From NCBI GenBank assembly GCA_028101095.1, contig JAOHKG010000006.1:1-48652 (forward strand): a stretch of DNA of 48,652 bases, read 5' to 3'. Under the pieces are notes generated by a model. That model had not been told where the DNA came from, ran no database searches, and saw nothing but the letters and a program-made list of their open reading frames with translations. The DNA comes from Fidelibacterota bacterium. GTDB taxonomy: Bacteria; Fidelibacterota; Marinisomatia; Marinisomatales; UBA1611. A program made the position numbers and the translations under genes. Shown piece by piece: positions 1 to 48,652 of this stretch (within the stretch, counting starts at the first letter, position 1; every line of letters begins with the position of its first letter).

Positions 1-1
1 T

Positions 2-475
2 GACGCCACGGCAGCAGAATTAAATATTATAGATGGTGGTACTTCAGCAACAGGAACAACAGTAGTAGATGCAGATAGGGTTGTTTTAAATGATGATGGA
101 TCAATGGTTCAAGTGGCTATGACAGATATAAATACTTATATTACAGCAACATCACCATCAGGCGGGGTCTTTACTCAAAGCACTAGTAAGTCCACAGGTG
201 TAACTTTAAGTAAATATGTTGGTCAGATTACTCTTAATGATGCAGCACTAGCGCATGAAGCGAATGTAACATTTGTAGTAACAAATACTCTTGTTGCTGC
301 GACAGACGTTGTTGTCGCTGTTCATGGTTCTGCTGGAACAGCTGGTGCATATCTTGTACAGGCAAACACTATGGGTTCAGGAAGTTTTAATATAACAGTT
401 AGGAATATTAGTGGTGGCAGTCTTTCAGAGTCGATTGTCGTTAACTTTTCAGTGATCAAAGGAGCTTCCTCTTAA
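2..475 (+). CDS. C-terminal part of a surface/phage-tail-fibre-like protein (5' truncated by window edge)
   Basis: Frame is open from base 2 (DATAAELNIIDGGTSATGTTVVDADRVVLNDDGSMVQ...) through the 104..475 ORF; low-complexity Thr/Ala/Val/Gly-rich beta-type sequence with the DATAAELNIIDG-type motif common in marine phage/tail-fibre-like proteins. Confidence 0.6.
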   Translation, partial: DATAAELNIIDGGTSATGTTVVDADRVVLNDDGSMVQVAMTDINTYITATSPSGGVFTQSTSKSTGVTLSKYVGQITLNDAALAHEANVTFVVTNTLVAATDVVVAVHGSAGTAGAYLVQANTMGSGSFNITVRNISGGSLSESIVVNFSVIKGASS

Positions 476-2283
476 TGAAATGGAAGCTACAAATAAAAAT
501 ATTTTTTATTTTATATTCTATTAATATACTTTGTTCTCAGGATTATAAAATACAATTTGCAACAATCCCAACAGGACAAGGACTAGCGACTGGAGATTCT
601 TTTGGGGTTTTAAATAGTATCGGAGGACTACTATCGCAAGAAAGTATTTCAGACTCTTTTATAGTTGGAGAAGGTTTTTTAAAAACATCTCAAAATGTTT
701 TTTCAGAACCACCATTAATATCAAATTTTAATTTCCCAAATCTCATTAATAAATCATCTGGCTCTATAAATGTTGATGCGACTTTATTTGACTTAAATGG
801 AATAAGCAAAGCAGAACTTTATTTACAGGTTGGAGGAACTGCTAACGAATTAATATTAACGATGGTTGAAGGGCTAGAAGGTAAATATCAAATCACAATA
901 CCAGATTCTTTAATTGGTGTAGAAAACTTTAGAGCTAGAGTCATTGCTGTAGATAACATGGAAAATATTTCTAGTAGTGAATATAAAACAGTGGGGGTGA
1001 AATTTATCGGTGGTGAAATGACAATGGCACATGGGAACAGTTCTTATCCTGAAGGTATTGATAAGGGTGGTTGGCGATTAATTTCATGGCCTGGAGTTCC
1101 TCAAGATTTAAGCTTGGCCAAATCTAAATTGAAAGAAGGACATATATTTTACCAATATAATCCACTAAGTGAGGAATATATTATTCCAGGTATAATAGAA
1201 ATTGGAAGCGCTTACTGGTTTAAGCATAAGTATGATGAACCCGTAGTTTTTGAAGAAGATACAAGTTCATCACTCCCTCTTGAGAATTATAAGATCTCTT
1301 TAAAGCAAGGTTGGAACATGATTGGTAGTCCTTTTTCGTTCTCTGTGCCTTTTGAAAAAGATAGTACAGTTGGAGACCTCTTTACTTTTGGAAATCAAGA
1401 TAAAGATGGTTGGAGTAGTTCTCAAAATACATTAGAGTCATGGAGAGGGTATGCTGTCTATGCTACTGATACAGCAAAAATAACTCTCCTCCCTTTTGGG
1501 GAAATAGAAAATTCAGCAGAAAGAATAATTGCTTCAGATGAGTGGGTACTAAACTTGCGACTAGATAGTGAATCCTATTTTAATTATTCTACTACGGTGG
1601 GAAGAAAAAATCATGCTTCTAACACTCTTGATTCATATGATACCCCGAGATTAATTGATTTGAATAATAATTTATCGATTGTTACAAACTTGGATGGTTT
1701 AAAAACGAACAGTTATATAAGAGATATACGATCTACAGAGGATTTTAATGGAGTCTGGGATTTAAGAATCGAATCTGAAAGTGATGAAAATATGATTCTT
1801 TTTTCGGGTTTATTTGAAGGGCCTACTTCAAAGGATTTACATGTATCCATCGTAGATATACAGAAACGGGCTATTGAATATGACTTTCCAGGTAGCTCTA
1901 TAGAAATACAACATAAAACAAGTTTGTCTTATGATTTTAAGCTTGTTGCTGGCGATTTAGATTATGTTATTCAAAAAAGCGAGAACATCTTAGAAAATAT
2001 ACCTGAGGAATATGCTTTAAGCCAAAATTACCCAAACCCTTTTAATCCAATAACAAAGATGAACTATCAACTTCCAAAAAGATCGAGAGTTATAATATCA
2101 ATCTATAATGTCGTAGGTCAGGAAGTACGAACACTACTAAATGAGGATCAAGACTATGGAGTTCATTCTATCACTTGGAATGGAGTTGATCAATATGGGA
2201 AAGCAATGGCTACGGGAGTATATTTTGCAAGGATGTCAACAGGAAGCTTCAGCCAAACAAAGAAGATGCTTCTCTTAAAATAA
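475..2283 (+). CDS. Secreted protein with T9SS-type C-terminal sorting domain (FlgD-like Ig fold)
   Basis: Signal peptide MKWKLQIKIFFILYSINILCS|Q; C-terminus YALSQNYPNPFNPITKMNYQLPKRSRVIISIYNVVGQEVRTLL...GVYFARMSTGSFSQTKKMLLLK is the classic type A sorting domain; 1-nt TAATG overlap with the upstream CDS. Confidence 0.9.
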   Translation: MKWKLQIKIFFILYSINILCSQDYKIQFATIPTGQGLATGDSFGVLNSIGGLLSQESISDSFIVGEGFLKTSQNVFSEPPLISNFNFPNLINKSSGSINVDATLFDLNGISKAELYLQVGGTANELILTMVEGLEGKYQITIPDSLIGVENFRARVIAVDNMENISSSEYKTVGVKFIGGEMTMAHGNSSYPEGIDKGGWRLISWPGVPQDLSLAKSKLKEGHIFYQYNPLSEEYIIPGIIEIGSAYWFKHKYDEPVVFEEDTSSSLPLENYKISLKQGWNMIGSPFSFSVPFEKDSTVGDLFTFGNQDKDGWSSSQNTLESWRGYAVYATDTAKITLLPFGEIENSAERIIASDEWVLNLRLDSESYFNYSTTVGRKNHASNTLDSYDTPRLIDLNNNLSIVTNLDGLKTNSYIRDIRSTEDFNGVWDLRIESESDENMILFSGLFEGPTSKDLHVSIVDIQKRAIEYDFPGSSIEIQHKTSLSYDFKLVAGDLDYVIQKSENILENIPEEYALSQNYPNPFNPITKMNYQLPKRSRVIISIYNVVGQEVRTLLNEDQDYGVHSITWNGVDQYGKAMATGVYFARMSTGSFSQTKKMLLLK

Positions 2284-2285
2284 TT

Positions 2286-3761
2286 CTAATTTGATGGAAG
2301 AGCTGCTACGCCTTTTTCATCTGTCTTTAATAACCAAAGGTCCCCAAAATCTTTATTTCCATTTCCAAGGTTAAATGTGCTTCCTGTAATTGCATACCCT
2401 CCATCAAGAGTTGAGACACAAGAATAGCCAAAGTCACTATCATCGTTACTAAATTTTCTTCCCCATTCAATGAATCCACTATCATTAATTTTAATGACCC
2501 ATGTATTATACCCGTTTTTTAGATGATCAAAGGAGTTATATGTTAGAATAAAATTATCATCCTCTGTTCTTTGAATCATGTTGCTACCTTTAACTCCATC
2601 TCCGCCACCAAATGTTTTCTCCCAAATAATTTCACCAGAAGAATTAATTCTCAAAACATTTACAGCATTATTTCCATCGCCATAAGGCTCAATAGAGGAC
2701 AATATGACAAAACCATTATCAGAAGTTTCTATAATTGATTGCCCATATTCATCACTAGTTCCTCCATAGTTCAGACTCCACTCTTCTGCTCCTTCTGTAT
2801 CTATTTTCATAAGCAATATATCTGCACCACCATTTCCATATGAAGATGTACTTCCTAAAATTATATAGCTACTATCGCCAAGTGATATAATATCATGGCC
2901 GGTTTCATCTCCGATACCACCATAGGTTTTACTCCATAAAGAATCTCCTTGAGAATTTGTTTTTATTAACCAAATATCTTGATCTCCTGTATTTGAAATA
3001 TCTCCATTTCCAATAAGGAACAAGCTCCCATCGGTATTTTCTAAAGCCTTTCCGCCATATTCATTATTTGATGTCCCGTAATTTTTATTCCATTCAATCA
3101 AGCCAGACGGATAAGATTTTATGACCCAAATATCACTTTCTCCTGGACCATAAGATTCCGAGCTTCCGGATAGCAAAAAACCTCCATCGATAGTTTGGCT
3201 AAGATATCGAATAACATCAACCTGGCTACCTCCGAAATATTGACTCCAGAGTTTATTCCCAAACCTATCTGTTTTTAACAGAAGGAGATCTTCTGCTGTA
3301 TTTCCTAAAATGATAAAACTACTATCGTTTGTCTGTATGATAGAGAGGCCTTCTTCATGAATATTTTCTTCGCCATATGTATTAGAAAACACCAAGAAGT
3401 TGTTAACGTTTACAATTAGTGGATTACTTTCTGTTTGATTTCCTGAGTTATCATACGCTCTAACAAGTAATGAATGGGAAGTATTTTCAAAATTAGTGGT
3501 TATCCAGGGTAAAATAAATGGTTGGATCTTTGTCTCTGTAATAGAATCACCATTTACCCAGAGTGATATTTTATTATACTCTAATTCATTAATAGAATCA
3601 CATCGAATTAATACGGTGTCCATTAAAGAAGAGTCCTCCAATGGAAAAGTTATTAAGATACCAGAGGCATCATTATTAGAATTATTATTATCTGTTCCTT
3701 TATCTCCACAAGAGGACAAAAATAATAAAATTATTGCGAAGGCTATAAATTGCTTTTTCAT
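2286..3761 (-). CDS. Lipoprotein with N-terminal Ig-like domain and seven repeat units, likely a beta-propeller
   Basis: Lipobox MKKQFIAFAIILLFLSSCG; seven imperfect repeats of the form W-x-K-x-[YF]GG...DGGF..G...D.W.[IL]K. Confidence 0.75.
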   Translation of the reverse strand: MKKQFIAFAIILLFLSSCGDKGTDNNNSNNDASGILITFPLEDSSLMDTVLIRCDSINELEYNKISLWVNGDSITETKIQPFILPWITTNFENTSHSLLVRAYDNSGNQTESNPLIVNVNNFLVFSNTYGEENIHEEGLSIIQTNDSSFIILGNTAEDLLLLKTDRFGNKLWSQYFGGSQVDVIRYLSQTIDGGFLLSGSSESYGPGESDIWVIKSYPSGLIEWNKNYGTSNNEYGGKALENTDGSLFLIGNGDISNTGDQDIWLIKTNSQGDSLWSKTYGGIGDETGHDIISLGDSSYIILGSTSSYGNGGADILLMKIDTEGAEEWSLNYGGTSDEYGQSIIETSDNGFVILSSIEPYGDGNNAVNVLRINSSGEIIWEKTFGGGDGVKGSNMIQRTEDDNFILTYNSFDHLKNGYNTWVIKINDSGFIEWGRKFSNDDSDFGYSCVSTLDGGYAITGSTFNLGNGNKDFGDLWLLKTDEKGVAALPSN

Positions 3762-3817
3762 TAATTGAAAATTACAAAAAATTTAGGTTAGAAGATAACG
3801 TTGGTGATAAAACTCTT

Positions 3818-6634
3818 TTATTCTGTTTCGTAGTCTTCAATTGGTGGGCATGTACAAACTAGGTTTCTATCTCCGAATGCATTATCAATTCTTCCAATGG
3901 ATGGCCAATATTTATGTTCTTTTTGCCATTCACCAGGAAAGCAGGCTTGATATCTTGAGTATTTATGATTCCATTCATCAGATAAACTATGTTGAGATGT
4001 ATGAGGAGCATTCTTAAGAGGATTATCTGTTTTATCAAATTCTCCTGAAACCACTTTATTAATCTCTTCTTTAATTAAGATCATTGCGTCACAGAAACGG
4101 TCGAGTTCAGACTTGGATTCACTTTCCGTGGGTTCTATCATCATAGTCCCTGGAACGGGCCAAGACATAGTAGGGGCATGGTAGCCATAATCCATAAGGC
4201 GTTTGGCGATATCTTCTTCGCTAATTCCAGATTCTTCTTTAATAGATCGGATATCAATGATGAATTCATGAGCTGATAGTCCGCTGGTACCACGATATAA
4301 AATTGGATAATGGTCTTCTAGTCTTTTTGCCATATAGTTCGCATTTAAGATTGCAACCTGAGTTGCTTTTTTAAGACCATCAGACCCCATCATGGAAATA
4401 TAAGCCCATGATATGGGAAGAATGCTGCTGCTACCAAAAGGTGCTGCCGAAACTGAAGAAATTGCATGTCTTGCATTGTTTGATGAATGGAAGTGCCCGG
4501 GTAAAAAGTGAGATAAATGGTCTTTGCAAACAATAGGGCCCATTCCAGGTCCACCACCACCATGGGGAATACAAAATGTTTTGTGCAAATTAATATGCAT
4601 TACATCTGCACCAAACTTTCCAGGTTTACATAATCCGACCAATGCATTTAAGTTTGCTCCATCCATGTAAACTTGACCACCATTTTGATGAACTGTTTCA
4701 CATAATTCCTGAATTGTTTCTTCAAAAACCCCGTGAGTTGACGGGTAGGTTATCATTACAGAAGAAAGATTTTGTGAATGTGTCTTTATTTTTTCATTGA
4801 AATCTAATTCGTCAATATTTCCATCATTATCGCATTGTATAACTACAACTTTCATTCCAGCCATTACAGCAGATGCTGGATTTGTACCATGAGCCGAAGC
4901 AGGAATTAAACAAATATTTCGATGGTTATCACCACGAGACTGGTGGTATGCACGTATAACCATTAGCCCCGTGTATTCGCCTTGAGCTCCAGAGTTTGGC
5001 TGCATTGAAATAGCATCGAAGCCAGTAATCTCAATAAGTGAGTTATTTAATTCCTCAATTAATTCAAAATATCCTTGGGCTTGCTCATCGGGTGCGAATG
5101 GGTGAATGTTCCCAAATTCTGGCCACGTAACTGCAACCATTTCGGTCGTGCTGTTAAGTTTCATAGTACAAGAACCCAGAGGAATCATACTTGTATTAAG
5201 AGATAAGTCTTTTGATTCTAGTACATGCATGTAGCGAAGCATTTGAGTTTCTGATCTATACTTATGGAAAACAGGGTGCTCTAAAAAGGAAGATTTTCGT
5301 CTAAGGCTTTCAGGAATAGAATCAGGTAAATGATCACTTTTTTTAATATTAAAAATAGATAGAATTGAAGTTACGTCTTCGTTTGTTGTGGTTTCATCTA
5401 ATGAGATTCCGACGGATCCGTCTTCGAAATCACGAAGGTTTATTTTTTTAGATAAAGCTTCTTTTTTCCAACCTTGAGCTTTTATTCTTATCGTATCAAA
5501 AAAATGCGAACTTTGTAGTTCAAATCCTGCTTTAATAAATGAGCCAGCCAAAATTTCAGCATATTTATTCACTCGCAATCCAATCTTTTTAATGCCTTCA
5601 GGACCATGGTATACAGCGTACATTCCAGACATGATGGCCAGTAATACCTGAGCTGTACAAATATTAGATGTGGCTTTTTCTCTTCGGATATGTTGCTCGC
5701 GAGTTTGAAGTGCCATTCGAAGAGCTCTATTGCCACTACTATCTTGAGAAACACCAATTATTCTACCAGGAATTTTTCGTTTAAAACTTTCTGTTGTCGC
5801 AAAAAAAGCTGCATGGGGTCCGCCAAAACCCATCGGAACTCCAAACCGTTGAGAATTACCAACTGCAACATCTGCGCCCATTTCACCAGGTGCTTTCAGT
5901 AGTGTTAATGCCAAAAGATCTGTTGCCATGCAAACATATGATTTGTTTGACTTCGCCAGATCGCAAATTTCAGAATAGTCACGAATACGACCATCAGTGT
6001 CAGGGTATTGGATAAGAATACCAAAAACAGAATCAGTCAGAGTGTCTTTATTAATTTTTCCAACAACAATCTTGATATCCACAGGCTCAGCTCTTGTTTT
6101 CAGGACATCTATAGTTTGAGAATTGCATTTTTCAGAAACAAGGTACGTATTTTTTTTTGAATTTCGGGTACTGTTAAAAAACATTATCATTGCTTCAGCA
6201 GCAGCAGTACCCTCATCTAATAGAGATGCATTTGCAAGAGGTAAACCAGTAAGGTCCGTTACCATAGTTTGATAATTAAGAAGAGCTTCAAGTCTTCCTT
6301 GGCTAATCTCAGCTTGATAAGGTGTATACTGGGTATACCAACCTGGATTTTCCATAATATTTCGAAGGATGACTGTTGGTACATTAGTTCCATAATATCC
6401 CATACCAATCCATGATTGAAAAACTTGGTTTTTATTTGCTAATTCACGTAATCGTTTAATCACTTGGGTTTCAGACTTTCCAACAATTTGATTATTATTA
6501 CTTTTGATCTGAATATTTTTCGGTACAACATCATTAGAGAAATTGTTTAGTGATGAATAATTTAATTCAGAAAGCATTTTTTCTACTTCTGAGTTTTTTG
6601 GTCCTATGTGTCTATTTGAAAATGGAAATGGCAT
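3818..6634 (-). CDS. gcvP: Glycine dehydrogenase (aminomethyl-transferring), glycine cleavage P-protein
   Basis: 938 aa full-length P-protein; FSNRHIGP N-terminus and PLP-lysine region INLHKTFCIPHGGGGPG. Confidence 0.97.
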   Translation of the reverse strand: MPFPFSNRHIGPKNSEVEKMLSELNYSSLNNFSNDVVPKNIQIKSNNNQIVGKSETQVIKRLRELANKNQVFQSWIGMGYYGTNVPTVILRNIMENPGWYTQYTPYQAEISQGRLEALLNYQTMVTDLTGLPLANASLLDEGTAAAEAMIMFFNSTRNSKKNTYLVSEKCNSQTIDVLKTRAEPVDIKIVVGKINKDTLTDSVFGILIQYPDTDGRIRDYSEICDLAKSNKSYVCMATDLLALTLLKAPGEMGADVAVGNSQRFGVPMGFGGPHAAFFATTESFKRKIPGRIIGVSQDSSGNRALRMALQTREQHIRREKATSNICTAQVLLAIMSGMYAVYHGPEGIKKIGLRVNKYAEILAGSFIKAGFELQSSHFFDTIRIKAQGWKKEALSKKINLRDFEDGSVGISLDETTTNEDVTSILSIFNIKKSDHLPDSIPESLRRKSSFLEHPVFHKYRSETQMLRYMHVLESKDLSLNTSMIPLGSCTMKLNSTTEMVAVTWPEFGNIHPFAPDEQAQGYFELIEELNNSLIEITGFDAISMQPNSGAQGEYTGLMVIRAYHQSRGDNHRNICLIPASAHGTNPASAVMAGMKVVVIQCDNDGNIDELDFNEKIKTHSQNLSSVMITYPSTHGVFEETIQELCETVHQNGGQVYMDGANLNALVGLCKPGKFGADVMHINLHKTFCIPHGGGGPGMGPIVCKDHLSHFLPGHFHSSNNARHAISSVSAAPFGSSSILPISWAYISMMGSDGLKKATQVAILNANYMAKRLEDHYPILYRGTSGLSAHEFIIDIRSIKEESGISEEDIAKRLMDYGYHAPTMSWPVPGTMMIEPTESESKSELDRFCDAMILIKEEINKVVSGEFDKTDNPLKNAPHTSQHSLSDEWNHKYSRYQACFPGEWQKEHKYWPSIGRIDNAFGDRNLVCTCPPIEDYETE

Positions 6635-6904
6635 GTTTTAAATAATTGTTTTGTTGGTAAATAACATGATAAAGCTTAAATAAACTTTCTTGCTAAGTCT
6701 AAAGACAAATTATTTTTTTAACTTCTTTCTTCTAAAAAAATATATAAAATAAGGAGCATTGCTAATTTATGTTTCCTTAATGAATTATTTATTTGATAAC
6801 TTCTAACATTAAAAATGAACGATCACTATTTAATTGAAATTAAAAACCTTGTTTTCAAGGATCTGATAAAAAAAACTACAAGAGTAGTTAATTTTTAAAA
6901 ATAC

Positions 6905-6934
6905 AAAAGGCACCTTCAAGGTGCTTTTTTTTTA
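6905..6934 (+). terminator. Rho-independent terminator-like hairpin (GCACC-TTCAA-GGTGC followed by T tract)
   Basis: GCACC 6910-6914 pairs with GGTGC 6920-6924, flanked by AAAAGG/CTT and followed by about nine T; located before, not after, an annotated + strand gene. Confidence 0.65.
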
Positions 6935-6948
6935 TATTGGGATAATAT

Positions 6949-7659
6949 ATGTCTATAGATAAGCTAGTTGGTTTGCAAGAAACTGATACAAAATTAAAAG
7001 ATTTAAGTGATCTCCTAGGAGACCTTCCGGCAAAAGTGGAAGAGTTAAATCATCAAGAACAATCGATTAAAGATTCGCTTGTTTCAAATAAAGAAAGGCT
7101 AAAAGAATTAGAAGTTGAAATACACAAAAGAGAAGTAGACGTAACGCAGGTAAATGATAAAATATCCAAATTAAAAGACCAACTATTTTTAGTAACGAAT
7201 AATAAGCAGTATGATGCATTAATGACGGAAATTGATCATCGAAAAGATAAGAGGTCTTCATTTGAATCAGAGTCAATTGATTTTCTGGAAGAAAAAGAAA
7301 CTCTCACAGCATCTGTCACAAAAATGGAATCAGAATTGGATAATCTTACAAATGATTTATCGGAGCGAAGATTAAAATTAGAATCATCAATCTCCGAATC
7401 AGCGGAAGAGAAAAAAGAACTTGATGACTTAAGATCTGCTCAGCTTGTTGGAGTCGATGAGAGCACAATGTTAATTTATGATAAAGTTCAAATCCATAGA
7501 AATGGTATTGCTGTAGTTGAAATTTCTGGAGGTGCATGCGGTGGTTGTGGTGCTCATGTACCACCACAAGTTATTACAGAAGTTAGGGCTAAGGAAGGTC
7601 TCCATAGGTGTGGTGTCTGTGGACGATATCTTTTTAACAATACAAAATTAGATAATTAG
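6949..7659 (+). CDS. Zinc ribbon domain-containing coiled-coil protein (C4-type zinc ribbon family)
   Basis: N-terminal coiled coil and C-terminal GGACGGCGAHVPPQ...LHRCGVCGRYLF zinc ribbon. Confidence 0.9.
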   Translation: MSIDKLVGLQETDTKLKDLSDLLGDLPAKVEELNHQEQSIKDSLVSNKERLKELEVEIHKREVDVTQVNDKISKLKDQLFLVTNNKQYDALMTEIDHRKDKRSSFESESIDFLEEKETLTASVTKMESELDNLTNDLSERRLKLESSISESAEEKKELDDLRSAQLVGVDESTMLIYDKVQIHRNGIAVVEISGGACGGCGAHVPPQVITEVRAKEGLHRCGVCGRYLFNNTKLDN

Positions 7660-7673
7660 TAAAAATTAAATTT

Positions 7674-8042
7674 GAGTCGGTCGGATGGTTGCTCTAGACT
7701 TGTTTGTTCAACTTTAGAGAGGAAAGTCCGGGCACCGCAGAACAAGATGCTCCATAATAAGGAGAGTTAGACTTTTGTCTTTCATGGAAAGTGCAGCAGA
7801 AAATATACCGCCTTCGGGTAAGGGTGAAAAAGTGGTGTAAGAGACCACTAGTTGTTGAAGAAATTCAAACAACTTGTAAACCCCATCTGGTGCAAGATCG
7901 AATAGGCTCTGAGATGTTGTTCGCATTGATCAAAGAGCGGGTAGATTGCTAAATCGTTGTGGTAATGCAAAGGTTAGATGAATGACCATCTCTCAAATAA
8001 GTTTACTTATTTGAGGACAGAACTCGGCTTATAGACCGACTC
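7674..8042 (+). ncRNA. rnpB: RNase P RNA (bacterial type A)
   Basis: Terminal pairing GAGTCGGTC (7674) / GACCGACTC (8042); conserved GAGAGGAAAGTCCGGGC and 3' ACAGAACTCGGCTTATAGACC. Confidence 0.95.
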
Positions 8043-8051
8043 ACATATATT

Positions 8052-9746
8052 ATGAAATGGATTTTCCCCCCGCTTCAGTCTGAAAAGATAAAAGAGATCC
8101 AAGATAAATTGGATCTCCCTAAACAAGTAGTTAATATTTTACTACAAAGAAAAATAGATAAGCCGAGGCTTATTAAGGAATTTCTTTCACTGGACTTGTC
8201 CATGCTGCATAACCCCTTTTTGATGAAAGGTATGAATGCCGCAGTAGAAAGAATTATTAAGAATATAAAAAAGAAAACACCAATCTTTATTCTAGGTGAC
8301 TATGATGTTGATGGGACATCTGCGGCCTCTTTACTATATTTGGCAATTAAAAAGTTAGGCGGAATGGTAATGCCTTTCATCCCTAATCGAGAAATTGATG
8401 GACATGGTATTTCTAAAAGAGCTATTAAAAAAGCAATAGATGGTGGCGCAGATTTATTCATTACATGTGACTGCGGGATTAATGAATCCACTATTATAAA
8501 AGAAGCAAATAATTTTGGCCTAGATTTTATAATAACGGATCATCATATACCCGGAGAAAATGTACCGGAGGCCGTTGCAATATTAAACCCTAAGCAGAAA
8601 GAATGTGAGTATCCTTTTAAAGAATTAAGCGGTAGCGGTGTTGCTTTTAAGTTGGTCTCTGCCTTGGATTTGGAATTAAACAAATCAAACCATTTAATAG
8701 GAGAAATAATAGATATTGCGGCATTAGGAACCGCATCTGATTTGGTTCCTTTAACAGGTGAAAATAGATTAATAGTTCATCACGGTTTTAAAAAAATAAA
8801 GTCAAATAGTTGTGCAGGTATTAAAACTCTTATTCAAGCAACAAATATTAAAAATATAGATGAAATAAATGTATCAAATTTTAATTTTAAAATTGCACCC
8901 TTAATTAATGCTGCAGGTAGAATGAATGATGCAAACATAATTGTAGACCTATTAACAACAAAGAATATTAGAAGAGCATCTGATATTGGAGATAGGTTGA
9001 TTAAGGAAAATAAAAAGCGTCAAGTTCTCCAAGGGATAGCGCTTAAAGAAGCTTTCTTAAGAGCTTCTTTAATGGATAAAGAAACAAAATTAATTTTATT
9101 GGAGAATGATGATTGGCACCCCGGAGTTATTGGAATTATTGCTGCAAAAATAAAAAATAAATTTAAACGGCCTTCCATAATTATTACATTTGATCAAGAC
9201 GGAAATGGTAATGGTTCCGCTCGCAGTATGGAAGGGTTTAACATTTATGAAATTCTATCTCTTTTTAAAGGTTATTTTGATAGTTTTGGAGGTCATCCAT
9301 TTGCGGTGGGGTTTACACTACAAAAAGAGAATTTTGAATTATTTAAAAAAGATCTTTTAGATCACGTGATTAAAACCAAATTTGAAATAATTGAAAAAAA
9401 ATTAATTTTAGATGGTAAGCTCTATTTAAACGATATAAATCATCAATTCATTAATGCAATAAATTATTTAGCTCCATATGGGGCTGGAAATTTGAAGCCA
9501 AGATTTGCTTTAGAAAAACTGAACATAATAGGGAATCCTAAAATAATTGGAAATGGATCTCATTTAAGGTTTCAAGTAAAACAAAATCAAAAATTGATTG
9601 ATGTTGTTGCTTTTGGACTTGCTGAATCATACAAATATTTAATCTTAGGAAAATTAATAGATATTGCAGGTTTTCCGGAGATTAATATTTGGAAAGGGAA
9701 GAAGAGATTTCAGTTTAATGCTCAAGCTATTCGGCTATCTATATAA
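8052..9746 (+). CDS. recJ: Single-stranded-DNA-specific exonuclease RecJ
   Basis: DHH motifs LGDYDVDGTSAA, TCDCGIN, IITDHHIPG; DHHA1-like GSARSMEGFNIYEIL...FGGHPFAVGFTL. Confidence 0.96.
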   Translation: MKWIFPPLQSEKIKEIQDKLDLPKQVVNILLQRKIDKPRLIKEFLSLDLSMLHNPFLMKGMNAAVERIIKNIKKKTPIFILGDYDVDGTSAASLLYLAIKKLGGMVMPFIPNREIDGHGISKRAIKKAIDGGADLFITCDCGINESTIIKEANNFGLDFIITDHHIPGENVPEAVAILNPKQKECEYPFKELSGSGVAFKLVSALDLELNKSNHLIGEIIDIAALGTASDLVPLTGENRLIVHHGFKKIKSNSCAGIKTLIQATNIKNIDEINVSNFNFKIAPLINAAGRMNDANIIVDLLTTKNIRRASDIGDRLIKENKKRQVLQGIALKEAFLRASLMDKETKLILLENDDWHPGVIGIIAAKIKNKFKRPSIIITFDQDGNGNGSARSMEGFNIYEILSLFKGYFDSFGGHPFAVGFTLQKENFELFKKDLLDHVIKTKFEIIEKKLILDGKLYLNDINHQFINAINYLAPYGAGNLKPRFALEKLNIIGNPKIIGNGSHLRFQVKQNQKLIDVVAFGLAESYKYLILGKLIDIAGFPEINIWKGKKRFQFNAQAIRLSI

Positions 9747-9807
9747 TGTTCTATAATTTGTAAGTTTGCCCCTATATTAATTGTAAATAAAAAGATATAA
9801 AATAAAT

Positions 9808-10962
9808 ATGAATAAATTATTTTTCAATCAGGATCACTACATGATCCAAGATATGTGTAGAGACTTTGCTCAAAATGAAATTGCTCCAGTTGCAAGAGAA
9901 CTTGATAAAACAAGTACTTTTCCAAAAGAACTAGTCAAAAAAATGGGTGAATTGGGTATTATGGGAATTAATGTTCCTGAAAAATATGGTGGAGCAGGTC
10001 TTGATATGGTTTCATTTGCAACCGCAATAATTGAGCTTGCTCGAGCAGATGCATCTGTTGCGATAACGATGGCAGCGCACACATCATTAGGAACGTTGCC
10101 CGTACTATTATTTGGTAATGAGCGACAGCGTGAAAAATATCTTCCAGGCCTTGCATCAGGGAAAACATTAGGAGCTTTTGGATTGACGGAGCCCCAAGCT
10201 GGGAGCGATGCTGGAGCGACAAAAACAAAAGCAGAACTAAAAGGGAACGAATATATTGTTAACGGCGGAAAAATTTTTATCACAAATGCAGGAGAAGCCG
10301 AAGTCCTTTCATTCACTTCTCAAGTGTATGAACACGGCGAAAAAATAGGTATTGCCGCTTTCATTATACCAACAAATACTCCAGGGCTAGAAATCGGAGA
10401 GAAAGAAAAAAAAATGGGTTGGAAGGCGAGTGATACGCGTCAACTTTTTTTTAAAGATATGAGAATTCCTAAAGACTCAATGCTGGGATCTCCAGCAGAC
10501 GGTTTTAAAACATTTATGAAAACTTTAACTTCCGGAAGAGTTTCTATTGGAGCTTTATCCGTAGGAACCGCTCAAGGAGCATATGAAAAAGCATTAGCTT
10601 ATTCTGTTGAGCGAGAGGCTTTTGGTCGGAAAATTAATAAGTTTCAATCAATAGGGTTCACTTTAGCTGATATGGCAACAAAAATTGAAGCATCAAAATT
10701 ATTGGTTTATAATGCTGCTTGGATGAAAGATAATAACTTAGATATAACAAAAGAAGCAGCCATGGCAAAATTGTTTGCAAGCGAAACAGCGATGGCGGTT
10801 ACAAGTGATGCAATCCAAGTTCATGGTGGATATGGTTATGTAAGAGATTATGATGTAGAGCGATATTTTAGAGATGCAAAAATTCTTGAGATTGGTGAAG
10901 GAACAAGCGAAATACAGCGACTCATCATTTCAAGAGAGATATTAAAAGAAATACATGTATAA
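9808..10962 (+). CDS. Acyl-CoA dehydrogenase
   Basis: 384 aa; GAFGLTEPQAGSDAG, QVHGGYGYVRDYDVERYFRDAKILEIGEGTSEIQR. Confidence 0.96.
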   Translation: MNKLFFNQDHYMIQDMCRDFAQNEIAPVARELDKTSTFPKELVKKMGELGIMGINVPEKYGGAGLDMVSFATAIIELARADASVAITMAAHTSLGTLPVLLFGNERQREKYLPGLASGKTLGAFGLTEPQAGSDAGATKTKAELKGNEYIVNGGKIFITNAGEAEVLSFTSQVYEHGEKIGIAAFIIPTNTPGLEIGEKEKKMGWKASDTRQLFFKDMRIPKDSMLGSPADGFKTFMKTLTSGRVSIGALSVGTAQGAYEKALAYSVEREAFGRKINKFQSIGFTLADMATKIEASKLLVYNAAWMKDNNLDITKEAAMAKLFASETAMAVTSDAIQVHGGYGYVRDYDVERYFRDAKILEIGEGTSEIQRLIISREILKEIHV

Positions 10963-13271
10963 TGCTTAAAAACAAAGTAAAAGACCTTTTGTCTAGATAT
11001 CTATACCTGGATAAATATTGGATCCAATATAGTATTATTTTTGGACTTGTCATCATTATTGCACTCTTATTTCCTAAAGGGAAATCTCTTAAATATTCTT
11101 ACCAATTAAATGATGTTACAAGAAGCCCAATAATTGCACCTTTTACTTACCCAATTTTGAAATCTCAAGATAAACTTAATCTTGACCTTGAAGAAACAAA
11201 AAAAGCAATTCCATATGTATTTAACAGAAATATTAAGATAGTAGAAAATCAAACTAAAGCGATTGAAGAATTCTTTTCATTTGTTGGGCTTCTTAGGTCT
11301 GCGAGTTCTCGATTAAATGAATCTAAAAGATTGGTTTATGAAAGACGTTATCATAAACAGTATGAAAAAGCACGATCTGAATTTGTTTCTGATAGTACAA
11401 AGTATGCAATCTTAAATTCAGATTTTAGACTTACATATCCCTTTGTTTCATTGAAAAATGATTGGAATTCATATATTCAAATAGACTCAGATTTGAAAAG
11501 TTCAAATGATATTAAAAGAAATAAAGAAGTTGTAACCCAAATATGCCGTAATCGCTGGGCAGAAGGGATTTATGATATTTCAATCCAAGACATTTTCAGT
11601 AGCGATGTTACCATTATACAAGGCGATGTACCTGATCTAGCATCTCCTAATGCTTTTAATGATCTAGAAGCGGCATGGATAAAAGCTAGAAAAGAACTAT
11701 TAGCAATATCCGAAGATGATGATATTTTTAAAGAGCTCGGTTATGATATTATAGTAGAGTTTATGTTACCAAATCTATTGTATGATTTACAAAAAACAGA
11801 GAGAAGGCAAATTGAAAGTCTTTCTAGAGTTCCTAGAAGTCATGGTGTTGTTCTTGAAAATGAGTTAATTGTCGATGCAAATATTCGTATCACGGATGAA
11901 GTATTATCAAAGCTAAATTCATTATCATCTGCGGTTGCATTACAGCAAGACAGATCTGGTTTTTATCGTTTATTTGCAAGTTTCGTAGGTAGAGTAATTC
12001 TTTTATCTGTGATTGTTTCATTATTCTTTGCTTTTTTGGTTGTTTATAGAGTATCTATTTTTCACGATTGGAAAATGGTGCTTTTAATTTCAGTGATATT
12101 TTTGTTACAGATAGGTTTAGCTAATATTGTTGTAATACAACTGGGGTGGTCTGAATTTTTGATCCCTGTTACCGTTGGTGCAATGTCGCTAACAATTTTA
12201 TTTGATTCTAGAATAGGATTTATTGCGACAACCTCTTTGGCTATAATGATGGGTTTAATGATGGGGCAGAATATTGATTTAGTTATTGTCTCATTATTTA
12301 CAGCAACAATTGCTGTCTATAATATTAGAGACTTAAGAAAAAGAAGTCAGTTATTTACTACAATGTTTGCCTTGATCGCAGCTAGTATTTTTGTAATTAT
12401 TGGTTTAGGTCTTTTTAAAGGCCATGATTGGGAAGTTATTATCAGAGATATTCAATTTCTTTCAATTAATAGTATTCTGGCTCCTATTTTGACGTATGGG
12501 TTAATAGGGATTTTTGAATTATTATTTGAAGTAACAACAAACCTTACTTTAATTGAATTATTGGATTATGATCACCCATTATTAAAAAAAGCTCAGCAAG
12601 AAACAAATGGTACATTTAACCACAGTATTGTTGTTGGGAACCTAGCTGAGGCATGCGCTAACTCGATTGGAGCGCATTCATTATTGTGTAGAGTTGGGGC
12701 TTATTATCATGATATTGGAAAAATGGAAAAGTCTGAATATTTTATAGAGAATCAATTTAGTGGTGAAAACAAACATGATAAAATCACTAATACAATGAGT
12801 GCTAAGATTATAAGAGCACATGTTAACTCAGGTCTTAAGCTAGCGAGTCAATATGGTCTACCAAAAATAGTTTCTGATTTTATACCTATGCATCATGGTA
12901 CCACGCGAGTTGAGTATTTTTATAGAATGGCTTTAAAAGATGCTGAACAAAATGGAACCAAGGTAGAAGAATCTTCTTTTAGGTATCCTGGGCCTAAACC
13001 AAATACAAAAGAAACTGGCATCCTTATGATTTGTGAAGCAGTTGAAGCGGCTGTAAGATCAATCAAAAAACCAGATATTTTCAAAATTGAATCAATGATA
13101 GATAAAATTATTAATCAAAGAATTGAAGATGGACAATTAGATGAATGCCCTTTAACCTTAAGTGAATTAAATAAAATTAAAGGGACAGTTGATGGAACAA
13201 GAGGTATGCTTCCCGTTTTGAGAGGGATCTATCATATTAGGGTAGAATATCCAGATGAACCTAAAAAGTAA
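10962..13271 (+). CDS. pgpH: 7TM-HD (HDIG) family protein, PgpH-like c-di-AMP phosphodiesterase
   Basis: N-terminal extracellular region, multiple TM helices, HD domain HSIVVGNLAEACANSIGAHSLLCRVGAYYHDIGKM. Confidence 0.9.
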   Translation: MLKNKVKDLLSRYLYLDKYWIQYSIIFGLVIIIALLFPKGKSLKYSYQLNDVTRSPIIAPFTYPILKSQDKLNLDLEETKKAIPYVFNRNIKIVENQTKAIEEFFSFVGLLRSASSRLNESKRLVYERRYHKQYEKARSEFVSDSTKYAILNSDFRLTYPFVSLKNDWNSYIQIDSDLKSSNDIKRNKEVVTQICRNRWAEGIYDISIQDIFSSDVTIIQGDVPDLASPNAFNDLEAAWIKARKELLAISEDDDIFKELGYDIIVEFMLPNLLYDLQKTERRQIESLSRVPRSHGVVLENELIVDANIRITDEVLSKLNSLSSAVALQQDRSGFYRLFASFVGRVILLSVIVSLFFAFLVVYRVSIFHDWKMVLLISVIFLLQIGLANIVVIQLGWSEFLIPVTVGAMSLTILFDSRIGFIATTSLAIMMGLMMGQNIDLVIVSLFTATIAVYNIRDLRKRSQLFTTMFALIAASIFVIIGLGLFKGHDWEVIIRDIQFLSINSILAPILTYGLIGIFELLFEVTTNLTLIELLDYDHPLLKKAQQETNGTFNHSIVVGNLAEACANSIGAHSLLCRVGAYYHDIGKMEKSEYFIENQFSGENKHDKITNTMSAKIIRAHVNSGLKLASQYGLPKIVSDFIPMHHGTTRVEYFYRMALKDAEQNGTKVEESSFRYPGPKPNTKETGILMICEAVEAAVRSIKKPDIFKIESMIDKIINQRIEDGQLDECPLTLSELNKIKGTVDGTRGMLPVLRGIYHIRVEYPDEPKK

Positions 13272-13282
13272 GAAATAAAATA

Positions 13283-13726
13283 ATGCGACACGTTGAAGTT
13301 GACTGCGATCCTTCGTTATCATCCCCAAAGAAAGAGATTGTTAGAAAACTAGTATCAAAAGTTTTCCAAAATCATAACATAGAAAAATATGAGATTTCTA
13401 TAATTTTTTCTGGAGATAAGCTACTCACCAAACTAAAACAAGAGTTCTTTAAAAAAGATCAATTAACTGATGTAATTGCTTTTCGCCTTAATAATTATAA
13501 TGAATCAAACATAGATGGTGAAATTTATATAAGTCTTCCAAGAGCAGAAGTGAATTCAAAACATTATAAAGAGCCATATCCTAAAGAGGTTCTTCGTCTT
13601 ATTGCTCATGGCTGTCTTCATTTAATAGGTTTTAATGATAATACAAAAAAGAATAAAGAAAACATGACGGCTTTAGAAGATAAAAGTTTAGAAAACTTTG
13701 ATTATAAAAATATTTTTGGGGAATAA
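13283..13726 (+). CDS. ybeY: Endoribonuclease YbeY / rRNA maturation factor
   Basis: TDVIAFRL...GEIYISLPRAEVNS...EVLRLIAHGCLHLIGFND. Confidence 0.92.
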   Translation: MRHVEVDCDPSLSSPKKEIVRKLVSKVFQNHNIEKYEISIIFSGDKLLTKLKQEFFKKDQLTDVIAFRLNNYNESNIDGEIYISLPRAEVNSKHYKEPYPKEVLRLIAHGCLHLIGFNDNTKKNKENMTALEDKSLENFDYKNIFGE

Positions 13727-14506
13727 ATGAATAAGGAAAATGCATCTAAAAATTTTTTTAAATTACTAGAAATAGTAGAGCATTTACGTGGTCCAGATGG
13801 TTGTGATTGGGATAAAAAACAAACAGCAGAGTCTTTACTTCCATATTTTCTAGAAGAGACCTATGAAGTGATAGAAAGTGTAGATAAAAAAAATTGGGAG
13901 AATTTTCAAGAAGAATTAGGCGACGTGCTGTTGCATGTAGTGCTCCAGTCTCAAATTGCATCTGAGGAAAATAAATTCACTATTGTAGATTCAATTAAAA
14001 CACTAAATAAGAAGCTAATTAAAAGACATCCTCATGTATTTTCGGATCAAGTCTCAAGAGGCATTTCTGATGTGAAAAGAACTTGGGAAGAGATCAAACA
14101 TGATGAAAAAAAAAGAGAGTCAAGGTTGGATGGTGTCCCAATCTCCTTACCGGGGCTTACTAGAGCGCAAAGGCTCCAGGAAAAAGCATCCTATGCAGGA
14201 TTTGATTGGGATCATATTGATGATGCTTGGGGGAAAATGTATGAAGAAATTGAAGAATTAAAAAAAGCTATAAAAAATAAAGATACAGAAAATATTCAAG
14301 AAGAAATCGGAGATGTCCTTTTTTCAGTTGTAAATATCTCCCGATTTTTGAGCTATCCTGCAGAAGACATGTTACGTAAAACAAATATTAAATTTGAAGA
14401 GAGGTTCAAAGTAATAGAAAAAGTTTTAGAGAAAAGGGGGAAAAGGCTTAAAGATGCCTCCTTAGCTGAAATGGAAGAAATTTGGGAAATGGCAAAAATC
14501 AAATAA
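13727..14506 (+). CDS. mazG: Nucleoside triphosphate pyrophosphohydrolase MazG
   Basis: LRGPDGCDWDKKQTAESLLPYFLEETYEVIE and repeated EEIGDVLFSVVN; 259 aa two-domain MazG. Confidence 0.95.
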   Translation: MNKENASKNFFKLLEIVEHLRGPDGCDWDKKQTAESLLPYFLEETYEVIESVDKKNWENFQEELGDVLLHVVLQSQIASEENKFTIVDSIKTLNKKLIKRHPHVFSDQVSRGISDVKRTWEEIKHDEKKRESRLDGVPISLPGLTRAQRLQEKASYAGFDWDHIDDAWGKMYEEIEELKKAIKNKDTENIQEEIGDVLFSVVNISRFLSYPAEDMLRKTNIKFEERFKVIEKVLEKRGKRLKDASLAEMEEIWEMAKIK

Positions 14507-14634
14507 CAATTTCAAACTCTTTTTTACAATAAAAATCGATTATTACGTCAATGTAAATAAATAAGAAATAGGACTAATAGTTCTAATTTAGAGGTTTAAT
14601 TAAAGAAATTACTTTTTTAGAGGTCAATATTTAT

Positions 14635-15891
14635 TTAAGTCTTTTTCTCTTTTTTTCTTGCTGCAGGAAATAAAATATTATTTAATATTAATCTATAGCC
14701 TGGTGAATTTCTATGTAATGATAAATCTGTGGTTGGATCTCCAACGAAATGTTGATAGTCTTCAGGGTCGTGACCGCCGTAATATGTAAACGTTCCATTG
14801 CCAAAATTCCCATGTAAATATTTAACTTGTTCGGATGCCGGGTCATTGCCTAAGATAACAATATGACTCTTTATTTTATCTTTTTTAAACCCTGTTGTTT
14901 GCCCCATGAATCCTCGAATGATGGAAACATGATTCTGTGTTAACATAGTTGGTATAGGGTCATACTTAGCAGAAAACTCAAACAATGTAAAATAATCAGC
15001 CTTTGCACCTCGAGTAATTGGATTATTACTTGGGGGATAATCAATATCTGAAAATTCATAAACCATAGGGTCTGAGATTAAACTAAAATTAGAAAATGCC
15101 AATGTTTGTGTAAAATCTAATTTTTTTTGAATATGAGGATCAATTTTAGTACCATCAAAAACTGAATGAACGCCATCAACATTTCCCATAGCTAAGGCAA
15201 TATCATAAGAATCTGTAGCAGAACACATTGCAAATAAAAAGCCGCCACTACCAACATAATTTTTTATCCTTCGTGCAATTCCCTTTTTTTGTTCATGGAC
15301 ACTAGAATACCCAAGTTTAGTTGCAACTTGTTCAAATTGGACTTTTTGTTCTTTATACCATTGTGAATTTCTATGACTTTTGTAAAATTTTCCAAACTGA
15401 CCAGTAAAGTCTTCGTGATGAAGGTGCAGCCAATCATATTTTTTAAGTTCACCAAGATGAACTTCTTCATCCCAAAGAGTTTCATATTCCACCTCAGCAT
15501 ATGTTAGTGCTAAGGTGACAGCGTCATCCCAAGGTTGTTTATTCGGGGGGGTATATATTGCAATATTTGGCTTTTTTTCTAATAATGTGATATCCATGTT
15601 ATTTTGATCAATCATAGAATAAATTTCGAGAAGTACCCTGGAATCAATAGAATTAAATGTAACACCTTTAATTTTACAATCAGTTTCAATAAATGAATAG
15701 GAATCAACTAAGAATGCCCCACCTTTATAATTAAGTAGCCACTCAACGTTGATGTTTTTATCTAAAATTTTATAGACAACACCGTAAGCTTTTAAATGAT
15801 TGTTTTGAGATTGATCCATTGGGATAATGATTTTTTGAGCAAAAATAAAACTTGTGAATATAAATAAAGCAGAGAATTTTGATAATCTCAT
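14635..15891 (-). CDS. Secreted protein of unknown function (relatives may be called 'asparagine synthetase B'); possible GATase-like fold
   Basis: Signal peptide MRLSKFSALFIFTSFIFA|Q; QKIIIPMDQSQNNHLKAYGVVYKILDKNINVEWLLNYKGGAFLVDSY; nucleophile-elbow-like GGFLFAMCSATDSYDIA; lacks SGG-D-S ATP-PPase motif and N-terminal Cys. Confidence 0.6.
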   Translation of the reverse strand: MRLSKFSALFIFTSFIFAQKIIIPMDQSQNNHLKAYGVVYKILDKNINVEWLLNYKGGAFLVDSYSFIETDCKIKGVTFNSIDSRVLLEIYSMIDQNNMDITLLEKKPNIAIYTPPNKQPWDDAVTLALTYAEVEYETLWDEEVHLGELKKYDWLHLHHEDFTGQFGKFYKSHRNSQWYKEQKVQFEQVATKLGYSSVHEQKKGIARRIKNYVGSGGFLFAMCSATDSYDIALAMGNVDGVHSVFDGTKIDPHIQKKLDFTQTLAFSNFSLISDPMVYEFSDIDYPPSNNPITRGAKADYFTLFEFSAKYDPIPTMLTQNHVSIIRGFMGQTTGFKKDKIKSHIVILGNDPASEQVKYLHGNFGNGTFTYYGGHDPEDYQHFVGDPTTDLSLHRNSPGYRLILNNILFPAARKKEKKT

Positions 15892-17750
15892 ATGTTTTTC
15901 CCTTGGTTAATTTTTCTGACATGATATCTTACTGGTTCAAAATGTACTGACTGTGGAAAATCATTAATTATTTTCATGTATCTTTTCAGAGCCTCATCAA
16001 TATTTGAAAGTTTAAGTTCATATATATGAGCCGAAAGTATTATTCCTCGATCTTCAAACTCTGTGTTTTTAAGATTTGATGCAAAGCGTAGTGATTCTTC
16101 AAAGTTGTTTATTTTATAATTCAACAAACTTATTCTAAGAATCGCCAGAGGAGCAATCTTTGATTGTGGGTAGTTATTAATTAAATAAGTTAATTCATTT
16201 ATGGCATCACCTGTTTTTTTCTGTCGTATCAAAAACTCAGATTTCAAAAAATGTTGGGTCGAAGATTTATTATTTTCATCGTCTAAATTATATTTATTAA
16301 GAATTGTTTTTAGTTCTATTAAATCATTAAACAATAAACTTTTGGGTCCAATATCGGCTAAGATAGGATCAATTAAACTTAATACATCATTGGGGTTTTT
16401 AGTGAAAAGGTCAGTCAAAATAACTCGCTCCTGTATTTCACTAGAAAGAGTTTTATTCTCAGAATTTAAAAGGATTTTTTTAGCCTCTTTAGGGTTTCCT
16501 TTAGCTATATAAGTATCTGCTATTCGAAGCTTGATCGAGCTAGTTAGAGATTTTTTATTACTGGATTTTAGTGCCATTTTGTAGAGTTGAAGAGCCTTAT
16601 CAAAGTCATGTAATATTCTAAATTGAACTTCACCTAGCCTATAATAAACCTCTGTCAGAAGAGCCGGATTTTTTATAGAAGTTGTTAAAGAATCATATAT
16701 TGAGAGACTCGCTTTTAGGTTTTCTATTGAAATAGAATTATTTGAAGCGAAAGGGTCTTCAAAAAAGATATTATTATCATAAAAAAAAGAAATTAAAAAT
16801 TTATCATTAAATGGTAGTATTTGGTCTTCAAATGTTTTCGCGAGTCCGAGTAAAGCTTTTTCGGCTATTTTGGAATTAATATTTTTATTTAAAATAAAAT
16901 TATATGCATATGCCGCATGCTGAAATTGCTTCTCTCTATTTAAACTATTCGCAAATTTTAGCCAACTTTCCAAATCTCTATCTTCTGAAGAAGTCCAAGC
17001 TTCTTTAGTCTGAATTGCAAGAAGATACTCTTGCTGTTTAAAATAAAAATCACATAGTATGTTTAATATTCTCCTTGGTTTTTTTTCAGAGAAAAAAATT
17101 AATTTAGACTTAATAATATTAACGGCCTCTTTCTCATCACTCATTTGAAGTATTCGTCTTTCGATTAAGTTTGATCTTTTTTCTTCGTTTAATAGATATA
17201 GCATGAACTGATTCATTGCTGATTCATAATCTTTTTTCAGCTGATAATAAAGTCCGGCTTCATAAGCTAAAAAAGAATCTCCAAATTTGTTTCTTCCTCT
17301 ACTTAAGATAGATATAAAATCGTTTTCGCTACCATATTTCGTCAAGAGAGTAGTGAGTTGGCGATAATATGATTTATTATTAAATCTTTGTAAGCCAATA
17401 ATCTGTATTTTTTCAGACTCTTCTTTTTGTCCATTCAAAAAATAAAACTCAACAAGATCTAAATTTATTGAAATATTATCAGGGTTTTTAGTGGCGTGCT
17501 CTTTTAAAAACTGTATTCCTTCACTATATAATTGATTGCTTTTAAACAAATTTTTCAAACTATTGAGTGTTTGATAGTGATCAGGTCTTCTTTCTAATAT
17601 TCCTTTATATACTGAAATAGCTGCATCTATTTCCCCCTGTCTCTCAAGCATGCTTGCAGTCCTAAGAGTTCCATTAAAAGAAGACTGACTTTGAGATGAT
17701 AAAAGAGCACCAAATGCAAAATAATATAAAAATAAAACTTTAATTTTCAT
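15888..17750 (-). CDS. Secreted/periplasmic TPR repeat protein
   Basis: Signal peptide MKIKVLFLYYFAFGALLSS|Q; repeated TPR-like units (GEIDAAISVYKGILERRPDHYQTLNSL...); overlaps both neighbours. Confidence 0.85.
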   Translation of the reverse strand: MKIKVLFLYYFAFGALLSSQSQSSFNGTLRTASMLERQGEIDAAISVYKGILERRPDHYQTLNSLKNLFKSNQLYSEGIQFLKEHATKNPDNISINLDLVEFYFLNGQKEESEKIQIIGLQRFNNKSYYRQLTTLLTKYGSENDFISILSRGRNKFGDSFLAYEAGLYYQLKKDYESAMNQFMLYLLNEEKRSNLIERRILQMSDEKEAVNIIKSKLIFFSEKKPRRILNILCDFYFKQQEYLLAIQTKEAWTSSEDRDLESWLKFANSLNREKQFQHAAYAYNFILNKNINSKIAEKALLGLAKTFEDQILPFNDKFLISFFYDNNIFFEDPFASNNSISIENLKASLSIYDSLTTSIKNPALLTEVYYRLGEVQFRILHDFDKALQLYKMALKSSNKKSLTSSIKLRIADTYIAKGNPKEAKKILLNSENKTLSSEIQERVILTDLFTKNPNDVLSLIDPILADIGPKSLLFNDLIELKTILNKYNLDDENNKSSTQHFLKSEFLIRQKKTGDAINELTYLINNYPQSKIAPLAILRISLLNYKINNFEESLRFASNLKNTEFEDRGIILSAHIYELKLSNIDEALKRYMKIINDFPQSVHFEPVRYHVRKINQGKNI

Positions 17751-20700
17751 TATCTAAATCAGTTTTTGTTAATGAATTAAAATAGCGTTTAATCATTCCT
17801 TGATATTGTTTTGAATAACCAGCCTTAATAGCATTATTTAGCGCTTTTAAGGTCAAATCTTCTCGTTGCCCTTTTTCAATGGGGAGTCCACTCGGTCCAT
17901 CAAAGATATTTCCGCTATTTGCAGAAAAGGATTTCCTTTCTTCTTTTTCTCCTCGCTGTGTCATTGATGTTTTACTATCGAGCATTCTAGTTAAAATTTT
18001 CTGTTGTCTTTTATGAGTTTGTTTTTTAAAGTCATTTTTTTCTAAATCATCAATTACTTTATCCATTTCTTGAGCGATTCCATCAAGATCACCTAATTTA
18101 TTTCCGCCAGAGGCATCCATCTCTTTCATTAACTGCTCTAAGGATTTTTTAACGGATTTCTGCCCAGATAACATTTCTTGCAACATCTGTTGTTTTGCGG
18201 CAGCAGCCATCTGGCCTAAAGTTAATTGATCCGATTTATTGTTTAAGCCTTGTTGCTTACCAGCCATTTCTTCCATCATTTTTAAAAGTTGCTCATAACC
18301 ACTTGCAGACCCAGACTTTTGCATATCTTGCATGTTATTATATAGCTCTATTGCTATTTGGTTCAGTCCTTCCATTGCTATCATCTGATTATTTTTAGCT
18401 TCGGGAATATTCCGATCAGCAAGTTTTGTTTTTGCTAAATCCATACTAGAACTAGCTTTCCCTATTCCTCTTCCAATAGCTGGAGTTATAGCAAAAGTTT
18501 CTTTTGATAAGTTTATCATTTTACTTGTTACAGACCTTAATTGATCTTGGATTAATTGTTGTTGAGAAGCAAAAAATTTAATTCTTGGAGAGCGACTAGT
18601 AATATTTTTCAAGGCATTATTTAAATATTCTTCTTTAGCTGACAAGTACAGAATATCTTGAATTATTTCTTCAAATTTTTCTGTCATTTCATTGAGTGAT
18701 TGATTTTGAAATTTTTCTTGTGCAGATGTGATTTTTTCAATCATTTTTTTCATATTTTCAATTGATTTCTGACTGCTGGCTTGAGCTGAATTTAATTTTC
18801 GGTTTGAAATATTATTTTCAGTTTCTTCAAGTGATTGGTTAATACTTTCAACAAGTTCGCTTTCAGATAGCTCTAATAAATCTTCAGAAACTTTTTCGTT
18901 TGATGGTTTAATTAAATCAGCTGTTTCTTCAAGAAGCGATTGAATATTTTCAAACTCATTTAATATCCCTTGCTCTTCAATTGCTAACCTCTGATTATTG
19001 TAATTTGTATTTTCATTTTGAACTAGCTCTTCATCTAAGGACTCTTGTTGCTTTGTCAGCTTTTCCATTCGGTTTCTAAGTTCGTCAAATTTTTGTTCCA
19101 TTTGAATTTGTTTAAAAATTTCAAGGTACCTTTCAAGCTCCTTTTCAATTTGGTCCATATTCTTTGTTAATTCACTAAGTGATTCTTCAATAGAATCCAT
19201 ATCCATATTATCCAATGCTTCTTCTAATTCTGAAATATTTTTTAACATATCTTTTGGAACAATGTCATTTATTAAGTTAGACAGTTCTTCAAATTTATTG
19301 AGTAAATCTGACGAAAAAAGTTTATGTTTATCTGCTTGCTCTTTCATCGCATCTATTGCCCTAGATAGGTCTTCCAATTTTTTTATTTCATTTTTTGCTT
19401 CTTCTATAGAGTTTTTAACCGATTTCTGTTGCTCCCAATCGAGTTCTTCAGTTTTTAACGCTTTCATTTCAAGAAGTTCAAACTGATCTTTTAGTTTCTC
19501 CATCTCTTCAACTTCTTTAGAAAGACTTTCTATAAAGTCATTTTCAGCAATTTCTGCTTTTTCATACAGACTTTCTAGAGAAGGAACTTTTGCGATGAAA
19601 GTTGAAGAAATAGTTTTTTTAGGACCAGAAATGACATCATTATCTGTTAGTTCAATATGAAAATGTATTTCATCATCAGGCATTAGAAAGAGGTCTCCAA
19701 GGTCCCAAAGGTATGAGATGTTTTGTGCAATAGAATCTTTTTCAATCCCAGGAATAGCCATCATTGATACATATGGGTCTAATTTTAAAATAGAGGGTTT
19801 TATAATTTCATATGTAATCTGAAGATTTGTAAACCCATAATCATCTTGAATATTTAGTTGGAGTGGAATACTTTGATCATCTCCAAGTTCAATAAAAGAT
19901 GGTGGTTGTAAAACTACTAATGTTGGCATGAAATCAGGTATTAATTCGATACTATATATTATAGGGTCTTTATTTGTTATGCCTCTAGCATCTACAAGGT
20001 TAACAGAAAAAGTAGTTTGTTCTTGAACAATGTGATATCCCGAAGCAGCTTTGTAGTTCGATTCTAAAATGGATTCCTTTTCGTCCAACAAGAGATATGC
20101 TTTTTTAAGGTTTCTGTTTGCTTTGATTTCCATTTGGATACGAGATCCTTTTAATCCTTGGATTACTGCATTGTTTCCTTCCTGAATTAAAGCTGGTAAC
20201 TTTGAATATTTTGGAGGTATCAATGTAATTTTAAATTTTTCTAATGTAGGACGATCGGTAACAAAAATAGTATCAAGTTCTGATGCTACTTTTTCCCATG
20301 ATTGCCAAAAATATTTTGCTTTAACTTCGGCTTGGTAAGAATAATCCTGATACAATTCAGGTAATAAAAAAGAATAAACGCCCTCTTCATTTAAAACGCT
20401 ATTAAATGATAATTTAAGTGAATCTCTTTTTTTTGTCGCAATTTGAATTGGTATTAAATTCAATTTTACAGTATCAGGGATTAATAGACTCGATGAAATT
20501 TCAATGTTTACTTTTTCTCCTCCTAAAATATGTATATCATTTGTTTTACTAGAAAGAGTAAATGGTTTTGGAGCTAAGAAATTAGTTAATGGGTGTTTCC
20601 ATCTAAAAAATGACTCAGCGGATTGGTTATAGTTGAGAGAGAAGAATGAAATCATTACTACCCAAAGAACCAAAATAGATTTTTTAAGATAATTATATTT

Positions 20701-21147
20701 TTCTGTTTGATTACTTATGTGAGTCTTTGAATTCTTGATTTTTGATAAAATTGTTTCTGTGAAAGCTTTAGCTAAATCGTTCGATTCATTCTTATTTAAT
20801 CCGGATTCTAATTGTAATGCATTAAGCACTGTATCGGGCTTTTTTGGGAATGTCAGACTTCCAAGATCTTTTGCAATAGTTTCTAGTTTATATCGTTTTA
20901 TTTTATTTTTTTTCCCTCTAATTGTCTCCGCAATCGCAAACGTTAAAAAAGATATCAAAAACAATAAAAATATTATTAAGCATAAAGTCTTTGTATTTAC
21001 AGAAAAATAAAATATTGATTCCAGTATGAGAGAAAGAAAAAATAAAAGCGAGGTGAAAAAGGTAAGCCATTGGAAAAGAGTGATGAGCCTTTTTTTGATT
21101 AAAAAAGTCTGAGCATCATTGATCTTTTTTTTAATCTTCATTTTCAC
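17740..21147 (-). CDS. Large membrane-anchored coiled-coil protein, DUF4175-like
   Basis: Two N-terminal TM segments, Ig-like central region, long Glu/Lys/Gln-rich coiled coil, C-terminal NIFDGPSGLPIEKGQREDLTLKALNNAIKAGYSKQYQGMIKRYFNSLTK. Confidence 0.65.
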   Translation of the reverse strand: MKMKIKKKINDAQTFLIKKRLITLFQWLTFFTSLLFFLSLILESIFYFSVNTKTLCLIIFLLFLISFLTFAIAETIRGKKNKIKRYKLETIAKDLGSLTFPKKPDTVLNALQLESGLNKNESNDLAKAFTETILSKIKNSKTHISNQTEKYNYLKKSILVLWVVMISFFSLNYNQSAESFFRWKHPLTNFLAPKPFTLSSKTNDIHILGGEKVNIEISSSLLIPDTVKLNLIPIQIATKKRDSLKLSFNSVLNEEGVYSFLLPELYQDYSYQAEVKAKYFWQSWEKVASELDTIFVTDRPTLEKFKITLIPPKYSKLPALIQEGNNAVIQGLKGSRIQMEIKANRNLKKAYLLLDEKESILESNYKAASGYHIVQEQTTFSVNLVDARGITNKDPIIYSIELIPDFMPTLVVLQPPSFIELGDDQSIPLQLNIQDDYGFTNLQITYEIIKPSILKLDPYVSMMAIPGIEKDSIAQNISYLWDLGDLFLMPDDEIHFHIELTDNDVISGPKKTISSTFIAKVPSLESLYEKAEIAENDFIESLSKEVEEMEKLKDQFELLEMKALKTEELDWEQQKSVKNSIEEAKNEIKKLEDLSRAIDAMKEQADKHKLFSSDLLNKFEELSNLINDIVPKDMLKNISELEEALDNMDMDSIEESLSELTKNMDQIEKELERYLEIFKQIQMEQKFDELRNRMEKLTKQQESLDEELVQNENTNYNNQRLAIEEQGILNEFENIQSLLEETADLIKPSNEKVSEDLLELSESELVESINQSLEETENNISNRKLNSAQASSQKSIENMKKMIEKITSAQEKFQNQSLNEMTEKFEEIIQDILYLSAKEEYLNNALKNITSRSPRIKFFASQQQLIQDQLRSVTSKMINLSKETFAITPAIGRGIGKASSSMDLAKTKLADRNIPEAKNNQMIAMEGLNQIAIELYNNMQDMQKSGSASGYEQLLKMMEEMAGKQQGLNNKSDQLTLGQMAAAAKQQMLQEMLSGQKSVKKSLEQLMKEMDASGGNKLGDLDGIAQEMDKVIDDLEKNDFKKQTHKRQQKILTRMLDSKTSMTQRGEKEERKSFSANSGNIFDGPSGLPIEKGQREDLTLKALNNAIKAGYSKQYQGMIKRYFNSLTKTDLDNEN

Positions 21148-21824
21148 TGTATAAGGGAAAAATAAATAATATTTACACCCATTTTTAATGCAGATTCTCT
21201 CAGCGTTAGAGGGTCATTATGCACACTTGCATCCTCCCAACCATCTCCTAAATCAGATTCATATGTGTACAAAACTAAAATTTTTTCACCTTCAAACAAC
21301 GCAAGTGCTTGAGGGGGTTTCTTATCGTGCTCATGTATTTTAGGAAGTCCATTTTCAAATTTATAATATGAATTAAAAATTGCATGGTCTTTTGGCAATT
21401 GTACGAAATCTTTATTTGGAAAGACTTTTTTTATTTCTCTTCTAAAAGACTCATCCATACCATAATTATCATCTGCATGTAAAAAAGAACCACTCATTAG
21501 AGCTGACCTTAGTGAGATTACTTCATCATCACTTAGCTTAATGTTTCCATGCCCAGTCATGTACAGAAATGGATGTTGTGAAATATTATCATCTGTTAGC
21601 TTTATTTGAAATTCCTTTCGGTGGGCTGAAACAGGAGTGTTCGCTGTTAAATAATCTAAGAGATTTGGTATGCTACTTGGGTCACTGTACCAATCTCCTC
21701 CTCCATTATAGTGTATCCTTGCAATAGAAAATGTCTGAGATTTTGATATATTTAGGCAGCAAGCTAGTGTAATTAAAAATATTATTTTATTGTACATATA
21801 ATTATAATGTAAGAATCGATTCAA
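21144..21824 (-). CDS. DUF4159 domain-containing secreted protein
   Basis: FSIARIHYNGGGDWYSDPSSIPNLLDYL...PFLYMTGHGNIKLSDDEVISLRSALMSGSFLHADDNYG; likely start at internal Met, 21797 (MYNKIIFLITLACCLNISKS|Q). Confidence 0.82.
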   Translation of the reverse strand: MNRFLHYNYMYNKIIFLITLACCLNISKSQTFSIARIHYNGGGDWYSDPSSIPNLLDYLTANTPVSAHRKEFQIKLTDDNISQHPFLYMTGHGNIKLSDDEVISLRSALMSGSFLHADDNYGMDESFRREIKKVFPNKDFVQLPKDHAIFNSYYKFENGLPKIHEHDKKPPQALALFEGEKILVLYTYESDLGDGWEDASVHNDPLTLRESALKMGVNIIYFSLIQ

Positions 21825-21885
21825 TTGTTCCTTAAAATGGAAAGTAAAAGTTAGCTAGTTTTTAAGTCTCTTCTTGTAAAAATCC

Positions 21886-23769
21886 ATGAAATATTACAAT
21901 TTTAAGACCAAGATGAATAAAACAAAAAATATCATAATTATCATAATGGTGGCCTTTACCTCTTATTATAGTGCACAAGAAATTAATAAAGATGATAAAA
22001 AAAAGTATTTTTTTGGTTTATTAAAATTTGACAATAAGTCTCCTTATGAAGATGGTTTTTGGATAAATAAATGGTTTTATTCTCGAGAATTTGCTGCACC
22101 GATAAATTTTATGCCAATTGAGATAAGGTACGGGGTTGGAGCGACGGGTAAATCAAAAGGGAGTGTTTATAGCTTTAATCCTGATTCATTCAAAGATGAT
22201 CCTGGGAAAATTCGATATGACTCGGATGTCACGGCAATTAGTCAAGAGACAAAAAATATTTGGGGCTCATCTTTAGAAATTGACGTTGGACTTTTGAATA
22301 TTCCTTATTATTTGGTTGGGACAAGCTGGTTAAATGTTATGACGGGTGTAACCTACAGAACAAGCACTCTTTTCTCACCAGCAAAAGTTCCTCATGGAGA
22401 TTGGACCAATACTAATCCAAGTTGGAGTGATACAGCTTTCTTCTCACCAAAAGTAACAGAATATTTGGCCACAACTCATTTTCAATATCAACCCTTCAAT
22501 AATTGGTATTTAAATTTTCGATATTCTTATGGATTGGCTTCTGCATTATTTTACACTCTCGATAAAGAAGAGTGGGACGATAATTTATCAGGTTCAGGAA
22601 CTTCTTCAGCTGGTTCATTGGGGATACGTTTTATTCTTGACCCCGGAAAAAAAAGTAGATTCTCAGTAGGGCTTGATTTTCGCTATTCATACTCTAAAAT
22701 CCATACAATTAATGACCCTTTAGACAAAACCCCAATAAATAGGTTTGACTTGTCTAATTATGGTCTTTATTTGACACTTTCTTCATTTTATGGAGGTAAA
22801 AAAACAAGTGGAGATAAAGCAAAAACATACTATTATAGAAAAGATTATGTTGAGTCTCTTAATATCTTTAAAGGTTTCCTGTCTGATTATCCAACACATG
22901 CAAATCGGCATAGAGCTTTAGAGTATATCGTAGACTGTGAATATAAAATTCCCTATCAAATTTTAGAACAGGGCATTCTCTTGGAGAAAAAAGGTAAGAC
23001 TCAGAATGCGCTTGTGAAGTATCAATTTGCACTTTCTAAAGTAAAAACTGACACTGTCATAGTACCTATTCTTAATAAAAGGATTAATCAAATAGCTCTT
23101 TTATGGATGATCGAGGCGGAAAAAAAATTAAGAGATGGCAATTATATTCAAGCTTATAATTTAGTAAAGCATGTTGCGGAATTTAGTATTGAAGGACAAA
23201 AAGAATTAAGAAGGTTCAAGTCTTGGGTATTGCTCGGCGAGGGGAAGAAGTATCAAGAATTTGGTTTTATTGGTAAGGCGATGGGGAAGTATGCAGAAGG
23301 ATTAGAATTAAATCGAGATTTGATATTTGAAGTTAATGCCCTGCAATATAGAGCAGGTATTCAAATGGCAAAGCTTGCACAAGAGGCGGACGAGTTTGAT
23401 GAGGTTCAGCTAGCTATTTATTCTTTAGAGTTTGCAAGAGAATTATCTGGTGGAATTGGTAATAAAAATGAAGAATTGCTTATCCAATTAAAAGAAAAGA
23501 TTAAATCTCTTGATGAATATAATTCTAGATTAATTATCAATAAGAAAATGGAAAGTGCTCGTTCAATTATACAAAAAGGCAAAGAAGAAAAATTAAAAGT
23601 TGGACAAACAATCCCTCAGGTTCAGAACCTTTTAGGGGAGCCGCACGAAAAAATTATTAGTAGAAATGGTCAAAATTTTAAAGAACAGTTATGGATCTAT
23701 TTCATGAATGAGAAATCATTACATTTAACATTTATAGACTTCATTCTTTTTAGAATTGAACAACTTTAA
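21886..23769 (+). CDS. Outer-membrane-like protein: barrel-like N-terminus, TPR region, BamE/SmpA-like C-terminus
   Basis: Likely start 21913 (MNKTKNIIIIIMVAFTSYYSA|Q); aromatic alternating strands, TPR helices from about residue 320, C-terminal LKVGQTIPQVQNLLGEPHEKIISRNGQNFKEQLWIYF. Confidence 0.65.
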   Translation: MKYYNFKTKMNKTKNIIIIIMVAFTSYYSAQEINKDDKKKYFFGLLKFDNKSPYEDGFWINKWFYSREFAAPINFMPIEIRYGVGATGKSKGSVYSFNPDSFKDDPGKIRYDSDVTAISQETKNIWGSSLEIDVGLLNIPYYLVGTSWLNVMTGVTYRTSTLFSPAKVPHGDWTNTNPSWSDTAFFSPKVTEYLATTHFQYQPFNNWYLNFRYSYGLASALFYTLDKEEWDDNLSGSGTSSAGSLGIRFILDPGKKSRFSVGLDFRYSYSKIHTINDPLDKTPINRFDLSNYGLYLTLSSFYGGKKTSGDKAKTYYYRKDYVESLNIFKGFLSDYPTHANRHRALEYIVDCEYKIPYQILEQGILLEKKGKTQNALVKYQFALSKVKTDTVIVPILNKRINQIALLWMIEAEKKLRDGNYIQAYNLVKHVAEFSIEGQKELRRFKSWVLLGEGKKYQEFGFIGKAMGKYAEGLELNRDLIFEVNALQYRAGIQMAKLAQEADEFDEVQLAIYSLEFARELSGGIGNKNEELLIQLKEKIKSLDEYNSRLIINKKMESARSIIQKGKEEKLKVGQTIPQVQNLLGEPHEKIISRNGQNFKEQLWIYFMNEKSLHLTFIDFILFRIEQL

Positions 23770-23826
23770 TCATTTTTGGTCAAAACTTTACTGTCTAGAA
23801 GCTTAAAAACCGGTATTTTCTTAGAA

Positions 23827-25023
23827 ATGAAAGATTCAATTAAATTTGTTTTTACTCTATTATTTTTTCAGCTTTTATTTTCACAATCAGATAAACGTGA
23901 TTATAGTGAAGAATTAAGATATCAAAATGATGCAATTAATTCTCTGAAAACTGAAATAAAGCAACTACGTTCAAAAATTAAAACCGCTGAATCGAGGGAG
24001 AGGTCTGCCTCAAGTAGAATATCGTCCATTGATGAAGAAATATCTCTTACCGCAAAATTAATAAAATCATTGAAAAATGAGGAAGAAAAGACTCGCAAGA
24101 AAATTTTTCAACTAAAAAATGAAATTTTAACAAATGAACGTAAGCTGGAATCGCTAAGACTCAGATACAAAGAAAGAGTTGTTAGCTCTTATCTCAAAGG
24201 TCGTTTAACTGATTTAGAAAGGGTTTTCTCATCGACAACATGGAGACAAGCGATGTATAGAACTCAATATCTTAAGGTTATATCAGATATTGAAAGAAAA
24301 ACAACAAAAAGAATTGAAAGGCTTCTTATTGAAATAAGTAAGCAAAAATTAGAATTAGAAGCAGCATTACGAGATAACTTGATTCTTAAGCGTGATAAAG
24401 AAAAAGAGATGAGCTCATATAGAAACATGCGGATTAATAGAGAGAAAGAATTAAATCGTATTAGAACTGATAAAAAAGCATTATCCAGCTATATTAATGA
24501 AAAAGAAGCTGGTGTTGGTCAGTTAGAAAATATAATTAAACAAGTCTTAGAAGATAAAGCTAGATATGAGCGTGAGGCGCGAATACGTCAGCAACAAGAA
24601 GCATTAAAAACAAAAAGCTTTAAATCTTTAGCAGGGCAATTACCCTGGCCTGCCTCTGGTAGAATTATTGCTAAATTTGGTAGACAGTGGAATTCTAAGT
24701 TGAAAACTACAACTGAAAATCCTGGAATTGATATTAAAGGACAACCTGGTTCTGCTATACGTACAGTTTTAGGTGGAGTCGTCACCACAATAACCTATAT
24801 AAGAGGATATGGTACCACAATTATTATCGATCACGGCGGAGGGTTTTATACTGTTTATAGCCATGTAACTAATATACAGGCAACAGTAGACAGTGAAGTT
24901 AGAAATGGAGATGTTATAGCTTATATGGGCGATTCAGGCTCAATTAACGGATCAAAGTTACATTTTGAGATTTGGGGTAAAGGGCAAAAGTTAGATCCTG
25001 AAAAATGGCTAAGGAAAAAATAG
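23827..25023 (+). CDS. Murein hydrolase activator EnvC-like, M23 family peptidase
   Basis: Signal peptide MKDSIKFVFTLLFFQLLFS|Q from ATG 23827 (ORF opens at TTG 23776); coiled coil then LytM domain GIDIKGQPGSAIRTVLGGVVTTITYIRGYGTTIIIDHGGGFYTVYSHV...LHFEIW. Confidence 0.92.
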   Translation: MKDSIKFVFTLLFFQLLFSQSDKRDYSEELRYQNDAINSLKTEIKQLRSKIKTAESRERSASSRISSIDEEISLTAKLIKSLKNEEEKTRKKIFQLKNEILTNERKLESLRLRYKERVVSSYLKGRLTDLERVFSSTTWRQAMYRTQYLKVISDIERKTTKRIERLLIEISKQKLELEAALRDNLILKRDKEKEMSSYRNMRINREKELNRIRTDKKALSSYINEKEAGVGQLENIIKQVLEDKARYEREARIRQQQEALKTKSFKSLAGQLPWPASGRIIAKFGRQWNSKLKTTTENPGIDIKGQPGSAIRTVLGGVVTTITYIRGYGTTIIIDHGGGFYTVYSHVTNIQATVDSEVRNGDVIAYMGDSGSINGSKLHFEIWGKGQKLDPEKWLRKK

Positions 25024-25034
25024 AGACACCTTAA

Positions 25035-26150
25035 ATGAGAGGCTTCCAAGATAAGGTATGGGATCGATTATATAGATCGCACACATTAAAAAATGTCCCA
25101 AATGCATATATATTTTCGGGCCCTGCTGGATCAGGAAAAGAAAGCCTTGCCATCCAGTTCTCAAAAATTCTTAATTGTCAAAACCCTAATAAGTTTGGAT
25201 GTGATAATTGTTCTTCGTGTTTAAGAATACTACAATTGCAGCATGAAAATTTAAAATTAATATTTCCCCTCCCTGCTCCAGCAAATAACAGTAGCTCTCC
25301 AGGAAATTTAATTGATAGTAAAAATATAGAATTAGTGACAAAGCTGGTTGCTGAAAAATCTAAAGATTCCTTCTTTAAAATCAAAGTTCCAGGATCGAAT
25401 AGAATATTAATTAATTCAATAAGGGATTTGAGAAAGAGTATCTACCTTAAGTCGGATAATTTGGGAAGAAGGATAATCTTAATATTTGACGCTCATCTTT
25501 TATCCATGGGACAAGGAGAAGCTGCAAATGCTCTTCTGAAGTTGTTAGAAGAGCCACCTAAAAGAACTTCTTTTATCTTAGTAACAGATCAGATAAATCT
25601 TGTTCTGAGCACTATAACCTCAAGATGTCAAAGTATAAGCTTTCCAAGATTAGATGATGAATTTATCTTTGAATGGTTTTCCTCCAAAATATCTAACATC
25701 GATGAAGTCAATTTTTTTGTAGGTTTAAGCGATGGAAATATTCACATGGCAAAAAAATTAATTTTATTTCAAAAGCAAGAATTAGTAGACTTGATAAATG
25801 ATTTAATCAAGGTTCTATTGAGTAAAAATTCGTCTATGTGGAGAAAATTTGTTCAGACCTATTCAAAGTTATCAAAAGACGATCTTGGTATGTTTTTATT
25901 TCACTTAACTCTATTGAAAATATGGTTTCAAAGCACTAACCGCCTTGTTATTAACATTAGTCACCATTTGCATAAGACTCAACTGAAAAGTGGAATGGAA
26001 CGTTTCGCTAACTTATATAAAAATGTTGATTATCTAGGTATTGTCTCTGAAGTTGAAGAGTTAAAAAATGCATTAACTCAAAATTTGTTCATGCCACTAT
26101 CTTTGACAACTTTTTTATTAAAAATTCAAAGAAAAATAAATATAAAATGA
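25035..26150 (+). CDS. holB: DNA polymerase III subunit delta'
   Basis: NAYIFSGPAGSGKESLA, zinc cluster NCQNPNKFGCDNCSSCLRI, GEAANALLKLLEEPPKRTSFILVT. Confidence 0.9.
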   Translation: MRGFQDKVWDRLYRSHTLKNVPNAYIFSGPAGSGKESLAIQFSKILNCQNPNKFGCDNCSSCLRILQLQHENLKLIFPLPAPANNSSSPGNLIDSKNIELVTKLVAEKSKDSFFKIKVPGSNRILINSIRDLRKSIYLKSDNLGRRIILIFDAHLLSMGQGEAANALLKLLEEPPKRTSFILVTDQINLVLSTITSRCQSISFPRLDDEFIFEWFSSKISNIDEVNFFVGLSDGNIHMAKKLILFQKQELVDLINDLIKVLLSKNSSMWRKFVQTYSKLSKDDLGMFLFHLTLLKIWFQSTNRLVINISHHLHKTQLKSGMERFANLYKNVDYLGIVSEVEELKNALTQNLFMPLSLTTFLLKIQRKINIK

Positions 26151-27640
26151 AAAAACCATTTTTTATAACAACACCAATATACTATGTTAATGATAAGCCT
26201 CATATTGGACATGCTTATACGACAATTTTAGCGGATGTTTTTGCGAGATATTATAGAAAAAAAGGTGCTCCTACTTTGTTTTTAACAGGCCTTGATGAAC
26301 ACGGTCAAAAAGTTCAAGAGGCCGCAAAAGAAAAAGGCCTTTCCCCGATGGAACATTGTAATAAGATGGTTCCACAATTCACGAATTTATGGGATAAGCT
26401 TCACATCTCGAATGATGATTTTATAAGAACAACTGAACCACGGCACAAAAAAGTTGTTCAAATGATACTCAATAAAGTCTTTGAATCTGGTGATATATAT
26501 GAGGCTGAATATGAGGGCCTTTATTCAGTATCAGAAGAAAGATTTATAACTGAGAAAGAATTTGAGACGGGTCAATTTCGTGATATTAAAAAATTGAAAG
26601 AGAAAAATTACTTTTTTAAAATGAGCAAATATCAAGAGCGTCTGATTCAGCATATAAAAGAAAATCCAAAATTTATCCAACCAAATCATAGGAAAAATGA
26701 AATTCTAGGTTTTCTTCGTAAACCTTTAAATGATTTATGTATATCAAGACCAAAGTCAAGGTTAAATTGGGGTGTAGAACTCCCTTTTAACTCTGAATAT
26801 GTTACATATGTGTGGTTTGATGCTTTGATAAATTATATCTCTGCCCCAGGATATGATGAAGATCATGGGGTCTCTAAAGACTGGTGGCCAGCTTCGCACC
26901 ATTTAATTGGTAAGGATATATTAACTACTCATGCCGTTTATTGGCCGACAATGTTAATGTCCGCTGGAATTGATCTTCCAGAATCAATATTCGCACATGG
27001 CTGGTGGTTGATGGGTGATTCAAAAATGAGCAAGTCTATTGGTAATGTTGTAGATCCAATCAACTTAATCGATGATTATGGTGTTGATCCGGTTAGATAC
27101 TATTTAATGCGGGAAATGGTTCTAGGGCAAGATGCAAATTTCACAATAGAATTATTTAAAAGTAGATATAATAGTGACCTTGCAAATGATTTTGGAAATT
27201 TATTAAGTCGAGTAACAACGCTAATTAATAAGAATTTCAGTGGAAAAATACCCAATCCTGGAGACTTAGATACTTCAGAGATAAATATAAAAAATGATTC
27301 AATTTCTTTATGTTTATCGTTTGATGAATTGATGAAAAATATGAGATTGAATGAGGCTATTGAGTTAGTTATACGTTTTATTAGTGGTGTTAATAAATAC
27401 ATGGAACAAAATGCACCCTGGAAATTGGTGAAAGAAGATAAAAGAGCGGCTGGGAAAGTTTTATATACTGCAGGTGAGGCCTTGAGAATAAGTGCGCTAC
27501 TACTTTCACCTGTAATGCCAAATAGAACTAAAACGTTACTTGATATTTTAGACGCTTTCGATTCAAATCAAAAATGGGGAGGGCTAAAACCCGGAACTCA
27601 ATTAAATGATCATGCGCCACTATTTCCTCGTATAAAGTAA
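26147..27640 (+). CDS. metG: Methionyl-tRNA synthetase
   Basis: TPIYYVNDKPHIGHAYTTILADVFARY; KMSKSIGNVVDP; 497 aa. Confidence 0.97.
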   Translation: MKKPFFITTPIYYVNDKPHIGHAYTTILADVFARYYRKKGAPTLFLTGLDEHGQKVQEAAKEKGLSPMEHCNKMVPQFTNLWDKLHISNDDFIRTTEPRHKKVVQMILNKVFESGDIYEAEYEGLYSVSEERFITEKEFETGQFRDIKKLKEKNYFFKMSKYQERLIQHIKENPKFIQPNHRKNEILGFLRKPLNDLCISRPKSRLNWGVELPFNSEYVTYVWFDALINYISAPGYDEDHGVSKDWWPASHHLIGKDILTTHAVYWPTMLMSAGIDLPESIFAHGWWLMGDSKMSKSIGNVVDPINLIDDYGVDPVRYYLMREMVLGQDANFTIELFKSRYNSDLANDFGNLLSRVTTLINKNFSGKIPNPGDLDTSEINIKNDSISLCLSFDELMKNMRLNEAIELVIRFISGVNKYMEQNAPWKLVKEDKRAAGKVLYTAGEALRISALLLSPVMPNRTKTLLDILDAFDSNQKWGGLKPGTQLNDHAPLFPRIK

Positions 27641-27684
27641 TTCTAGTATGAAATTAAAAAATAGAGTACAAAAAAGTTAAATAA

Positions 27685-28443
27685 ATGTTAATAGATACGC
27701 ACTGTCATCTTTATTATGAAGATTTAAAAAACGATATATATAATGTAATCAATCGAGCATCTGATTTAGGGGTTAATAAATTTATTTGTGTCTCAACAAA
27801 TCTGAATGATGCAGAAGAATGTATTGAACTAGCTAAAAATTTTGAACCAATATGGGCGACAGCAGGCATTCATCCCCATGATGCAAAAAGTGCACCTATC
27901 AAATTTGAAAATAAACTTAAAAGTCTATTAAATAATAAAAAAATAGTTGCAGTAGGTGAAATTGGACTAGATTATTTTAGAGGGTTGACAGATCAAAAAA
28001 TACAAAAAAAATATTTTAGAAAGCAGCTTGAGATTGCAGCTGAAATGGACCTGCCAATTGTATTTCATAATAGAGAAGCAGATGAAGATATCATCTCGAT
28101 TCTATCAGATTTTCCAGGCTTAAAAGGGGTTGCACATTGCTTCTCAAGCACAATAGAAACAGCTGAAAAATTAATTGAATTAGGGTTTCTAATTTCTTTT
28201 TCCGGTAATTTAACTTTTAAAAATAGCAAGCTTCCGGAGGTCGCCTCAAAGATATCTTTGAGGAACCTATTAGTAGAAACAGATTCTCCCTACCTAAGTC
28301 CGACTCCATTTAGAGGAAAACCAAATGAGCCTGCACGAGTAAGATATGTTGCTGAAAAATTAGCAGATATAAACAATTGTACCCTAGAAGAAGTTGCGAA
28401 GAGAACATCGGAAAACGCAATAAAACTATTTAAAATCGTTTAA
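27685..28443 (+). CDS. tatD: TatD family metal-dependent hydrolase
   Basis: MLIDTHCHLYYED, VGEIGLDYFR, LLVETDSPYLSPTPFRGKPNEP. Confidence 0.96.
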   Translation: MLIDTHCHLYYEDLKNDIYNVINRASDLGVNKFICVSTNLNDAEECIELAKNFEPIWATAGIHPHDAKSAPIKFENKLKSLLNNKKIVAVGEIGLDYFRGLTDQKIQKKYFRKQLEIAAEMDLPIVFHNREADEDIISILSDFPGLKGVAHCFSSTIETAEKLIELGFLISFSGNLTFKNSKLPEVASKISLRNLLVETDSPYLSPTPFRGKPNEPARVRYVAEKLADINNCTLEEVAKRTSENAIKLFKIV

Positions 28444-28447
28444 TCAG

Positions 28448-29212
28448 ATGAAAATAAATCAACATCCTTTCAGAAAAAAATGGGGGCAAAATTTTCTAAC
28501 AGATAATAATTTATTAAATAAAATTGCAAGGACTATTGACCCTCAATCAAAAGATAACTTTCTTGAAATTGGACCAGGAGAGGGCGCACTTACCGAGAGG
28601 ATATATCCTTTTGTTAATCAAATGGCAGCAATAGAAATTGATCCGTTACTAATAAATTTTTTAAAAGACCATCCAACTTTACAAAACTTATTATTGATAC
28701 AAGGGGATATTCTTTTGCAAGAGATTGAAAACATACCGATAAGAACCCCGGTTCGAATTATAGGCAATATTCCTTACAATATTACATCGCCAATAATATT
28801 TTGGTTAATTGAGCAACTTAATTATTGGGAAGATGCCTTTATTATGATGCAGAAAGAAGTAGCGGAACGTTTAGCTTCAAAAATCAACACCAAGGCCTAT
28901 GGTCGATTAACTGTTGTTACAAGTGCATACTTAAACTTTGAATATTGTTTCACTATTAAACCAGATGTTTTTATTCCTAAGCCAAAAGTTGAATCTGCAA
29001 TAATGAGATTTACTAAGAAAAGCGAACCTCTTATTCAAGATGAAAAATACTTAAAGTTCAACAAACTAGTTGCTACCGCGTTTTCACAAAGAAGAAAAAT
29101 GTTGAGAAATACACTCAAAGGTTGGGATATATCAGAAGATATTAAAAATAAAATTGGTTTTGATAGAAGACCAGAGTCGTTAACAGTTGAAGAATTTATT
29201 TCGATGGTTTAG
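28448..29212 (+). CDS. rsmA: 16S rRNA (adenine1518-N6/adenine1519-N6)-dimethyltransferase
   Basis: KKWGQNFLTDNNLLNKIA, FLEIGPGEGALTERI, IIGNIPYNITSPIIF. Confidence 0.97.
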   Translation: MKINQHPFRKKWGQNFLTDNNLLNKIARTIDPQSKDNFLEIGPGEGALTERIYPFVNQMAAIEIDPLLINFLKDHPTLQNLLLIQGDILLQEIENIPIRTPVRIIGNIPYNITSPIIFWLIEQLNYWEDAFIMMQKEVAERLASKINTKAYGRLTVVTSAYLNFEYCFTIKPDVFIPKPKVESAIMRFTKKSEPLIQDEKYLKFNKLVATAFSQRRKMLRNTLKGWDISEDIKNKIGFDRRPESLTVEEFISMV

Positions 29213-29261
29213 TTCTTGGATTTAAGTTTCATCCCTATTAAGATCGCCCGCTTTGTAGCAC

Positions 29262-29267
29262 TATAAT
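29262..29267 (+). promoter_or_regulatory. Candidate -10 element (TATAAT) upstream of rpsU
   Basis: TATAAT in the rsmA-rpsU intergenic space; no convincing -35 at standard spacing. Confidence 0.3.
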
Positions 29268-29286
29268 AAAATACCACAAACACTTT

Positions 29287-29295
29287 GGAGGTGAT
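29287..29295 (+). promoter_or_regulatory. Strong Shine-Dalgarno sequence of rpsU (GGAGGTGAT)
   Basis: 9-nt match to the canonical bacterial anti-SD ATCACCTCC, ending 4 nt before the GTG start at 29300. Confidence 0.9.
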
Positions 29296-29299
29296 TTAA

Positions 29300-29545
29300 G
29301 TGGTTGAAGTTCAAGTCAGAGATAAAGAATCTTTTGAAAGAGCTCTTCGTCGTTTTAAGAAGATGTGGGAGCGAGCAGGTGTTTTAAGAGAAGTTCGAAA
29401 TAGAGCTTTTTATGAAAAACCCAGCGATGCGAAACGTGAAGAAAAAAAGAAAACGGTTCGTAGAATTAAAAGATTGGCTAGGATTGAAGCATTGCGAAAC
29501 GATCCGCGTGCTAGTAGACAAAGACGTCGAAGAAGGCGTAAGTAA
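29300..29545 (+). CDS. rpsU: 30S ribosomal protein bS21
   Basis: [50 protein letters not shown]...RRRRRRK; GTG start. Confidence 0.95.
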
Positions 29546-29564
29546 GTCTCAACTTAGTATTCTT

Positions 29565-29605
29565 GGGAAAGCTCTGGATTCCAGAGCTTTCCTTCTTTAT
29601 AAATT
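29565..29605 (+). terminator. Rho-independent terminator of rpsU
   Basis: Perfect 12-bp stem GGAAAGCTCTGG (29566-29577) / CCAGAGCTTTCC (29581-29592), 3-nt loop, followed by T-rich sequence. Confidence 0.85.
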
Positions 29606-29636
29606 TTATCATAAACCCCACACCTATTAAACATTT

Positions 29637-30977
29637 ATGTTAATAAGAAGTATATCCGGAGTTAGAGGAATAACAGAAACCCACCTAACACCAGAATTAG
29701 CGGTTACATTTTCACAAGCATTAAATGAATTTTTACCAGAAGGTGCAATTATTACGGGAAGAGATAGTAGAGCTTCTGGGGACCGAATTCTTGCATCAAT
29801 GATTGATGAATTAGTGAGATTAGGAAGATCTATTATTCAATGTGACATTGTTCCAACACCAACTGTTCAGTTTATGGTTCATAGTACCGAAGCTATTGGT
29901 GGCTTAGTGGTAACAGCAAGTCATAATCCGGCCGAGTGGAATGGATTTAAATTTATAAGACAAGATAGTACTTTTTTTCATCCGGATGAGTGTGAGCAAC
30001 TATTCCAAATTGTTGATAAAATAGTTACCCCAAGGTTTAAGGGTGCACCTGGTATCGCTTGGAAAGATCAAAATGCTATCCAAAAACATGTGATCTCTTG
30101 TGTAAGCCTTAAATGTATTTCCTTGAATGATATTAGAAAAAAGAAATTTAAAATTGTTATAGATGCAGTTAATGGTGCAGGCTCAAATGCCTTACCAGCA
30201 CTTTTAGAATCACTAGGCTGTGATGTGGTTGAATTAAATTGTGAACCGAGTGGCATCTTTAATCGAGGTACTGAACCTCTCCCTGAAAATTTAGAAGACT
30301 TATCTAATGCTGTAATTCAACATGATGCAAATGCTGGGTTTGCAGTAGACCCAGATGCTGATCGTTTGGCCGTGGTTGATGAGAACGGTAAACCACTTGG
30401 AGAGGAATATACTCTTGTCCTAGCTGCCGATGGTTATATGAAAAATGTAAAAAAAGAAGATGAGACATTTGTTGTGAACTTATCTACATCGATGGCTCTA
30501 GAAAAGCTTAGTATTAAAAATAATATCAAAGTAGAGAGATCTGCTGTTGGGGAAATAAATGTCGTAAATAAAATGAATGAACTGTCCTCAAATTTTGGAG
30601 GAGAAGGTAATGGAGGAGTTATTTTAAGAGAGTCTCACTTAGGAAGAGATTCCCTTGTAGCGGCAACGATGGTCCTAAACCGAATGTCGCAGTCAGAAGA
30701 CCCCCTCAGCCAATTACACGCATCTCTACCTCAATTTCAAATAATTAAAGATAAAATCAGTTTAGAGGGAATTGATCCCAAAGTCTTAATTCATAAGGTT
30801 GAATCATTATTTAAAGAAGCCTCAAAATCAACAATCGATGGCATTAAATTTACTTGGGAAGATAAATGGGTTCATTTAAGGAAATCTAACACAGAACCTA
30901 TCATGCGAATATATGCGGAGGCTTCTGATCAAGAAAGTGCTTTGAGCTTAATTAAAAGCATCAAAGAGTTAATATAA
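29637..30977 (+). CDS. glmM: Phosphoglucosamine mutase / phosphomannomutase family protein
   Basis: RSISGVRGITE, GGLVVTASHNPAEWNGFKFI, DPDADRLAVVDENG; symbol less certain than family. Confidence 0.85.
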   Translation: MLIRSISGVRGITETHLTPELAVTFSQALNEFLPEGAIITGRDSRASGDRILASMIDELVRLGRSIIQCDIVPTPTVQFMVHSTEAIGGLVVTASHNPAEWNGFKFIRQDSTFFHPDECEQLFQIVDKIVTPRFKGAPGIAWKDQNAIQKHVISCVSLKCISLNDIRKKKFKIVIDAVNGAGSNALPALLESLGCDVVELNCEPSGIFNRGTEPLPENLEDLSNAVIQHDANAGFAVDPDADRLAVVDENGKPLGEEYTLVLAADGYMKNVKKEDETFVVNLSTSMALEKLSIKNNIKVERSAVGEINVVNKMNELSSNFGGEGNGGVILRESHLGRDSLVAATMVLNRMSQSEDPLSQLHASLPQFQIIKDKISLEGIDPKVLIHKVESLFKEASKSTIDGIKFTWEDKWVHLRKSNTEPIMRIYAEASDQESALSLIKSIKELI

Positions 30978-30995
30978 ACAAAGACATTATAAAAC

Positions 30996-32411
30996 ATGAA
31001 TGAAAATTTGAATACACCAGCAATAAAAAAAGGATCTGAACTTGAGCTAGAAATTGAGTCTCTTGCATATGGAGGAATGGGATTAGCTCGAAAAGAAAAT
31101 TTTGTTATTTTTGTAAAAGGTGCAATTCCAGGACAGAAAGTTTTAGCTAAAATATATAAGAAAAAAAGTGGTTTTGCGGAGGCAAGAGTATTAACCCTTC
31201 TAACTGAATCCTCCAATGCAGTTGAAGTTAAATGTAACCATTACTACATATGTAGTAAAGTGCAGAGTTTGTCATATGATGAACAACTTAAAGAAAAATC
31301 AAACCAGGTAGAAGATGCATTCAGAAGACTCGGTGGCTTTTCTAATTTTGAACTTAGTGGGAAAGTTGGAGCTGAAAAGATTTTTAACTATCGGAATAAA
31401 ATGGAATTTACTTTTTCACCACATAGATGGGTACTTGATTCTGAACCAGAAGGTGTTAATAAATCATTTGCCTTAGGCTTACATATGACTGGTAGGTATG
31501 ATAAAATATTAGATATAAAAAACTGTCATATACAACCAGAGATAGGAAATAAGATTTTAGAAGTTGCAAGAGAGGTCTGCTTGTTAAATCCAGATCTAAA
31601 ACCATATGATCCAAAAACACATATAGGCTTTTTACGTTATTTAATGATTCGATATGGGGCGAATACGGACCAATTAATGATTAATATAGTTACATCCTAT
31701 AATGATTTAAATAAACTCTCACCACTTACTGATACATTACTTAAAAAAATACCTCAGATAACATCAATGGTAAATAATGTAAATACAAGAAAAGCGGATG
31801 TAGCTTTTGGAGAGTATGAGACATTAATTTTTGGGAATCCATATATTGAAGAAAAAATTGGGAATCTTACATTTGAAATTTCTGCAAATTCATTTTTTCA
31901 AACAAATACTTATCAAGGTTTGAAATTATATCAAGAAGTAGAAAAAGCAGCTCAACTTACGGGGAATGAAGTAATCTTTGATCTATATTGTGGGACTGGA
32001 ACAATCGGCCTTTTTCTTGCGAAAAAAGCGAAAGAAATATATGGGTTTGAAGTTATCCGCTCTTCTCTTGAGGATGCAGAAAAAAATGCTGAAAAGAACA
32101 AAGTAGAAAATATATTTTTTCTAAAATCAAATTTAGACACGTTTTTTAAGTCAGGTCAATTATCAAGGAAAATCCCTAAACCAGATGTTGTAATTGTTGA
32201 CCCACCACGTGCAGGAATGCACCCTGATATGACAAATTATTTACATAAATTTAAAGCAAAGAAAATTATTTATGTTTCGTGTAACCCAACCACTCAAGCT
32301 AGAGATGCTAAAATATTAGCAGAAAAAGGTTATGCTATAGAAAAAGCAACGATGGTTGATATGTTTCCTCATACTCCCCATATTGAAACGGTTATTTTAT
32401 TTTCTAAATAA
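30996..32411 (+). CDS. rlmD: 23S rRNA (uracil-5-)-methyltransferase, RlmD/TrmA family
   Basis: N-terminal TRAM-like domain; FQTNTYQGLKLY, FDLYCGTGTIGLFLA, IVDPPRAGMHPDM, IIYVSCNPTTQARDA. Confidence 0.9.
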   Translation: MNENLNTPAIKKGSELELEIESLAYGGMGLARKENFVIFVKGAIPGQKVLAKIYKKKSGFAEARVLTLLTESSNAVEVKCNHYYICSKVQSLSYDEQLKEKSNQVEDAFRRLGGFSNFELSGKVGAEKIFNYRNKMEFTFSPHRWVLDSEPEGVNKSFALGLHMTGRYDKILDIKNCHIQPEIGNKILEVAREVCLLNPDLKPYDPKTHIGFLRYLMIRYGANTDQLMINIVTSYNDLNKLSPLTDTLLKKIPQITSMVNNVNTRKADVAFGEYETLIFGNPYIEEKIGNLTFEISANSFFQTNTYQGLKLYQEVEKAAQLTGNEVIFDLYCGTGTIGLFLAKKAKEIYGFEVIRSSLEDAEKNAEKNKVENIFFLKSNLDTFFKSGQLSRKIPKPDVVIVDPPRAGMHPDMTNYLHKFKAKKIIYVSCNPTTQARDAKILAEKGYAIEKATMVDMFPHTPHIETVILFSK

Positions 32412-32425
32412 TTATTTCTAAAAAA

Positions 32426-34666
32426 CTAATTATTAGTAGGCTTCGGTAAAATTAGACATAGTGCAGGAAGTAAAGTGAGATCACAAGTAAGTGCACAGGC
32501 TATCATACTTGCAGCGAGTAGTCCAAATTGGTAAGTTGGTAAAAAAGCAGATAAAAATAAGATAGAAAACCCACCAACTAGCACACTACTTGTTATCATC
32601 AATGCCGACCCCGTATTTTTAATAGTTTCTTGGATTGCTTCGCGCTTATTTAATCCATTTGAGAGCTCTTTCCTGTATCTTAAAAGAAAATGAAGACTAT
32701 CATCAACCGCGATGCCTAAAGCCACCGAAAATGTCATGGCTGTTGGAGGCCGAATTGAAATTCCAAGCCATGAGAGGATACCTAAGACTGTAAAAATAGG
32801 AATAAGGTTGGTTACTAAACTTGCGAAAAGCATTGATTTTGAACGAAACATAAATGCCATAATTATTGCGATTAGACCAATTGCAATACTCAGGCTATCA
32901 ACCAAAGATTTGACTAAATAGTTATTTGTTTTTAAGGCAACCACAGTCGTCCCTGTATATTCAATTGACAAGTGTTTTGGTAAGGTAAGAGCTAGTGAAT
33001 CAAGTCTTTTATATAAAATTTCCATTTTTGAAGATGTTTTATTCTCGATTAAGCCAGATATTCTTAATGTGGTGTTATTAGCATTTAATAATTTTAGCTC
33101 TTGTTGATTTTGATCTTGTGCAATTTGATCAAGTATTTCTTGATTGTACAACTTATCTTTGTCATTCCTGATTCTTTTTATGGATGTTATCAAATCATTA
33201 ATTGAAAAAAAACGACTTTCTTTTAAATTATTATTTAGGAGAGTCTGGATTTTTTTTAAATAAGAAAGATTCTCATTATCAGTAATTTTTTTTATACCGC
33301 TTAAATTATTTGGATTTAATTTCAGTAAAACTTCAAATGGCAAGACTCCTCCAAAATGTTTTTCTGTAAGTTTTAAATCCTGGTAAAGTTTATTCTCAGG
33401 TCTTAAATCATCCATTAATGAAGAGTCAGTAGACAAGTCCTTAATTTTAAAAATAGCTGTCCCCGATATTAAAATTGGAATAAGAATAAAAGCCCATGGG
33501 TTTTTTGGGATAGTTCTTGATAGCCAATTTAGCAAAGGTGAAAAAGACCGATTCGCTGGATAATCTAGCCGATTTAACAAAATGATCCCCGATGGAACAA
33601 CGATTATAGATATAATCCATGCAATCATTACTCCGCAAGCTATTTCAAGTCCGAATTCTTGAAGAATTTTTATGCTTGTAGATGTTAAGGCTAGGAAACC
33701 TATAGATGTTGTTATGCTCGTTAAAAAAATCACTTTAAACATTTGCGTTACTGTTTCATGCATAGCCTCAGCAGGATCCAAATTCTTATTAAATAGTTTT
33801 TCTCTGAAATAAGCTTGTATATGGATTGCATCACCAATACCAATTATGAATAGTAGAGTTGGAACAATATATGTCATAATATTTATATCAAGCCCAACTA
33901 GTCCCATAAACCCTAAAAGCCAAATCACAGTTATAATCACAGTTATAATAGGTAGAAAAACATTAACCCAATTCTTAAATAAAAAACTTAAAATACAAAT
34001 TAATAATATTGCAATTGGTGGTAAAAATAAAAAGTTATCTCTTACCATGTATTTAACATATTCAGTTCTTAAAACAGAAACACCTGAATAAGTCCATTCT
34101 GGAGATGTTTTTAAAGTTAGTACTTTTATTCTTTCTAATATTTCTGAGCGAGCTTGATGATTATTTACATTATCATTCAAGCTTAAAATGATAGATCCAT
34201 ATTCAAGATTTTTTGATAAGATACGTGAACCAATAGAAGGATCAGTTTGTATATACTTAAGCTTTAATAAAAGGCTATCGTGATTCCAGTTATCTTTGGT
34301 TCCATTTATTTTCCCAAGCCAGGCTTTCTCATCTAGGTCACTTATACTGAAAATTGAAATAATACTATTAACACCTTTTATTTCATCTATATCGTATATT
34401 AATGATTCTAATTCTTGATATAGTGTTTGGTCGAGGTAATCAATGGGTTTGTAAATAAGTGAAATAATATTATCTTCGCGACCGAATTCTTCTCGAAAAG
34501 AAAAATATTTTTCCACATTAGGATCTTTTTTTGAGAATAAATGTTCTATAGAAAAATCGATTTTAAGATTTGGTATAAAGAAGGACCAAAATAAGGTAAC
34601 CATAAAAACAATAATTAATGTTTTCTGTGGTTTAGCAATAATGTAACGAGAAAATCTAGAGACCAT
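32426..34666 (-). CDS. RND superfamily (MMPL-type) exporter
   Basis: 746 aa, two 6-TM repeats separated by soluble loops; GIGDAIHIQAYFREK and ALGIAVDDSLHFLLRYRKE. Confidence 0.92.
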   Translation of the reverse strand: MVSRFSRYIIAKPQKTLIIVFMVTLFWSFFIPNLKIDFSIEHLFSKKDPNVEKYFSFREEFGREDNIISLIYKPIDYLDQTLYQELESLIYDIDEIKGVNSIISIFSISDLDEKAWLGKINGTKDNWNHDSLLLKLKYIQTDPSIGSRILSKNLEYGSIILSLNDNVNNHQARSEILERIKVLTLKTSPEWTYSGVSVLRTEYVKYMVRDNFLFLPPIAILLICILSFLFKNWVNVFLPIITVIITVIWLLGFMGLVGLDINIMTYIVPTLLFIIGIGDAIHIQAYFREKLFNKNLDPAEAMHETVTQMFKVIFLTSITTSIGFLALTSTSIKILQEFGLEIACGVMIAWIISIIVVPSGIILLNRLDYPANRSFSPLLNWLSRTIPKNPWAFILIPILISGTAIFKIKDLSTDSSLMDDLRPENKLYQDLKLTEKHFGGVLPFEVLLKLNPNNLSGIKKITDNENLSYLKKIQTLLNNNLKESRFFSINDLITSIKRIRNDKDKLYNQEILDQIAQDQNQQELKLLNANNTTLRISGLIENKTSSKMEILYKRLDSLALTLPKHLSIEYTGTTVVALKTNNYLVKSLVDSLSIAIGLIAIIMAFMFRSKSMLFASLVTNLIPIFTVLGILSWLGISIRPPTAMTFSVALGIAVDDSLHFLLRYRKELSNGLNKREAIQETIKNTGSALMITSSVLVGGFSILFLSAFLPTYQFGLLAASMIACALTCDLTLLPALCLILPKPTNN

Positions 34667-34699
34667 GTGACGTTTTTATTATAAAGTTATTAAAAAGGA

Positions 34700-34705
34700 T
34701 ATAAT
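34700..34705 (+). promoter_or_regulatory. Candidate -10 element (TATAAT) upstream of valS
   Basis: AAGGATATAATACATT in the divergent MMPL/valS intergenic region; no clear -35. Confidence 0.3.
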
Positions 34706-34720
34706 ACATTTAAAGAATAC

Positions 34721-34776
34721 ATTAATTGGCTAGTAATAATCAAACTTCAATGAAGATAATTTTAAAGCCAATTGAT
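34721..34776 (+). promoter_or_regulatory. Inverted repeat / structured leader candidate upstream of valS
   Basis: ATTAATTGGCT (34721-34731) pairs with AGCCAATTGAT (34766-34776), 11 bp with one G-T; inner CTTC-AAT-GAAG hairpin (34745-34755). Confidence 0.5.
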
Positions 34777-34889
34777 GGTTAGAAATAAAAGTAAATTGTA
34801 ATATCATTTAGAATGAAAGGTTCTTTTAAATAACGTAAAATTAGATGAATATATTTCAAACATTTTAATAAAAACCTTTAAGCAATAGT

Positions 34890-37517
34890 ATGGCAGATTT
34901 AGAAAAAGTATATAACCCGACCCATGTAGAAGATAAGTGGTACTCACATTGGATGGATAAGGACTATTTTTCTGCTGATCCAAACTCAGAGAAAGAGCCT
35001 TATACAATAGTCATACCACCGCCTAATGTTACTGGAATGTTAACAGTTGGTCATGTCCTTAATAATACAATACAAGATATTCTAATTAGAAAAGCAAGGA
35101 TGGAAGGCAAAGAAGCTTGTTGGATTCCCGGAACAGACCATGCTTCAATTGCAACTGAGTCTAAAGTTGTATCGATGTTAAAAGAAAAAGGTATAAGTAA
35201 GAATGATTTGTCGAGAGATGAATTTCTGGAACATGCTTGGGAATGGAAACAAAAGTATGGTGGTATTATAATTCAGCAACTTAAGAAGCTTGGTTGCTCG
35301 TGCGATTGGGAGAAAGAACGATTTACAATGGATGAAAGTTATACCAAATCTGTTTTAACCGCTTTTGTTGAGCTTTATAATAAAGGTCTGATTTATAAAG
35401 GGCACAGGCTAGTTAACTGGTGCCCCATTTCCAAGTCTGCCATTAGTGATGAAGAGGTTTTTCACAGAGAAAAAAACGGAAGTTTATGGTACCTTCGTTA
35501 TAATGTTAAAGACTCGAATGAATATGTTATCGTAGCTACAACGCGACCTGAAACTATGCTCGGCGACACTGCTGTTGCTGTTAACCCGAACGATTTAAGA
35601 TATAAGCATCTAAAAGGAGAAAAAATATTGCTTCCAATAGTAGGACGAGAAATTCCTATTATTTTCGATGATTATGTTGATCCTGATTTTGGTACAGGAT
35701 GTGTCAAAATTACCCCGGCACATGATCCAAATGATTTTTTGATTTATAAAAATCATGATTTAGATATCATAAATATAATGAATGATGATGCTACCTTAAA
35801 TCAAAATGTACCCGAATCATACACGGGTTTATCAAGAGAAGAGGGAAGAGAAAAAGTAATAAAAGACCTCAAAGTATTAGGTCTATTACATAAAACAGAG
35901 GATTATTTAAATAAAGTAGGTTATTCTGAAAGGGGTGGAGTTCCGATTGAACCTTATTTATCAGATCAATGGTTTATGAAAATGGATGTGTTGGCAAAAC
36001 CAGCGATTGCTGCTGTGGAAGATAAAAAAATACAATTTCATCCGAGTCATTGGACAAAAACATATAACCATTGGATGGAAGATATAAAAGATTGGTGCAT
36101 TAGTCGTCAATTATGGTGGGGGCACCAAATTCCAGTCTGGTATCTTAAAAAGGATAAAAGTGTCATTCATGTTTCTGTGGAAGGTCCAGATGATGTTGAA
36201 AATTGGGTTCAAGATCCAGATGTATTAGATACTTGGGCTAGCTCATGGCTTTGGCCAATTGCTGTACATTCATGGCCAGAAGAGAGTAAAAGTTTAAGTA
36301 AATTTTATCCAACAAATACCCTTGTTACTGGACCTGACATTATCTTTTTTTGGGTTGCTAGAATGATAATAACGGGTTATGAGTTTCAAAAAGAGTTACC
36401 ATTCAAAGATGTCTATTTCACTTCTATCCTTAGAGATAAGACAGGGAAAAAACTTAGTAAGTCTTTGGGTAATTCTCCGGACCCATTTGATTTATTTGAG
36501 AAATTTGGAACAGATGCAGTTCGCTTTGGAGTAATGCTAATGTCGCCACAGGGTTCAGACGTTTTATTCTCCGAAGATAGGCTGGAAATTGGTCGGAATT
36601 TCATGAATAAGTTGTGGAACGCTTGTCGATTTGTAGATATGAACATTCCAAGAGGATGGGACTATAGAACGGAGCTGTTAGAGAGCAATCTAAATATTTC
36701 AGAAAAATGGATTTTAAGCCGTTTAACAAAAACGATAGAAAACTATAATCATCAATTAGATAGATTCCATTTTAATGAAGCCGCTAAAGTCTTATATGAT
36801 TTTACGTGGAATGACTTTTGTGATTGGTATGTTGAAATTGCAAAATTAAGTTTTTACGGGGAAGACTCATTAAAGGCAGATACTGCTCGATTAGTTTCAA
36901 TTAAATGCCTTCAAACAATTCTAAAACTTTTACACCCATATGCTCCATTTATTACGGAAGAATTATGGCAGAATTTTAAACCTAAAAATGCGAGTGATTT
37001 AATTATTACTCAATGGCCAAGTCCAATTGATTATCACAATGATAAAATAGAACTAGAGATTTCAGCTCTTAAAAATATCATCACAGCAATTAGAGGTGTT
37101 CGAAGTCGTATGAATATCCCAAATTCGAAGCCCATTAATATTTATGTCAAGTGTGATAAAGAAAAAGAAAACTTTTTATCCCGTCAAATGAGCTTATTGA
37201 AAAATTTTACCGCAGCTGAAAAAGTATTTATTGATCAAAATACTAAGAAGCCTGCTAACTCTGCAACTGTTATTTCGAATGGAATAGAATTCTATGTCCC
37301 TCTTAAAGGGTTGGTTGACCTTGAAAAAGAAAAAAAGCGGATGAAAAAAAGACTCGACGAGATAGAGAAATTATTAAATTCAATCAGTGGTAAACTATCT
37401 AACCAAAATTTTCTTGATAGGGCACCTGAAGAGGTTATATCAAGAGAAAAGAATAATCAAGAGATGCTAACTGAAGAGAATGAAAAGCTCATCGCAAACC
37501 TGGAGATTTTTGAATGA
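34890..37517 (+). CDS. valS: Valyl-tRNA synthetase
   Basis: PPPNVTGMLTVGHVLNNTIQDILIR, GTDHASIATE, GKKLSKSLGNSPDP; 875 aa with C-terminal coiled coil. Confidence 0.98.
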   Translation: MADLEKVYNPTHVEDKWYSHWMDKDYFSADPNSEKEPYTIVIPPPNVTGMLTVGHVLNNTIQDILIRKARMEGKEACWIPGTDHASIATESKVVSMLKEKGISKNDLSRDEFLEHAWEWKQKYGGIIIQQLKKLGCSCDWEKERFTMDESYTKSVLTAFVELYNKGLIYKGHRLVNWCPISKSAISDEEVFHREKNGSLWYLRYNVKDSNEYVIVATTRPETMLGDTAVAVNPNDLRYKHLKGEKILLPIVGREIPIIFDDYVDPDFGTGCVKITPAHDPNDFLIYKNHDLDIINIMNDDATLNQNVPESYTGLSREEGREKVIKDLKVLGLLHKTEDYLNKVGYSERGGVPIEPYLSDQWFMKMDVLAKPAIAAVEDKKIQFHPSHWTKTYNHWMEDIKDWCISRQLWWGHQIPVWYLKKDKSVIHVSVEGPDDVENWVQDPDVLDTWASSWLWPIAVHSWPEESKSLSKFYPTNTLVTGPDIIFFWVARMIITGYEFQKELPFKDVYFTSILRDKTGKKLSKSLGNSPDPFDLFEKFGTDAVRFGVMLMSPQGSDVLFSEDRLEIGRNFMNKLWNACRFVDMNIPRGWDYRTELLESNLNISEKWILSRLTKTIENYNHQLDRFHFNEAAKVLYDFTWNDFCDWYVEIAKLSFYGEDSLKADTARLVSIKCLQTILKLLHPYAPFITEELWQNFKPKNASDLIITQWPSPIDYHNDKIELEISALKNIITAIRGVRSRMNIPNSKPINIYVKCDKEKENFLSRQMSLLKNFTAAEKVFIDQNTKKPANSATVISNGIEFYVPLKGLVDLEKEKKRMKKRLDEIEKLLNSISGKLSNQNFLDRAPEEVISREKNNQEMLTEENEKLIANLEIFE

Positions 37518-38854
37518 AACTTTTGTACATAATAATTTTATCAGCTTTTTTATTTTGTCAATCTGATGATGCAACTCTTACAATTTATAAAGATGGAACT
37601 GCCCTTATAAAGCAACCGGTTGGCTGGTCAATTCCTTCCGGACTAAGCTATATTACATGGAACAGCCTTCCAAGTGGGATCGACAAAGAAACTCCATTTC
37701 TAAATATTAATGGGGTCGATATTCTCTCTCAGCGTTTTAATAGTAATATTTTTACTGGAACAGGTTTTTTTAGTGATCTTAAAGGTGAACTTATTCAAGT
37801 TAAACCTAAGAATGGTAAATTAATAAAAGGAGTCCTATTAGAAATCAGTGCAGGATTCATAACGGTGAAGCACTCTTCTGGAATAATTACATTTAATAGG
37901 AATGAATTGGAATATTTAGGTAGCAAATATGATGAAGTTGATTTACCGACATTTGAACCTTTTTTATCTTGGGATCTAAAATCAAAATCAGCTAAAAATA
38001 TTGAAGGTGAATTAGTATATAAATCAAATAATTTTTCGTGGGCGACTGTTTACAGGTTGATCATGAAGAATGAGGAGAAAGGAGGGCTAATTGCAGAAGC
38101 AGTAATTTCGAATACTTCTGATATGGGTTTCGAATCTTCCAAAATTCAATTAGTGGAAGGTAATTTGAATAAACTTAGATCAAAAAGAAACACACCAGAG
38201 CGTTCAGGAAGATCTTTTTCGGCACTACAATTAGATGCGTCCAAATTAATGGAGTCAGAAGAACTTGGAGATTATCATATATATAGTTTAAACGGTACAC
38301 ATGATTTAGGGGCAAAAGAGAATATTACGGTTAGAATGTATGGGCCATTAGATGTAGGCTATAGTAAAAAATATGTTTTTGAAAATACTGAAAGACGACA
38401 AAAAGAAGAACCACTAGAGGTTCAACTTACAATGGAGAATATAGAGTCTAATGGTTTAGGTATCTCATTACCCGCAGGGAAAGTAGAAATGTATTCTTTT
38501 AAGCCAGGTACAGGGCTTGAATATATTGGCGCGGATAATATGGGCCAGGTGCCAAAAGGTCAATTTACTACACTTACATCCGGAAGAGCATTTGACGTTC
38601 TTGGTAATCGGAAAGTTTTAAATTATGATAGGCAGAGAAAAAGTGAAGAAGCTGTTATAGAAATAAGAGTCACAAATGGAAGAAATGAGGAAGTCGACGT
38701 TCTCCTGATCGAACATATTAATGGTGACTGGGTTATCAAAGATGAATCATTAAATTATCAGAAAAAAGATGCCTCAACTATCCAATTCCCCTTATCTCTT
38801 AATGCGGGTGAAACAAGAAGCATTTATTATACATACAGAAAAGAATGGAAGTAG
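37514..38854 (+). CDS. DUF4139 domain-containing protein
   Basis: N-terminal LTIYKDGTALIKQPVGWSIPSGLSYITWNSLPSGID; beta-rich C-terminus VEIRVTNGRNEEVDVLLIEHINGDWVIKD; overlaps valS by 4 nt. Confidence 0.8.
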   Translation: MKLLYIIILSAFLFCQSDDATLTIYKDGTALIKQPVGWSIPSGLSYITWNSLPSGIDKETPFLNINGVDILSQRFNSNIFTGTGFFSDLKGELIQVKPKNGKLIKGVLLEISAGFITVKHSSGIITFNRNELEYLGSKYDEVDLPTFEPFLSWDLKSKSAKNIEGELVYKSNNFSWATVYRLIMKNEEKGGLIAEAVISNTSDMGFESSKIQLVEGNLNKLRSKRNTPERSGRSFSALQLDASKLMESEELGDYHIYSLNGTHDLGAKENITVRMYGPLDVGYSKKYVFENTERRQKEEPLEVQLTMENIESNGLGISLPAGKVEMYSFKPGTGLEYIGADNMGQVPKGQFTTLTSGRAFDVLGNRKVLNYDRQRKSEEAVIEIRVTNGRNEEVDVLLIEHINGDWVIKDESLNYQKKDASTIQFPLSLNAGETRSIYYTYRKEWK

Positions 38855-38873
38855 ATGACTAAGGTTTAATTCT

Positions 38874-40943
38874 TTGATTTTAACTGATCCTATTTCAATA
38901 TTAAAAGGAGTTGGAGAGCAACGATCTGACTCTTTTACTCAAAGTGGTATTGATTCAATAAGGGATTTATTGTACACATTTCCACGGCGTTATCTTGATA
39001 GAACAAATGTTACTCCAATAAAGCATTTTCAAAAAAATCAAACTATATCGTTAGTCGCACGTGTTGAAAGCTTTGGAGAAAGGCCTATAAGAAGAGGGAA
39101 ATTGTTTCAAGCTATCGTCACAGATGGCACGGGTTTTTTAACACTTTCTTGGTTTAACTCAATTCATTTTATAAGACGAAAATTAAAAGTTGGATTAAAT
39201 CTTGCAATACATGGAAAAGTTGAATGGTATCGAGGCTATTCAATTACTCATCCAGAAGTAGATTTTTTAGAAAGTGAAGAAGGCAATTTTCAATCAGGAA
39301 AAATAATACCGCTTTATCCTCTTAATCAGGATTTAAAATCAACTGGAATTGAACAAAGATTCTTGAGGAAAATTATTCAGCAGGTCCTTGATTCTCCAGT
39401 TTTAATTGAAGATTATTTATCAAAATCTTTTTTAAAAAAGAATAATTTAGTTTCACTTGAAGAAGCATTAAAAAACATCCATTTTTCAACAAATAAAAAA
39501 AAGTTAAATGATGCAATAAGAAGGTTGAAATTTGATGAGCACTATCTTTTACAAATATTATTGGTATTCAAAAAAGAAAAATTTCGAACAAACAAAACAA
39601 AGCCTTTAAAAGACATTGGTCCATATTTTGGTACAGTCATTGATAATCTAAAATTTGAATTAACAAATGCTCAAAAAAATGTGGTAAAAGATATACATTT
39701 TGATTTAAAAAAAGATAGTCAGATGAATAGGCTAATCCAAGGGGATGTTGGTTGTGGAAAAACGATTGTTGCTATTTTGATCTCGGCTATTGCTATTGGG
39801 AATAATGTTCAGGTGGCTATAATGGCACCCACTGAAATTCTAGCTAGGCAGCATTACTTTTCTTTCAAAACAGAGTTAGAAAAAAATAATATAGCATGTG
39901 GGTTATTGATAGGGAAAATGAAAAAAAATGACCGGAATTTGATTTTAAAAGGGTTATCAAATGGTAAGCTTCCAATAATTATTGGTACTCATGCATTGAT
40001 TCAGCAAGATGTAAAATTCAAACAACTGGGTCTAGTAATTGTGGATGAGCAACATCGCTTTGGAGTTAAGCAGAGAGCTATTCTTATTCAAAAAGGTAAA
40101 AATCCACACTCACTTTCAATGACAGCTACACCTATTCCAAGAACATTATCAATTACTTATCATGGTGATATGGATCTGTCTTTAATAAATGAACTACCTT
40201 CTAATAGAATACCAGTAAGAACAAAAGTTGTTCTTCCTCAGCGAATGCAAAGTATTTATGATTTTATTAAGAAGGAATGTTTTGAAGGAAGGCAATGCAT
40301 GATTGTTTTTCCTTTAATTGATGAATCTGAAAAATCAGATTTAGAAGCGGCTATTCAAGCACACATAAAATTAAAAAATAATGTTTTTAGTGATTTAGAG
40401 GTCGGGCTAGTGCATGGTAAAATGACTTCAGAAGAAAAAGAGAATGTTATAACTGAGTTCGCAAAAAAAAGAATTAATATTCTTGTTTCGACTACAGTAA
40501 TTGAAGTTGGTATTGATATCCCCAATGCGACAGTTATGTTGATTGAAAATGCAGAAAGGTTTGGTCTGACTCAATTACACCAATTAAGAGGAAGAGTTGG
40601 AAGGGGTGCTCACCAAAGTTATTGCATTTTAGTGAGGCGAAATATCACGGATACATCTATAAAACGGTTAAAGGTTTTAGAAGAAACAAACGATGGCTTT
40701 AAAGTTGCAGATGAAGATTTGAGATTAAGAGGGCCAGGAGAATTTTTTGGATTAAAACAATCAGGCTTTTTAAAATTCAAGATTGCAAATTTAGTTACGG
40801 ACGATAAAATCATTCAGTTAGCTAGAGAAACCGCTATAAACATAATTAAAAAAGATCCTTTATTGATCTCAAAAAACAATAAAATAATAAAACAAATGTT
40901 ATTAGAAACATATTCTTCTAAATTAAATAATCTTAACTCTTAG
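38874..40943 (+). CDS. recG: ATP-dependent DNA helicase RecG
   Basis: LIQGDVGCGKTIVAILISAIA, VIVDEQHRFGVKQR, LSMTATPIPRTLS, LRGRVGRGAHQSYC; TTG start with no in-frame ATG upstream before a stop. Confidence 0.97.
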   Translation: MILTDPISILKGVGEQRSDSFTQSGIDSIRDLLYTFPRRYLDRTNVTPIKHFQKNQTISLVARVESFGERPIRRGKLFQAIVTDGTGFLTLSWFNSIHFIRRKLKVGLNLAIHGKVEWYRGYSITHPEVDFLESEEGNFQSGKIIPLYPLNQDLKSTGIEQRFLRKIIQQVLDSPVLIEDYLSKSFLKKNNLVSLEEALKNIHFSTNKKKLNDAIRRLKFDEHYLLQILLVFKKEKFRTNKTKPLKDIGPYFGTVIDNLKFELTNAQKNVVKDIHFDLKKDSQMNRLIQGDVGCGKTIVAILISAIAIGNNVQVAIMAPTEILARQHYFSFKTELEKNNIACGLLIGKMKKNDRNLILKGLSNGKLPIIIGTHALIQQDVKFKQLGLVIVDEQHRFGVKQRAILIQKGKNPHSLSMTATPIPRTLSITYHGDMDLSLINELPSNRIPVRTKVVLPQRMQSIYDFIKKECFEGRQCMIVFPLIDESEKSDLEAAIQAHIKLKNNVFSDLEVGLVHGKMTSEEKENVITEFAKKRINILVSTTVIEVGIDIPNATVMLIENAERFGLTQLHQLRGRVGRGAHQSYCILVRRNITDTSIKRLKVLEETNDGFKVADEDLRLRGPGEFFGLKQSGFLKFKIANLVTDDKIIQLARETAINIIKKDPLLISKNNKIIKQMLLETYSSKLNNLNS

Positions 40944-41024
40944 TTAGTTTTACATATTTTCTATCAATAATTAGAGTTTTAAGTTCCGCTTCTGATAAAA
41001 CATAAAAATAAACAAGTAATTAAA

Positions 41025-41312
41025 ATGAATAAAGATCCTAAAGAGCAAGAAAAGCTATACGCATACCTCGTAGGAACATTCCAAACAAGTGCTTTAATTT
41101 CCTTGGGTGTCGTTAAAAATCCGATGAGTAATAAAGTAGCCCAAAATTTAGATCAAGCTTCTTACTATATTAAGTTATTAGAAATGTTGGAAAATAAAAC
41201 GAAAGGAAATGTTTCTGAATATGAAAAGCAAATGTTATTAAATACCCTAAGCGATTTAAGAATAAAACTAATCGAACAGAAAGCTCTCAAAAACAGATCA
41301 AAAAAAAGTTAA
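41025..41312 (+). CDS. DUF1844 domain-containing protein
   Basis: FQTSALISLGVVKNPMSNKVAQNLDQASYYIKLLEMLENKTKGNVSEYEKQMLLNTLSDLRIKLIE. Confidence 0.85.
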   Translation: MNKDPKEQEKLYAYLVGTFQTSALISLGVVKNPMSNKVAQNLDQASYYIKLLEMLENKTKGNVSEYEKQMLLNTLSDLRIKLIEQKALKNRSKKS

Positions 41313-41324
41313 AAGGAATTTTAA

Positions 41325-44270
41325 ATGCAAACGAACTATAGCCTCCTGAATAAAGTATTAGCTTTTTTTTCTTTTTTTATATCTTTTATTATCTATTATG
41401 ATACCATGGCTCCAACAGTTTCATATTGGGATTGTGGAGAATTTATTGCCGTTGCTAACACATTAGGCGTTCCTCACCCTCCTGGGAGTCCATTTTTTTT
41501 ACTTATAGGACGAATTGCATCGATATTGCCTATAGGTACTGATATAGCATTCAGAGTCAATTTATTATCTCCCCTGACTAGTTCTTTTGCCGTGATGTTT
41601 TTATACTTAATTGTGGTACAATGTGTGAGACATTGGCGTGGTAAAATACAAAACTCAACCGATGCATTAATTGCTTTTGGTGGTGGTTTTGTAGGAGCGC
41701 TTGTTTTTGCCTTTACAGACAGTCACTGGTTTAATGCTGTAGAAGCTGAAGTGTATGCTTTTAGTACATTTTTCACAGCAATAGTTGTTTGGTTAATATT
41801 GCACTGGAGCGAAAAAGCAGATGAAGAGGGGCATGAAAGGTATATTCTTATTATTGCTTATATGATTGGTCTTGCTACAGGTCTTCATTTATTAAATCTA
41901 TTAACATTACCATTTGTAGCTCTAGTGATTTATTTTCGTAAGTACAAATTTGAATGGATGACTTTTGGGCTTACAATGCTATTTACAGCTATTACTTTTT
42001 TTATAATCCATAACATCATTGTTAAGGGAATGCCAAAGATTATAGCGACAATTGGCCCTTATCCAACTTCACTTTTAATTTTAGCAATATTCATGATTAT
42101 GATTTGGGCTATTATAAATCAAAAAAAGCTAGTTTCTGTAATAACGACTTCAATGGTACTAGTGCTAATTGGATATTCAACATATGCTTTAATCTTCATA
42201 CGATCAAATCAAGACCCCGGGATTGATGAAAATGACCCCGAAACGGTTGAAGCATTTATTTCTTATTTAGAAAGAGAACAATATGGCAGCGTTGGGTTGC
42301 TTCCCAGAAGATTTAAAGGTATCGAGCCAATTCACGAGGTAGTCGGCTATCCTGAAGGACCTAAAAGAGAATTCTCAGGAGCTCAAAATAAAAAATACAG
42401 AAATTATAAAGTTGATAAACAATGGGATTATTTTTGGAATTATCAAATTCGAAAAATGTATAACAGATACTTTTTATGGCAGTTCGCTGGACGTGGTCCA
42501 GCATCCGAATCTAATGTCATTAGCATGGGAGCTAATTCAAGAGAAGATGGTGTTGACCTTACTCAATTTGGACTTCCATTGGCTTTTATATTAGGTCTAA
42601 TTGGTATGTTCTACCATGCTTATAAAGATGAGCGGATGGCTTTTTCTATTCTCTCTTTATTCGCGATGACTGGTTATGCAATTATTATTTATTTAAACCA
42701 AGATAACCCACAGCCTAGAGAAAGAGATTATTCATATGTTGGTAGTTTTTTTGCATTCTCGATATGGATTGGATTGGGTGTTGCCGCAATTAGCGATTGG
42801 ATTTCAATCAATATAAAAAACAAAGATTTAAGTAAAAGATTGATTGTAGGATCGATTATATTACAGACTATTTTTGTTCCGATGGCAATGGCAAAAGCGA
42901 ATTATCATTCGCATGATAGGTCCGGTAATTTTGTTGCATGGGACTATAGTTATAATCTTCTTCAATCATGTGGTCCAAATGGAGTTTTGTTTACAAATGG
43001 AGATAACGATACTTTCCCTCTATGGTATCTGCAAGAGGTAGAGAAAGTAAGAACCGATGTAGCGGTTGTGAATTTGAGCTTACTTAACACTCCGTGGTAT
43101 ATAAAACAATGGAGAGATAAAAGGTCAAAGGAGACTAGTTTTATTAATCTTACGGATAAAAGAATTGATCAGCTAACCTCGACTTTACAGAGATGGGAAA
43201 AACAAAATGTTAAAATTCCCGTTTATGAAGATAGTTTGAATAACCAAGGGTTTATTGAATGGGAAATGAAGCCTACTTATGGAGGGCAAGCTATACGAGT
43301 TCAGGATATGATGATAATGAGAATTATAAATGATGGAAAATGGCGTGTTCCTATTTATTTTGCTGTTACTGTTTCGCAGCAAAACAGAATTGGTCTGGAC
43401 CAGTATCTAGATATGCAAGGGCTAACCTTCCAACTAAAAAGTCATAAAACAAAACCTGTTGATTCTGAAAAAATGTATGAAAATTTAATGACAAAAGTTG
43501 GCACAAGTGATTGGTCGACAGGTTTTGACCGCAGTACTTTTTATGAGCCAATGAATAACAAAACAGATTTGAACTGGTCAAGAGATTATCAACCTGGTTA
43601 TATTTTTAGAAATCTTGGAAACTCAAAAATCTTCTTTAATCAACAGACTCAGAGATTACTGCAAAATTACCGAAGTGCTTATATGCAGCTAGCTGTTACC
43701 TATTACATGGATTTTCAGAGAAAGCAGCAAAAGAAAAATATTCCTGTAGAAGAACTAGCAAATTTGAAGCTGAAGATAATAAGTACTTTAAATAGAATGA
43801 GTCAAAATATTCCGGAAGAAACGATACCAATTCAATCAGAAGACCTACATTATCAGGTTGCTCGCATCTACGGTGATCTGGGTGAAAAGGAATCAATGCG
43901 TAAAATCCTTGATCAATTAATTTCTCGAACTGATGGAAGAGTTCTTAATCGAATTGAATACGCAAATACCATTTATAAAGAACTGGATGATTTTAATGAG
44001 GCGACTTCAATTTTAGAAGAAATGAGAATAGATTACCTTGGAATAGAATCCATGTTAAAAACACAAGGATTTAATAAGAAGACTCTTCAACAATCTCAAT
44101 GGAAAAAATGGCAAGAGGCCTATCCTGAGATAGTTTCATCATTAGTGTTCATGTATAGAGAGAATAATAAAAATCAAGATGCGGAGTTGATTCTAACAGA
44201 GTGGGTTTCGAGGAACCCTTCTGACAATAATGCAAAGAAAATATTAGATGAAGTTCGCTCTGGCGGATAA
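41325..44270 (+). CDS. DUF2723 domain-containing multi-spanning membrane protein (TMEM260-like)
   Basis: YYDTMAPTVSYWDCGEFIAVANTLGVPHPPGSPFFLLIGRIASILP; VEAEVYAFSTFF; NGDNDTFPLWYLQEVEKVRTDVAVVNLSLLNTPWYIKQ. Confidence 0.93.
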   Translation: MQTNYSLLNKVLAFFSFFISFIIYYDTMAPTVSYWDCGEFIAVANTLGVPHPPGSPFFLLIGRIASILPIGTDIAFRVNLLSPLTSSFAVMFLYLIVVQCVRHWRGKIQNSTDALIAFGGGFVGALVFAFTDSHWFNAVEAEVYAFSTFFTAIVVWLILHWSEKADEEGHERYILIIAYMIGLATGLHLLNLLTLPFVALVIYFRKYKFEWMTFGLTMLFTAITFFIIHNIIVKGMPKIIATIGPYPTSLLILAIFMIMIWAIINQKKLVSVITTSMVLVLIGYSTYALIFIRSNQDPGIDENDPETVEAFISYLEREQYGSVGLLPRRFKGIEPIHEVVGYPEGPKREFSGAQNKKYRNYKVDKQWDYFWNYQIRKMYNRYFLWQFAGRGPASESNVISMGANSREDGVDLTQFGLPLAFILGLIGMFYHAYKDERMAFSILSLFAMTGYAIIIYLNQDNPQPRERDYSYVGSFFAFSIWIGLGVAAISDWISINIKNKDLSKRLIVGSIILQTIFVPMAMAKANYHSHDRSGNFVAWDYSYNLLQSCGPNGVLFTNGDNDTFPLWYLQEVEKVRTDVAVVNLSLLNTPWYIKQWRDKRSKETSFINLTDKRIDQLTSTLQRWEKQNVKIPVYEDSLNNQGFIEWEMKPTYGGQAIRVQDMMIMRIINDGKWRVPIYFAVTVSQQNRIGLDQYLDMQGLTFQLKSHKTKPVDSEKMYENLMTKVGTSDWSTGFDRSTFYEPMNNKTDLNWSRDYQPGYIFRNLGNSKIFFNQQTQRLLQNYRSAYMQLAVTYYMDFQRKQQKKNIPVEELANLKLKIISTLNRMSQNIPEETIPIQSEDLHYQVARIYGDLGEKESMRKILDQLISRTDGRVLNRIEYANTIYKELDDFNEATSILEEMRIDYLGIESMLKTQGFNKKTLQQSQWKKWQEAYPEIVSSLVFMYRENNKNQDAELILTEWVSRNPSDNNAKKILDEVRSGG

Positions 44271-44344
44271 AAGGTTTAATAGATATCGATAGTCAGTTAC
44301 CGAAAGTTTCAATTATAATTCCACATTGGAATGGTATTAATGTC

Positions 44345-45334
44345 TTGTCTGAATGTCTGATTTCTTTAAAAAAATCTAACTTTAATTCATTTGAAATAAT
44401 TATATCAGATAATTCCTCTACGGATGGTAGTCAACAATGGATAAAAGATAATCATCCAGATGTAATTTTGATTGAAAATAAAAAAAATTTTGGTTATGCT
44501 GGTGGATGCAATATTGGTTCTGAAAAGGCAAGAGGTCAATATTTAATATTTTTAAACAATGACACTACCCAAGATCCTGATTGGATTCTTCATCTAGTTA
44601 ATCGTATGGACTCAAATATCCTAATTGGTGCAGCACAACCAAAAATATTAAACTATTATAAAAAAAATGTATTTGATTATGCTGGTGGTTCTGGTGGCTA
44701 TATGGATCTTTTTTGTTTTCCCTTTGCAAGAGGCCGCTTATTTTTAGATCAAGAAGTAGATAAAGGACAATATGATAATCCTCAAAAATGTTTTTGGGCT
44801 TCAGGAACTGCAATTATTGTCAGAAAAAAACTGTTCATTGAAGCGAGAAAATTCGAAGAAGTATTTTTTGCCCATATGGAGGAAATTGATCTCTGTTGGC
44901 GTTTTCAAGCTATGGGATATGAAATTTGGGTGGAGCCTAAGTCAAAAGTTTTTCATAAAAATGCTGTTTCGTTACCAATGAATTCACAAAAGAAGTATTA
45001 TTTAAATCATAGGAATTCTCTGATAATGATTCTAAGTAATTATTCAATTCCTCTTTCACTATATCTAGGAAGCCTGCGTTTGATATTTGAATTTATTGCT
45101 TTTCTATATGCTATTAAAAAATTGGATTATAATCATATGATTGGAATATTAAAATCAGGGTTATGGCTGGTTATAAATCCAGTTACAATAATAAAGAAAA
45201 GAATTAATTTTAAAAAAATTAGAAGGGTTAATGATAAAAAAATAATAGAAAATATGACTAAAAACTCGATTGTCATGCAGCATTATTTATTTAGAAAAAA
45301 AACTTATTCAGATATAGTCTCTAAAAAAGACTGA
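44345..45334 (+). CDS. Glycosyltransferase family 2 protein (true start probably upstream, near 44267)
   Basis: ISDNSSTDGSQQWIKDN, NFGYAGGCNIG, FLNNDTTQDPDWI, FAHMEEIDLCWRFQAMGYEIW; conserved KVSIIIPHWNG lies in frame upstream of this TTG. Confidence 0.88.
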   Translation: MSECLISLKKSNFNSFEIIISDNSSTDGSQQWIKDNHPDVILIENKKNFGYAGGCNIGSEKARGQYLIFLNNDTTQDPDWILHLVNRMDSNILIGAAQPKILNYYKKNVFDYAGGSGGYMDLFCFPFARGRLFLDQEVDKGQYDNPQKCFWASGTAIIVRKKLFIEARKFEEVFFAHMEEIDLCWRFQAMGYEIWVEPKSKVFHKNAVSLPMNSQKKYYLNHRNSLIMILSNYSIPLSLYLGSLRLIFEFIAFLYAIKKLDYNHMIGILKSGLWLVINPVTIIKKRINFKKIRRVNDKKIIENMTKNSIVMQHYLFRKKTYSDIVSKKD

Positions 45335-46152
45335 TATAAATCACGCCTGTCTGGATCTAATTCTTTCATATCTTTCAAAAGTTCTTTTTTATTGAGGAAT
45401 GTTAGTATTTCTGCAATTTTATCTGATTTTACTTTTAAAAAATATTGAGTACTATTTTCTCGACCTACATCACGGTACGATTCTTCAAGGCCATTAAGCA
45501 TAATTTCAAGCTCTTGTAATGCTCCTTCAACATCTCCCTGCTCAAATAATTCAGAAGCAATATAAAATGCTAGTCGAGCTTTTCTTAAACCAATATTACG
45601 GCTTAGGTCATCAACTTCACTTAATCTTGAACTCCAGCCTTTTTTATAATCAGAGGCAGAGCCACGGATTGCAATATCTCTAGCTAATTCATAGGAGCTA
45701 TTACCACCATTAAATTCATAGGTATCAATTTCACCTGCTAAAATTAGGTGAACATAAAAGGCCAGAAAACCTGTTAGAGGCTCAAAAAGAACAGGATCAT
45801 AATAAAGACTAGTACTGGAGCTATAATAAAATTGGGTACTTTTATCAAAGTACCTTAAATCTTTTCCATTTGAAAACATGGCTTGACAATTATATACTGT
45901 CTCGTTTCCTTTGACTGTGATGCTCTCAAATATAATTTGGATATAGAGATTAATATTTAAATCAGAATAATTATCATCCCATGATGTTGTTTGGACAAAC
46001 CTTTTCACATCATTTGATAAATTTATTATGTCTTGTTTTTCTTCACTCCGGAGTAACCGATCATCAATTGTAACCCTAACCGACTCAAATTGGGCATTAA
46101 GCAAATTGAAAAATAAAAAAACTGCAAATAAGGATGAGTTTCTTATAACCAT
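45304..46152 (-). CDS. DUF4835 family secreted protein
   Basis: Start at internal Met (46152) gives signal peptide MVIRNSSLFAVFLFFNLLNA|Q; LTGFLAFYVHLILAGEIDTYEFNGGNSSYELARDIAIRGSASDYKKGWSS is the DUF4835 core; ORF itself opens at 46245. Confidence 0.85.
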   Translation of the reverse strand: MVIRNSSLFAVFLFFNLLNAQFESVRVTIDDRLLRSEEKQDIINLSNDVKRFVQTTSWDDNYSDLNINLYIQIIFESITVKGNETVYNCQAMFSNGKDLRYFDKSTQFYYSSSTSLYYDPVLFEPLTGFLAFYVHLILAGEIDTYEFNGGNSSYELARDIAIRGSASDYKKGWSSRLSEVDDLSRNIGLRKARLAFYIASELFEQGDVEGALQELEIMLNGLEESYRDVGRENSTQYFLKVKSDKIAEILTFLNKKELLKDMKELDPDRRDLYQSFLETISE

Positions 46153-46273
46153 AACTAGAAATTGAATAAGATCATTTTTGTTTACAAGTTGTTTATAAAA
46201 AAATGAATTCAAGAAATTTAATATTTTAACTGAGTTGCCTAGCATGATGCAATCAAACTAGCTAATTTATTAT

Positions 46274-47701
46274 ATGTTAAACATTCAAGATATCTTAAAA
46301 AAAGTACAGAATAAGTATATACACGAAATTTTAAAAGTTGTCACAAAAGTATCAGAAGAAGAAGATAAATCTGCTTATATAGTAGGAGGGTTTGTTAGAG
46401 ATTTAATCATGGACAAAGAGCTTAATGATATAGATATCATGGTAGTTGGAGATGGAATTGATTTTGCAAAAAAAATTGCATTTGGAATTGGAGTGAAGAA
46501 GATTGTTCCTTTTGAAAAATTTGGTACTGCCTTGATTCCTAATGAAAATATTCAAGTTGAAATTGCAAGTGCGAGAGAAGAAAAATACAATTCTGAATCA
46601 CGCAAACCGAGTAAAATTAGTTATACAGATTTACATGGTGACCTAGTTCGAAGAGACTTCACCATTAATGCTATGGCAATGCATATTAGTAGTGAGAATT
46701 TTGGCTTGTTGACAGACCCGTATAATGGTTTAGCTGATATTGAAAATAAAATTTTAAAAACACCATTAGACCCAGATGAAACATTTTCTGAAGATCCTTT
46801 GAGAATGATGCGAGCAGCATACTTTGCCTCAAAATTAGGATTTATAATTGAAGATAAATGTATCGATTCCATGAAACGTCAATCTGAAAGAATTAAAATT
46901 GTGTCTTGGGAAAGAATTCGTGATGAGTTATTTAAAATTTTAAAGACAAAAAAGCCATCTATTGGACTAAGAATTTTGCAAGAAACTGGATTAATGAAAA
47001 TAGTTTTTCCTGAGATTGATGATATGTATGGCATAGAACAAACAGCAGAATGGAATCATAAAGATATCTTCGATCATACTCTTCAAGTTGTTGATAATGC
47101 AGCAAAATTAACTGATAAAATGGAAATTAGATTTGCAGCTCTTGTCCATGATATTGCAAAACCAAATACTCGACGCATTAATAAGAAAAAAGGGTATACC
47201 TTTCATGGGCATGATGCGGTGGGTGAAAGAATGATAAGCCGTGTCGCTTTCAGGTTACGCTTATCAAAAAAGATTAAGTGTTATTTAGAAAAATTAACTC
47301 TTCTTCATTTAAGGCCAATTTCACTTGTAAAAGAAATAGTGACAGACTCAGCTGTAAGGAGATTGATGATAGCAGCGGGTGATGACTTAGATGACTTAAT
47401 GGTTCTGTGTAGAGCAGACATAACAACTAAAAACTCAAACAAAATAAAAAAATATTTAAATAATTTTGATAAAGTTGAAATGAAAATTTCAAAAGTAAGT
47501 GAAAAAGATAATATGAAAAAATTTCAGTCACCTATTAGAGGAAATGAAATAATGTCTCTTTTTAAGTTAAAAGAAGGAAAGCAAGTTGGAGTAATAAAAA
47601 AAGCGATCGAAGAAGCTATCTTAGAAGGGATTATCCAAAATACTTATGATGATTCATATCAATATTTGATAAATAAAAAAGATGAATTTTTTAATATTTG
47701 A
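46274..47701 (+). CDS. cca: CCA tRNA nucleotidyltransferase with HD domain
   Basis: YIVGGFVRDLIMDKELNDIDIMVVGDG, RRDFTINAMAM, DPLRMMRAAYFASKLGF, HD-domain LVHDIAKPNTR. Confidence 0.94.
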   Translation: MLNIQDILKKVQNKYIHEILKVVTKVSEEEDKSAYIVGGFVRDLIMDKELNDIDIMVVGDGIDFAKKIAFGIGVKKIVPFEKFGTALIPNENIQVEIASAREEKYNSESRKPSKISYTDLHGDLVRRDFTINAMAMHISSENFGLLTDPYNGLADIENKILKTPLDPDETFSEDPLRMMRAAYFASKLGFIIEDKCIDSMKRQSERIKIVSWERIRDELFKILKTKKPSIGLRILQETGLMKIVFPEIDDMYGIEQTAEWNHKDIFDHTLQVVDNAAKLTDKMEIRFAALVHDIAKPNTRRINKKKGYTFHGHDAVGERMISRVAFRLRLSKKIKCYLEKLTLLHLRPISLVKEIVTDSAVRRLMIAAGDDLDDLMVLCRADITTKNSNKIKKYLNNFDKVEMKISKVSEKDNMKKFQSPIRGNEIMSLFKLKEGKQVGVIKKAIEEAILEGIIQNTYDDSYQYLINKKDEFFNI

Positions 47702-47728
47702 TTTTTATTCAATATTTTAACACAAAAA

Positions 47729-47914
47729 ATGGATTTTCTTACAATATTAAAGCCTATATCGGGCTCTTCCATAAAAATAAACTTTTTAGTTTTCGAAGAA
47801 CCTGGAAATCCAAGAACAACTATCGGTTTCGAAATACCAGAACTATACGCAGAGCCTGTGAAACCGGGCTACTTTGTTATCCCGGAAATCTATAAGAGAA
47901 TTGAAAATGAGTAA
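47729..47914 (+). CDS. Small protein of unknown function (61 aa)
   Basis: MDFLTILKPISGSSIKINFLVFEEPGNPRTTIGFEIPELYAEPVKPGYFVIPEIYKRIENE; fits between cca and tolC-like gene; no recognised family. Confidence 0.5.
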   Translation: MDFLTILKPISGSSIKINFLVFEEPGNPRTTIGFEIPELYAEPVKPGYFVIPEIYKRIENE

Positions 47915-47920
47915 GTTTTA

Positions 47921-48652
47921 ATGGCTAATAAATATATAACATCATTCTTCGCTTATGGAATAACTATTCTTTTCTCCTTCTCTTTGATAAATGCCGAGTC
48001 TTTTACGCTCACAGACTGCATTTTGTGGGCTTTAGAAAACAAGAAAACTGTAATCTCTCAAAAACTAAACGTAGAAATTGCAAGAAAAGATGTTGATGGT
48101 GCATACAGCAATTTTAAACCATCAATACAACTGTTTTCTAACAAAAATTATATTAATATCCCTGATAGAGTCGAGATAATTCCATTTTTTAATGATACAA
48201 TTGTAACAAGTTCAACGGAGAACTTGTCAGCAGGACTTTCATTAAATCAAAAAATCTTCAATGGAGGTCGTTCGACTCATCAAGTGAGTTTAGCAAAAGA
48301 TAATCTAAATATAGCTTTATTAAGTAAAAGAATATTAGTAACTCAAGTCATCCAAAATGTAATTGAATCCTATTATAGTTTATTAAAAGGACAGGAATTA
48401 TTTTCTGTGTCTGAAAAAAGTTTAGAGATGTCAAATCAACGCGTAAATCTAATTAAGAAGCAATTTGACCTAGGTGTTATTAAAAAATCAGATTTATTAA
48501 AAGCTGAGGTCTCATTGGGACAAGCTAAAGTTGATCTTTTAAATAGTAAAACGAATTTATCGAACTATAGAAGAGTCCTATTCAATTCAATTGGAATTCA
48601 GGACTTTGGACAAGAAGTGAGTATTAATACGGAAGAATGGGTCATGCCAAAT
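47921..48652 (+). CDS. TolC family outer membrane protein (3' truncated by window edge)
   Basis: Open to window end; SFTLTDCILWALENKKTVISQKLNVEIARKDVDGAYSNFKPSIQL...SAGLSLNQKIFNGG...VIESYYSLLKGQELFSVSEKSLEMSNQRVNLIKKQFDLGVIKKSDLLKAEVSLGQAKVDL. Confidence 0.92.
   Translation, partial: MANKYITSFFAYGITILFSFSLINAESFTLTDCILWALENKKTVISQKLNVEIARKDVDGAYSNFKPSIQLFSNKNYINIPDRVEIIPFFNDTIVTSSTENLSAGLSLNQKIFNGGRSTHQVSLAKDNLNIALLSKRILVTQVIQNVIESYYSLLKGQELFSVSEKSLEMSNQRVNLIKKQFDLGVIKKSDLLKAEVSLGQAKVDLLNSKTNLSNYRRVLFNSIGIQDFGQEVSINTEEWVMPN

Follow-up and report, generated by a model that had tools for sequence, protein, structure and literature searches.

A conserved four-gene operon in Fidelibacterota, predicted to act at the cell envelope, and its association with an unlinked MoxR–DUF58 gene pair

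The four-gene locus and its products

We analyzed a 48,652-nucleotide stretch of a Fidelibacterota genome (GenBank assembly GCA_028101095.1, contig JAOHKG010000006.1, positions 1 to 48,652; hereafter, the window). The source assembly spans 1.22 Mb, is 60% complete, and has Neomarinimicrobiota as its closest named relatives. Open reading frame calls place four overlapping genes on the minus strand of the window. The first encodes a DUF4159 protein of 226 amino acids (21144..21824, TTG start) and is followed by genes for a DUF4175-family inner-membrane protein of 1135 amino acids (17740..21147, GTG start), an exported TPR protein of 620 amino acids (15888..17750), and, last, a secreted GATase1-like protein of 418 amino acids (14635..15891). 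These reading frames reproduce exactly what a preliminary description of the locus gave: the same strand and products, with neighboring genes overlapping by 4, 11, and 4 nt. Two of the start codons are ambiguous: an in-frame ATG nine codons into the DUF4159 gene (MYNKIIF...) would yield a product of 217 amino acids, and an ATG two codons past the GTG of the DUF4175 gene would replace the 4-nt overlap by a gap of 2 nt. How far the first two genes overlap is therefore uncertain, with the genes closely packed in either case. Scanning for promoters and terminators revealed no excess over shuffled sequence, and a viral scan returned little of use.

The products of the adjacent, translationally coupled DUF4159 and DUF4175 genes match PF13709 (E = 9.8e-61) and PF13779 (E = 4.1e-12), respectively, both above cut-off, and the third product matches TPR families (E = 1e-15). 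Neither Pfam nor NCBIfam contains a family that the 418-aa protein matches above cut-off, and none of the four products reached the cut-off of an NCBIfam equivalog. Hydropathy and inspection of the sequences suggest signal-peptide-like N-terminal segments in three of the four, and hydropathy indicates three hydrophobic segments in the DUF4175 protein (residues 21-52, 44-78, and 153-171), in keeping with the preliminary view that all four products belong to the envelope or periplasm. A full AF2 model of the DUF4175 protein (pLDDT 76, with a low pTM of 0.37) predicts three transmembrane segments followed by tandem Ig-like beta domains (approximately residues 197-520) and a long helical region (approximately residues 524-1063); a fold search of the PDB returned generic tandem Ig-like domains and added little. 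The TPR protein is the fastest-evolving of the four members, with orthologues 20-46% identical.

Predicted GATase-like folds in the first and last products

The 418-aa product had been tentatively described as GATase-like, a guess now upheld by a structure search. Its AF2 model (pLDDT 83, pTM 0.86) recovered several class-I GATase-like PDB domains among the Foldseek matches, and in the model a strand at residues 218-222 leads into Cys223 and a helix at residues 224-235. This residue, located by alignment and model, lies in the nucleophile elbow GGFLFAMCSATD (codon at 15223..15225, minus strand) and does not vary across 48 sequences drawn from many phyla. The protein is thus modeled as a class-I GATase-like domain with a nucleophile-elbow Cys. 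A second motif of the family, GGHDPED, contains H374, which is invariant in the 48 sequences, and E377, which is nearly so; it resembles the His-x-Glu of GATases. A third, HLHHEDFTGQ, is invariant in the family and likely sits near the active site. Compared with the class-I GATases GMP synthase subunit A (2a9v), SpuA, lin1909, and STM3548, the 418-aa protein shares the fold and the placement of a Cys between strand and helix at the elbow, but it is only ~7-12% identical to them, is secreted, and carries an extra domain together with the invariant HLHHEDFTGQ. The family is often annotated as "asparagine synthetase B"; it would gain a plausible fold and a putative active site.

The DUF4159 protein has a sequence relative in the PDB, Hoch_4089 (4i66, E = 8e-14), a stand-alone protein that is itself uncharacterized and for which we found no naming paper in the literature searched. 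Across 17 DUF4159 sequences, the invariant residues are G41-G43, D44, W45, H92, N94, D118, D119, H147, D194, and W196. None of the 17 has a Cys at the elbow; the position aligned to the elbow Cys of the 418-aa protein is instead an Asp (D118/D119, invariant), so DUF4159 appears to be a GATase-like family whose members are probably not Cys enzymes. When the two families were compared with hhalign, the elbow region alone was aligned, at a probability of 15%, and common descent of the 418-aa and DUF4159 families is therefore only suggested.

Conservation of the operon and its tie to a second MoxR–DUF58 pair

Among 40 loci sampled phylum-wide, all four genes are collinear and on the same strand in 33, and gaps of at most 20 nt separate them at the three junctions in 30 of 34, 32 of 35, and 25 of 35 cases. 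Such retention of order indicates a real operon as opposed to a chance arrangement. A lack of conservation in relatives, named in the preliminary description as grounds against its proposal, is not seen: the tightly coupled operon is kept far beyond the source genome. The 418-aa gene occurs in 159 of 199 phylum genomes (77 of the 93 good ones) and the DUF4159 gene in 173 of 199. In family f23 and in parts of f17 (G123), the first genes remain together and the 418-aa gene lies elsewhere. Weak DUF4159 matches in family f2 (E = 1e-4 to 1e-16) were excluded as instances of the operon because the 418-aa gene is absent there. Some neighboring genes were considered and set aside. Two ~300-aa genes directly upstream of DUF4159 in family f18, candidates for DUF58 and MoxR, have sequences that point to a metal exporter of the CDF type and a response regulator with GGDEF, and ~330- and 270-aa genes beside the 418-aa gene at loci L055 and L059 look by sequence like a set of ABC-2 transporter genes.

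As noted in the preliminary description, no MoxR, DUF58, or VWA gene lies beside the operon, and a Pfam search matched none of the four products to a VWA or BatA family, in contrast to the Bat operon. A search elsewhere in the genome, proposed as a check at that time, did recover such genes, with a MoxR–DUF58 pair on contig C5 and BatA on contig C49. The DUF58 genes of the phylum can be divided into type A (E ~1e-70 to 1e-86) and type B (E ~1e-41 to 1e-51), each adjoined by a MoxR gene; type A, to which the pair on C5 belongs, is the bat kind. In a closer look at 21 genomes, all five members of families f2 and f8, which are without the operon, carry type A only, and five from family f16, which have kept the operon, carry type B only. 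We then ran a type-B DUF58 profile over the 199 genomes and took counts from the 93 good ones: 79 have both the operon and type B, two the operon only (G045 and G155), one type B only (G058), and 11 neither (eight from f2, two from f8, and G057). The co-occurrence gives a Fisher p of 1.5e-11 when relatives are treated as independent. G058 has a 418-aa gene at the start of a contig, so its DUF4159 gene may be lost to assembly.

Within the phylum, the co-occurrence rests on few loss events, namely those in f2, f8, and G057; in a tree of MoxR-A and DUF58-A, f2 and f8 are not sisters, with weak support. The 60%-complete source genome of the window yielded no type-B pair. Since 15 of the 17 other genomes of the same family have it, this absence probably reflects incompleteness of the assembly. 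In this phylum, MoxR-B and DUF58-B reside at a locus other than that of the operon.

Outside the phylum, the 418-aa gene is found FCB-wide, and each of 17 genomes examined that carry it also has a strong DUF4159 match and a type-B DUF58 (17/17; KSB1, Latescibacterota, Gemmatimonadota, Kapabacteria, Ignavibacteria, Zixibacteria, Cloacimonadota, Bacteroidota, Electryonea, Stahlbacteria, and Krumholzibacteriota). Of 118 Bacteroidota genomes, counted genome by genome and not by independent loss, 83 have both the 418-aa and DUF4159 genes, 34 have neither, and one (G290) has DUF4159 only; in none of the 118 do the two genes lie within 10 kb of each other. The full four-gene order recurs at two KSB1 loci (L117 and L125), and TPR and 418-aa genes are linked in several Ignavibacteria. 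At two loci only are genes of these families joined to MoxR and DUF58. The first, in Latescibacterota (L127), is a single gene run of DUF4175-TPR-418-(HEAT/PhyH)-MoxR-DUF58, and the second, in KSB1 (L224), reads TPR-DUF4159-DUF4159-MoxR-DUF58-BatA/VWA-DUF4175, a divergent paralogue cluster without the 418-aa gene. Other apparent linkages were discarded. In Prolixibacter the 418-aa gene is preceded by one for a DnaB helicase, and in Zixibacteria and Cloacimonadota its neighbors are housekeeping genes, which makes linkage in these three uninformative; a large gene beside DUF58-B in Bacteroidota, considered as a DUF4175 gene, encodes DNA polymerase III alpha.

These distributions bear on whether the four proteins might instead form a self-contained envelope complex, structural or enzymatic, with no MoxR/DUF58 engine, their co-occurrence with type B being a product of clade history. 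That the pair is unlinked to the operon in the phylum, that losses are few, and that DUF4159–DUF4175 and TPR–418 each persist with no MoxR nearby would all fit such a complex. We nevertheless consider it unlikely, given that f16 lost type A but retains both type B and the operon, the reverse of f2 and f8, that joined loci exist in Latescibacterota and KSB1, and that all 17 genomes from outside the phylum carry type B. The tie by phylogeny, together with physical joining in some phyla, argues that the operon is not an isolated system, and on this point the initial view of the locus has to be revised.

A proposed split module and its relation to known systems

We think it probable that the operon supplies the membrane and periplasmic components of an envelope-maintenance module of six proteins, the other half of which is the type-B MoxR–DUF58 pair. 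In the cytoplasm, an AAA+ ATPase of the MoxR type would be paired with a VWA-like DUF58 adaptor, both supplied from the separate locus. A MoxR ring, brought by DUF58, would work on the DUF4175 protein at its cytoplasmic or membrane face. By way of its three TM helices, this protein could pass a signal or force over the inner membrane and on to its periplasmic region of Ig-like domains and long helices. This region may hold or control a periplasmic complex of the DUF4159, TPR, and 418-aa proteins, with the TPR protein as a scaffold and the 418-aa protein, with its intact Cys elbow, as the likely enzyme. Such a system would serve cell shape and the integrity of the envelope or cell wall. The direction of signaling, the formation of a complex, and enzymatic activity are inferred in this scheme. 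A more specific version, to which we give somewhat less than even credence, is an FCB-wide envelope system in which a MoxR–DUF58 motor controls, via DUF4175, a periplasmic GATase-like pair: the 418-aa protein as a new family with intact Cys and DUF4159 with its Asp elbow. This version would further entail a cell-wall or outer-membrane substrate and genes kept or lost as a unit though scattered.

The closest precedent is the RL3499-RL3502 operon of Rhizobium leguminosarum, which, besides MoxR, encodes a DUF58 protein together with membrane proteins resembling DUF4159 and DUF4175. The best reading of our data is a split MoxR/DUF58/DUF4159/DUF4175 module of this sort with a secreted GATase-like protein added. 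RL3499-RL3502 is a single operon, whereas here MoxR and DUF58 occupy another locus; and the operon described here, unlike RL3499-RL3502, contains genes for a TPR protein and a secreted Cys-type GATase-like protein. In PMC5700661 and PMC3893208, the RL3499-RL3502 genes (cmdA-cmdD) are assigned to cell morphology and envelope integrity; RL3499, which heads the operon, is a MoxR protein of the MRP subfamily (Vanderlinde 2011, as cited in PMC5118466, PMC5700661, and PMC3893208), and a separate R. leguminosarum TPR protein is tied to envelope function (Neudorf 2015, as cited in PMC5700661). It is by analogy with RL3499-RL3502 that an envelope role is proposed for the module.

The conserved His and acidic residues of the 418-aa protein raise another potential role, metal insertion or maturation of an exported enzyme in the style of NorQ-NorD, with HLHHED and GHDPED binding metal. 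H156, H158, H159, E160, D161, H374, D375, and H381 are invariant; the lone 418-aa gene of f23 adjoins a zinc-type ABC transporter, and the CDF exporter of f18 lies upstream of DUF4159 (both from sequence reading, with no family scan); and other MoxR-VWA pairs are described in PMC9976466 and PMC13036017 as inserting metals. We regard this role as improbable: MoxR and DUF58 are cytoplasmic, and the 418-aa protein, with its signal peptide, would have to be exported unfolded through Sec; the transporter neighbors are lineage-specific; and a Cys-type GATase-like fold would itself call for His and acidic residues in catalysis.

The Bat operon (Bacteroides aerotolerance; MoxR, DUF58, VWA, and TPR; PMC11834572) has MoxR–DUF58 logic, TPR proteins, and an envelope or stress role in common with the proposed module. 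A diverged bat operon serving aerotolerance or oxidative stress, to which these shared elements and the joining of BatA_N-VWA to DUF4159/DUF4175 at KSB1 L224 might point, is very improbable, as the same genome already has a bat-type MoxR–DUF58 pair and BatA elsewhere and the operon has no BatA or BatB VWA gene. A likeness by annotation extends to Acinetobacter baumannii AdvA (PMC7481262), a protein critical for cell division whose annotation lists a DUF4175 domain and two TM helices.

The proposed module is known in kind, as a MoxR/DUF58 module with envelope partners; its split layout, its superphylum-wide co-retention, and its unclassified secreted GATase-like member appear to be undescribed in the literature searched, which covered 5.39 million papers and names DUF4159 in none and DUF4175 in one. 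Nearly all genomes of the window's phylum nonetheless carry the set, as do most of the Bacteroidota sampled, and it occurred in each further FCB phylum that was tested. Because unlinked genes co-occur, a named six-protein set is available for joint testing, and with it a way into the long-standing question of the role that MoxR–DUF58 pairs play in the envelope. DUF4159 was also detected in only one of 14 control genomes, that of Caulobacter vibrioides, which additionally has MoxR, DUF58, and BatA, and this fits a grouping like that of RL3499-RL3502.

Genomic surroundings of the operon

In the window, a gene encoding a 627-aa secreted protein with a weakly BamE-like C terminus (21886-23769, plus strand) is transcribed divergently from the operon, and it still adjoins the operon in many relatives within the same order. 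Other neighbors, assigned by reading the sequences, involve transport. At three loci of family f23 (L067, L068, and L070), where the gene for the 418-aa protein lies apart from the other three operon genes, this solitary gene adjoins metal-type ABC transporter genes; at four loci of family f18 (L062, L064, L066, and L069), a CDF-type exporter gene is found immediately upstream of DUF4159. These neighbors raise the possibility of a metal link.

Lineages differing in MoxR-DUF58 content

Five genomes of family f16 (G143, G164, G181, G185, and G188) lack the bat-type MoxR-DUF58 pair and carry the operon together with the second, co-occurring pair as their sole MoxR-DUF58 type. Family f2 (genus g12), a streamlined lineage from the same order as the window whose genomes span 0.7-1.0 Mb (G006, G028, and G103 are examples), has lost the entire operon and this second pair; the bat-type pair is mostly retained.

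DUF4159 copies elsewhere

The DUF4159 family is expanded in one Latescibacterota genome (G200, carrying locus L127), with eight DUF4159-type matches, the majority divergent. A solitary DUF4159 gene (12061-12678), its product 45% identical to that of the window, resides on plasmid pCRULAC1 of the Gram-positive Corynebacterium crudilactis (NZ_CP015623.1; L184). Surrounded by insertion sequences and antibiotic-resistance genes, it is apparently a captured fragment.
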